From NCBI RefSeq assembly GCF_026151205.1, contig NC_087072.1, positions 5,008,084 through 5,072,083 on the forward strand: a stretch of DNA of 64,000 bases, in the 5' to 3' direction. This document shows, in pieces, positions 1 through 64,000 of the stretch. A model generated the notes under the pieces. It had not been told where the DNA came from. It made no database searches and saw nothing but the letters and a program-made list of their open reading frames with translations. The DNA comes from Bolinopsis microptera (lineage: Eukaryota; Ctenophora; Tentaculata; Lobata; Bolinopsidae). A program made the position numbers and the translations under genes. Numbering within the stretch: the first letter of the stretch is position 1; every line of letters starts with the position of its first letter.

Positions 1-1540
1 TGTGTGTGTCTGTGTGGTGTCTGTGTGTAATTTCCGAACGGTTAACAAAAAAAACGTTAATAGTTAGGGGACTGAGTTTTTGCGTATAGTTGCGACAAAA
101 CTCTGACGGAAGCCAATAAGCAAATTTTATAAAAATCGGCCGGTGGTAAGTGTTTAATTGATGGTTTTGCTACCACCAAAAATATTTCGGGTTTACATAA
201 ATGGCTGAGAAGAACGGCAAGGGATGTTACGGGGCTAGCTCTCTCTCTGCATATGTAGAGTATATATTACATGGCGTATATATTACATTGGTCATATCAA
301 TACTATAAAACTTTATTAGGGGAGGAGTGCTCAAACGGTCTTTTTGGACTGTAGAGAGAGTTAAACTTTCATACGGACAATGTAATGCATGTTCACAAAT
401 ATGATAGGATGTGTGGTGCATGGTGTTAGGTGTTAATTTCTATTGATTTCATTAAGAATTACTATCTTTTAAAGATTACTATTGGATCACGTGAGGGCAC
501 TTCCGAATTGATTGCTCGCCTAATCCGGGTTTTGACATCAGCGGGTAATTATCTACCCTTTTTAATGCGGCAGGGAGAATCGGCCGTTAGGCCGGGTTAC
601 ACTAGTAATATTTATATAATGAACAAATAAATGTGTTATCGTGTACTTGTATGTAAGATCTTCCAATGGTTTTCCAGATCAGAAAATAGAATCATTCTTT
701 AGACTTTTGGCTATGGATTTTTCCGAGAATATATGCTCTACTTTTTTTTCTTGAAAATAAATTTTTAAAGAATTCTGTAATTTAATCAATATACCTCAGA
801 AACACTCGGCCAGTTTCAGGTACAATTTTGGCGCGGACAAAATTGGTTCTACTCATGTGTAAATTTGAAGAAAAATACACCGATGCTGAATGAAAATCAC
901 AGGGCAGATATCGGCACGAGCCAACTAATTACAAGGAGTCTATCTGAGGCTACTCAGGAGTGATTCGCGGTATAATATCGTGCACTTAACTAATTACAAA
1001 ACTTGTTTAGATGTTCACGTGACATTATGTGGTAATCAGAATAACCACACTCACAGTCGTACGTTGCCCAGGTTTAGGAAGTTTGATAAAAGGTGTGATT
1101 TAATGTTGCGGGACTACAGCAACGGAAACACATAACTTTATCGCAGAACGAAATATGACTATCTTCGAAGTATTTTACAATGCTCCACGCCATCCAACAA
1201 TTTCACTGCCATTTCCTGAATAAGATATCTGAGACATTCTTTCAGACTCTGTATTACAGTTCTAAATTAATGTAAGAGATAAGAACTATTTACATGCCCT
1301 AATAGTGTATATTATATTTTTTTTCTGTATGTGTTGTATATCTTTAAATGATTGTAATTAACATTTTATAGCGTTAATGCAGAGTACTGCCTCGGGGTAG
1401 TGCAATCCATCAATAATAAACTTTCGTATTCACTATCATTTATACGATATAATTCATATTCATTTTTGGTTCATTATCATTATATTGACCCATAGCATGA
1501 GGTCTCGAGTTCTACACGGCAAGTATTTAAATACAAGTGA

Positions 1541-2985
1541 TATAAAAGACTGACTAGACTGAAGTACAGAACTACTGATGAACTACAGGACTACTGACTA
1601 AAACATAACCAGACTACTGACTGAACTACAGACTACTGACTGAACTACAGGACTTCTGACGGAAGTACGACTACTGACTGAAGTTACAGACTACTGATGA
1701 AACTACAGACTTCTGACTTGAAGTACAGACTATGGACGGAAGTACAAGACTACTGACTGAAACTACGATACTGACTGACCTACAGACTACTGATGAATAC
1801 AGACTACTGACTGAAGTACAGACTACTGACTGAAGTACAGACTACTGACTGAACATACCGACTACAGAACTGAACTACAGACTCTGACTGAACTACAGAC
1901 TACTGACTGAACACAGGCTACGACTGAAATACTGTACTGACTAAACTACAGACTACTGCTGACAGTACAGATACTGACTGAAACTACAGACTTCTGACTG
2001 AAGTACAGACTACTGACTGAAGTACAGACTACTGACTGAAGTTACAGACTACTGTCTGAAGTACAGACTACTGACTGAAGTACAGATACTGACTGAACTA
2101 CAGACTACTGAACTGAACTACAGAATACTGATGAACTACAGACTACTGACTGAACTACGACTACTGACTGAACTAAATGCTAACTGACTAAATACTCAAG
2201 ACTACTGATCCTGAAGTACAGACTTACTGACTGAACTACAGACTACTGACTGAAGTACAGAATCACTGACTGAAGTACAGGACTACTGACGAAGTACAGA
2301 CTATGACTGAACTACAGACTACTGACTGAAAGTACTGACTTACTGACTTGAAGTACGACTACTGATGAAGTACAGGACTACTGAAGAAGTACAGACTACT
2401 GGGGACTGAACTACAGACTACTGACTAAACTAAGACTACTGACTGAACTACCAGACTACTGACTGAACTACAGACTACTGATGATAGTACAGACTACTGA
2501 CTGAAGTACAGACTACTGACTGAATACAAGACTACTGACTGAACTACAGACTACTGACTGAAGTACAGCTTACAGACTGGAGTACAGACATACTGATGAA
2601 CTCAGACTACTGATGAACTACAGACTACTGACTGAAGTCAGACTACTGACTGAAGTACAGATACTGTATGAAGTACAGGCACTACTGATCGGAACTACAG
2701 ACTACTGACTGAATACAGGACTAAGACTGAAGTACAGACTATGACTGAAAAGTACAACTACTGACTGAACTACAGGAATTACTGACTGGAACTACAGGAC
2801 TACTGACTGAAGTACAGGACTAATGACTGAAGTACAGACTACTGACTGAAATACAGGACTACTGACTGAACTAAGACTTTACTGACTGAACTTACAGACT
2901 TACTGACTGAAACTACGGGACTACGGACTGAACTCACATGCTACTGACTAAACTACAGACTACTGAACAGAAGTACAGACTACTT
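1541..2985. repeat. 20-bp satellite array (ACTGACTGAAGTACAGACTA), copy 1
   Basis: About 70 tandem units of ACTGACTGAA(G/C)TACAGACTA, with many one-base deletions and insertions. No coding. Confidence 0.92.
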
Positions 2986-3031
2986 TGGGGGGACCGTCAT
3001 CAGTGAGACATATACACCCACGTTTAGTAAC

Positions 3032-3125
3032 CTGGACCACCTCCACATCCTCCACCACATCACCCTTCTTTAGTTGTAGCAGGTGTGCTCCATGGTTCAT
3101 GGCAGTTACAATGTACTCAACTGCA
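3032..3125 (-). CDS. Candidate exon 4 of the same gene (copy 1)
   Basis: Between a GACAG acceptor and CAG/GTTACT the frame reads AVEYIVTAMNHGAHLLQL then KKGDVVEDVEVVQ. Its start phase fits the end of the 5872 exon (AG plus T). The frame also stays open past the donor (VTKRGCICLTDDG), so the exon may be longer. Tandem repeats border it on both sides. A noisy second copy lies at about 10172-10268, between exons 2 and 3, so which copy is used, if any, is unclear. Confidence 0.35.
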
Positions 3126-3133
3126 CTGTCTGC

Positions 3134-3250
3134 GAGTTGTAACACTGTTACATTAACACTGTATACATTTGCCACTGATTTACACTGTTTACATTTACAC
3201 TGTTACATTTACAATGATTTACACTGTTTACATTATGTTTACACTTCTAA
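3134..3250. repeat. Short tandem repeat ACACTGTTACATTT
   Basis: About eight imperfect copies of a 14-16 base unit beside the acceptor of the candidate exon at 3125; repeated at 10285-10390 in copy 2. Confidence 0.7.
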
Positions 3251-3639
3251 CCAATATTCTAGTGAGTAGCTACAGTGAGAAATTGTGTTACCTTATCCAC
3301 AGTAACTTAATTTATCTACTAAAATGAACCTTCTAGATCTAAGACAGGGTACAACTCACCTGTTTTCAGGGTTAATGAGGAGGACTCTGGCGGCTAACTT
3401 GCGTTTAGCAGGTACACCTCCAGTACAATCTGACTGTTGTACATGTCTTCGATGTATTAGGTGTACGGAGCCCTGTTAGGGATCATTCGGGTCAAACAGG
3501 GGATTATTTAGTTGTGAATAAAAAGAAAACATCGCGATAAAATAAACATTAGTAAGTTTTTAAGTAACAAGTAATATATTTAATAGCCAGATGAAGAAAA
3601 TAGCTCCATGGACCAAGTAGAAATAAAGCTCCTCTAGCA

Positions 3640-4554
3640 TAGGAACTGACCCGGATATCGGCTCTGAATCGGTTCCAGCGGATATTCGGCTTTAATCTCC
3701 GGTTCGCGGTTCCGGTTTGTCCGGTTTCAAAAATTTGGCCCGGATTTCAAACAGGACATTCTTTTTTAAGTGTTCCTAAATGTTATAATATTTCTGTCAA
3801 AATTCTTACTAAGGGGATCCAGTCCATTGCTCCTCAGTGACCGGTAAATTCAGCCTCCACGGTCGCCTGTTATCTGTCAGCGAATGTTCAAGACCCGTTG
3901 ATGTGAGATTTTTGAGTTTGGGTTAGAGTCAAAACAGCTTCCATTTATGCTTTACTTATGAGCTTTCAAGGCAGAGCCCAGAGGGTCCCTGCTTTATTGT
4001 GGTAAACAACCCGTTTGCTAACTCCCCTTACATGTCAAGATAAAACAAACGGACATCTTGCCATTAAAAAACTTTGGACTTATCCTCGGTTATATTGACC
4101 GCCCACGAACTTATAAGAGCTGCACTGGCTTGCTGGATCTTGGCTTTATATGAAGCAATTGTACATTTGTGTAAGCAAGGCGCAGTGAATTCTTGCCAAT
4201 GTTGTTTTATTTCCAACTCGTTTCTAGCTTGCTCATACAGCAGATCAATCAGTGACCTCTGCCTGCCTCGCACAACATATCAAACAAGTGACGCTGCTCC
4301 AGCGCAGAAGTTTGGTTGAAATGTGAAATGGGGCGTGACACAGTTAGTCGGACTGTAAGGCACTTTCTCATGTGTCCACATGGCTTTAATATTATAATTG
4401 ATAAACCCCCACAATCAAGGATTAATCTCCAGTTTTCCGGCAGCCTTAAATATCTTCTTTCTTATTACCCGGTTCTCGGCCGGAAAATGCGACAACCGGA
4501 AATAATCCGGTCTTTTCTGGTCCGGCAGCCAAAACCTTGGACCGGTCGTTCCTA
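3640..4554. mobile_element. Non-autonomous hAT-like element, copy 1
   Basis: The ends TAGGAACTGACCCGG and CCGGTCGTTCCTA are inverted, and the flanks CTCTAGCA / CTCTAGGC look like an 8-bp target duplication with noise. The interior has repeated CCGGTT-type motifs near each end and no intact transposase; a short minus frame at 4064-4273 is unrecognised. Related sequence starts at about 10806 in copy 2. Confidence 0.65.
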
Positions 4555-4568
4555 CTCTAGGCAAAACG

Positions 4569-5349
4569 CGGGGGATGCAACGTCAAATTAATGTCAATAT
4601 GTCAATTAATGTCAATTAATGTCTAATTTAATGTCAATTAATGTCAAGTTTTGCAAAATTTTGGAATACTGACATTATAATTGACATGATATTTTTCGAC
4701 AGAGATTATGTAGTTCTACCATTATTTTTAGCACTTGGAGAACGTTTTTATCAACAATTATTCCACACTACTATCCACATATGGACAATGTGGAAATGTG
4801 AAAAAATTCAGACATCTAAACAATAATACTAAAGTAAATACGGTTTCCCGAATTTAATTTCTTAAATGGGCTGGCCATCCATGGGCGTGGTTCTCAACAT
4901 CATCAGACTTAAAAACCACATTAAACGAAATGCCCCTTCATGACATTTATTTTTGAATAACGAATTTTAAAACGCTAAACATTACTCCTTCATACTAAAA
5001 AAAAGACCGATTCTAGATATTTTACTGTATTAAGATAACCAATAAAATATGGGGTGGCCGGTGGGGACCGAGATGGAAAGGGTTGGAAGCTGAAATTTTT
5101 TGGAGGTCTTTGACCTAAGGATCAACAAGTAAGAAATATAGAATTTATTTAAGGACATTTGTTTTTTTTGAAACGATCTAACTTACATAGACGTGAATAT
5201 CTTGAATATTTATCGAATAATGTCATTATGTCAATTACTGTCAATTAATGTCAATTAATGTCAATAATGGTCAATAATGTCAATTATGTCAATGTCAGTT
5301 TGGGGTTTTATGGAATACTGACAGTAATTGCCGTTTTGCAATCACCCCA
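4569..5349. mobile_element. Second copy of the ATGCAACGTC / TGTCAATTAA MITE
   Basis: Same family as 33337-34132, with a CGGGGGATGCAACGTC end, subterminal TGTCAATTAA repeats, and flanks GCAAAACG / GCAAAACA (8 bp). It is inserted a few bases after the hAT-like element. Confidence 0.75.
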
Positions 5350-5555
5350 GCAAAACAGTCCCTAAGTGGAAGAGTACCTACAGGATTACCCCCAAGGAAG
5401 GTACATCTCAGTCCGTTAGCAGCCTGTTTCTTAACGGTAGTGATATTAACAAGGGACCTGGCGTCAGAGAAGAGAACTTGGTTATGTTCTCCGAAAGTGC
5501 TTTCTCCTACCGCGTCAGTCCTGTGTTATTAGACTGTGTTACATTAGACAGTTAA
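5350..5555 (+). pseudogene. Open coding-like fragment cut by two transposons
   Basis: Joining the sequence before 3640 to that after 5350 restores a frame that contains KAPLGKTVPKWKSTYR and continues for about 65 codons to a stop at 5555. Codon use looks coding, but I recognise no family and see no splice sites. It may be a former exon or part of an older transposon. Confidence 0.25.
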
Positions 5556-5871
5556 AATATGAGATGATTAAAATTTATCTCCCTGCCTAAAATTAAAAAT
5601 AAAATTTTTTTTTAAAAAAAAATTATAAAATGTTATCGACCCTGACTACACTGCCAGAGGCTACCCCACCCAATTATACGAGTGGCCAGAAGTAACGCCA
5701 TACGCGACCCTTTAATAACTCACGTAATTCTGCTTAGAATTGCACAGAAATTTCAGAGATTATAGATATGAGTCAACTTATTATTGTATTATGCTATCCA
5801 AACTCTGGAGAGAGAAATTAAAAACAATTTAATAATCCCCCGGGGCCTGCACAATTTATAACACACCTCAC

Positions 5872-6036
5872 CTAAAATAAGGTTGCCAACCTGAACCGTA
5901 TCTGACCACCACCGGACAATTATCACACTTCTTCTGGCAGCACTGCCACTCTTGTGAGGAAGGCTGTTACTCCCTTGACTCCCCCGTTCACCATGTACCC
6001 GTACTTCTTCCACACTCTGGATGACTCCTTGTAGCA
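5872..6036 (-). CDS. Candidate exon 3 of the secreted cysteine-rich gene (one frameshift)
   Basis: After an AAAACAG acceptor the frame reads CYKESSRVWKKYGYMVNGG and onward, then shifts by one base into EWQCCQKKCDNCPVVVRYG, ending TTTTAG/GTGAGG. The start phase (0) matches the end of exon 2 at 13959. Length is 165, one base more than needed to match the next exon, as a single-base insertion error would give. The cysteine content suits the upstream exons. Linkage to them is inference. Confidence 0.4.
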
Positions 6037-6039
6037 CTG

Positions 6040-7144
6040 TTTTTTAATGTTAACAACTTCAACTATCAGTACATCCTAAACTGTATTTTTTTTTAAACTA
6101 GTCGCACAATCATTTAAAGTATTTTTAGATGAAAACCTACGGAAATAAGGTTCCGGCAAATAAGCAACATTGAACATTTCATACTAAAATGATATTCTTA
6201 TGAAGAAGGTAAGGTGGTCACTAGTCCTTTAAATCGATGAAATCACCTACCATATTCTTGTTGAATTCTGTTGCTTTGACAGAAAACGCCACTATCTCCT
6301 GGTTTGGTGGTGAGGGTTTGAGTTTGCGGTCTTGTCAACAGTAACTACATCAAACAACGGGGCAGGATAAGAAACTGTCCACTGATACAACGTCACAGAG
6401 GTCTAGTTCCTGACATTAAGTGGAACTTTAAAGGAGCTTAAAGAATGATCTACTATGTTATAGGTGGCTTACATTATAAATTGATGTTCAAAAACGAAGG
6501 CTGTTTAGGAAATTGTTATGAATTAATTTAGTATCGAATCTCTGAGTTTGAGAGTATAGAACAGGTGTGCGTCGAACTCTCACGCCAGTCTGTAAGTACA
6601 TTTCTCTTCTTCAAATCTCACAGAGCGAAACTAACCTCTTCACCTTCTGCTTCCTACGTTCACTTCAGCGTTGGGTTCTCGATAACACTGTTAAATTCCT
6701 CGCTGTGATAGTACCTAGCATATTATGATAATAATTAGATATGGCCTCAACACAAGAATTCCAATATTGATATAAATTACTTCTTTTTTACATTAGTTTC
6801 TTCATTTCATTTTTCATTCGGTTTGCATTTAACATTGCACTATTTGTTATCAAATATTTTATCTTAGCTAGATCTAATTCAAGTTATTTGGTGCACACAT
6901 ACAATTTAACATAGAAATGCATATTTCACATTACCTCTGATAAAGCCAGTCAATCCATTGGGCAGTTCACATACCACATCAAACCTCACCAACTTCAGAA
7001 AACTCAACACCGAGCATCAGCATACAGGGGACAGTTTCTAAAAACAGAATATCCACTTAATATGTTTGTTAGAGAGTGATATTTTGGATTTGTTGCCAAT
7101 GAGACGAGTACAAAGGTCAGGTCATAGCAAGTGTATTATCAACT
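6040..7144. other. Non-coding spacer
   Basis: AT-rich single-copy sequence between the candidate exon and copy 2. I see no long frame, RNA gene or strong repeat. Confidence 0.5.
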
Positions 7145-8689
7145 TATTACACAGAATGTCGTGTGTGTCTGTGGGTGTGGTCTGTGTGTGTGTCTGTGTG
7201 TAAATTTCCAACGGATATACAAAAAAAACGGTAATAGTTACGGGACTGGTTTTGCTCGGTATAGTGCCGGACAATCTGACGAAGCCAATAGCATTTTATA
7301 AAAATCGGCCGGTGGTTACGTGGTTTAATTGATGGTTTTGTACACAAAATATGTTACCTACTAAAAAGGCTGAGAAGAACGCAAGAGTTACGGGGCTAGC
7401 TCCTCTCTGCATATGTAGCTAATATATTACATGGCCGGTATATTACATGGTCATATAATACTATAACTTATTAGGGGAGGGTGTGCTCAAAACGGTCTGT
7501 TTGGACTGTAAGACGAGTTCATACTTTCCTACGACAATGTAATGCATGTTCACAAATATGATAGGCTGGTGTGGTTGCATGGTGTAGGTAATTTCTATTG
7601 ATTATTTCATTAAGAATACATCTTTTAAGATATCTTGGATACGTGAGGCACTCCCGAATAGAATTGCTCGGCCAATCGGGTATTTTGACTCAGCGGGTAA
7701 TTACTCCTACCCTTTTTAACTGCGGCAGTGACATCCGGCCGTAGGCCGGGTACCTAGTAATAATCTATAATTAACAATAAATGTGTTAGTATACCTTGTA
7801 TGTAAGATCTTCAATGGGTTGTTCCCAGATCAGAAATAGAATCATCTTTAGACTTTTTTGGCTATGGATTTTTCGAGAATATAAGCTCTACTTTTTCTTT
7901 CTGAAAAAATACAATTTTTAGAATTCTGTAAGTTAATCAATATCCACACTCAGAAACACGGCCAGTTTCAGGTAATTTTGGCCAGCCGGACAAAATTGGT
8001 TCTACTCATGTGTAATTTGAAGAAAAATACACCGATGCTGAATGAAAATCAACAGCCAGATTCGACGAGCATAAAATTTACAAAGAGTCTATCTGATGGC
8101 ATACTCAGGAGTGATTTCGGTGTTTAATATCGTGTAAACTAATTACAACTGTTTAGATGTTCACGTGACCATATTTGGTAAACAGAATACCCCACCTCCA
8201 CAGTGCTACGTTGCCCAGGTTTAGGAAGTGTGATAAAAGGTTTGTTAAAGTTGCGGGAAGCTCAGCAACGAAACACAAAACTTTTATCGCAGAACGAAAT
8301 ATGACTATCTTCGAGGTATTTTACATCTGCATACACGCCATCTTCAACAATTTCACAGCCATGTTCCTGATACAATATCTGTGACATTCTTTCAGACTCT
8401 GTATTACTGTTCTAAATTAATGTAAGAGATAAGCACTATTTTCATTCCCTATAGTGTTATTATATTTATGTATGTGTGTATATCTTTAATTGATTGTAAT
8501 TAAACAATTTTAAGGCGTTAATGCAGAGTACTTGCCTCGGGGTAGTGCAATCCATCAATAACATAAAAACTTTCGTATTAATATCATTTATACGCATATA
8601 ATCATATTCATTTTTGTTCATTATCATTCATATTGACCATAGCATGAGAGGTCTCGAGGTTCACTACACGGCATTTTTATACAAGTGTA

Positions 8690-10135
8690 TATAAAGACTG
8701 GACTTGACTGAAGTATCAGACTACTGCCTGAACTACAGACTATGACTAAACTAGCAGACTACTGACTGAACATACACGACTACTGACTGAACTACAGACT
8801 ACTGACTGAAGTACAGGCTACTGACTGAAGTACAGATATGACTGAACTACTGACTAATGACTGAAGTACGGACTACGGACTGAAGTACAGACTACTGACT
8901 GAACCTTCAGACTACTGACTGAACTACAGATACTGATGAAGTACAGACTACTGGATGAATGTACGACTACTGACTGAAGTACAGACTACTGAATGAACTA
9001 CAGACTACGGATGAACTACAGTTACTACTGACTGAACTACGGACTACTGACTGAATACAGTATACTGGGACTGAAACTACTTGCTCAGACTAAACTACAG
9101 ACTATGACTGAAGTACAGACTACTGACTGAACTACAGACTGCTGACTGAAGTCGACTACTGACTGAAGTCAAGTACCGACTACTGACTGAAAGTACAGAT
9201 ACCTGACTGAAGTACAGACTACTGACTGAAGTACAGACTACTCGACTGAAACTACAGCTACTGGATGAACTACAGACTACTGACTGAATACAGACTACTG
9301 ACTGAAATACAGGACTACGGATGAACTACTTGCTTACTGACTAAACTACAGACTACTGACTGAAGTACAGACTACTGACTGAATACAGATACTGACTGAA
9401 GTACAGACTACTGACTGAAGTACCAGGACTACAGACCTGAAGTAACAGACTACTGACTGAACTACTGACTACTGACTGAAGTACAGACTATGACTGAGTA
9501 CAGACTACTGACTGAAGTTACAGACTACTGACTGAAGTACAGACTACTGACTGAACTCAGACTACTGACTAAACAACAGACTACTGACTGGAACTACAGA
9601 ACCTTTGATGAACTACAGACTACTAACTGAAGTCAGACTACTGCACTGAAGTACAGAACTACTGAGGAACTACCTAGACTACTGACTGAACTACAGACTA
9701 CTGACTGAAGTACAGATATGACTGGAGTACAGGACTACAGACCTGAACTACAGACTACTGACTGATACTACAGACTACTGACTGTAAAAAGTACCGACTA
9801 CTGATGAGTCACAGACTACTGACTGAAGTACAGACTACTGATGTACTACAGTACTGACTGAACTACAGACAACTGATGAAGTACAGACTACTGACTGAAG
9901 TACAGACTACTGACTGAACTCACAGACTACTGACTGAACTTACTTCAGACTACTGGGACTGATAGTACAGACTTACTGACTCTGATGTACAGACTACTGA
10001 CTGAACTACAGACTACTGACTGAACTACAGGACTACTGACTGAACTACAGACTACTGATGAACTACAGACTACTGGATGAACTACATGCTTACTGAACTA
10101 ATCTACAGACTACTGACTGAAGTACAGACTATGGA
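8690..10135. repeat. 20-bp satellite array, copy 2
   Basis: Same unit and almost the same length as the array at 1541-2985, with a different pattern of small indels. Confidence 0.92.
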
Positions 10136-10171
10136 CCGTCATCAAGTGAGACTATACACCTCCACGTTTAG

Positions 10172-10268
10172 TAACCCTGACCACTCCACACTCTCCACCA
10201 CATCACCCTTCTCTTTAGTTGGTAGCCAGGGTGTCTCCATGGTTACATGCAGTCATGTACTCAACAGC
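10172..10268 (-). pseudogene. Second copy of the AVEYIVTAM exon
   Basis: This matches 3032-3125 with several single-base insertions and deletions that break the frame. It lies at the same place in the duplicated segment, just after the 20-bp repeat array. The frame damage may be sequencing error rather than real decay. Confidence 0.45.
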
Positions 10269-11309
10269 ACTGTCTGAGCGTAGTAACACTGTTACATTTA
10301 ACACTGTTACATTTGCACTGATTTACACTGATACGTTACACTGTTACATTTACAATGATTCTACACTGTTACATTATTCGTTTACAATTCTAACCAAATA
10401 TTCTCAGTGAGTAGCTACAGTAGAGAATTGTTGTACCTAATCACACAGTAAACCTTAATTTATCTACTAAAATGAACCTATAGCATCATTACAAGACAGG
10501 GTACAACTAACTTGTTTTCAGGGTAATGAGGAGGACTCTGCGGCTTAACTTGCGTTGAGCAGGGTACACTCCAGTTACACTCTTACTGTTGTACATGTCC
10601 TTCGATGTATTCGATTTACGGAGCCCTGTTAGGGATATTCAGGGTCAACACGGGGATTATTTAGTTGTGAATAAAAAGGAAACATCGCGATAAAATAACA
10701 CATAGTAAGTTTTTAAGTAAACAAGTCAATATATTTAATAGCCAGGGAAGAAGAAATATCCTCCATGGACCATACGTAGAAATAAAGCTCCTCTCGCATA
10801 GGAAGACCGGATATCGGCTAATCGGTTCCAGCCGGATATTCTATATTTTGGCTTTTAATCGCCGGTTTCCGGTTCCGGTTTCGGTACGGTTTCCAAAAAA
10901 TTTGCCGGTTATTCAACAGGACAGTTCTTTTTTAAAGTGTTCCTTAAATGTATAATATTTCTTGTCAAAATCTTACTCAGGGGCTCATCCAGTCATTGCT
11001 CTCAGTGACCGGTAAATTCCACGCCTCCACGTGATCGCCTGTTATCAGTCAGCACGAATGTTCAAGACCCCCGTTGATGTGAGATTTTTGAGTGGTTAGA
11101 GTCAAAACAGCTACCATTAATGCTATACTTATGAGGCATTTCAAAGCAGAGCCAGGAGGAGGGTCCCTGCTTTATTGTGTAAACAACCCGTTGCTAACCT
11201 CCCCTTACATGTCAGATTAAAACAAAGGCCATCCATGCCATTAAAAAAACTTGCGACATTATCCTCGGTTATATTGACGCCACGAATTATAAGAGTGCAC
11301 TGGCTGCTG

Positions 11310-12675
11310 GAATCTTGGGATCAGTGCGGACAGTGATATCGAGAAGCGACAGCGATATTCCTAAGCAGCGTACAGCGGCTAGAGACTATTCTCATAACAG
11401 GAGGGTTACCATCAACTCCTGGAGCAGCTCTAGACATAATCACCGAAATCATCCCCATCGACCTGGTGATAGAAGAGGAAGCAGCAAAAGGAGCTCTTAG
11501 ACTCAAATCCAACAACCACTGGATATATGAGCCGATGGTTAACAAGAAGGGCAACCTAATCACCCACACAAAACTTAACGAACAGTTACTAAAGGCTATC
11601 AATCTCAATTCTGAAGGACAGGATCAACAGACTACATCACTGAATGTTGATATTGGTTTTACCACAGGAATTCCTCAACTCTCAGAGTAATTGAGGAAAT
11701 CGAGAACGATACCAACACCATACAATGCTACACAGATGGCTCCAAAATGAATGAACATTGAACAAGTTGGAGCAGGAGTGCACATTGTGGATAACCACCT
11801 AGGAACCAACTCAACCGTCTTCCAGACCGGGACCTTTGCCGTTGGCACAACGGCAAAAAAATTACGGGAATCTGGAACCAAAACTAGATAAATCATCATA
11901 AACTGTGATAGCCAGGCAACAATAATGGTAATGAGCAATATCAAAGTCCAATCAAAAAGCACCCGAACAGCAATAAGTGAGCTTTACCAACTTGCAATGG
12001 ACAATCAAGTCCTACTACGATGGATACCAGCTCACAAAGGCTATGATGGTAACGAAAAGACAGACTCTCCTGCCAAAAAAGGCTCTGATAACTTGCACTC
12101 CGCTCAAGTGCTACTAGTACTACCAGTACCACTACCAAAAGCATTATGGGAGGGAGCGCTTCGGAGTAAAAGTCATAGGAAAATGAGGGAAAGATGGAGA
12201 ACGTTTCCCAACACTCACTTCAAACAAGTATGGAGAGATAAGTTCGCCAGATCAATCCCGAAACTTGGAAAAGAGAGCACAAGAACAGCGACACAATTCC
12301 TTACTGGACATTGTGAACTAAACTACCATATTAATAAGTTCAAGCCGACAACGGTCCCCAAAATTTGTCCACACTGTCTCATGGAAGAAGAGACAATGAA
12401 CCACTTTATTAGTTTATTGGTCAGTGCCCGAAATGATCTTACCAACGAGGAGGATACTTTGACTCCTTCTATCTTAGTGTGACAGACATAGTGGACAAGT
12501 TCTTACTACCATGAAGGATCATCGGCTTCAAACAAACAACAAAACGATTCACTTTTTTCTCCACTTATTAATATTTTACCGGGGTAAGCACAAGGCTCCA
12601 ATTCTCTATCTTACAGTGGTTACGATTTATCCAATAGTGATAATTACCACAGCCCCCTACGAAGAAGAAGAAGAT
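11310..12675 (+). pseudogene. 5'-truncated non-LTR retrotransposon (RT end and RNase H)
   Basis: Frames broken by stops and shifts give RLETILITGGLPSTPGAAL and IEEEAAKGALRL (end of the RT module), then an RNase H: CYTDGSK near 11730, CDSQATI near 11905, and WIPAHKGYDGNEKTD near 12030. A C-terminal GHCELNYHINKF and CPHC...ETMNHF zinc motif follow, near 12310-12405. The 3' end is a GAA-rich tail (12660-12675). The layout fits the I/Jockey/R1 group. It interrupts the hAT-related copy 2 segment. Confidence 0.8.
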
Positions 12676-12689
12676 ATCAAGAAGGGAAT

Positions 12690-13078
12690 AAACAAGTGAT
12701 ACTGACGACTCAGTCAGAGAGATTGACATTTGACGATGATACAGCGACTTGGAACCAACTGACCAACTCGGAACTCCTACGCAGTACTTCAGACTGGCCC
12801 GGATCTTTGAACAACGTGGTAATTAGGAACGAGGTTACCAGATATTTGAAGGACAAGCAAGAGCCCCAGAGACGTAATCCCCTTGAGTTCTGGTGGAAAC
12901 ATTACACTCTGTACCCCATCTGAACCAGCTTGTCTGGATCTATCTGTATCCACCTACTTTCTCAGTCGCAAGTGAAAGGGCTTTCAAGGCGGCAAAAAAA
13001 CATTGTAGGGGATAGCAGACTAAACCTCCTGCCGGAAAACTTAGAAATCAACTTGACTATCAAATACAACTGAAGAGT
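12690..13078 (+). pseudogene. hAT transposase C-terminal dimerisation domain, frameshifted
   Basis: The frame from 12696 reads EVTRYLKDKQEPQ, NPLEFWWKHYTLYPI, then after a shift FSVASERAFKAAKKHC and after another LNLLPENLEINLTIKYN and stop. This order (RYL, PLxWW, ASERxF, LxPExxE) is the hAT dimerisation region. The catalytic N-terminal part is missing. Confidence 0.75.
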
Positions 13079-13529
13079 GAACAGTGAAGAGCCATACACT
13101 ACGAAATATATATCAGCTCAAGTTCCCTCCTGATTGGTTATTGGTTATATTACCTTGCCCCGAACAATCTGAACAAAGACGACGAGAGTATGGTTACGGA
13201 GTCTAATGAAGAGGCAGCTAGATTTACTGACGAATAAGATGATGAGGACATTGCGTAGGGTAGCATGCGTTAATTTACTGATTACAAGCACAGCTCACCA
13301 CAACAATCCAGCACTAAAACCTGGTATCGCTACTGATTACCAGCACAAGCACAGCTCACCCAATTCAACAAACTGACACTTAACTCTGACACTGACAGTG
13401 TGTTTACCAATTGTGTATTAATTGCTTAAGGATTTTGCTTAAAATTTCAGTTTTTCAAAAACATCGTTGATTTGAGCAAAAAGTGTTTCGATAATCTAAC
13501 TGAGTAACAGCAAAACAATTTGTAAATTT

Positions 13530-13636
13530 AGAAAAAAATCCCGGTTTGGTCCCGATCAAAATTCGACATTTTAGCCGATTTTTCATTTTTGACCGGGACC
13601 GGGATTAAGCCGGGATCCCGGTCGATTCTTGAATAA
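13530..13636. mobile_element. 3' end of the hAT element
   Basis: CCCGGT- and ACCGGGA-type subterminal motifs end in GATCCCGGTCGATTCTTGA, whose complement starts TCAAGAATCGACCGGG as in many animal hAT ends. The matching 5' end was not found with certainty. Confidence 0.5.
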
Positions 13637-13958
13637 GCTGATATAGTAATCGGCTACACACATGACACATATCTACGCATATGTAGGGATACACACACTT
13701 AAAGTAAAATGAATGGAAATAATTACCGGACTTTATTATTCACGGACCTTAATGCCAGAGACATTACTTTCACGGACATAATTATTCACGCTAAGGTCTT
13801 CAGCGTGAAAGTAATATCCGTGATATTTATGACCGATAATGTAATTAAATATTAATACACATTATTCCGTTTCGTCATTTTAAATTTATCGTGATTAATA
13901 TTGCAATTACCACGGAATAAAAAATGCATTAACCATCTTTAATGATAATAATATGTAC
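13637..13958. other. Spacer with CACGGAC-type inverted subrepeats
   Basis: Several TATTCACGGAC / GTCCGTGAATA-like pieces form weak inverted repeats at 13730-13850. It lies within the intron after exon 2 of the secreted gene. No coding. Confidence 0.4.
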
Positions 13959-14463
13959 CTGATAAAACATAGGATCGTTAGGACATGCTGCAGAAAATTG
14001 TTGGTACTCGCATGTTCTTTTTACCACCGAGTAGTAATCGTTAGAATTCGGACACTTGAAGAACGTCTTAGTCTTGTTTGTGGCCTCATCTACAAATGTG
14101 CATTGTATCTTTATGTAACCGTGATGCTGTACGAACTCACAAGTCGTGTTTTCTGAAATTCCAAAAAAGTTTAGATGGATTGGTAAGAATATGCCAATAA
14201 ATTTAGTGGTATTATGATTAGTTATTTAAAGTCATTACGACTAATTAGTAAGTACTGCCTTTTAAAATAGTGCAACATGATTATTCGATATAATTACCTT
14301 TAATGTTATCCCATGGTACTTCTGTTACTTCTGTAACGTATAATATAGTTGCCCACGGTGATGATGATGTACTTTCTGCACTTTGACTTGAGCTTGGCGG
14401 AGTTATTACGGGTGACAGAAGAAATAGTAACAGTAACAAAGGAACCTCCAGGTGTGAAACCAT
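13959..14463 (-). CDS. Secreted cysteine-rich protein, first two exons
   Basis: Exon 1 (14463-14298) starts at ATG with a clear signal peptide (MVSHLEVPLLLLLFLLSPV), then a Ser/Thr-rich stretch, and ends AAAG/GTAATT. Exon 2 (14152-13959) starts after TTTCAG and ends CAG/GTACAT. The phase-1 join is exact. The mature part has the start ENTTCEFVQHHGYIKIQC, five cysteines in exon 2 and potential N-glycosylation sites (NTT, NKT). It is probably exported or membrane-anchored. I do not recognise the family. A phase-compatible third exon is 6036-5872 and a fourth 3125-3032, with about 7.9 kb of repeats between exons 2 and 3. The first two exons are well supported; the rest is provisional. Confidence 0.6.
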
Positions 14464-15487
14464 TTCTTGTTAGCTCGTTATTATGTAACTAAATAGTAGA
14501 TTGAGTTAAAATTATTTAAAATCTTTCAAAATTCAATTTTTAGAAATTCTGAAAATACTGACTGAACAACTAGCAAGTAGCAAGAGGGTAAATTTCAAAG
14601 CAAATGTCTGTTGTTGAAAATCCATACTAAAATTAAGGTCACAAAATAAACCAGAAGGATAAAGAACCAGCAAATACGTGTATGAAATCAGACTGAAAGT
14701 GAGAAGTTGATGGAATAATTATGAAGTAAGCAGTCAAATCTTTGAATTATGTGTCTGAAATTGTGGTTGCTGTAGTCATTGTCTTTTTAAACGGATCGGT
14801 ATTCAAAGATTTCGCTAATCATAAGATTGAAGCTGGTAACGTGACTTGCAACAAATGAACATGGCTCTCACACAAACTGACAAACTGTCGCAATTAGGCA
14901 CTGTAATGTGATTCAGGAACACTATAACATTATGATTAACTCCAACTCTTATAAACCACCTAGTTAAACTCGTGTACTTCGTGTACTATATTTTATAGGT
15001 GCGTATTAACCTTCCTGTACGTGTGACGGGTATCTTATAAAAACTACTTTTGTATCAGTATAGCGGATGAAGATTCTCTGAATATGCAAGAGCTAATCCA
15101 CGACCCCATAAAAATCTGAGCTAATGCATAATTACCTTTTGTAGGGCAGTAAGCTTTACTTGAAATGACAATCCACGGGGCAGATAAAGCGAGGATTCTT
15201 CTAATTACCTAATGCATATTATTATATTTATAAAGGCCGTTATTATAGGGTAAGGTGGATACCTGTCGCCGACATGCCTTGAGCCTCGTAAAACGAGAGG
15301 ACCAGGAGCGTTTTTTATCATTGTATTCGATCGTGTAAGCTAAATGGTAATTTATAGCGTGATTGTGTTGATTAATTTATGAGCCTTAAATTTAATTAAT
15401 TTCGGTGACCAAGTGGCACATAGTTGCTGAATATGAATATTAAAAATATTCTTCTCAAAGCTTGGTCATGGTGTGAAGCCAGTGGTA
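14464..15487. other. Upstream region of the secreted gene, non-coding
   Basis: AT-rich, no long frame. It should contain the promoter and 5' UTR for the minus-strand gene starting at 14463, but no clear TATA box or initiator can be assigned. Confidence 0.4.
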
Positions 15488-16157
15488 CACGCCGCCGCCG
15501 AACGCCGCCGCCGCCGAGTTTTTGCTCACGCCGCCATGCCACAGGTTGTTAAATTCGCCAAATTTTCGTCAAAAAGTACGGCGTATTTAGAGTTCTCAGA
15601 AAGTACGCGAATAATTCGCCAATTTACAACTTCAAGTTTTAATTTTTAGGGCTGTTAAATTTGCCAAAAAATGCGCGGAAAATTCGGTAAAAATGCGGCA
15701 TTCTCGAGTCTATAATCTAGTTGAATATGTGAATTGTGACGTTATACTTCAAATCTCAAACTAGAACTTACAAATCTCGACAAATAGACTAGAAGTAGAG
15801 TTAGACTGTAAAGGAAATAAAGTAATTTCAAGTATATTAAGAGAAGTTAGTTTATTGCATAACGTCTTCGGGTATGACCTAAATTTAACCCCTTGCGATC
15901 TTGGTCAGTACCCACGCTAGTCACTAACCAGTAACCACGCACGTGTTGCGGGAAGCACATGTTTTGGCAATATTCCATGCCATACAAAGCCAACTTTCGT
16001 AAACATTTTGATATGGGCACGTGATTTCCTGTTCCCGTATTTTTTTAAAGTGCGGCAATTTCAGAAAAAAATTCGTACGCGAATTTAATTCGAATAATAA
16101 GTTTAGTGCGAATTTAACAGCATTAGCCATGCCGAAGAATAAATCGGCGGCGGCGTG
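15488..16157. mobile_element. Short element with CACGCCGCCGCC ends
   Basis: The left end CACGCCGCCGCCGAACG and right end CGGCGGCGGCGTG are inverted. The interior has repeated (T)TAAATTCGCC / GGCGAATTTAA-like motifs in both directions. 670 bp, no frame of note, target duplication not clear. Confidence 0.6.
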
Positions 16158-16623
16158 ATAGTTTGAAGTTGTATTTTGATAATTTTGAAATATCTTCCAT
16201 CGGTAAAATTAAATTAATTTATCAATCCTGTATCAATATGTCATTGTCTGACGTTATCAGATATTATAAACATGGCACATGCAATGTTACATGTAGTCTA
16301 TGTAAATGTAAAAACAATTTTTTGTTTCTGATTTTGATAAATTTGGTACCAAAAGTTACCTCTAAGTGTGAACTGTGTTGCTCTAACCAGAGCCCTCTCG
16401 CTTGCAGTAGCGCGCGACCGCAGTACGCGTAGACACATGGCTATGTGAATGAACTGTGAATAATGCAAATTCACCGTGTAGCACCGTGTATATGCGCATT
16501 TTGTGTGTTGCAAGAGTATAGAAAGGAAGAAAAACAAGCAATTTCTTGCTCATGCTTAAAATGCCTATAACTCCTAAGATATCGAATATTTTGAAATAAT
16601 TTTTACAGGATCGTAATTTGACT
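16158..16623. other. Spacer
   Basis: No coding or repeat structure recognised; open frames here lack any family signature. Confidence 0.4.
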
Positions 16624-17136
16624 TGTCATACGTTGTATGACCCGCCGCGCACGAGTGCGCGGCTCCCCTGTATCGTCAGGACGATAAAGGACCATAGTGA
16701 AACGACCGTGGGGGTCGCAACGTGATACAAAATTTGACAGATGTTATAACTCGTCTAAATTTCTTCGAAGTAGCGTGCGCCGCTTTCTTCTCGATGGCAA
16801 GTGCTACGAAGTAGCAGTACGCGCGTGCGCCGGGCCAGACCATTAACAATGGTCATGATTGTAATTGGCTTATATTAGTGATTAGTCAGACGCAATTTGT
16901 TTGATATTAGTTATATTAAAAGTTTCGTCTCGATGAGCTGATTACGATACCATAACAATTATTTCAAAATAACCGAAACTGTGAAAGTTATATGCCAAAA
17001 ACTAAAAATTTGCGCGAAAAAAAATTGTATCACGTCTGACGTCGTGACCCCCATTGTCGTTTCACTATAACGTAGAGTTTCTACGATACAGGGGGAGCCG
17101 CGCACTCGTGCGTGGCGGGTCATACAACGTATGACA
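16624..17136. mobile_element. Inverted-repeat element with TGTCATACGTTGTATGACCCGC ends
   Basis: Two inverted copies of a block of about 110 bases (16624-16731 and 17027-17136) enclose an AT-rich core. The block contains the near-palindrome TCATACGTTGTATGA and GCACGAGTGCGCGG. A solitary block of the same family is at 18316-18412. Confidence 0.7.
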
Positions 17137-17947
17137 AAAAACAAAAAACAAGCGCCGTGCAGCATTTTTATAGTGCCATTAGGCATCAACCATAAAGTTT
17201 AAATGACACATGCTTAAATTAGGGAGTGCACGATAAAAATAAACTTGCTCGGATTTTCAAATTTTTGTATTATTGTTTTCTTGAAACTGTGAGAATTTTC
17301 ACAGTACCAAATTTGTCATACCTTTTTGAAATGATCAGTGAGTTTCGCCTAGGTGCAATATTTGATGGTGCGCGGCTTTAGCAAGCAAAATTAGGTGTAA
17401 AAGTCGCGTAATTTGGCGAAATTCGTTGATTTTTGTCGTATTATCAATTATTCGGTCATATCTTCGGTTCCTGAACATGAGTCATGCTAAAAATTTGTCA
17501 GGACCTTTTAATCATACTTAACTACCGAACCTAATTTAGTTTGGAGAGATTGGCCTTGATTAAGAGGTCTAAAAATGATAAAATAGGTATAAATTGGTTG
17601 ATAACTCAAATTCTGACCATCGAAATTGCTCAAACTAATTTAGGTTCAGTAGAACATAAGTGTTTACGTAAGCTGTTTACGTAAGCTGACCAAATTTCAA
17701 CAAAATTGTTATATGGGAAGTATTATAACTTTTTGATTGTTTCCAAAATAATGTGCTGGCCGAAATACGAGCTAAAAAACCACTCAATGGTCAGCGCGCG
17801 CGTCTTACAGTCGATGCGCACTGCCTACTTAAATAAGTACAAATTTTGATTTTTAGTTCGAGGCTGTATATTAGGGGGGGGGGGGGCCAATGGGTATTTT
17901 TTTGTGAAACTTGATTTCGAGAAACTAGGACCAGTGACCGAATTTTT
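17137..17947. other. Spacer with a G run
   Basis: AT-rich, with a run of G at 17874-17886. No coding seen. Confidence 0.4.
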
Positions 17948-19018
17948 GAGGGGGTCCCGGACGGCAGCCACGCCCATATTTGGTCCAAATTATTAGGCCC
18001 AATTTAGCCAAATACCCTGATCATGCCCAAAACCCAGGTTTATGGTGCTCTACTTGTAGCTAGTGGTCTCTTGAACTCGTATATGAAATTTCATCAAGAT
18101 TGGACAAAAAATGACTGAATTAGGAGCCAAAAACCATATGCCCATATTTGGGCATACGCACCAAATTTGGCAGATTTCGTCCCATTAATTTGCCAAATAT
18201 CAATATTTTTGGATGAGACTATGGACTAACTTTATATGAAAGGTAGTCATAAACTACATATTCTCTGTAAGTTATAGCTTTATATCTGTTTAAATGTGGA
18301 TACTAAGGCAAAAATTGTCATACGTTGTATGACCCGCCGCGCACGAGTGCGCGGCTCCCCCTGTATCGTTTCACGATAGTGAAACGACCGTGGGGGTCGC
18401 AACGTGATACAACTACAAGGCGAAAACACCCCAAAACTGAACAAAATTGCCCGTATCTTCGTTTGCAATATTCGTGGAATTGATTTCATTAATTTGGAAA
18501 TAACTCAATCAGTTTTCAATATTTGTGCATGAAATTTTCGGAATTGACTCTAAATCGCATTTCCACCTTATTCTAGGAGGCCGATTTTTGATTTAGGCCT
18601 CCAAAAAATTTTGGCCAAATTCTGAATTTTGCCATGCAAATTTTGGAATTTGGCCACATTAAAACAGATATAAAGCTATAACTTACAGAGAATATGTAGT
18701 TTATGACTACCTTTCATATAAAGTTAGTTTCATCCAAAAATATTGATATTTGACAAATTAATGGGACGAAATCTGCCAAATTTGGTGCGTATGCCCAAAT
18801 ATGGGCATATGGTTTTTGGCTCATAACTCAGTCATTTTTTGTCCAATCTTGATGAAATTTCATATACGAGTTCAGGAGACCACTAGCTACAAGTAGAGCA
18901 CCATAAACCTGGGTTTTGGGCATGATCAGGGTATTTGGCTAAATTGGGCCTAATTTGGACCAAATATGGGCGTGGCTGCCCCGCGGGCACCGTTTGGCGG
19001 TTGGGGTCCGGGACCCCC
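17948..19018. mobile_element. Foldback element containing a nested short element
   Basis: Arms 17948-18299 and 18653-19018 are inverted copies; the outer parts read GGGGGTCCCGGAC and GCAGCCACGCCCATATTTGG. Inside the central spacer sits a solo TGTCATACGTTG block (18316-18412). No coding. Confidence 0.75.
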
Positions 19019-19888
19019 CTTAACTTGATTATGATATTTCATATTGGTAAGCATAATTAAACTTCATGATAATAATAACCAACTAGGCTAGAGTGCGTGT
19101 CGAACTTGAGTACGTGTACCCCACTGATTAACCTAAAGCTGAGGAACTAAAGACAAAGTTCAACTACGGCGTGACTGTTACCAGTTACTGTTAGAACCAT
19201 GAAAATTAACATCGCAATAATAGTGAGGATCATGACTGAAAAGCAGCACTAAAAGTAAAGATTCGATCCGTTCAAATTTCAATCGTTACTATGCAGCGGG
19301 GTGAGTTGATTATTATTGCTATATCGTTGATGGGACCAACAGATGCATGTCACATCTCGCGTGTCTCTACTAACAAAGTTGTGCGAGTACCTACCTGTTT
19401 TAAGCAATTTCGATACTATTTTAAATCCAGGTTTTGTCAATACCCAAATTCTCAGAATATGAGTCATTTATCCATATCATTAGTTATCCTATACTATAAT
19501 TATATCTATGTATAATGTAACCTTTATCTTGATATGGCTGTGAGTTGCAAGGTAGACAATAAGGTAGGCAATTATAGTAAGCACGTTTAAGTAATTAGAG
19601 GTATCACGACAACTGAGACCCCATCCACTTTTAATACTTCAGCAGGAAGTCTCTAACCCTAAAATGGTGACAAGATACTCCAGTAGCATAGAGCCAGAGG
19701 AGACAGGGAGTTGAGTGTGCACTTCGATGTACACAGTTTTTTGCTACTGAATATGGTTAAATTGGTAACTCAAATCACCGAGGGCCGCATGTTGTGTCGC
19801 TAGTCCCAACGACCCAACCCTGTGGAGCCACGCCCATATTTCATATCAGGCGCGTATATGGCAAATTTGTAAATCAGCTTCTGAATTG
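19019..19888. other. Spacer
   Basis: Single-copy AT-rich sequence; frames at 19279-19515 on both strands have no family signature and I do not call them. Confidence 0.4.
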
Positions 19889-22800
19889 GTAGTAAGGGGA
19901 AAAGTGGTCGATTTAAGGGTTCCGTTGGATTTGAATGTTCACAAGGATTTCTCAACGGAATATGGTAGTTAGGACCCCTACGAACATAATTAGACTTGTT
20001 GCCAATTTTGTGTCTCAACAGAAACACCACTTTTACCACTTTTTACCACCTTTGTACCACTTTTCTGGTTTGCCAAATATCTTTAGTTGTGAACGTCGTA
20101 GAAGGCTGAAAATTAACCTAGAATGTTTATCTTATCAAGGAGTAAAACTTTTGTATCAACAATTTTTACATTGGACAATCAGCTAATTGGATAATTACCA
20201 ATTAGTTAATCACCAAAAAAAGTGAAAATTTTTTATTGGCTTAAAATGATTGAAATCGTTTGAAACACGGAGAAATGTAGTTTTTAGAAAAACTTCAAAA
20301 CTTTTTCACTTAAAATATTTTTTCGAGACTTGAAAAAAAAGTTTGAAAATTTGAAAATATTTTTTCCGCCAAAAGTGATCGAATTGCATGAAACGTGGAT
20401 AAAAATGCTTTGCAGACAAACTTCGAAGATTTTTAGATTGGGGAATACTAAAATCATCAACATTTGAAGTTGGAGTTCAGTAAATCTCGAAATATTTTAG
20501 TAATTAGGAATAGCTTAGCGGAAAGGGCTGGACCTGAAAAAGGTTAACCACACAATATTAGAGTTTCATAACTAATTACAATACAGCTTTATCAAATTCC
20601 ACATAAAGAAACAGCACAAAAGGACCATTTAAGATCGAACCGATTTTACCTGCTGTACTATCATTTTATTGATTTCAATGATCAAAACCTCTGTCAATCT
20701 TGCCAATCTATACCGGGTATGAATGTACCGGACCTCTTATTTACCTCTATAATTAGACCCAGTTGTGCAAGAAATGCGATTTCTCACAGGGGTTTCTTTA
20801 AACTGTGCACTTTTTGTCACTCTCGCAACTCGCAAGAGGCCTGGTATTATAGGGGGGGGTATAGGAAGCGAGTGTAAATATACCTTCCATCATCCATTGT
20901 GGCTTTTTTGTATTGTGAATGCGCATGCCGCTTCGTTTGCTATGCCATATACCTCGAATAACCCCCATGTGTCATTGCCAGGGTCGGGATAGAGCTGGAG
21001 ATAGCCTTGAAAAGTTGCTAGAAATAGCAAGATTTAGAGTAAACTGGTGGTAGCTGGGTGGTGCTAGCATGGATGTAGCAGAACGTAGCTACACGGGGTT
21101 TCATTGGAGTTGGTTATTTTAATGGCCAAAGAGTGCCGGAACTAAAGTTACTTAAGATTGCAGTTTAGGGGCAGTGTAAACCACGGTGTAGTCAGGGACA
21201 CAGAGCTACAATAGAACAGTGCAAGTGATACAGTCTGCAACAGTAAAACGCCGACGAAGCTAGACTTAGAGTGAACTGATGGAAGCTGGGTGGTGCTAAA
21301 ATGGAGGTAGCAGAACGTACTACATGATGAAAACAGGAAAACTAAGGCTGGTTGAGACCTAAAAAGATGTGAATCTGTCCTGATAGATCCAGTGAAGAGC
21401 GAGTAGCGAAGAGTTTGATCACTAACCTAAAGCTCTAAAGAAGAAGAGGGCTAAAGAGACTCACTTTGATCAATAAGTCCGGTACGGCAAGGTCTGTAGC
21501 CTTGATAAGAAGATACCATGAAGTAATTCATGCGGAAAAGTCGATTTATATAAAGGGTTTCGTTGGATATAAAAAGGGTGGGTCAGTCTCTCTGTTTTCA
21601 TCAGATTCTGATGAAATGCTGTTAAGCTCAGGACGGTGATCTTAATAGGTCGGATAGCTGTATTTGGTTGCTTCCAGCCCACCCTTGTCGCTTGAAAATA
21701 AGTTCTCACCCCACCTCTTCCAAAAATGCAGTTACCAGAGCAGGAAACTCTTCTTCCTCCTCTTTTTTCAACACAAACACAATCAGGTTCCAGCTACTCT
21801 CCTCCTCTGCAGCCACAATCTTATCTCCTTCTTCGGAGTTTTACTGTTGCAGACTGTATCACTTGCACTGTTCTTTTGCAGTACTCCTGCACTGTAGCTC
21901 TGTGTCCCTGACTACACCGTGGTTTACACTGCCCCTAAACTGCAATCTTTAGTAACTTTAGTTCCGGCACTCTTTGGCCATTAAAATACCCAACTCCAAT
22001 GAAACCCCGTGTAGCTACGTTCTGCTACATCCATGCTAGCACCACCCAGCTACCACCAGTTTACTCTAAATCTAGCTATTTCTAGCAACTTTTCAATGCT
22101 ATCTCCAGCTCTATCCCGACCCTGGCAATGACACATGGGGGTTATTCGAGGTATATGGCATAGCAAACGAAGCGGCATGCGCATTCACAATACAAAAAAG
22201 CCACAATGGATGATGGAAGGTATATTTACACTCGCTTCCTATACCCCCCCCTATAATACCAGGCCTCTTGCGAGTTGCGAGAGTGACAAAAAGTGCACAG
22301 TTTAAAGAAACCCCTGTGAGAAATCGCATTTCTTGCACAACTGGGTCTAATTATAGAGGTAAATAAGAGGTCCGGTACATTCATACCCGGTATAGATTGG
22401 CAAGATTGACAGAGGTTTTGATCATTGAAATCAATAAAATGATAGTACAGCAGGTAAAATCGGTTCGATCTTAAATGGTCCTTTTGTGCTGTTTCTTTAT
22501 GTGGAATTTGATAAAGCTGTATTGTAATTAGTTATGAAACTCTAATATTGTGTGGTTAACCTTTTTCAGGTCCAGCCCTTTCCGCTAAGCTATTCCTAAT
22601 TACTAAAATATTTCGAGATTTACTGAACTCCAACTTCAAATGTTGATGATTTTAGTATTCCCCAATCTAAAAATCTTCGAAGTTTTTCTGCAAAGCATTT
22701 TTATCCACGTTTCATGCAATTCGATCACTTTTGGCGGAAAAAATATTTTCAAATTTTCAAACGAAAGTCTCGAAAAAATATTTTAAGTGAAAAAGTTTTG

Positions 22801-23197
22801 AAGTTTTTCTAAAAACTACATTTCTCCGTGTTTCAAACGATTTCAATCATTTTAAGCCAATAAAAAATTTTCACTTTTTTTGGTGATTAACTAATTGGTA
22901 ATTATCCAATTAGCTGATTGTCCGATGTAAAAATTTTTCATACAAAAGTTTTACTCCTTGATAAGATAAACATTCTAGGTTAATTTGCAGCCTTCTATGA
23001 TGTTCACAACTAAAGATATTTGGCAAACCAGAAAGGTGGTACAAAGGTGGTAAAAAGTGGTAAAAGTGGTGTTTCCGTTGAGATACAAAATTGGCAACAA
23101 GTCTAATTATGTTCGTAGGGGTCCTAACTACCATATTCCGTTGAGAAATCCTTGTGAACATTCGAATCCAACGGAATGCCACTTTTCCCCTTACTAT
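19889..23197. mobile_element. 3.3-kb foldback element with 1.37-kb arms
   Basis: Arms 19889-21258 and 21826-23197 are inverted copies differing at few sites, starting TAGTAAGGGGAAAAGTGG. The central 570 bases also carry a diverged copy of an arm motif (GGAAGCTGGGTGGTGCTA). Frames that appear in both arms in mirror image (for example 20765-20992 and 22338-22111) reflect the repeat. No transposase. A target duplication was not evident. Confidence 0.8.
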
Positions 23198-24702
23198 GGT
23201 CTTAGAGACTCAAAATTGAGTTTAAAATGACCGCAATGCACATGTTTATATTGGCACTGTGAAGGTCATGAAAGCCCAAAATGCTTATTTTTGGAAAAAA
23301 TTCAGAAAAACTGATTTTTACTTGGGCGCGAGTAAAACATCTACTCTAGAAATTAAGTGAAATTAGGTATGAAGTTCAGTGTCTACAACGTTTATAAACA
23401 CATGATCCTTTGTAGGGTCATTCTGCATCAGAATTGATAAGGTACGCAAATTCTATTAGTATTAGTAGTTCGAACTAACTGCAATGACCACATTTATGTA
23501 CAAACTATAAAGCAACACAGGGTATTCGTATATAGTGTTTAGTTTTTAGAAATTCATTAAAAACTGTTTATTAAACCTTCATGCATCATAAAAAATTAAC
23601 ATCAAACATGTACTTAATTATGGTATCTCGGGCTAAAAATGTCTGAGATACATTTGCAGCACAGTAAAACGTTCAACATGAATACATTCGGATAACATTT
23701 ATGGAGCAGCACATACCACTTAACTTCAGCTCCCTCTCTGGAGCTCTCCAGTACTGCTTGGCTTTTATGGCTAATCAACTCGAATCCAACCTCATGTAGC
23801 AGAATCTAGTTCTACTTCTGGATACCTTCTGCTAACTCCATGCCAACTCTACCCAGCTACCACCAGTACCTTATAATTTTACATTTTTCTAGCAACCTCT
23901 GATATGAATTCGCGTTTTTGACACCACTTGGGGGTCTAAGTTTTGGGCACTAAAATTCTTATTCCTTGGCCAATTTTTTAATTTTTCCTGCTGATTTAAG
24001 GCCATTAAGGCATTTGACCAAGTCAAAAAGTTTCAGTTTTATATCTTTTACGGTTTTTTGCGGAACGTCGTGTTAAAGTTGATCAGTTGATGCCGTGATG
24101 TCAGTAAAATAATAATATCAATATATACCTATATATATCGTCTCGCTTTATATATAGTAAGATGCTTTATAATTGGTTAAAATGTAAAAATTGTAAAACT
24201 AACATTTTACTGTTAAAATAGCTGTCCAGAATTAAAAATCACGAACATAAAATTAAATATAATTTTCAGTTCCGCCCAGTTATTAAAATGGAACTTAACA
24301 AAGTCAATTTAACGCTCAATTCAAATTCTCATTTAGAGCCACACAATGGAAAAGACGAGTCATGCAAAATGGCAATCAATAAAATGGTGCCACACACAAC
24401 AATAAGATCTCCGTTCACCTTTGAAATAAAATCAAGTGTAAAATATCGACTGAGGTGTGTAGCGTATCTCCCTGAATGCTCAATATCTGGAAACAGTAAC
24501 AAGAGTGATGTTCTATTCCCGCGACCCGGGGTTCTACTGCAGAGAAAACATCCTCTACTTCAATAGTTATATTCATATACTTCCGTGTTTTACCATCATA
24601 GTTTTGTTTTACAAAAGCGATACAAATTGGGTAGTGGAACAGATATCATCATCAATTCGATCAGATGTCAAAACATCCCGGTATAAGAAAACTTTATTTA
24701 TA
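23198..24702. other. Spacer with diverged repeat fragments
   Basis: Bases 23216-23330 resemble the arm of the villin intron 13 foldback, and 23780-23900 resemble the GTAGCTGGGTGG motif of the 3.3-kb foldback. A 92-codon frame at 24288-24566 has no recognisable features. Confidence 0.4.
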
Positions 24703-27224
24703 GGGGGGGGGGTGACATGTCTCCAATGTCTCCAATGTCTTTTGTCTTTTTTGAAAAGATAGGGTGCAGAGACATGTCCTGGAGACATTGGAGACATTGG
24801 AGACACAGCTTTTGGAGACATTGGAGACATTGGAGACATTGGGGACATAAGAGACATTGGAGACAAAGCTTTTGGAGACATTGGAGACATTGGAGACACT
24901 GGAGACGTAGTTGTATGATTGGAGAAGGAGGAGGATCTAGGAGGAGGATGACCCAGGAGGAGGACTCAGGAGGAGAAGGAGGAGGATGAGGACTCAGGAG
25001 GAGGACTCAGGAAGAGGACTGAGGAGGACTGAGAAGGAGGAGGACTGAGGAGTACTGAGGAGGATGGCTAAGGAGGATGGCTGAGGAGGATGGCTGAGGA
25101 GGATGGCTGAGGAGGATGGCTGAGGAGGATGACTGAGGAGGAGGACCTAGGAGGAGGAGGACCCAAGAGGAGGAGGACCCAGGAGGAGGACTCAGGAGGA
25201 GGAGGAGGAGGACTCAGGAAGAGGACTGAGGAGGACAGAGAAGGAGGAAAACTGAGGAGTACTGAGGAGGATGGCTGAGGAGGATGACTGAGGAGGATGA
25301 CTGATAGGGAGGAGGAGGAGAAGAAGGACTGAGGAGAAGGAGAAGGAGGAAGACCTAGGAGGATGAGGACCCAGGAGGAGGAATCAGGAGGAAGAGGAGG
25401 AGGAGGACTCAGGAGGACTGAAAAGGAAGAGGACTGAGGAGAACTGAGGAGGAGGAGGACTGAATAGGAGGAGGAGGAGGGGGACTGGGGGAGGACTGAG
25501 GATGAAGAAGACTGACGAGAAGGATGAGGAGGAGGACTGAGGAGGAGGACTGAGGAGGATGAAGAGGAGGAAGACCTAGGAGGAGGACTCAGGAAGAGGA
25601 CTGAGGAGGACAGAGAAGGAGGAGGACTGAGGAGTACTGAGGAGGATGGCTGAATAGGATGACTGAGGAGGATGACTGAGAGGGAGGAGGAGGAGAAAAA
25701 TGACTGAGAAGAAGGAGAAGGAGGAGGACCTAGGAGGATAAGGACCCAGGAGGAGGACTCAGGAGGAAGAGGAGGAGGAGGACTCAGGAGGACTGAAAAG
25801 GAAGAGGACTGAGGAGAACTGAGGAGGAGGAGGACTGAATAGGAGGAGGAGGAGGAGGGGGACTGGGGAGGACTGAGGATGAAGAAAACTGACGAGAAGG
25901 ATGAGGAGGAGGACTGAGGACTGAGGAGGATGAAGAGGAGGAAGACCCAGGAGGAGGAGGACTGAGGAGGAGGATGAGGACTAAGGAGGACTGAGGAGGA
26001 TGGCTGAGGAGAATGGCTGAGGAGGATAACTGAGAGGGAGGAGGAGGAGGAAGAGGACTGAGGAGGAGGAGTAGGACTGAGGAGGAGAAGGAGGAGGACC
26101 TAGGAGGAGGAGGACCCAGAAGGAGGACTCAGGAGGAGGAGAACTCAGGAAGAGGACTCAGGAAGACTGAGAAGGAGGAGGACTGAGGAGTACTGAAGAG
26201 GATGACTGAGGAGGAGGAGCAGGATGAGAAGGACTGAGGAGGAGAAGGAGAAGGTGGAGGAACTAGGAGGAGGATGAACCAGGAGGAGGACTCAGGAGGA
26301 AGAGGAGGAGGACTCAGGAGGAGGACTTAGGAGGAATGAGAAGGAGGAGGACTGAATAGGAAGAGGAGGAGGAAGACTGAATAGGAGGAGGAGGAGGGGG
26401 ACTGGGGAGGACTGAGGAGGAGGAGGACTGACGAGAAGGATGAGGAGGAGGACTGAGGACTGAGGAGGAAGAGGAGGAGGATGAAGAGGACCCAGGAGGA
26501 GGAGGACTGAAGAGGAGGACTGAGGATGAGGACTGAGGAGGAGGAGGAGGACTGAGGAGATTGGCTGAGGAGGATGACTGACAGGGAGGAGGAGGAGGAC
26601 TGAGGAGGAGGAGGAGGAGGAGGATTGAGGAGGACTGATGATTGAGGAGGAAGAGGAGGAGGATGAAGAGGAGGAGGACCCAGGAGGAGGAGGACCCAGG
26701 AAGTCCGGAGGAGGACCCAGGAGGAGGACCCAGGAGGAGGACCCAGGTCCCAGGAGGAGGACTCAGGAGGAGGAGGAGAACGACTGAGGAGGACTGAGGA
26801 GGACTGAGGAGGAGGAGGAGGAGGAGGAGGAGGAGGAGGAGGAGGAGGAGGAGGAGGAGGAGGAGGAGGAGGAGGAGGAGGAGGAGGAGGAGGAGGAGGA
26901 GGAGGAGGAGGAGGAGGAGGAGGAGGAGTCTCCAAAAGCTGTGTCTCCAATGTCTCCAATGCCCCTAATATCCATTTCATGTCCCTAATGTCCCCAATGT
27001 CTCCAATGTCCCCAATGTCCCCAATGTCCCCAATGTCTCCAATGTCTCCAAAAGCTGTGTCTCTAATGTCCCTAATGTCCCCAATGTCCCCAATGTCTCC
27101 AATGTCTCCAAAAGCTGTGTCTCCAATGTCTCCAATGTCTCCAATGTCTCCAATGTCTTTGTCTTTTTCGAAAAGATAAGGTGCGGGAGACATTGGAGAC
27201 ATGTCACCCCCCCCCCCCCCCCCC
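24703..27224. mobile_element. 2.5-kb GGA/GGAGACATT satellite-filled mobile element
   Basis: The left end is a G run then TGACATGTCTCCAATGTCTCC; the right end is its inverted counterpart ending in a C run. TTTATA flanks both sides (24697-24702, 27225-27230), consistent with a target duplication. Inside each end are GGAGACATT nonamers, and a GTCTTTTTTGAAAAGATAGGG block occurs near both ends. The central 2 kb is a nearly pure purine strand of GGA, GGACTGA and GGACCCA repeats ending in an uninterrupted (GGA)n run of more than 100 bases (26808-26928). Long open frames here (poly-Pro, poly-Ser, GDIGDI) are artefacts of the repeat. Confidence 0.75.
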
Positions 27225-27434
27225 TTTATAATGCACATTATTTATTACTCATACTGTTACTTGGAAAATCTGATGTGAGACATGCTCGCCGAATTCCGCT
27301 ATCGATAAATGAATCTCAAACATGTCTTATCGTATCTTCTGAATATATCCAATATTTTGTTAACAACCAACTCTTGATGGCTACTCGGACTCTAACTGAT
27401 TCAATAGTGGTCCTTGGTGTCTGCAACATATCAC

Positions 27435-27710
27435 TCAGAATAGTTTAACCATTTTCTTGGCCCTGAGTTGTTTCCAACGCGGCAAAGCTTCGTAATCAGC
27501 GAGCGTCATTCCAAACAATTCCAAAAAGTCATCATCGTCCAGATATCGCTCCTTATTGACAACGTCCACTCCCTCTGGCACGATTTTCTTGCACAGTATT
27601 TCGAAGGGATATTTTTTAGAATATTTTGCAAGTTCGTCATTGAGACTGGAGACGCCGTTAGCGTCTCCTCCAAAGTGCTCCGCCACAATCTCCTCGTACG
27701 TCTTTCCGCC
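27435..27710 (-). CDS. VIL1: Last villin exon: C-terminal headpiece (VHP)
   Basis: The terminal exon codes 91 residues and a TGA stop. The last 65 or so form a villin headpiece, the second F-actin site that lets villin bundle filaments. Recognisable headpiece landmarks are YPFEIL, the PEGVD turn, [13 protein letters not shown], the LPRWKQ core and the C-terminal KK..LF. The exon starts after CCATAG and joins exon 15 in phase 0. A possible polyadenylation signal AATAAA lies at 27246-27241, about 190 bases past the stop, right beside the boundary of a GGA-repeat mobile element. Confidence 0.93.
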   Translation of the reverse strand, partial: GGKTYEEIVAEHFGGDANGVSSLNDELAKYSKKYPFEILCKKIVPEGVDVVNKERYLDDDDFLELFGMTLADYEALPRWKQLRAKKMVKLF

Positions 27711-30700
27711 CTATGGTGGATGTTTTCTTAGTTGCAGTTCATAATAGAGCTATATATATAATAACAGTTCATTGGTAAATGTTCAAATTTATAAAAGGGT
27801 TGATTTTATAAAAGGGTTGACTTGTATACAAGTACAACGTTCAATCAGCAATTGTTACCAATGATTGCTAGCATCTATCTGTCTCACTTACACAAATGGA
27901 AGTTGGTTGAAAAAATCAAAACAAGACTTTTCTAGTTAAGCCAGGTTTTACAAAAAAAATCAACCCAATCAAAATTAGTTCTTCATTCTACATACACAGA
28001 CACGAAGTATAGAAGAGCGATACGTTACAAAAAATTTAAGATAAAGAAAGATACAAAGCAAGACAAGTAACAACTTGTGAATTGAGGCACAGAAAAATAA
28101 ACGGCACTGAAAGTAAAGTGTAAACACGTGACACGATCAACAGAAAATGATACGATGGACAAAAATTGAGACGGTAAATAAACAGAAACAGAAAAAATTA
28201 CGGAAAGTGACACAAGAAGGAAAGCCAACACTGAAGAGTGAAGGCGAAACGACAAACGGTAAGACGTAAGACTCTGTCATGCAGAGACGTAGAAAAAGAT
28301 TGTCCCTAGGGTAGCACAAAAGAGATAAAATTGAAAGATCCCAAGCCTGAAATTATGGGAAGTTCAATATAACCGATTGCGGAAACTGAAACGAGGCACA
28401 GAAAAGAGAGACGTCACAAAAGGTAAAACAATAAACAGAGCGTGAAACGAAATACAAAAAGTGAAATGAAATACAGAAAGTGTAATGATATAAAAAGTGG
28501 AACAGTACAGAAATTGGAACGACAAACTGAAGGTGAAACGACACGGACAATAGTAAGTACAGGCTCTCTCATGCGGGAGAATGGAGATGTAGAAAAAGGA
28601 TGTTTACTGTACAGTAGAACTAGCACCAAAAAAACTTACCGTCCAAATTGAAGGATCCCAGTCCTGTGAGTGTCCGATAAACTTAAAGGGGTCGAAAACC
28701 GAAAGATATAAGAAAGCGAAACTAATTCCATGAATTGTTATGATTTTCTATGATATTTACAGGAGTTGTTGAAGCAAAAAGATTCCTTATTAACAAGGAG
28801 TCAAACTTTAAATGACTTACCGCCCATTTTCTAGGATCCCATGCTTGGAAATGACCAGTGAACTTTGGTGGTTCGAATCCCATTTTTACGACGAACATGT
28901 CCACATCCGCCTCAGATCTACCCGATGGGTCGTTCTTAATGAACTCCTTTGCTGCAATTAGACTCTGCTTCTTCTCTATTTCATTTGCTCCTTTGCCGAC
29001 CCAAACATACAGCTGAATTAAATAAGTTTATTTGTACTTAAGATTTAAAAAGGATTAAGGCTTATGTTATCAGCCTCATTGGAAAATATATCGTATTGAA
29101 GAATCGGACATTTAACTGTCGTTTTGATAAGGTTGAACTCACCGTGTTACCAATATCTAATAACATCACATCATCCTCGATAAGGTCATCCTGGTTAAAG
29201 TTGTAGATCTCCTCCACAGAGAAGGTCCCTGAAGCGTTACTGAGCTGGAATAGTCTGGGTGGTCGCTCGTTCACGAAATTCTCCAGTTCTGCTCCACTCG
29301 CATACTCGGCCTTGCCTCCCAACACTTCCCAGAATTCATCCGGTTCATTTCCTTCTTCTATCTCGATAGTGTTCACTGTGGAAGTAGGTTAAACCTCATT
29401 AGACTGCATTGTAGCGCATTTTACAAAATTAGAATATGATACATAATGATAAAGTTCTTCCAGTCTCCAAAATCTGAAGGCTCTGCACGTCCTAGTTTTT
29501 AAATGACTTGGATCGCAGCAGAATTACAGTCATTACTTGTGACGCCTGTAAAACTGATAGTATATTTACCCTGCTTATTTAAAATCACAGAATAATTTAC
29601 ATCTCAGTACAACTTTCGGTAATATGTTTAAAATTTTTGTAACCTACTCATTTTCTATACTTTAGTCCGAGACGAAAGGGAAACTCGTTAGCTTTTTGTG
29701 TTAAAAGCGATTTCTCGACGGTTATCACCTCTCTAGATGATGCTTAAAAGATTTTGACTCTATTGCATTTTTGAACTAAATGCAATACGGGTGTTTTCGG
29801 CCACACCCTTTTTCAGGGTTTCGCAGTCACTCGAATTTTTGTTTTTCAGCCCAGAAACGTAGAAGAGACTATTCTCATACACCAAAATGTGCCTAATAGC
29901 CATATTTATGTACAACTTATGAAGCAATGTATACCTTAAAATACTTCTTTTCGGAAATATGGCCGAAAAACGGTTTTTGGCTTGACGCAGTTCATAATTT
30001 CCGTGATTTTTGACATTTCCGCATAAGAAGGTCGTAGAGACTATTCTGATACACTAAAATGTACATAATGGTCACATTTATATACAACTTATGAAACAAT
30101 ATATACCCTAAAAGGCTTACTTTCGGAAATGTGGCTGAAAAACGGATTTTTGCCGAGCGAACAATGACAATATTCCCAAATGGGCTATTGGACTGTTAAA
30201 TAGAAAGGTCCTAAAGACTCATGAGCAGCAAAAATGACTCACTTTGTGTCCAGAAACACCTACAAAAATTGGAGAATGATCTACTTTATTGGGTATTTCT
30301 CTTAATGGGCCTGGCCAGCAGCATATTTGTGTCTTACGAAAGGGCGATTTTTCAAAAATAAGATTTCTTTAGTAAAGGTCAAAGTAAGGTCAAAGGGTCA
30401 GCTGCTAACAGCTAATTGTTCGCAATTGCCGACTCATGCACAACATATACTCAAAAACGCTCAGTTTTTGAGTATAATATGTTGAGGCTAAATTGTATTG
30501 GTGCCGATGAAAAATTGTTGGAGTTTTCACAAATCATGCAGTAGTTAAACTTATTTACTAATCACTCCTAAACTGAGCGTTTTTGAGTATATGTTGCGAA
30601 CAATTAGCTGTTAGCAGCTTTGACCTTTACTTTGACCTTTACTAAAGAAACCGTAATTTTGAAAAATCGCCCTTTCGTAAGATACAAATATGCTGCTGGC

Positions 30701-33700
30701 CAGGCCCATTAAGAGAGATACCCAATAAAGTAGATCATTCTCCAATTTTTTTAGGTGTTTCTGGACACAAAGTGAGTCATCTTGCTGCTCATTACATGAG
30801 TTTTTAGGACCTTTCTAGTTAACAGTCCAATAGCCCATTTGTTAATATTGTCATTGTTCCCTCGGCAAAAATCCGTTTTTCAGCCACATTTCTGAGGGTT
30901 TATATTGTTTCATAAGTTGTATATAAATGTGACCATTATGTACATTTTAGTGTATCAGAATAGTCTTTACACTAAAATAGTTAAGTACTCCCAAAATAAT
31001 CTTATGTTTTAAAATTTTATCTTCTTTGATCCGTCACATTGAATTTGTGAATTTCTGTCGTAATATTATGAGGTTATCCTTTCTAGTCAGCACAGAGAAG
31101 AAACCCTTAAAAATTACTAATATTTCACAATTTTGCATATCTTTCGAATATTAACACATCCGGCCGTACCATCAAGTTCATTTCTCGATAAAAAATGAAA
31201 ACTTATACAATATACATGATGTAAAGAAATTAAATTATATACGTGAAGTAAGTACAAATGTTAATTCATCTCTTGAGAAAGACCAGCCGATATATAATAT
31301 CAACCCAGGCTATTTAAAATAGATATTGCCTTCAAAATTATTGCGATAGATAACCTTAGTTATCTACATCAATCTTAAGATCTCACAATATTCTGTAGAG
31401 TTTCAGCTGGTTACTTAAGTTATCTACATCAATCTTAAGATCTCACAATATTCTGTAGAGTTTCAGCTGGTTACTTAAGTTAGCTACATTAATCTTAAGT
31501 TCTCACAATATTCTGTAGAGTTTCAGCTGGTTACTTAAGTTAGCTACATTAATCTTAAGATCTCACAATATTCTGTAGAGTTTCAGCTGGTTACTTAAGT
31601 TAGCTACATTAATCTTAAGATCTCACAATATTCCTGATATACGAGCAGGTGCTTATAATTGACAACATGAAACCAAGGTTGGACCTATTTTGCAAAGGAT
31701 TGGACCAATATTATCCCTTACAATGCACCGTGACCTATGAAGTCACTGAATTTGTATGTGGATATGTGGCTACTGGCTATGTATGTGGCTAATGTTAGTA
31801 TATCCGCATTCAACTTTATATTATGGAGGACGCGAAATGGAGTGTTCAAGCCCCAACTAGGTGGTTTGAATTTTGTTTTATTTTCAAAGGAGAACTAATA
31901 ATAGTCCGGAGGATGGGCATACCGATAGTCTTATATAATACGAAACTGTTTTACCCATTACCAGCCAGATCTGCCCAATGACAACTTACCTGAAACTTCC
32001 TGCCAGAGCAACAATTAACCAAATTACCTCGAAAATTCATCGCGTTTTTTGATAGATTAGTCCATTTTCGTGCCAGGGTGGACTAATCATTATTTTGTCA
32101 GAGTAACAATATATGATAAATTTGTTCTCAAACTAAGCTAGTAAACAACGGACCTGATAAGGGTGAGGCTCCGATAAGACTCTGCCTGTCCAACTTTTCT
32201 GATAACATTTTAGCAGTAAACTTCTCTTCAGCATCACATCCCTGAAAATTATGAGAGTGTAATAGGGGATCATTGAGAGTAAGAAAGCCATCTTTAGTGT
32301 CAAATTAGTTACATCTATAGTGTCAACAAACGAAAGCATCAACAGAAAGTTAGTTAACAATACTGGAAAGTTGGAAAGGTGTGAGTAGAGTGCTTACCTT
32401 GCCGTACCAGATGTATGTCTTATACTGTCCCAGGTAAACGAAAGAGTCATTACTGTTCAAACTTTCTGCTTTACAGAAAACCTCTATACTCTTCACGTAC
32501 TCGTCTATACACTTTATGTGGAAGAGGCGGGATTTTGTGCCTGAAATTGGGAAGGAGTTTAGCTTGGATAAATAATATTATGTTTAATCAAATGGTTGAA
32601 TTATAGAAATGATAATAATATGCCGATTTCTGACGTATCCTTGATAATACATCTATCTCGACTAGCACTATACACGAACTTGATTAGATAAGTTTGAGAA
32701 AATGTAACAGAAAGTTACGAAGCAGTAAATGCGGTTAAATAACTCACTTTCGTGTCCGTTCGTCTCTTCTGATGAGGTCTGCTTAAACCCACTATCAACA
32801 CCACCCTGAAGTATAGTGATCCTCCTCCCGAAACATCTGAGGAAATGGAGAGGTTCCTTGCCTTGTACTACCCTTACCATCTGAGATGACCAGCCCACCT
32901 CACTGTCAATCTTTGTAGCGTGCAGTGCTGCTGCTCCCCTCTCATCTGTCGTACTGTGAGAACCCTGATAGTGGAGTGAAAGTGAGAGTAAGAACCCTGA
33001 TAGTGGGGTGAGAGTCCTGATAGTGGAGTGAGAGTGAGAGTAAGAACCCGATAGTGGGGTGAGAGTCCTGATAGTGGAGTGAGAACCCTGATAGTGGAGT
33101 AAGAGTCCTGAACCCTGATAGTGAAGTGAGAGTGAGAGTCCTGATAGTGAAGTGAGAGTGAGAGTCTTGATTCCTGATAGTGGAGTGAGGGTGAGAGTCC
33201 TGATAGTGGAGTGAGAGTGAGAGTGAGAACCCTGATAGTGGAGTGAGAGTCCTGATAGTGGAGTGAGAGTCCTGATAGTGGAGTGAGAACCTGGATAGTG
33301 GAGTGAGAACCCTGATAGTGGAGTAAGAGTCCTGAAGGGGGGAATGCAACGTCAATTAATGTCAATTAATGTCAATTAATGTCAATTAATGTCAATTAAT
33401 GTCAATGTCAGTTTTGCAAAATTTTGGAATACTGACATTAATTGACACGATATTTTTCGACCAGAGATTATGTAGTTCTACCATATTTTTAGCACTTTAG
33501 AACGTTTATATCATCAATTTATTCACTACTATCACATATGGAAATGTGAAATGTGAAAAAAATTCAGATCATTAAACAATAAAACTAAAATAATACGGTT
33601 TTCCGAAATTTAATTTTCTTAAATGGGCGTGGCCATCCAAGGGCGTGGTTCTCAACATCATCAGAACTTAAAACCAACATTAAACGAAATGCCTTCATGA

Positions 33701-36700
33701 CATTTATATTTGAATAACGAATCTTAAACAGCTAACATTACTCATTCATACTAAAAAAGCCGATTCTAGATATTTTACCTGCACTGTATAAGAAACCAAT
33801 AAAATATGGGCGTGGCCGGTGGGGACCGAAGATGGAAGAGTTGGAAGCTGAAATTTTTTTGGTGGTCTTTAAACCTAAGGATCAACAGATAAGAACATAC
33901 TCATAATTATTCAAGGACATTTTGTTTTTTTGAACCGGTCTAACTTACATAGACGTGAATATCTTGAATATTTATCGAATAATGATAATCTCAAATTTCA
34001 AGACAAATTAATGTCAATTAATGTCAATTAATGTCAATTAATGTCAATTAATGTCAATTAATGTCAATTAATGTCAATGTCAGTTTGGGGTTTTCATGGA
34101 ATACTGACATTAATTGACGTTGCATTCCCCCCGTCCTGAACCCTGATAGTGAAGTGAGAGTGAGAGTCCTGATAGTGAAGTGAGAGTGAGAGTCTTGATT
34201 CCTGATAGTGGAGTGAGGGTGAGAGTCCTGATAGTGGAGTGAGAGTGAGAGTGCGAACCCTGATAGTGGAGTGAGAGTCCTGATAGTGGAGTCAAGGTGA
34301 GAGTCCTGATAGTGGAATAAGAGTGAGAGTCCTGAACCCTGATAGTGGACTGTGGAGTGAGAGTCCTGAACCCTGATAGTGGAGTGAGAGTCCTGAATCC
34401 TGATAGTGGAGTGAGGGTGAGAGTCCTGATAATGGAATGAGGATGAAAACACTCAGAGAACTTACCAGCCAGAAGTAGATAAAAAAACTCTCGTGATTTC
34501 TGCCAGCCTGAATGTACGTGTAGAGGACTATGTAACTGTCTCCGTCCCAGAATATTCCGTACGTTGATTCGTCCACCTCTTCTAGCTCGAAATTCTCAAT
34601 TCGCCAGATCTAGTGGAATATAATTTTTCTCAAGCTTAATCAACTCTTTTGAAGTTTCACGGGTGATTTTTAAAGCGAATTGAGTGTTTTTATACCTTAC
34701 AAATTGTGATAAAATTATTTTTTACCTTGAGTTTTCCGCTTCCATCATCCTTAACGTCATCGTCCTTTTTCTCCGCAGCCCTCTGCTGTTTGAATAATCC
34801 GCTCAGGTCCACAGTAGGATCCTTAATCTTCTCAGGAATGACAGCATTCTTGGATATCTGTCTCTCGATAACAGGTCTGGGCCAGTTGGAGAAGCAGCTC
34901 ATAAAGAGGTTATCTTCGGCTCCTTCCACCACTCTACACAGCGGTGTCCAGGATGGGTAACCCTTGTCGTTGATGAACTTCTGGGCGTGCATGAAGGCTT
35001 GGCTCCGCTCTTGTTGTGTTGCTCCTTTTCCTATCCAGGCGTAGACTCCGGAGTTACCCATATCCAGTATAAAGGCGTCATCTGAGCAGAGGTGCGCGTG
35101 GTCGAGGGGAGCTTTTCCCACTGGTGATATCTCTATTTCTCCGGATTCATCACACACTCTGATAATATCATTACGCTATCACAACAGTAAATTTAACCGA
35201 CAAAGGCTTAATTACTCACAAATTGTGAGTCACAATATACTCAATTGGCCGAGATTTGCTTTAAAATTACTGCAAGTGCTCTTAGGCTGTAAGTAATTAG
35301 GGATATAATATGTTGATCTAAAATCTAAAAAAAGGAGGACGAAGAAAGATTTTAATGTTTTAATGATGGCTATATTTACTGGTAAAGAGCTATTTCTCTA
35401 GGAGCCGCTTCAGCCATCTCATCGTCTCCGCCCTCCTCTGCTGATTTGATTGTCACTTTCTCTCCGTCTTCTCGGTTTAACTGAGGGAGGGGAATCAATG
35501 TTAACTAGACGTCATGATCTCATCGTGAAGTGGGAATTTGTCAGAACAATAGGCATTGGACTGTGAAATCTACTTTGAGAACGTCCTGATATATGGTACA
35601 GATTACTATACAATGCATGAAGTAGTATTAGATGCTATTATTGGAACCTGGTCGTAGAACTTCTCTTGGAGTCGTGGATCATCAGGGGTAGCAAGAACCA
35701 TCGTAGCTCTGCCCTGTTTCTCCTCGTCCTTGATCTTCCTTGCAAACTCCATACCCTGATAATGATGTTATACATTACTTTCGTCAGAAAACTTTACAAT
35801 TTCTCGATAATCAGAAAATTACAGCAAAGTGTATTGACGTGACGTCGTTTCAAGAGGGAGACTTGTAATAGGTATTTGTAATGTCTGCAGATAGATTTGT
35901 CAATGAACATTATCCGTTTACTGGACAATACAGAAGGAGTAAAAACACTTTATTATTACAATTGCACATTCTGGAACATTCCACCAAAGTAACTCCCACA
36001 GTCCAAACGTACAAACCTTGATTTTCTCGAGTCTGGAACAATCAGTTCCGATCCAGCACCAAACAGTGTCCTTACAATCCAGCACGAACACATCTCCCTC
36101 GTTCAGAGATCTCCATGATACTTCTGCCTGGGTTATCCGCACTTTCCTCCGACCCTTGATGTGGTACAGCTTCTTACGGAACTCTAACTTGCTGATATCT
36201 ACAAACCCTGAGTCTACCCCACCCTCTAAGTATCTGGAAGATATATCGTCATTATAAACTGTTCTGGTTTATGTAATTAGGAAAGAGCATGTTTTATGAA
36301 ACCACCAAGTCGTATCGGAAAAGGCAGCGAATCGCAGTACTGAATGACAAGGAAGGATGATTGGCTAGTTAAATGTTAAACAATAAGTTATAAAGACTTT
36401 GGAGAAACTCACTGTATTCCTTGTTTGAAGATTGATTGGAACCTGCTGGACTCGTATTCCTGGACCTCTCTGTGTTGGATTGGACCTCCTCCCAACGAGT
36501 CGTCCAGCTCGCAGGATTTGATAGCTGCACATCCCGCTTCATCCTGAACAAAATAACCTAACAACCCTGTATTGACAGGTCTTAGTAACCTAGCAATCCT
36601 GTATTGACTGGTCTTAGTAACCTAGCAACCCTGTATTGACAGGTCTTAGTAAATTAGCAACCCTGTATTGACTGGTCTTAGTAACCTAGCAACCCTGTAT

Positions 36701-39700
36701 TGACATTTGACAGGTCTTAGTAATCTAGCAACCCTGTATTGACAGGTCTTAGTAACCTAGCAATCCTGTATTGACAGGTCTTAGTAACCTAGCAACCCTG
36801 TATTGACAGGTCTTAGTAACTTAGCAACCCTGTATTGACAGGTCTTAGTAACCTAGCAACCCTGTATTGACAGGTCTTAGTAACCTAGCAACCCTGACTT
36901 ATACGGTAAGAGTTAAAATTAGAGCTATGAATAGCTCTGTTAGTAAGTTAGTAACTGCGACAAATTAAAAGTGAGGTTAAGTGGCCTTACAACACCTGAT
37001 AGAGGTCCTATACAATATTTAGGCTGTATGTTTATAGTTCTTGGCAATTATTGTATGGTAGTTTTACCACAGATCCTAAACTGATCTTTAATAATGGGAA
37101 AGCTAATGAATTGTGATTATTTGTCCTCAGTAAAAGCGTGACTTGTTACAGATCAAAAACAGTGGCAATTTCAATTGGTAAAGATTTTTGTTAATAGCCA
37201 TTTTATACGGTATAAATGAAAAATTGCCATTTATCAAATTTATCTGTTCTTTGCAAACACCCAACCTTCGGATGTTTACTGTGAAATTTATCTGTGTATC
37301 TTCATGAGGAAATCAATTTATCTTCCTCTGGAGACTAAGCACCAATACCCTGATAATCTAATAATAATATAGGAATGAACGTGACAGGGACGTAGCCAGG
37401 ATTTTTCTTTGAGGGGGGCTGTCGGCGAGCGAAGCGAGCCGACGCGTCCAATCAAGCTGCGCAGCGAGCGAAGCGAGCAAGCTGTGGCAGGGGTCTGGGG
37501 GCGCAGCCCCCAGCGGGGTCCAGGGGCGGAGCCCCTTGGCGGGGGCTAGGGGGGCGCAGCCCCCCGGAAATTTTTTGCGAAACAGGGTGTTTTAGACGAC
37601 ATTTGGCATTAAAGAAATTTGTAGGACAGCAATAAACTGGGATTGAAAAGAATCAAGTACTCACGTAAATTTGGTAACTTCACAACAGCAATCTGCATTC
37701 TCCAATCAGAATTTACGACTTTCTCAGGCCTCATTGTCTTAAGATTTTTACATTTCCTACGGTCTAGGGGACACTATTGACTATAATTGTAGAAGTCTTC
37801 TAGAATGTTTGCTTGGATTTAATGACATATATTTACTAATCCACAGTTCAAATCTTTGACTGACTGCAGTCATAAACACAGCCCAGTTACCAGGCGACCA
37901 TGGGGACTAGGGGGCTTATCTTTTTTCTGGGGTTCGATTTTTTCCGGGGGGGGCTGCCGCCCCCCTAGCCCCCCCCCTGGCTACGTGCCTGGAACGTGAA
38001 CTAATAACCATACTACTGTAATTAACACACAGATCCTTGACATGTCCCGAAATGTGAGCCTGAAGCGGGGCTTGATGTGGGAGACGGAACCAGATTGATG
38101 GTGACTGATGACAGATATTTGTTGCTGTGGAGCTGTAAAGTTAGATATCTTGTTCGGGGTGTGGGTGTGTATCATGTTGACTGGTTATTCCTTTAATAAG
38201 TAGAGTGTGCAACTCTTTCATCTTGCGAGTTATGGAGATTTGATCACTGATTCTAGAAAACTGGGAGACGCGTGGGTTTATAAAAGTGAACATTGAAAGT
38301 AATATTTACATATTTACATTACATAGATCTGAAATAGACATTCAAGCTGTTCTTATAATACCAACAATAATTTAAAGTATATTATAACCACTTGCTACTA
38401 AGCAGCTAAGACTGTTCGCTCAATAAATCATGAAGCAAATCTTTAAAATCTGATTCAAGGATCATTGATGCAGTTAACAAATTACTTGATTGAATTTTAA
38501 TATCATACTATATTGACTCACAGTTTAAGACCCTCATGATCATTATATTATTAGGAAAGTTTGACAAAAATAATCACTTTTTCACAATTTGACTACGACA
38601 GATTGTCGTGGAAAGTACTTTGGTCCGGAAAAACGTTGTGAGATAAGCATATCATATTTCGCGATTCGCACACATTAGACCTATGTTCAACTCATTCACT
38701 TTCAATCCGTGATATTTGAAGCATTTAGAAGAAGCTGAAGGCAGCGAGGCTAGCGAGTTCTTTTTAATTGCATTTTGCGTGCAGGATACCGGTGACTAGC
38801 AAGCATAATCTAAAATTTAAGATATACGGATACCAAATCAATTAATATTAAGGCCGGTGTACGTGTTATTCGGAAAATGAAGAGGAGGCGGACCATTTCT
38901 TGCTGACTGGGGTCTCAATAAGGATTAAGGATATAACAATTAAATTTGTTAACTTTCATCTCATATAGACACTACTAATTGTATCGTTTAATAAACGTAG
39001 TAAATGTTAGTTTATCGTATACTCTGCAGTCTGCATACGGGCTAAAGTTAATCTTTATAAATAATTTACATTATGAGAAACTATTATTGGAAGCTTTCTT
39101 AAGTAAAGAGAAACTTTTCCTCTCCAACTGAAAGATACCGTCAAAATTCACATTTCTGATTTATTCACGGCAATCTAATAAATTTTCAGGGAAAAGAATC
39201 TACCGTTCGAGGTTTATAAGGTGGCAACGAAAAACAAATAGTTTAGAATTTATTCGAAAAGAATTTTGAATGGAAAGTGGATTGAGAGGACCTTTACTGA
39301 TAGTTGAAATTCGACATATGACGTCATCTAGCGTCATCTAGCGTCATCTAGCGTCAAATATCGCCAGATGATGATAGATGACGCTGGCGTCATCTAGCGT
39401 CATCTAGCGTCATCTAGCGTCATCTATCATCATCTGGCGATATTTGACGCTAGATGACGCTAGATGACGCTAGATGACGTCATATGTCGAATTTCAACTA
39501 TCAGTAAAGGTCCGATTGAGAATGTTTTGACTAATCGAGATGATAAATTGTTTGAGGGTGGTCGCGGTATGTCGTGGAAGCAGCCAGATAGTTATTTTCT
39601 GTCGAATGTCCTGTAAAGTCGTCAGATGATACTCTAAGCGGGCCAGTTTTATAAACTAAAACCATATGATAACTTCATAAATCCTAACTGATTTCATACT

Positions 39701-42700
39701 CCATCTCTTGACTCGAGATAGAGGACCTATCTTTCATTCAGATCTATCAGGTTTTTGTCTTTTCTGCAGTTATAAGCAGCGTATTTTTTGATAGCTGGGA
39801 ACCTGTACTTAGCTCCAGTTGCACCACTTGACCTCTCGGGAGAAGCAGACTTACAGCGGGGCACGTAGGAAGACCAGGGTCGACGCTGGACATTAGAGTT
39901 GAAGTTGGAGGGATCGGGAGAGACGACCTGAAGAGGTCGGGAGATAAGACGTCTGGAGTTTAAGTTAGAGTTGCTGGAGGTGTAAGCGTACTGGTTGAGA
40001 TCGTACATGCTGCCGCTGCTGTGATCGGAGTAACATCTACTCCGTGTTCTACCCCTCCCTGCTCCCCCTCCTCCTGACTGACTCGGACCTTTCTCCTTAT
40101 CCATGTACCGCTTTACAAAACTTTTCGTGAACTCCTTGTTCAGTTTGTTAAGTTTTTCAACTTGAGCCTTAGTCTCCCTAGCTTTCGAGACTGCCAGTTT
40201 CTGCTCCGTTAATATCCTGGCAGCCATGTGCAGTACCAGAGCTTTTAGCATCTTCTTCTTGTGGTTCAATAGGTAGGGACTGCCGCATGTCTTGGCGATG
40301 GTCGCTGCTTTGTTCATAACGTCACTTCTCTCGTTGGTGATCTTATTGGCGAACCCAGCCGCAAACTTTCTCATCATCGAGCTTTTCTTCTGCTCCTTCT
40401 CAAATATTCTCTTGCCAAACTTCTCTGCGAAATTACTGAATCTTTTCTTGTGCTCCTCTGACTTAGACCTCTTTTCATCCTTCTTGGCTGAGTAACTCTC
40501 GTTTCTCCTACCCGAATTCTCTCCCGTGTTCCTCCTACCAGAACTTAAGTTTTGACATGAAGAAGCAATGGTACGTGTCATCTCGCTCTGGGCGTACTCT
40601 CGGAGGAGCAGTCTCTCTAGCTCGTCTAGTTCGTCCTGGAGTGGGGTCTCGTGTTATTGTTGGCTCGATACCAACCACCCCTCTCACAAAGAGAAATATG
40701 TTAATTTTATCATGAATTATCACTAACCTGTATCATTTCGTTCTGGAATCTGAGGCTGGAACTGGTTCTCTCCAGAGCGTCCACCCGAGCACTGAGTGCC
40801 CCCATAGAGGACTCCTCGAACCGCTGCAAGTTCTCTAATCTCATCAGGACTCTGTGTTCCAGATCCTCTAGTTTTCTGACCAATGTGGCGTTGATGTCGC
40901 CCACGATCCTGGTGACCATCTCACTCCGCCCGGAGGTGAACATGACGAGCTACAAAACAGCAATATACAGCCAGACACACTGTGGCACAATATATAACAA
41001 GCAACAAGCAACACGAAACTTTGTAAGTTATCTACTGTAACGAAACGCGAGGTTCAAATACCTGAACCGCTCACAGGATTACGTCAATTGTTCTAAGCGT
41101 TGTGGCCGAGTTATCCCATTAGGCTGGACTCTACAGCAGGAATCTGAGCCAATGAGTGCGAAGAGCGGACAGTGAGTGAGTTGTGATGTAGAATGTAGAA
41201 TATATATATATAATTTGTTAACTACTCCTCTACTTCTCTACTCGGCGAACGTAACTAGATGTAGACTATCGTACCATTGGATAAGCAAACCCCCACAAGC
41301 CTCAAACTAAACTGACCTACCAATCTTTACTTGACCATTATCTCGCAGTCGCATGGCAACCAAGTTTAAACGGGGAGAGTTGTTGTGTGGAGCACATAGC
41401 CTATATAAAGGATTACCCCATTTCCGGATCATACAAGTATATAACTCATCCCTGTAAACACTTTACAGTGTAGCGAACTAGAGGGAAGGGGAGGGTTAGT
41501 TGTACCCTCTAATTGGAAGTTTAGCGTATACCGTAAATAAATGATCTTTATGCAGATTACCCACCATCGTTAGCCTTTAACTTTTCTACTCCTGGCCTTG
41601 TTTATTGGTAGTTGTGCTATCATCAATGTGAGTTTGAAAATGTCAAGTAGGTACTAACTGTATCTCCATACATCTACAACAGACATAATTGCCCCTCATT
41701 CAAGGCTATTGCCCCCATTATCTCTTCCGAAATGCGATACGGACGGAATCAATAGGGCTACGGCGCCGGATATACGGCATGAGATAGATTTATCGATATC
41801 ACGAGTTAGATCGAACTACGGTCATGTTGTATCAATAACTCCCAAGATGGAGTCTGTTTCAAGTCTGCCAGTCTATTTCATATCCCCCATCTGACTGGAC
41901 TTTAACATTTTCAATATTTTCTCAAACCAGCACTCCTTCAAGACAATCAAATCAAACCCCGAGAGTTAATTGCAGCGCAAAGTCATTTGCTTCGTTTGCT
42001 TCAACAAACTGTATTACTTTATTAGGTATTTTTCTCGATACTTGTAAAGAAGCCTGTCTGCCATACAATGTTTCAACTGATTACAAATGCAGTGGTACAG
42101 AGATATCTTGGAACTTTGACTTTAGAGTACTTATAACAGCCGACAAGAGCCGGAGTGTCGTCTTGTCTAAAGTTTGGAAATTTTGACACTTGATTTTGAC
42201 TTTGTTTATCAGTGTTTGGTTCAAATAAATCTCGGATGATTTGTAATTTATAAATTACAAATCATCCGAGCTTTATATACGAACCAAACACTGAATTCAA
42301 TCGTGATAGGTAAAATTGTAACGCTTGACTGATAAGGAATCGGTAATTTGGTGGCCTTCAGGATTAAACATTTAACTTAATTTATTCACGAGTGCTAATT
42401 CATGGAGACACAATTTTTAAATAATATAAACGTAATAATAATATTTCGATTCTCCGTGGTTTTTTATAGGTTTTCTGGAATCTTCTGTCTGTGGCTGAAT
42501 TATCCAATTTTTTAAACATTAATTAACTTTAAGGGGCATCAGCGACTTCGCGCACTTTTATGACTTGAGGACGATTAACTGAGATTTTGAAGCTTTACTA
42601 AGGCTTTATTATAAGAGTCCCCACAGGAACACTTTAGGGTATAGTTCAGATAAGTGTATATTGTAGAACTTCTAATTAAACCTTAATTTACTTTTAAAAC

Positions 42701-45700
42701 TTCTTATTTTTTCACACTCGGCTTGGTTTTAAAGTAAAGATTCTTCGTGTTAGCTTTTTAAACGATTTGAAAGGCCTTACCTTACGATGTAAAATTACCT
42801 TCCGAAGGCCTTGAAGAAGCAAATAAACTTATTCTTAAACCTGTATCCAGATTGGAAGATCTACCTCCTGATATCTACCTACTAGCGAAGAATACGATAA
42901 ATTAAATATAAAGACATAATCCGCTCACCGTGGAGGTTTCTTTGCCAAGCCAGAAGTGAATGTGCCATTCTTTTCTATTATTGATCAGCTCCGTCTGGAA
43001 GGAATTTGGTTATTATCGGAGAGTAATCATATCAGTAACTGAAACGATAATATCTAGCAGTTAGATGTGATTTCGAAATTAGTGCAATGTCGTTTCCATG
43101 GAGCGAAATCACTGTTTATCCGTCCCAAAAATCACGGGCCCTCCAGTCGGTAATCTGTACAATTTCATGAGAACTGTCAAGATTATCAATTAGTCTAATT
43201 AATGGCAACTAGCAGACCTACATTTTCGAACATAATCTGATCGGTTAAGGAGATAACGTAACCCGTAGACGGAAAGTTTTTTGACATAAAATGTAAACTG
43301 AAAAAAAAAGAGGATTTCCACTAATTACCACAAAGAACCATATAACACGTACCACAATAAGAACACACCCAAGTAAGTAACCTCCGATATTAACTTACAT
43401 GTAGAACGATATAACTATCTCCACTGTAAAACTTCCCGTGAGTATCTTGGGGCACTGCTACCACCTTCATTTTCTGAAAAGAAGAAAGTGTGACGTCTTA
43501 TTTTAAGCCTACTTTGGAAAATGTGATGTCTTATTATAACTCTATTATTCTACGGTAACTGTGATAGTAAATCTGGTAAATAGATTTGTAAGGGTGCAAT
43601 CATTAGGGGTCAAAGCATTCATGTTAAACATAAAGCACGTACCTTATAGGAATAACAAAAAGTGCAAAAAAAACATATTTATTTGCAAAGAAAATATTTT
43701 GACGACGAAACTTGGTCAGTGTGAATGATGAAAATGTTTACCCATGAAACTATTACGTCAATTATGTCGTAAAACATGGTGTAAGGTTTTGTTTCGTGTA
43801 ATATACCAGGAACTCTCGAGTCTAAAAATAATAAAAAGGTCATTACTGAAGATGTCTTATATTAGAAATATCTTAAATAAGTAACTAATCGGTATACGAT
43901 ACACTATACAGTATACAGCGACTTCTACTAATCTACTTCTAACGTATAACATCTCACAGGTCGGAACAAAATTGTTGTTTTCTTGAGCAGTTTATTATAA
44001 TACTAGTGTAACCCGGCCTACGGCCGGGATTTCACTGCCGCAGTTAAAAAGGGTAGGAGTAATTACCCGCTGAGTCAAAACCCGGATTAGGCGAGCAATT
44101 GTATTCGAAGTGCCCTCACGTATCCAATAGTATGCTTAAAAAATAGTAATTTTTAATCGATAATCAATAGAAATTAACCCTGCACCACACCAGCCTATCA
44201 TATTTGTGAACATGCATTACATTGTCGTATGAAAGTATGAACTCTCTCTACAGTCCAAACAGACCGTTTGAGCACTCCCTCCCCTAATAAGTTTATAGTA
44301 TCATATGACCATGTAATATATACGCCATGTAGTATATACGCTACATATGCAGAGAGAGAGAGAGAGAGCTAGCCCCGTAACTCTTGCCGTTCTTCTCAAG
44401 CCATTTTATGTAACATATTTTGTGGTACAAAACCATCAATTAAACCACTTACCATCGGCCGATTTAAAAAAAATTTGCTTATGGGCTTCATCAGAGTTTT
44501 GTCGGGACTATACCAAAAAAACCAGTCCCGTAACTATTACCGTTTTTTTTGTATAACCGTTCGGAAATTACACACAGACAGACACACAGACAGACACACA
44601 CACATTCTGGTGTTATTAAGTTGATCCATTACGATGTGTACGCGTGCGGCCCATTTTCTAGCAGTAGTGACCATATACATTATACAAGCCAAATACCAGT
44701 CATTAACAAGCGATCGAGTAGCCACTTATAGCCATCGAGTAGCCATTGGCATCCAATTAATAGTATACCTGAGACCTGAAGGCTCAATTTTGTCGAAGAA
44801 AAATGTCTTAGACTTAATCCCGATTTCTAATTACAGATTTCTAGTCGCTCCATATACAATAAAAATGCTAGGAATTAGGATCCAATATTATTCGTCCTAC
44901 TTGCTTTGATGCGGTCAACTCAAATAAAATCAGGTTATTTCCCATACAGAGGACGCCCATAAGATTAACGTGATTTAAACCATAGTTGGTTCGTGCGAAC
45001 TAAACGCACTTTTAAAACCGAACGCACTTTACGCACGAAAACTTTTTAAAAACGCACTTTTAAATCTGTTTCTAACAAATCAGTGCGTGGGCACAGAAAA
45101 AGTGGAGAAACTTGTATATATCGGATATCCACGGTAATCTGCGCAATATCAGTGCATCTGAAAAGACTGGTGCAGCTGCACGTGGTAGTTCTCTTTTACA
45201 CTACCTTAGTAAGATGTAGGAATGAAGAATTTTGTCATTTTTTAATTCGTAAACCTCGTAATGTAAAGGCAGACGCACTTTACCACACTTAAACGCACGA
45301 AAAAATCTTCACGAACTATAAACGCACTTTTCCTGGAAAAGTAACGCACGAACCAACTATGCCTTAAATGAACGGACTTTATTTTAACGGACATTAAGAT
45401 GAAAGTTAGGGCCCCCAGCGTTCAATTAATTTCCGTCCAAATAAGGTCCGATAAGGTAATTATCAGTGTGCAGTTTATATATTTTATTACAAGCAAAAGA
45501 AATGTACGGACATTAAGATGAACGTTAGGGCCCCCAGCGTTCAATTAATATCCGTCCAAATAAAGTCTGATAAGGTAATTATCAGTGTGCAGTTAATATA
45601 TGAGAAAGACCATAAACCAGGATTCCTTCGGGAGCATGTAGGATTATATCCAAAGTTTTTTCGCCAATGGGGTGTCTGGGTGTCAAAGATCTTCAAGGTG

Positions 45701-48310
45701 GGTGCTACTTGTGATGAACTCTATACTAGAAGGATGGGATGGTAATACTCGGTCTGGCCGTCTGAAAGCGCGAAGCTCATGAATTCCAGTTCAGAAACCG
45801 AGTAAGGAGCTAGGTGCGGCTACTGATGAGAAGCCTCCTTACAGTTTATTCGGGTTAGAAACGACATCTGGGTCCCCACCGGCTACCCTCGTGCACAAGA
45901 TTATTCTCAATTTTCTTCTTGTGTTCCACAACTGTATTTTATCAATTACCATATTATGAACCGACCGGATATCCGGCTGAAGGGGAGGCAAAGGGGAGGC
46001 CTGCCTTCCGAGATTGCATTAATAAACGGAAAAACATCACTGAAATCTTATAACCTATACGGATACCCTGGGTGAGACTGAATTAAAATAGTTTCTCCAA
46101 TATAAAACTGATTTATAGATTGGAACAGCCCTTAAGTGCTTGGTACATAGAATTTAATTCTATTTTAATTCTATATAAATATAATTATCCGCACCCATGA
46201 GGAATTTATAAAAACTGCGAAATCTTGCAGCTTCGAGAAATTGAATAACCACAATGATATCAGAGTTCAGACTACGCAATATGTAAGTCAACGAAAATAA
46301 ATCCCATGGAAAAAGCGCTTGATGAATCGCTTATGAGAGCGGAAACTGGAAAAAGGACGGTCAAGCGAAACCCTTGCAAATCTGATCGAAGATATTCTCT
46401 CTAAGGTTGGCTCTTGCTTGTAAAAGATGTATCAAGATTTTAAACAGAGTGGAGTCTACTAATTGTTTACAACTGCCTTATTTTATTTTGTTGGTTCACT
46501 GAAGTTTAGATTTGTATCAGCAACGTTCTTGCTGTGTTCGGTTTTGAGTAACACCACAATAGTTCACTCAAGAAAAGGGCTTTGGAACAATGGTTATCGA
46601 TACTACAGTCATAATTCTAATTAAATGAACGATGTGGTGAATGGTATCAGGATCTTGACATGCATGCAAGCACAATAATTGAGCTGATAAGACCGAAGAT
46701 ACAAGATACCTAAATCTCCTTGCAGGTAAGTAGAAAGGCTGAACCTGGATGGCCCACAAGAGGATAGCATGTAAATGCTTTGCCTGTCTCTTGGGTGTGG
46801 CAACCCGCCAAGGAGATGATGCCGGGGAGATCTATAGGATTAGTGGGGGGTGGCAGATCGAATGAGGAGGAATTGTAAAATAAATAAATAGTACTTGCGT
46901 TGCGACTGAACAATAATAATCTGTAATGACTGCCTACTAACATGCATCCAGTATTATGGTTAAGAATCGAATTTAGCATTTTCTTACTCTTTTCATGACT
47001 ACACAGAAACGCAGTTGACCTACAAGAATCCTTCTTACAGTAACTAACCCGAATGGCTCCAGAGATTTTAATCATAATACCGGATTTTCTAAGTAAACAT
47101 CTAAATTCAAATGTTATTTATCACGCCACCATACCAGAGTACCATAATATGTTACCAGGATATTCTTCCGAGTAATCAAAAGTGTATTATCTCTAGATAG
47201 GCTAGTTTATAAATTGTCAGTTATTACAAATATCACAGATATTATTATTATAATAGATCGACCAGCGCATTCAATATCACGCCTCATTGAGCTAACTATT
47301 GAAGATTGTGAATGTAACCGTGATAGTTATGGACAATAAGTATAATTATATAATCACCAGAGAACTAATATGCCACAAGTATTTCTGGGCATGAAGGTGT
47401 TGTCCACAGTCCCAGAAACCACCCAAAAGAGTTGTAAAAGAAGATCTGATGGGCAAATATTCATAATGCCCTAACTAGCAACTATGCCTTAAGTGTTAAT
47501 AAGTATTAGTCTTAAAGGGGACTGTGGAGCAGCTATTATTAGTCACAAAGGCTTTGTTCAACATTCAATAACCCGGATTGTATTATATAAGCACTCAGTG
47601 TAACAGTATAGTATACATAGAAATAAACATTGTAATCTTACCTCTATCCTCCATATTTCTACACCAGCCATCTGACCAACTCCTTGGAACGCAGGATCAA
47701 TGCAGGTCATCAAGTCGAACCCATTCGAGTCTCCGTTGTGAGCTGCTGCACCTGAAATATAATACCCTCGGTTAGATTTACACAGCATTGTTGTGCAGAT
47801 ATCATGATCTGAGATACAAGATATCTAAGTCAGTCAGAAAGTGCCAGGATTTGATATGATAATTGTGTCGCTGTGAGATATGTATCTACTAATGACCGAT
47901 AACAACAACAATGAGATTCGGGATATGAAGCTAGGCAATAAGTTTTTCAACTTCTTTGGTTTAAATTAAACAGATGTAGTAAATCACTAATAGAAAACTT
48001 ACTAAAAAGTAAAAGCAGAACATAGAGTGACTTTTTATAGTAATTTTTACTTAAATATCTTACTGTTTAACTTTAACAACCAAATGAATTATTCTAAAAA
48101 TAACAGCTTCCAGGTTGTAACATCGGTACAGTTTAACAGCGTGCAAGATACCTAATCAGTTAAAATTTCCACGGTTAAAAATTAATCAAATCATGCACGC
48201 TAAATTAAAACCGTTCAGGTTGGAGATAAAATCGGTAACTTTAACCTGACCCACTCACCTGCATGACCAACAGGTTGCCCTCCTAAATTATCTGATACGG
48301 AACACACCAT
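27435..48310 (-). CDS. VIL1: Villin-like actin regulator, 16 exons
   Basis: The gene encodes an actin-severing, capping and bundling protein of the villin/gelsolin family, acting in the cortical cytoskeleton and microvilli under calcium and PIP2 control. Exons, in coding order: 48310-48259, 47751-47642, 43473-43399, 42994-42929, 36543-36413, 36233-36017, 35755-35648, 35480-35380, 35158-34726, 34609-34466, 32964-32748, 32540-32398, 32241-32154, 29375-29143, 29012-28821, 27710-27435. All introns are GT-AG and all phases match, giving about 861 residues (vertebrate villin is about 827). Seen in the translation: [12 protein letters not shown] opening G1 (about residue 40), SLGGGP and GGVDSGF at the G1-G2 boundary, the basic PIP2/actin-type KGRRKVR in G2, DDAFILDMG in G3, [10 protein letters not shown] in G4, [12 protein letters not shown] in G5, [10 protein letters not shown] in G6, then a linker and the headpiece. 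Start: ATG at 48310; the frame stays open upstream, so an extra 5' exon is possible. Orthology to villin rather than advillin or a villin-like paralogue was not tested; the family call is firm. Confidence 0.93.
28280..28700 (-). pseudogene. Two decayed tandem copies of the 3' end of villin exon 15
   Basis: Exon 15 ends in a G6 terminus ([15 protein letters not shown]) followed by GTAAG. In the next intron, bases near 28695-28635 read [15 protein letters not shown], again followed by GTAAG. A second, more degraded copy lies near 28370-28310, keeping the TTGGGATC core but with a broken frame. The sequence after each copy also matches (a CTTTTTCTAC block and TTTCAC-rich tracts), so the duplicated unit of about 300-360 bases includes exon end, donor and intron. 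The nearer copy has a frame open to its donor but no convincing acceptor, so I read these as remnants rather than a used alternative exon. Confidence 0.6.
30035..30968. mobile_element. Foldback element in villin intron 13
   Basis: Arms of about 440 and 405 bases (30035-30475 and 30563-30968) are inverted copies around a spacer of about 90 bases. The outer sequence is AGACTATTCTGATACACTAA on the left, matched on the right. A diverged direct relative of the left arm lies at 29865-29990. There is no coding capacity, and no target duplication was found. Confidence 0.75.
31359..31632. repeat. 60-bp tandem repeat in villin intron 13
   Basis: Four full copies and a partial fifth, with a period of exactly 60, starting GTTA(T/G)CTACAT(C/T)AATC. 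Copies differ by only one to three bases, so the expansion is recent. No splice-like motif is evident. Confidence 0.9.
32961..33336. repeat. 20-26-bp minisatellite made of villin exon 11 splice acceptors (proximal part)
   Basis: On the sense strand the unit is a pyrimidine tract ending in CACTCCACTATCAG/G. The copy next to exon 11 is the real acceptor (exon starts at 32964 with GGTTCTCAC). Several units also carry GGTTCTCAC after the CAG, so the repeated block spans the splice junction itself. A MITE at 33337 splits the array. Confidence 0.85.
33337..34132. mobile_element. MITE with GGGGGGAATGCAACGTC ends and TGTCAATTAA subterminal repeats
   Basis: The terminal inverted repeats GGGGGGAATGCAACGTCAA / TTGACGTTGCATTCCCCCC are flanked by the exact 8-bp duplication GTCCTGAA (33329-33336, 34133-34140). 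Both ends hold tandem TGTCAATTAA copies. Length is 796 bp, with no coding frame. The 8-bp duplication suggests a hAT-like transposase. A second copy is at 4569-5349. Confidence 0.88.
34133..34445. repeat. Acceptor-derived minisatellite, distal part
   Basis: This continues the array interrupted by the MITE and reaches within about 20 bases of the exon 10 donor at 34465. Apart from the MITE, almost the whole of villin intron 10 is therefore made of units resembling a 3' splice site. Confidence 0.85.
36555..36898. repeat. 32-bp minisatellite at the 3' end of villin intron 4
   Basis: About eleven copies of a unit reading, on the sense (minus) strand, TTACTAAGACCTGTCAATACAGG plus GTTGCTAGG. Each unit has a branch-point-like TACTAAG and a CAG/G. 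The array ends within about 25 bases of the real acceptor of exon 5 (TTTTGTTCAG at 36544). Confidence 0.85.
37385..37991. mobile_element. hAT-type MITE (ACGTAGCCAGG ends) in villin intron 4
   Basis: The ends are CAGGGACGTAGCCAGG and the complement of CCTGGCTACGTGCCTG, and the 8-bp target duplication GAACGTGA is exact at 37377-37384 and 37992-37999. CAGG ends and an 8-bp duplication point to the hAT superfamily. The interior is GC-rich, with repeated AGCGAAGCGAGC and GGGGCGCAGCCCC motifs, and has no coding frame. Confidence 0.85.
39288..39513. repeat. 226-bp perfect hairpin with GCGTCATCTA subrepeats
   Basis: Left arm 39288-39384 and right arm 39417-39513 are exact reverse complements (97 bases each), around a 32-base loop. 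The arms and the loop carry tandem copies of GCGTCATCTA. The outer ends read GGACCTTTACTGATAG and its complement. It resembles a small MITE; no clear target duplication is seen. It sits between the stop and the likely poly(A) signal of the nested gene. Confidence 0.8.
39727..40943 (-). CDS. Basic coiled-coil protein gene nested in villin intron 4 (two exons)
   Basis: The ATG is at 40943. Exon 1 is 40943-40728 (72 codons, donor CAG/GTTAGT); exon 2 is 40635-39727 (acceptor CCACTCCAG, 302 codons plus stop). The join is in phase 0, giving 374 residues. The N-terminal 90 or so are heptad-like and acidic/basic ([16 protein letters not shown], then [14 protein letters not shown]), likely a coiled coil. 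The middle (about 110-240) is rich in K, R and E, with predicted helix. The C-terminal third is low-complexity Ser/Gly/Arg. There is no signal peptide or membrane segment. I do not recognise the family. It lies on the same strand as villin, wholly inside its 6.4-kb intron 4, so it must have its own promoter. A possible AATAAA is at 39254-39249; that would put the 226-bp hairpin at 39288-39513 in its 3' UTR. The gene structure is well supported, the function unknown. Confidence 0.7.
42210..42293. repeat. Inverted repeat with a 40-bp perfect palindrome
   Basis: Bases 42231-42270 are a perfect palindrome centred on TTTATAAA, flanked by outer arms CAGTGTTTGGTTC and GAACCAAACACTG. It lies in villin intron 4, upstream of the nested gene. 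Confidence 0.7.
44002..44606 (-). repeat. Third, cleaner copy of the terminal repeat family
   Basis: Reverse-complement match to 1-612 and 7150-7770. One end reads TAGTGTAACCCGGCCTACGG, the other ends in CAGACAGACACAC repeats after an AACCGTTCGGAAATTACAC block. It has no coding frame. It lies in villin intron 2. The class is unclear. Because its sequence is cleaner it serves as a reference showing the indel noise in the other two copies. Confidence 0.75.
44981..45361. mobile_element. MITE with TAGTTGGTTCGTGCG ends (villin intron 2)
   Basis: Inverted ends CATAGTTGGTTCGTGCG / CGCACGAACCAACTATG; the interior is built of AACGCACTT repeats in both directions. Another member is at 54340-54665. Confidence 0.75.
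45386..45600. repeat. Tandem duplication of a block of about 90 bases
   Basis: ACGGACATTAAGATGAA to GTGCAGTT occurs at 45390-45475 and 45511-45595 with about five differences. It lies next to the MITE in villin intron 2. Confidence 0.75.
45601..47641. other. Remainder of villin intron 2
   Basis: AT-rich sequence with no convincing exon or repeat. A 121-codon minus frame at 46710-47075 lacks splice sites and family features. Confidence 0.4.
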
Positions 48311-51300
48311 GACACAAACTCCCGAATACTCAAGACAAATGAACGATATCACTTGAAACTTATCATATAACCTGTGGTACAAGAGACCACACCAGTTTCC
48401 AGCGTTATCAAATTTGCGTTACCGTTAAGACTGACACGCGTTACTATAATTATATCAGTGATTAGAGGTTGGAGACCGACCCGTTGTGATCAAAGGTGCA
48501 TTTTTAGAATTAATACGGGATATTATTCCTTCTACTGGATACTATTATTATTTATGTAGATTATAATATATAATACTGATAATAATATATAGTAGTATGA
48601 AACTAATTATAGACCTCACGGGATATGCTCACGTAACGGAAGATCTTACTGCTTTACTGATAGCGATAGCACTTGTAGGACTCACATACAAACGATTTAT
48701 TAACGAAATAAGAAATTGAGTTTTCAAGATTTCCAGGAAATTTATAACTGGTTTCCTGCTTGTAATTTATCTGGCAGCGTGGATATCAGATACAGATTAC
48801 GGAACCTCATTACTTTCCGCATACCTGATAAACAAAACATTCTCTGAAGATCAATAACACAAACGATAAACCGACACCTCAAATTGGTTTAAAGCCGACT
48901 TTAAGACTGGAGAAATTTCTTTCTTGCACCTTTATGCTTAATTTTTGTTCCTTGAAAGTGGCCGACCTATAATAGGTAGGTACCTACTAGGTAGTGTTAC
49001 GAATTTAGCAGTTCAATCACAACTGACGACCACCATTCAAAGGCACTTATCACTCATAATCGTTTGCAGAACAATTTAGTAGCACCAAAGTAGCACCAAA
49101 GTAGCACCAAATTAGCACCAAAGTAACATCAACACAGTGCCAATATGATCATATATATTTATATTAGTTTACGAAAGACTCCATCAGTTGATGTTCCTAA
49201 CATTCCTACATTGCTATATACAAAAGCTTCAAAGAGCAATCGAAATTTGAAGCGTATTAGCAATATTGGCGACAATGTAACCTCGACAACGCAGCACCAA
49301 GGCAAGTAGGTACAATTTAATAACGTGCAAAGATAGATTAGGCAGTCCCGATATGATTAGTTGAGGTCTCCTAAAGTCCTACAATGTCTAGTTCACACTT
49401 AATAGCTCAATGTAGAGAAACAATTTCAACCAGGAAAACAACAGTAATATAAATGCATGGAAAAAGTGTGTTTCGTGTTTCCGTCTGATTGTGGTAAACT
49501 AAAAGGCTGGTCTACAAGGGTAAATGAAGCTGACAAACGAACCACCGACCAATGCTTCTGACAAACTAACTATCATTAAAACTCATTACCAGTATTGAAT
49601 TGCTTATTCAGGTATCAGGGACGGGCATTTTAGGTTAAATATCGGCTGACGAAAATGTAATATACGAAGTATTGAATATTCTTAGATAAGCTGAATTGTA
49701 TATTATTATTTATTTATATATTTATAAATATTATGCAAACGAATGGAGTTATTCATCAATTCTGAAGTTATGAATCAATTATTTTAGAATTTTAGTTCAT
49801 TACGAAACTAAGAAGCGTCTGCTCGTAACAACGACGAATTTCCCGATACTTAATTAAGCACGGAATAGCATGTATATGTGGAGAGGATGTGATATTTATA
49901 ATTGAAAACAGCTACTGTTCATTGCACAACGATTGGCAATTCCTGGTTGAGTAATTAGCTGTACGCCGAGAAATTTCTGTAGAACCTCTGAACCTTTTGT
50001 TTTGTTATTCAGTGGCGCCCATTAAATATCAATTCTGAAATCTGAATATACGTTGATTCCATCTTATAGAGTCTAATAAATTAAGAGTCATAGTCTAAAT
50101 CATTAAAAAATAAGAATTAAAGTCTTTAACTATATATCTTACTTTAATATTCACCACAATGCTAATCATGATTATTGTAATTATTTATTTTAAAATCGAT
50201 CAGGGACAGTTCAACAATTATGATTTATTGGTTTCTGAGAATCATTGCTTTATACGTAGTACCTACTCTTTACTATATAATGTCACATTTTTTCCGGCAA
50301 ATATAGCTGGCAGGAAATCAAGAACCTCTAAAAGCTAAAGGTTACTATACAGTGAAGTAAATTTAATCTAATCTTCAAATGGATAATTTATGTCTGAATA
50401 TTAGATTAAAATGGCTTTAATTTGAGTTTTAAAATGGCAAATCAATTCATTATCTATACGATTGTAATTAATTAATTGTATGACTGCGTTAATAAAAAAG
50501 GAGCCAACCCCTCTTTAATTCTTTCCTGTCTAACCAATCAATCAATAATCGATCTTATAATCAAATAAATAATCTTTAACCGGATAATAACTCTTTTATT
50601 TTATTATTCATAACATGACTCTACCGTGTTTAGTGTAGACGGATAATAATGCTGCGTCATGACTGTTATTTTTAATCGTTATCTTAGCAAAACGCCCATA
50701 TACTGGATTGGTTCGATTATTTGATTAAGTTCTTGTTATATCCGGAGGCGGATCCAACGGGATTGAACCCATCCGGGAGTGGTAGACTACCCGTGGGAGA
50801 TGGGGGGGGGGGGGGGCGCGGGCGGGGGGAGCATTTTATACCATTGCCCCCCCCCCCCCCCCCCCCCCCCCCCCAACCAGGGAGTCCTAATTGCTGAGTT
50901 TTCAGAAGCTAATATTAGCTTCTGAAAACTCAGCAATTAGGAACCTAAACTGCAACTTGTCGGCATGGTTGTTGGGTTGTTTGAGTGAATTTATTGAATT
51001 AATATACTACCTCGGATTATAGGAGAAGGAGGATCACATATATTTAGTTGGGGTGATACTCAATGATACTATTTATACCTGATGAATAATTTAGGAATTA
51101 AAGAAAAGGGCTCACTTTTAGCAAATATGAACTGACAAATTATGGCTATGCACCAAAAAAAACATTTTCCGAAAGGAATGATGCAGCGACATTCTTCCAC
51201 TGTCGCTGAATTGAGAAAAAAGCTATAACAAATTTAGGAATATGTTTATTAAATTAATACTGGTTAGTGAATAGTGTGGGCAGTGTCGATATAATAACTT

Positions 51301-52650
51301 AATAAGAACTCATCTCCTGATAATGATACGTTTGGTCGTTTGTGTTTTAAACACTTTAATGAGTTTAAGTTCAACTGAGACTGTAAACTAAAATGTAATC
51401 CGGGATTGTGGGTCACTGTAGAAGTGTAGAGCGTACCAGAGCCAATCTTTTCAGCACATGTAATATAATATTTGTGGCTCACACAGCTGAACTGTTACTG
51501 TACTTATAACCCGATATCTCTAGACTGATTGAGTAATTGGTGGAACTAATCAGGATGTCATTTCCTCGGAAGTTCCAAGAATATGGTTCATCAGGGTGTA
51601 GTCTTAGAATCTTGATGATCACTACTCTTGTGGATACTGAGCTCTGATTCGTTGGTTTGTGTCACGTGCTGTGAACACTGTTTTCTCATTAGTTGAAACT
51701 TCTCCTGGCATGTAACTACCCTTAACAAACTGCTTAAGAACCTGGCCGCCAAATTTACTTCGTTTTTAAACTCTGAGAAGTTAAACCGTTTTATGATCAA
51801 AATGGTACTGCAAGAGGCCTCGAAACATCAATGATCAAATGGCATGATTTTAACCATTAAGAAAAGATGAAATTCATTAACAAGAAATTCCATAAGAACA
51901 AGATACATAAGAATATTAGAAAAAACGCATAATTTAGTCACAAAATGGGGAAAAAAGTTAGAGATGTCAAAACACAGTTGAGAGAATCAACATACAGTAT
52001 GATTATTGATTATGGGGGTGACTGTGAAAGTTAAGAAAGTTTTCAAAACTTTATTAGTGTGGTTTGGAGCATGGAGCTGCTTCTAGTTGGGATAGTTAAT
52101 CCTTTAATCGACGATCAGTAGCAAGTTAAGTGTGCTGTGCAACAATCATCGAAATCAGTCACACAAGGCTTGGCATACTTGCTATAATCACGATAATGGA
52201 CAAAGTTTACCGTTTGGAGGGCCCTGGCTGGTTATTTCTGATGTTCTGACTGAAGTTAAATGTTCTGAAGTTCTAACTGAAATTATAGACTAGATTCAAT
52301 CAGTAACATTGACCACCTGTTATTACAGGACTGTGTGATAGAGTAGACTTCTATTAAATTAGCTACTTATTATGGGGAGGTCATTTAAATTACGGCCGGT
52401 CCATGTACCAAAGATTATTATTTCTGCATACAGCACTTTTATTTATATCAAAACGTTATAGCAAAGTTAATAAAAAAATTCCCACGATCGACACAACAAT
52501 TATAATTTAAATGGCGCTCCTGAGGAATAGCACTTAATAGCTCGGGGCAATGACTTGAGGTTCATAACAACTTCTTGGAAGTACAATTTTCATTACTTTA
52601 CTGTACATTAAATTGTAATAAGAAGTACAATGCACTGAGCACTTGTTCCT
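48311..52650. other. Region upstream of villin, mostly non-coding
   Basis: No convincing exon. It holds three copies of AGTAGCACCAAA (49079-49117) and a G-run/C-run block followed by a perfect palindrome (50802-50942). The villin promoter should be near 48.3-48.6 kb, but no motif can be assigned. Confidence 0.4.
50802..50942. repeat. G-run/C-run block and a perfect 58-bp palindrome
   Basis: A G-rich run (50802-50830) and a C run (50848-50874) are followed by 50885-50942, a palindrome without any loop (left half TCCTAATTGCTGAG...CTAAT, right half its exact complement). Confidence 0.85.
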
Positions 52651-52674
52651 CGTGGAAGTTGAGCTGAACTTACT

Positions 52675-52725
52675 GTGGCAGATAGCGTCACAAAGAGCGT
52701 TCAGGTGCTCTTTATCAGGAGCCAT
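52675..52725 (-). CDS. Candidate first exon (MAPDKEHLNALCDAICH)
   Basis: The ATG at 52725 has a good context (AAAGATGG). The frame reads MAPDKEHLNALCDAICH and then meets CCACA/GTAAGTTC, a strong donor. It may be the start of a minus-strand gene, or a distal first exon of another transcript. I found no next exon with matching phase. The family is unknown. Confidence 0.3.
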
Positions 52726-54046
52726 CTTTATCCCCAAGCTTCAGCTCCGACACAAACTCTTCAGGTAGCGAAATAACTAACGAACAACACAAACGGGACT
52801 AGATTAGAGTTGGTAATTTATAAAACTGAAATAAAGCATACGTAAGATAATTTACTCGCAAAGTAAGCCCCGATAAAATATCATCACAGAGCGGCTGGTG
52901 TGCTGATGGAAAATAATAAAAGAACATCTGGAGCTCATGTGGTCACACGGCTACAGGAGAGGAGCGATATTATGTATTATATTATGTAACATGTCAAGCT
53001 GGAGCAGAGGGGTTAGAATATGGTAGAGGGTAACTTTTTAAATGTTTAAATGTTTATCGATGTAACGTTGAAAATGAGGCGATCACCGACTGCAGAAAAA
53101 AATATGTCGTTTACACGTTACATTTATTTTTAAATATTCGCTAGGAGAATAAAATGTATTGGGTAGTGCTGTAAATTTCTGAGATTGAAACAAAATTCAT
53201 AAAGTCAAGTACGAATATTGGGTAATGAAAAGCAATAAAACCCGCTCGACCGTGACTAACAAGAATTTGACCAGAATTCTCGGTTAAAATATAACATAAC
53301 CCCAGGGAAGGAGTATATAATGTTCAAAAATAGCTGGATGCTTAAACGTCATGTCGTCCTTGTTCTGATTGTGCTGTAGGTATGAATTTAATGAGCACGT
53401 TTTAAAACATGTCTCCTCATCGAACCGAGTCTCCCCGCGGTTGCGGTTCCAAATATTACAGCTCATAATTTACAGAGAAATGGAAACCAGCTGATATAGA
53501 CATGAATCTTTTGAAAGTTGAATCTGATAGCACAAAGGCTGGAGTTTGGAACAAAGAAAGAAGCTAAATTAGGAAACAGACTGTTTCCTTGACTCCTTGA
53601 TCTGGTAATTTGGCCGGGTAATCCAAAAATAATTTGCGACCTCTCTGAAACACATTACAAATTTGGAGAGAGTTACAACATGTTGGTAACCACAGCGGAT
53701 CTAGAGGTAGAATCAAGTCTCCCCGGGTGGAGTTGTTCATGGGTACTTACAGACGGAATAACAAACCAACGATATCCCAATGTGCGGTGTAGCTGCAGTA
53801 CAGATACAACTACCATTTAATTGCTGTTGTTGTAAATATAGTGCACAGAGCACGATATATCATCAAACAGCAAGACAAAATATTGCATGATCAGTAAAAT
53901 GCTCACCATGAATTCTATGAAATTGCAAAGAACCGGTAGAAATCGCGAGCTCAGGTATTCATTCCTGATACATTATAATTTATAAAGAGCAGCAAAATAT
54001 CGTCTACCTCATCGGCAATGAATTACATATCCACACAATTTCTTAC

Positions 54047-54282
54047 CAGCCGGCATCTTTCTCGTACGTGTACGATAAATTTAGCCCGTTTAATCTTAGG
54101 CCGATTATCCGTGGAAAATATGAAATTCGGCAGTTCGTCCAAGATATGGCATAAATCATGCAGATTGCAGATGGGGTTAATTATGGGATTAAGTTTCATT
54201 CGTTTTGCCTCTTCTTCAGTGAGGTGCAATTGAGGATTAATTTCAAATTTTCCAATTGGACATAATAACTCAATCATACAAA
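54047..54282 (-). CDS. Candidate internal exon
   Basis: Between an ACCATCAG acceptor and CGGCTG/GTAAGA the frame is open for 78 codons, including LTEEEAKRMKLNPIINPICN and HILDELPNF. A stretch just after it (53967-53912, ending CATG/GTGAGC) could be another exon, but its phase does not match. A MITE begins 58 bases upstream. I recognise no family; it may be a decayed gene. Confidence 0.3.
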
Positions 54283-54339
54283 CTGATGGTATATTGAAAT
54301 TCAATCTAATTCTCCGTCTTTAACCATTTAAAATTTAAA

Positions 54340-54665
54340 TAGTTGGTTTCGTGCGTTTAAGTGCGGTAAAGTGCGTTACGTGCGTCTGCCTTTACATTTG
54401 GAAACAATTAAAAATCTTTTATGACTGCAAACGCAGGAGCTCGCCAGACGGTGCGTAACAAAGAGAAGTGATCAACTAAAACACGATCCATTGCGCGGCG
54501 TAGTTTTAGACTTTAGTTCACGCACGTGCAGTATTCTGGCGAGCCCACGTACTAAATACTGATTTGTTAAAAACAGTTTAAAAAGTGCGTTTAAAAAAAA
54601 TTTTCGTGCGTTAAGTGCGTTCGGTTTTAAAACTAAAAGTGCGTTTAGTGCGCACGAACCAACTA
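54340..54665. mobile_element. Second TAGTTGG(T)TTCGTGCG MITE
   Basis: Ends TAGTTGGTTTCGTGCG / GCGCACGAACCAACTA, with an interior of GTGCG(T)TAAGTGCG repeats. 326 bp. Confidence 0.7.
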
Positions 54666-54719
54666 GGAATTTTAAACTCGTTATTTTTATCAATATAAAT
54701 AAATATGATATGCTTTTAC

Positions 54720-55350
54720 TTAAGGGGACATACACCAAACCTTTTTTTGCCGGGACCCGGGATTTGACTTCATATTATGAAAGTATAGAGTACAACTGTT
54801 AGATTTAAAATTAATGCATTGAAAAAATTTTTTGAGAGTACTCACATTCAAAAAAAATTATTTTCTTTTTCGAAAGTTTTGGAAATTTTGAGAAGTCTGT
54901 CACTGTAATACCGATATTTCAGTCATTTTAAACGTTTATTGGCTGATTTATTTACTGAATATTATTTACAGTCCGTACAAGAAGCCCTTCAAAGGATTTT
55001 GTAATTAAACAATAGAGGACAATTGAAATTTTTGTAAAAAATCAAAGTTGTATATTTTCCAATCACCCAGGTCATAAGATATCGCTTGACCTGGGTGATC
55101 GGTAAAATAATATTCGGTAAATAAATCAGCCAAAAAACGTTTAAAATGACTGAAATATCGGTATTACAGTGACATGTCCAAAATGTCCAAACCTTTCGAA
55201 AAAGAAAATAATTTTTTTTTCGAATGTGCGTACTCTCAAAAAATTTGTTCAATGCCTCAAATCTTACAGTTGTAATCTTATCTATACTTTCATAATATAA
55301 AGTCAAATCCCTGGTCCCGGCAAAAAAGGTTTTGGTGTATGTCCCCTTAA
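54720..55350. mobile_element. Palindromic element with TTAA target duplication
   Basis: TTAA flanks both ends. The inverted ends are GGGGACATACACCAAA, and the arms of about 280 bases are imperfect inverted copies. In the centre, ATCACCCAGGTCA pairs with TGACCTGGGTGAT (55062-55099). TTAA targets are used by piggyBac and Kolobok transposases; a GG start fits Kolobok better. It is non-autonomous. Confidence 0.75.
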
Positions 55351-58054
55351 GGTGTTTGCCAAAATTCTGTAAAAACCTTAAAATGTGCCAGATAAGAATG
55401 TTAAGCCATGAGATCGAAGCAATCATTTCAAAATGCCCCCGTTGACCATAACTAGTTGCATTTAACCTGATATAAATCATTGCCGATATGGTAGACCAGC
55501 AGGAGGGCAGCAGACTGACGACTGTTTGTAGCTTTTCAGTCATCATTCTGGAATCTTCCAGCAAACTTACTCGAGCAGTTGGAGAACTTATCTGTCATGA
55601 TTTGAACAAAAGCTACAACACTATGTTGAGCTCTAGAAAGGAAACAACAAGAGTAGAAACAATTTGGAAACGCTTGAAGATTATAAATGTTAGCTGATCA
55701 ATTGAGGAATTTATTGTTAATAATCAACAATTCCAACACTCGGAGCTACAATAACAATAAACTAATTATAAAGGGCCTTTGTTCGGTATGTACCTACGGA
55801 GCAGAGTGTAACGCTCCTTCTTATGATCCGGTGCTACAAGCGTTACAAGTTGCTATGTTAACTCATGATGACTATATAATGGAGACATTAAAAATATTCG
55901 GCGCCAGCAGAAGACACGTACAATCGAATTGGGAGAACAAATGGGACTCATAAATGATGTTTAAATCATAAACTTGGCTAACATTAACAATCCAGTTGTA
56001 GAAGTGTAGTTCCCGGGAAAACTTGAATAGCAGGTCTTCTTTGGAAAGACTTACTGCGGTTAGAAGATATGTTATTAGGATTAGTACAGGAAAATATCCG
56101 TGTTATCATAGCCCAGACTGTGTGTGCACTGTCAGAATGTTGGAAGAGCTGAGCTCATTGAAAATAAAAATTATCTGAACAGAGATTAGTTCAGGAATTA
56201 TTCATCGATGTTAGTTTTGGGCCTAAATCTAGAAAACTTACAGACAACGTCGTTTTACTGATAATAATAATTTATCTAATTGAGCAATAATCATGGTACT
56301 GTTCTTAAAACAGAGACGATGATTTTATTTCAGCCGAACCTGACAGATTGACGGAAAAAGCATCAACTTTTAGAAATTTCCATGCAGCTTTATCGATTAA
56401 ATGTAGATTCTCAAGCGACGAGATTACCACCACGAATATAAAAGAGGTTTGGATCATTATTAGACTAGCCAATCGTGCAATCTTGAACACAGGACTCAGG
56501 AGGGCAGATTCTTATTGCATGCAGCACAACTTCAACATGATGATAGTAGATAGATTAGAGATGGTTCAGATAAGATTTGTCCCTGAAACCAAGTAATCAG
56601 TATTGTAATCAGAATGACTCTAATGGAGATAATTGCTCGCTGATCTTAATCAGTTTAGTTGTATTATTAAACCTCATTAACTTGAGAGTACCGAGGATTT
56701 TTCAAGACACTTGCCAGTAATTACTAGCTAAATTAGTTAATTAGCTAAATTAGTTATCATTAATTAAAATACCCTGTGCTCGTTAGGCGGAAGAATAAAT
56801 GTAATTGGTTCACATCATGTGGGTCTGACTGAGAATTATAACTGAGGAGCAAACAAAATGGTCTTCTTGATTTCTATAACACATGAACTAAATGTGTTAA
56901 ACTTAATGGAGCAAGGACAAAATCTTGTGGCCACAAAATCGACATTCGCGGTTGATTCGCAACAAAAAAATTCGTGGCTAAATTCGTGATGCAAAATAAC
57001 AAATTGTATTTAGAAAGGTCTCCAGTTATAAAGTTACCAACACTTTAATATTATTATTATTAATTTGTTTAAGTCTAACTCTGTCAAAGTAAGAAGCATC
57101 ATGAGCACGTACCAGCCGGCAAACAGGCACCATTTAGTTGTGGTGTGGTTCCAGAATTGCACAATTTGCCGTATATTTTAGGAGTGATTTTGCAATAAAC
57201 GTCAGGAAGGTGTAGAATCGCACAATTTGCCACCATTGCCATTTTTGTCACATTTAAATGGTGCCAGAGCCGGCAGGCTCTCTCAAATATCGAGAGAGTA
57301 CCCGAGCATAAAATAACGTTGCCCTGTTTTGATGGTGTAATAATAATATTGGAGGATTGTCACAGAATGTAAATGTCAATGATAATGCAAATTACCTTCA
57401 AGCATCACGAAATAATCCTATCACGTTACATTTTGTCACATTTTTAATATCTGGTCAGGTTAAGTTTAACTTTCGATCGAAGGTTAGGTAACTCGGTAAT
57501 CTGCCGATGCACATCTAGGGCACATCTGGGGCACATCTCGGGCACATCTCGGGCACAAAGCACACCTCGGGCACACCTCGGGCAGAACCACCTGGGGCAC
57601 ACCTGGGGCACACCTCGGGCAAACCTCGGGCACACCTCGGGCAAAATTCGGGCATGGTAATTGGGAAACCGAATTGCCGAAGGTTAACAATAAATACTTG
57701 AAATATCGTGAATCGAATATTGCTATTTACCGTGAATTCGCGGTAAATAAACTAAGACATTCACTGATCTACATTTTTTAACGATCTGTCGCGGAGATGA
57801 AATAAATCTCGATTAATTCCGCAAATACCGCGACAAAATTTTGTTCCAGTAATTGAGTGGTACATTAAAAAAGAAACCCTCAAACCCTGGAACACTCAGT
57901 AGAACGTTACTTAATACGAGGTAAATACCCACTTACTTTTAAGAGAATATCTAGTGATATTATTGTCGCCTGTAAATATGTTACCAGCTTTCAATCTATT
58001 GCTCGAGGGCAACGGTCTTGAGGTGCAAATTTAAACTTTTATTTTTTGTTTTTC
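55351..58054. other. Region with weak coding-like frames
   Basis: The frame at 56348-56596 (82 codons, preceded by TTTATTTCAG) and the frame near 55765-55953 (containing CSVCTYGAEC) are open but unsupported by splice partners. A weak inverted repeat GCCGGCAAACAGGCACCATTTA lies at 57113-57288. Confidence 0.35.
57508..57655. repeat. 11-12-bp minisatellite (GGGCACACCTC)
   Basis: About a dozen copies of GGGCACACCTC/GGGCACATCTC. Minus-strand frames reading CARGVPEVCPR come from the repeat. Confidence 0.85.
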
Positions 58055-58108
58055 AGAGATGTGGACAAATTCCTTGAGTCGTACTTGAACATTTACCAGC
58101 AGCAGTAA
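58055..58108 (+). CDS. Candidate last exon
   Basis: A long pyrimidine tract ending TTTTTCAG is followed by a short frame DVDKFLESYLNIYQQQ and a TAA stop. The acceptor is strong. No upstream partner exon was identified on the plus strand, so the assignment is tentative. Confidence 0.3.
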   Translation, partial: RDVDKFLESYLNIYQQQ

Positions 58109-58512
58109 TACTCAAGTTCAAATTGGCACGCTAGCATAATGTAAAGTAAAGTATCATTTAATCGAGGCTAACAATTTCAACCAAACCAAACAGAAACCCA
58201 ACACAGTCTGGCGCCAAGCTAAGAATACCACATATTGAGTACTTGTAAATTAAAGACTATAAAGGCGTGTAATTAATGACGTACTCTTAATCCCTAAGTT
58301 TATGAGCTGCATTTACATTTACAGAATAGCCAGATGACTGGCTTACACATGGCTCATGAGGTTCTTTCAGCCACAATATTATATCATAGTCGTACAAACA
58401 CATTACACCATACCAGATCGTTCTCATCTACCAAAACTGTAGCCACTAGCATGGAAATCGTAATTTAGGGCAAAGTTTTGAAACTTCCATAACCATGGTA
58501 ACATAAAACATT

Positions 58513-59166
58513 TACTTACCCCTGGTAACAGTAACTCACCCCTGCACTGGTAACAGTAACTCACACCTGGTAACAGTAACTTATCCCTGGTAACAGTAAC
58601 TTACCCCTGGTAACAGTAACTCACCCCCGGTAACAGTAACTCACCCCTGGTAACAGTAACTCACCCCCGGTAACAGTAACTCACCCCCGGTAACAGTAAC
58701 TCACCCCTGGTAACTGTAACTCACCCCTGGTAACAGTAACTCACCCCCGGTAACAGTAACTCACCCCTGGTAACAGTAACTCACCCCTGGCCTTAGTAAG
58801 AGTAACTCAACCCTGGTAACTGTAACTCACCCCTGGTAACAGTAACTCACCCCTGGTAACAGTAACTTACCCCTGGTAACAGTAACTCACCCCTGGCCTT
58901 AGTAAGAGTAACTCAACCCTGGTAACTGTAACTCACCCCTGGTAACAGTAACTTACCACTGGTAATAGTAACTTACTCCTGCCCCTGGTAACAGTAACTT
59001 ATCGCTAGTAAGAGTAACTCACCCCTGGTAACTCTAACTCACCCCTGGTAACAGTAACTTACCCCTGGTAATAGTAACTTACTCCTGCCCCTGGTAACAG
59101 TAACTTACCCCTGGTAACAGTAACTCACCCCTGGTAACAGTAACTTACCCCTGGTAACAGTAAATC
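58513..59166. repeat. 20-bp minisatellite of splice-donor-like units
   Basis: About 33 copies, reading on the minus strand CAGGGGT(G/A)AGTTACTGTTAC. Each carries a consensus donor (GGTAAGT or GGTGAGT). The array lies about 115 bases beyond the donor of the minus-strand exon ending at 59282. Confidence 0.9.
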
Positions 59167-59281
59167 CCCCTTGGTGAACGCTACTTACCGTTATTTAGTA
59201 GTTATTCATATTATTATTAGTAACATATTAACCATAATATAACCATATTAGTTAATATTAACTTGGTTAACCATAACTTAC

Positions 59282-59420
59282 CCAAGGTGTATTTCTGCAT
59301 CATCACCTCCACAGTGATGGGCCTCATCTTGAGTTTGTCCTCTGATGTTCACTTCAGTAGCAGTTCCAAAAAAACAAACAAAAGTCGCCAGCAGCAGCAG
59401 AGACAGAGACCACCAAGTTG
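59282..59420 (-). CDS. Candidate exon of a secreted protein
   Basis: The minus strand reads TWWSLSLLLLATFVCFFG, a typical signal-peptide core, then TATEVNIRGQTQDEAHHCGG and onward to CTTGG/GTAAGTTA. No ATG is in this frame close upstream, so the start may be in an earlier exon. A short alternative frame starts at ATG 59327 (MRPITVEVMMQKYTL) and uses the same donor. The left edge (59282) is firm, the right edge approximate. Family unknown. Confidence 0.35.
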
Positions 59421-59574
59421 CGGAAATCTCCGGAGATAATCGGCGTGTGCTGTCACAACGAGCACCAATTACTAACAGATCCGCACATCTTTTGATCTTG
59501 TGTGATTACAACGGGGTAGATATACACGCGGAGGGGTACGTCTCTCTTGCTGTGCAGCCAATCAAGCTGTGAAA

Positions 59575-59611
59575 ATGAGCATCGTAAAGTTTGTGAAGTT
59601 TAACGGACAAG
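59575..59611 (+). CDS. Candidate first exon (MSIVKFVKFNGQ)
   Basis: The ATG (context GAAAATGA) starts a 12-codon frame that ends CAAG/GTAAGAAG. It would be a plus-strand first exon facing away from the minus-strand exon at 59.3-59.4 kb. No second exon is found before the Penelope element. Confidence 0.3.
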
Positions 59612-60971
59612 GTAAGAAGAGAGGCGCATCACTCAACACGGCCCGTAACTTGAACATAATCACAAATACAAGCAACCAACTGTCGTAAAGTAATATGGAT
59701 AAGAATCACGGATATGACTCGTGACGAGCGTCGCAAAAGCGCAATGTTGACTCTTTTCACAGCGCCTTCCCTGGATTTCGATTCTAATTTTAAATAGCTT
59801 TGTGGTTTGAGCTGACAGAAAAGGATGACAGCGATACATCTAATTGGGTTGAACTAATCCGTCATACCAAAATAGAATGAGGGGGGCGCCATGACAGCAG
59901 CAGTTTTTGGATTTAGTTGCGGCTTATCGATTAAATAATCAATCTTGATTATCAATTAAATGAAACATTGATATAATAGTAAAACAACAATGGATTAAAA
60001 AATGTTCGCCAAGGCAAATAAAAATGTTGTCAGCTCGAAAACAGTTCAAACTTAAAGTGACCCCCCCCCCCCCTCAAGCCCCACCCCCTCGAACCCCTTG
60101 TGTGCTATAAACAGTCGGAATACTTAGGGACGTAACGCAGAGAGCGTAAAATTAGAACTCTTGTTTATATCATACCATACAGTGTTTATCAAAATACAAG
60201 TCTACCAGTGGCAGTGTTACTGCTGTTATATTGCTGACGGGATGGTCTCCTGATCTAGCTGACAGGTTATTAGTACTAAGTCCCAGGATCAATTCGATTT
60301 CCGAGGTGATATTGTTATGACCCGTAATGTCCGTACATATCAGACGTCTAAATGTTATGACTGATGAGATAGACTCAGAAATCATTGAACCGATAACGGA
60401 CAATCAAAACTTTCGATTGTTTATTGAAAAGAGTGGTATAGAACAAGGTATAGAACATACATGATGGATATAACTTATAAGCATAAAACATGGCAGTGTT
60501 TGTGTGGGCCTGTGTGTTTCATCGGATACGGATCCTTCATTAATTATCTCTCACTTATTGAGCCCCATTTTGAAATTAGAACTTGTTAGAAATCCCAACA
60601 ATCTCCAAGATTGTGTATCAAATTCTGGCACAATGCTCCGATGAGATTAAAATCTACGGACAGCTTTTCTATGATCGACAGAGAAGACCTTCAACTCCAT
60701 TTGATTAAAAACGATTTTCATGAATTTTGACAGGTTATCTACTAATTCTTTTCACTGGCAAGCCTTATAAAGTAAACTTAGGTAAATTTGAAAACTCAAA
60801 CCTTAGTAAAGTAAGTTAATCTACTCAATTTGGAGTACCTATAATACTCAAACAGTTCTGACAGGTCATTTGTCCTGAACATCGCGGAGATTGATTTTTC
60901 CCAGACTCAATAATTAAAGGTTTAGTGATTAGTGTCTCACAAATAAAACGTGGTGACCTCGAACCCTATAA
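59612..60971. other. Spacer before the Penelope element
   Basis: Contains a C run at 60059-60073 and AT-rich sequence. The region just before the ATG at 60972 may hold the 5' end of the element, but no boundary is visible. Confidence 0.4.
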
Positions 60972-63917
60972 ATGTTAAAGGACTGTCTTAAGGAAGCATA
61001 TGCAAATGCAAACTTGGTCACTTTTCATGATCTGGAAATCAATCGGTTAAGTCTTCTGCGGAAATGCCTGTTGACCAAGCGCCCTGTTCAATCCTTAAGG
61101 GCCAGTGGCTTGAAAGCTCTCCCTGAGGAACAGGCTCGTGCGCTCCTCCAGGAGGTGGAAACAAAAGCAACCCTCCGTGCCATCGAGAACAAGTCAAGGC
61201 AGATTAACATCTTGAAGAAACAGATTGCTGATATTCAGAGAGATCATCCTGACTCTCCTGAACTTATCAAAGATAGCAAGCTGCTTCACATCCAACAGAA
61301 GAAGCTTTTAAAGAAGATGAAATTTTTAGAGGAGTGTGATGGCACTAAATTTTCAGAATGGAAGCCTAAGAAGAAGGTAGTAGCAGTTTCAGTGAATCAG
61401 TTTACAAGGAAGGTCACAGCTAAGAAGCTCAAGAGAAAGCTCAAAGCAAAAGCCAGGAAGAACAGGAAGAAAGAGCAGGCAATGAGGAAGAAAGCCAAGG
61501 AAGCTCTTGAGAGAAATCTTGTTGTTAACCTGACAGACATTGATATTCCGGATTATAGCATTGCGGTCCTTTCGTATGGTCCTGGATGGATACCCTGCCC
61601 GGATTTTGATGAGATGCAGTTCAAAGTAGATGGGTACAATGCTGCCAACAAACAAGCATGGAAAGCTGTTTTTAAGAACTCAGCACGGGATAACGAAGTT
61701 CCTATGGAGCTACTGAAGAAACCAGTAACAGCTCCTTGTACTTCTTTTGAAGACCCAGCCATCAAGTCTGCAAAAGACAACATTGTCAATTTTGTAGACA
61801 ACTTCAAGCCCAGAAAACTTGAATCTAATATGAACCGCTATGAGAGTGAAGGGTATATGTGGTTGAAGAAGGCTGTCAAGGATGGCTTAATAGCCATAAC
61901 ATCGGCTGATAAGGGCGGTGCGATAATCATTGTCACCCCTCAGATAATCAAGGATATCACTTCTGCCAAAGTTGAGGACCCTTTGAGATACAGACCTTTA
62001 CAAACTGATCCTACTGGATCTTTGAGAGGGAGGTTGTTAGAGCTGTGGTCATCTGGTTTGGAGCGGAAGTATGTTAGTGGTGAACAGTCTAAGTGTGTGG
62101 TTGGTTTGATTCAGAAGTCTGATCAGGACACTCTTTCACAGAGCACTTCAGATCTAGTCAAGCCCGATATTCCGTATGGTTACCCATTACTGAAAATTCA
62201 CAAGCTGACTGAGACTGAAATTAGAGAGAAAAAGATTCCACCCAGTCGATTCGTGACTGATCTCTCTAGAGGAGTAACTGCAAGATCAGATAAGTTTGTT
62301 GTTTGGAAGTGGTTGGGACCTCTTGCCAGAGATTACTGTATAGATCTTGTTAAAGATTCAACTGCAGCTCTCATAAAACTCGAGGAATTGGCAGCTTCCG
62401 GACAAGTAGTCGATACTTGGATCAGCTTCAGTATTGATATTGTTTCTCTATACGATTCTCTGCAACATAGCTTGGTGATGTCAGCCTTAGATGATGCTAT
62501 GGAGTTGTGTAGACCAGATTGGTCTGAGGAGTTCAGGACTTGGCTGAAGGGACTGATACAGCTTAGTTTTGATTCGGCAGTCTTGAAGAATGCAGACAAC
62601 TGGTATGAGGTCGTTAACGGTGTACCCACTGGAGGTATCAATTCAGTGGATTGCGGTAACATTGCTTTGTTCTTTGTCCTAAAGAGTCTGGTTTACGACC
62701 CGGTTGTTAGACCAGAGGAGCTCAAGAACCTTGATCGGTTTGTGGATGATATTTCGGGCCAAGGTATGTGGAGAGGTTCTATGATTGGTTTTGAAGAATG
62801 GGTAGGGTCATTACGCAGTAAGATGGTTGATAACTATGGCTTAGATATTACATACGAAGTGAAACCAATCACGGAGTTCACTCAGTTCCTGGACATTCAG
62901 TACAAGTTTGTTGGAGGGAGACTCACAACAGATCTGTTTAGGAAACCTACTGACGCCAACAGGTATCTTGAATTCTCAAGTTTCCATCCACGACATACCT
63001 TCCGGAGTATAGTCTTTTCACAGGCACTTCGATACAGAAGGATAATCAATGATGACGTCTTACTGGATGAGAGATTGGCAGAGCTTCAGTTGTTTTTTGA
63101 GCGGTCTTCATATCCTACTGATATGGTGAGAGAGGTCATCAGTGATGTCAGATCGATACCAAGAACTTTACAGTACAAGGCAAAGGATCAGGGTCCCCCT
63201 TCTTTCACACCATGGATTGTTACATTCGGTGCGGGCTATGAGGAAACCAAGGAAAAGGCTAAAGAGGCCAGTAACATCATCTCAAATAGCCGTACATGGA
63301 GCAGTGAGAACCCTGAGAGGATCCCTAAACTCCAAGTGGTGACCAGGCGAGCCCCTAACTTAAAGGACACTTTATTCAAGAGAAAGAAGCTTGCCTTAGG
63401 TTCAGAGTCAAGAACAACTGACCCATGCACCAAACCTGGTGAGAAGAAGAAAGGCAGACCCTGCCAAACTTGTCACCTTGTTAGTGGCAATTCCATGGTC
63501 TCCAATAATGGACACTCAGTCAGAACTCAAGGTGGTAACTGTAAGACACGCAACATTGTGTACGGCGCGACGTGCAAACTTTGTACTGTTAATAACTTAT
63601 ACGTGGGAAAAACAGTCACCAGCCTCAGCCAACGTGTGAATGGTCATCGCAGTAAATATTATGAGATTTTAGAGGCGAGTAGTAAGGGGAATGTTGAGAG
63701 CCACAGAGATTTTGATGACGAGAATGTTTTAGGAGCACATCTTTTTTCAGTTCATAATTTGAGGGAGAGATCTGATTTCAATGAAAGTTTCCATTTTGAT
63801 ATTTTGTGTTCTACATCCCCAGATAATATTAGAAAGTCAGAACAGTTTTATATTAACAAATTGAAGACACTTTATCCGTTTGGCCTGAACAATGTGAATT
63901 CCGTTTCTGGAAGCTAA
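60972..63917 (+). CDS. Penelope-like element: reverse transcriptase with GIY-YIG nuclease
   Basis: This is one uninterrupted 981-codon frame encoding the replication protein of a Penelope-like retroelement. In order: a Lys-rich basic region (about 130-180); the family-typical SADKGGAIIIV (about 311); RT motif A SIDIVSLYDSL (about 486); motif B GVPTGGINS (about 549); catalytic motif C RFVDDI (about 589); FLDIQ (about 638); the thumb motif KPTDANRYLEFSSFHP (about 657); a CxxC zinc-type linker (CQTCH, about 831); and a GIY-YIG nuclease with IVYGATCKLC, LYVGKT and RVNGH (about 860-890). Families of this kind prime from cut or telomeric DNA. SLYDS and GVPTGG differ from the more usual SLYTNI and GxPMGS. 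The frame looks intact and could be active. I saw no pseudo-LTR or hammerhead ribozyme within the window, whose right edge lies only 83 bases past the stop. Confidence 0.93.
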   Translation: MLKDCLKEAYANANLVTFHDLEINRLSLLRKCLLTKRPVQSLRASGLKALPEEQARALLQEVETKATLRAIENKSRQINILKKQIADIQRDHPDSPELIKDSKLLHIQQKKLLKKMKFLEECDGTKFSEWKPKKKVVAVSVNQFTRKVTAKKLKRKLKAKARKNRKKEQAMRKKAKEALERNLVVNLTDIDIPDYSIAVLSYGPGWIPCPDFDEMQFKVDGYNAANKQAWKAVFKNSARDNEVPMELLKKPVTAPCTSFEDPAIKSAKDNIVNFVDNFKPRKLESNMNRYESEGYMWLKKAVKDGLIAITSADKGGAIIIVTPQIIKDITSAKVEDPLRYRPLQTDPTGSLRGRLLELWSSGLERKYVSGEQSKCVVGLIQKSDQDTLSQSTSDLVKPDIPYGYPLLKIHKLTETEIREKKIPPSRFVTDLSRGVTARSDKFVVWKWLGPLARDYCIDLVKDSTAALIKLEELAASGQVVDTWISFSIDIVSLYDSLQHSLVMSALDDAMELCRPDWSEEFRTWLKGLIQLSFDSAVLKNADNWYEVVNGVPTGGINSVDCGNIALFFVLKSLVYDPVVRPEELKNLDRFVDDISGQGMWRGSMIGFEEWVGSLRSKMVDNYGLDITYEVKPITEFTQFLDIQYKFVGGRLTTDLFRKPTDANRYLEFSSFHPRHTFRSIVFSQALRYRRIINDDVLLDERLAELQLFFERSSYPTDMVREVISDVRSIPRTLQYKAKDQGPPSFTPWIVTFGAGYEETKEKAKEASNIISNSRTWSSENPERIPKLQVVTRRAPNLKDTLFKRKKLALGSESRTTDPCTKPGEKKKGRPCQTCHLVSGNSMVSNNGHSVRTQGGNCKTRNIVYGATCKLCTVNNLYVGKTVTSLSQRVNGHRSKYYEILEASSKGNVESHRDFDDENVLGAHLFSVHNLRERSDFNESFHFDILCSTSPDNIRKSEQFYINKLKTLYPFGLNNVNSVSGS

Positions 63918-64000
63918 TTTTTCATGGTGTCCCGAATTTTATTTTTGAATCGTTCATTTTTTGTTTATATATTCAGTCTATCAATTTTTGAATTGCGTCT

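Follow-up and report, generated by a model that had tools for sequence, protein, structure and literature searches.

Intron 10 of a villin gene, encoded on the minus strand of what is very likely a comb jelly genome, is built almost entirely from tandem copies of its own 3' splice junction. On the sense strand it comprises 26 tandem units and one inserted element; an intact TATC(C)AG acceptor ends 25 of the 26 units, the predicted real acceptor of exon 11 being the last of them, and the AG has been lost in one. We interpret this array with good confidence as a "mirage" minisatellite, of the kind described in amphioxus, which was seeded at the intron's own junction, grew, was invaded by a MITE-like element and has been tolerated, most likely without any function.

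Structure of villin intron 10

The analysed window, a stretch of 64,000 nucleotides, had been read in an initial annotation as carrying a villin gene, and this assignment is supported by Pfam Gelsolin matches and by alignment to villin 9jus. In profile searches, exon 11 scored 22.6 bits and exon 10 scored 13.6 bits, the latter under the cut-off of 21 bits. Intron 10 runs from 34465 (CTG/GTAAGT) to 32965 (TATCAG/GGTTCTCAC) and spans 1501 bp, or 705 bp when the insert is subtracted (Table 1). With exons 10 and 11 joined at the last acceptor, the protein alignment to villin 9jus is gapless at the join, which agrees with the original proposal that the last unit of the array is the real acceptor; use of this acceptor is thereby predicted to restore the conserved villin protein.

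Table 1 Features of the villin gene (window positions)
Feature	Position	Strand	Remarks
Villin exon 10 (gelsolin repeat, first half)	34466..34609	-	ends ..IYFWL, phase 0
Intron 10 donor	34457..34465	-	GTAAGTTCT
Array, 5' part	34133..34441	-	11 TATCAG-ended units and the start of the unit interrupted by the insert
MITE-like insert, 796 bp	33337..34132	-	inverted ends GGGGGGAATGCAACGTCAATTAATGTC; 8-bp target duplication TTCAGGAC
Array, 3' part	32956..33336	-	14 intact acceptors (real one included) and 1 unit lacking AG
Template 20-mer	32956..32975	-	TCCACTATCAG (11 intron bases) + GGTTCTCAC (9 exon bases); 3 exact copies in the intron
Villin exon 11, 217 nt	32748..32964	-	followed by donor GTGAGTTAT
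Second villin minisatellite, 32 bp x 10.5	36554..36896	-	sense unit ..CCTGTCAATACAGGG..

The basic unit of 20 bp is the junction itself, that is, the last 11 bases of the intron and the first 9 of the exon, and the 3' part of the array extends across the junction up to exon base 9. Unit lengths are 19, 20, 21, 26, 27, 32, 33 and 34 bases, so that the earlier figures of about 30 units of 20 or 26 bases have to be replaced. The array does nearly fill the intron once the MITE is set aside, as had been stated, with its edge placed by a tandem-repeat finder at 34441, 24 bases from the donor rather than about 20. The last 11 bases are nearly identical among the acceptor copies and branch-point-like motifs are similarly spaced across the units; hence, no local feature marks the last acceptor, and the description of dozens of near-identical acceptors holds at the level of sequence, for 25 of them.

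The similarity to the exon lies in the bases that follow each unit end. These 25 continuations reproduce the first nine exon bases exactly in three cases and with one base off in three more, eleven read GACTCTCAC, which matches the exon start at 7/9 positions, and the remaining eight fit more poorly or have extra or missing bases. The statement that many units copy the first exon bases was therefore too strong as to exactness, but the resemblance it pointed to is real: of 3882 YAG sites taken as controls from the rest of the window, one matched at 9/9 positions and three more at 8/9, and nine other villin exon starts gave 5/9 at best. The match between array and exon thus exceeds chance, and the possibility that the junction bases in the units were coincidental, named at the outset as an observation that would count against the reading, did not materialize.

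A 156-bp segment occurs exactly twice in the array once the insert is removed, and one of its copies spans the insertion point. The word at the ends of the insert has 248 matches genome-wide, many of which, among the matches listed, form opposed pairs approximately 740-930 bp apart; the MITE-like element is thus dispersed, and it entered the array after array growth, since the target duplication flanks it. A search of the genome for the array unit itself (≤1 mismatch) returned 20 places, every one of them within villin intron 10, and a dispersed introner-like element was rejected as its source; the inserted element is distinct from the introner question. A search of the assembly for COX1 found no match.

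Origin and fate of the array

A 20-bp stretch across the intron 10/exon 11 junction (11 + 9 bases) was duplicated in tandem, as the sequence of the units shows, within what would have been a short intron, judging from the paralogue described below. Further local and segmental duplication, to which the exact 156-bp duplicate attests, then enlarged the array until the intron was full, presumably via replication slippage or unequal exchange, and the insertion followed, as its target duplication shows. What would make the array tolerable is that splicing falls on the acceptor nearest to the exon, probably through exon definition over the short exon 11, and the occasional use of an upstream acceptor would yield, according to our computation, mostly frameshifted or stop-containing mRNA.

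The paralogous gene L013 is informative about the direction of copying. It has an intron of about 126 bp at the same position, without an array, and its exon start (GGAGCTCACAGTACG; GGTTCTCACAGTACG in villin exon 11) is identical to that of villin at 13 of the first 15 bases, and at 7 of the 9 that make up the exon half of the template. The exon bases are therefore older than the array, and it is the array that copied the exon. The converse, by which an ordinary intronic minisatellite spread into exon 11 and overwrote its first codons, would account for the 9 bases common to array and exon, and might also explain why the second codon of exon 11 is S, where the paralogue has A and villin 9jus has R. 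We nevertheless regard it as unlikely, because the array-free paralogue starts in nearly the same way and the G-x-HST of villin exon 11 is also found in villin 9jus, so that most bases of the exon start appear to be ancestral. The initial annotation had considered that a relative carrying the same array next to an unrelated acceptor would speak against the array's being built from copies of the acceptor; within this one genome the relative shows the opposite arrangement, a similar exon start and no array. Tandem duplication is a reported route to new introns (PMC4974935), and it could have created intron 10 itself. However, L013 shares the intron position but lacks the array, so that intron 10 predates the array; this scenario, which demands that the intron was absent before the duplication, was rejected as extremely improbable.

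The array might alternatively be functional, as a bank of acceptors tuning villin output or giving isoforms with extra residues. Three of the 24 upstream acceptors are indeed in frame and open through the end of exon 11, which would add 41, 50 or 89 residues, and the 3' part of the array (372 bp) has no stop in any of the three sense frames, compared with 18-21 per frame in antisense. Against this, the other 21 upstream acceptors shift the frame (17, in line with the earlier expectation that an upstream choice would usually do so) or are in phase but meet a stop (4), the stop-free frames may simply reflect a pyrimidine-rich unit, and the paralogue manages without an array; we thus consider a function quite improbable. 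As for the assembly, array length comes from a single one, and a noisy duplicate elsewhere in the window, whose copies at 1.3-3.3 kb and 8.5-10.4 kb differ by numerous small indels, indicates that this assembly is not flawless, so that a long-read misassembly could conceivably have made or multiplied the copies. The units, however, differ from each other by many substitutions and form a higher-order block, and a clean insertion with its target duplication lies inside the array, which makes an artefact highly improbable.

Arrays at other splice junctions

Evidence of junction copying was also found on the donor side. In a CFAP73-like gene (L048; C1, from about 11776560 to 11777160), the last 24 exon bases plus 8 intron bases (GTAGGTTC) recur in exact 32-bp steps, with 17 further copies of the CAG/GTAGG donor; the longest uninterrupted stretch of exon sequence in a copy is 27 bases. 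The predicted two-exon protein aligns without gaps to CFAP73 (E 0.0012), and L048 is a second clear junction-copy array in this genome. Besides, two other acceptors have an array flush against them, one of these acceptors being predicted only. The second minisatellite of the villin gene stops some 11 bases short of the acceptor TTTTGTTCAG/GATGAAG (exon start 36543); it is acceptor-like, but does not copy the junction. Overall, an array lies within 11 bases of 2 of the 14 villin acceptors, which were placed by open frame and consensus, four of them by eye.

Several of the other arrays examined showed no junction copy, among them the three that were closely examined out of 16 arrays in two 100-kb blocks. 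These three include a coding repeat whose end lies 2 bases short of a probable donor. Three tandem TTCAGG words with 10-30 bases between them gave 4526 matches genome-wide, compared with 745 for the reversed word, an excess that proves little because TTCAGG alone already outnumbers its reverse by a factor of about 1.7 (120 and 72 in 200 kb). The excess of three tandem GTAAGT (11926 matches versus 2431 for the control) is better controlled, single counts being 135 and 146 in 200 kb, yet it is suggestive only, since the matches overlap and cluster in large arrays (five loci among the matches listed). The few further arrays at junctions described above suggest that the genome may be prone to arrays at both kinds of splice junction.

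Discussion

The mirage minisatellites of amphioxus are reported in Adh3, the globins BflGb6 and BflGb9, TnC and PGBD5, the units measuring 10-72 bp for Adh3 and 150-160 bp for the globins; in the available text of these reports, the authors infer undisturbed splicing from RT-PCR and Adh3 data (PMC3087553, PMC3902484). As in amphioxus, so far as those texts describe it, a tandem unit lies over the intron-exon boundary in villin and the splice signal is kept by many units: there are 26 units of minisatellite size (19-34 bases, with the insert splitting one of them), the junction 20-mer (-11 to +9) spans the real boundary and copies exon bases, and AG is present in 25 of the 26. Both 5' and 3' boundaries are affected in amphioxus according to the same texts, and here an acceptor (villin) and a donor (L048). 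The difference is one of extent and of host, very likely a ctenophore here: two haplotypes of BflGb6 are described as having 6 and 3 units, whereas the villin intron is occupied almost from end to end by an array with 25 acceptors. Other reported processes are less close, at least in the portions available: a tandem genomic duplication gave birth to a new intron (PMC4974935), altering gene structure as in villin, where an older intron was enlarged; and introns in human segmental duplications were lengthened by tandem repeats in general (PMC2812944), not by copies of a splice junction.

We found no report of a mirage in a ctenophore in the open-licence literature, most subscription papers lying outside this search. 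The villin array is very likely an extreme case of the known mirage kind, now found outside cephalochordates. The human IFI6 gene is said to be similar, with a minisatellite at an exon-intron junction and repeated splice sites, copies of which reportedly serve in a real transcript; it is a donor-side case, like L048 and in contrast to villin. NAGNAG tandem acceptors, in which 3' splice sites a few bases apart compete and are not minisatellite copies, resemble the villin array in placing several competing 3' splice sites ahead of one exon. Membership of this class was rejected, as the villin acceptors stand 19-34 bases apart (insert aside) instead of about 3, and are copies of one another.

Villin intron 10 thus offers a natural competition between splice sites, with 25 acceptors of nearly the same last bases ahead of one exon, only the last of which is predicted to give the normal protein. 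RNA-seq and Iso-Seq reads of Bolinopsis are reported to have served in annotation (PMC10232365). Finding an acceptor-side and a donor-side case in one genome points to splice junctions as possible seeds of tandem repeats. It is tempting to speculate, although we hold the idea as tentative and somewhat doubtful, that in ctenophores of this kind splice junctions seed minisatellites genome-wide, with short sequences over donors and acceptors expanding time and again into long arrays, that introns grow from their own splice sites and that the spliceosome routinely picks among tens of copies. If such seeding does occur throughout the genome, the process would be ancient or recurrent in animals, given its occurrence in amphioxus and comb jellies, and not an oddity of amphioxus.

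The acceptor-copy array of villin intron 10

The window spans C1:5008084-5072083. Its minus-strand gene was identified as villin by its gelsolin repeats and villin headpiece exon in Pfam, and its best PDB match was villin 9jus (E 2.2e-40 with a single exon as query). Exon and intron numbers follow the initial annotation. Intron 10 begins at TTC TGG CTG/GTAAGT and ends, in phase 0, at CACTATCAG/GGT TCT CAC AGT (slashes mark junctions). Translating exons 10 and 11 with the last acceptor as the join gives a protein whose alignment to 9jus is gap-free there (9jus side IYYWLGRHSTSDERG), a two-residue gap lying a few residues N-terminal of the join; the last acceptor is therefore the one yielding conserved villin.

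Cut 3' of every TATC(C)AG, or of TATCG where that motif is broken, the array divides into 26 units 19-34 bases long; an insert splits one unit, and AG was kept in 25 of the 26, counting the real acceptor. The basic unit TCCACTATCAG/GGTTCTCAC joins the final 11 intron bases to the initial nine exon bases and has three exact copies inside intron 10, where no array copy reaches exon base 10. The exon's nine bases follow 3 of 25 unit ends exactly and another 3 with one mismatch; GACTCTCAC is the continuation in 11 and the fit is poorer in 8. Among 3882 control YAG sites elsewhere in the window, one matched 9/9 and another three 8/9, and the observed mean exon-base identity of 6.4 was equalled by one; the best of nine other villin exon starts reached 5/9. 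Genome-wide (264.65 Mb, 232 contigs), the unit with at most one mismatch occurred at 20 places, every one inside villin intron 10. By eye, the unit nearest the donor appears the most diverged.

A paralogue on C2 (L013) carries an intron at the identical codon boundary (YYWI/GTGAGT.. tatttaaccag/GGAGCTCACAGTACG), about 126 bp long as counted by eye and array-free, and 13 of its initial 15 exon bases are identical to those of villin; the bases starting villin exon 11 are therefore older than the array. The array also holds an exact 156-bp segmental duplication, with copies 224 bases apart once the insert and one target-duplication copy are removed. The insert is MITE-like, with inverted ends and inner AATTAATGTC repeats, and is flanked on both sides by TTCAGGAC, an 8-bp target duplication; its end word has 248 genome matches, and among the matches listed many form opposed pairs about 740-930 bp apart. 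Since one copy of the 156-bp duplication spans the insertion point, this, the target duplication and the dispersed copies together indicate that the insert entered a pre-existing array. The ancestral intron may plausibly have been very short, with a single acceptor.

Other elements were noted in passing. One segment of the window occurs twice, a 19-bp minisatellite lying beside an open frame (2960-3202), and numerous single-base indels separate its copies, as though one stretch had been poorly polished. Three GGA-rich arrays of about 2 kb, bordered on both sides by opposed short repeats (GGAGACA and TGTCTCC; GGACATTGGC and GTCCGCC), are perhaps one element family. A 981-aa open frame, which by eye resembles a Penelope-like retroelement, had no significant match in a Pfam search. 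On C2, five 104-codon open frames spaced 802-843 bases apart form a longer-period tandem repeat.

Coordinates of junctions, arrays and elements (window positions unless a contig is named)
Feature	Location	Strand	Detail
Villin intron 10 donor	34465	minus	
Villin intron 10 acceptor	32965	minus	
MITE-like element	33337-34132		796 bp
L048 array	C1:11775600-11778300	minus	1145-1741 of reverse complement
L011 array	C1:1041676-1044843	minus (gene)	2281-2433; 31 bp x4.9, flush with acceptor of exon GKHSTQDEYG..
Repeated segment	1350-3300; 8500-10400		
GGA-rich arrays	24780-27158; C1:10054613-10059519; C1:10066259-10068951		
981-aa open frame	60972-63917	plus	
104-codon open frames	C2:8061718-8065360	minus	
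EVPAPVA coding repeat	C1:10001948-10002011	minus	
Donor-plus-acceptor array	58514-59175	minus	20 bp x31.6

Predicted splicing and classification

Use of the 24 upstream acceptors would shift the frame of exon 11 in 17 cases and meet a stop in phase in 4, while three (33232, 33115 and 33088) would leave exon 11 open to its end, adding 89, 50 and 41 residues. The last 11 bases are nearly identical across units, yTnAy branch-point-like motifs lie 5' of every unit acceptor (at least one at 12-20 bases), and comparison of the unit sequences revealed no local feature singling out the last acceptor. Closeness to exon 11, a short exon, and to the exon 11 donor would likely decide which acceptor is used. 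In amphioxus, RT-PCR and Adh3 data led the authors to conclude that regular splicing is left undisturbed by mirages (PMC3087553, PMC3902484).

By its sequence, the array is a mirage minisatellite, that is, a tandem array whose unit spans an exon-intron boundary; undisturbed splicing and length instability are two further properties reported for mirages. Intron gain as the origin of intron 10 was rejected because L013 has the intron without the array, and an introner because all 20 unit matches are confined to this intron; the unit spacing of 19-34 bases, insert aside, likewise excludes a NAGNAG site.

Arrays near other splice junctions

A donor-side counterpart was found at L048, where the coding exon ends ..NNQLANLQ/GTAGGTTC and the unit comprises the final 24 exon and initial 8 intron bases. 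CAG/GTAGG is copied 17 further times at exact 32-base steps, with six exact copies of the exon 24-mer. The two-exon protein aligns gap-free to CFAP73 (E 0.0012, with hits admitted up to E 1), and its single Pfam match, DUF4094, fell below cut-off. From sequence, L048 is clearly a donor-side mirage in a CFAP73-like gene.

Tandem TTCAGG marked 16 loci among the matches listed (our own count), including villin intron 10; seven of the other 15 were inspected, picked non-randomly with a preference for AG/GT-like units. One, L048, held a junction copy, two touched or nearly touched a predicted junction and four did neither. The L044 array ends 1-2 bases from a predicted acceptor, its copies lacking AG and the predicted exon lacking Pfam support; at L050, on the opposite strand from the scanned word, the array starts some 14 bases inside a predicted donor. 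Predicted acceptors lie about 130 bases (L045, by eye) and 60 bases (second array of L049, opposite strand) 3' of the arrays, and no exon contact was seen for the L046 and L047 arrays.

Fourteen gelsolin-repeat loci, two of them this villin gene, were found by protein match rather than via arrays. The L011 copies have a polypyrimidine tract and end in CCCCC without AG; the adjoining exon scored 14.4 bits against Pfam Gelsolin, below cut-off. At L020 a predicted acceptor stands about 59 bases 3' of a 39-bp x9.6 array, an array lies about 11 bases from the acceptor of the villin intron ending at 36544, no exon was seen downstream of the L022 array, and other loci contain shorter arrays. Separately, an in-frame EVPAPVA coding repeat stops 2 bases short of a likely donor, and a window array whose unit GTAAGTTACTGTTACCAGGG reads as donor and acceptor combined, resembling a chain of tiny introns, lies about 105 bases 3' of a predicted donor (TTGG/GTAAGTTA).

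Genome-wide, GTAAGT in three tandem copies had 11926 matches, concentrated in few large arrays, against 2431 for the reversed word, the single words being near-equal (135 and 146 in 200 kb); tandem TTCAGG had 4526 against 745, an excess confounded by word frequency. These counts lean towards a possible genome-wide tendency to junction arrays, which is worth testing. No report of a ctenophore mirage was found in the open-licence literature, by which the lineage is new; so too are an intron overrun almost completely by copies of its acceptor and the presence of donor-side and acceptor-side cases within one genome.
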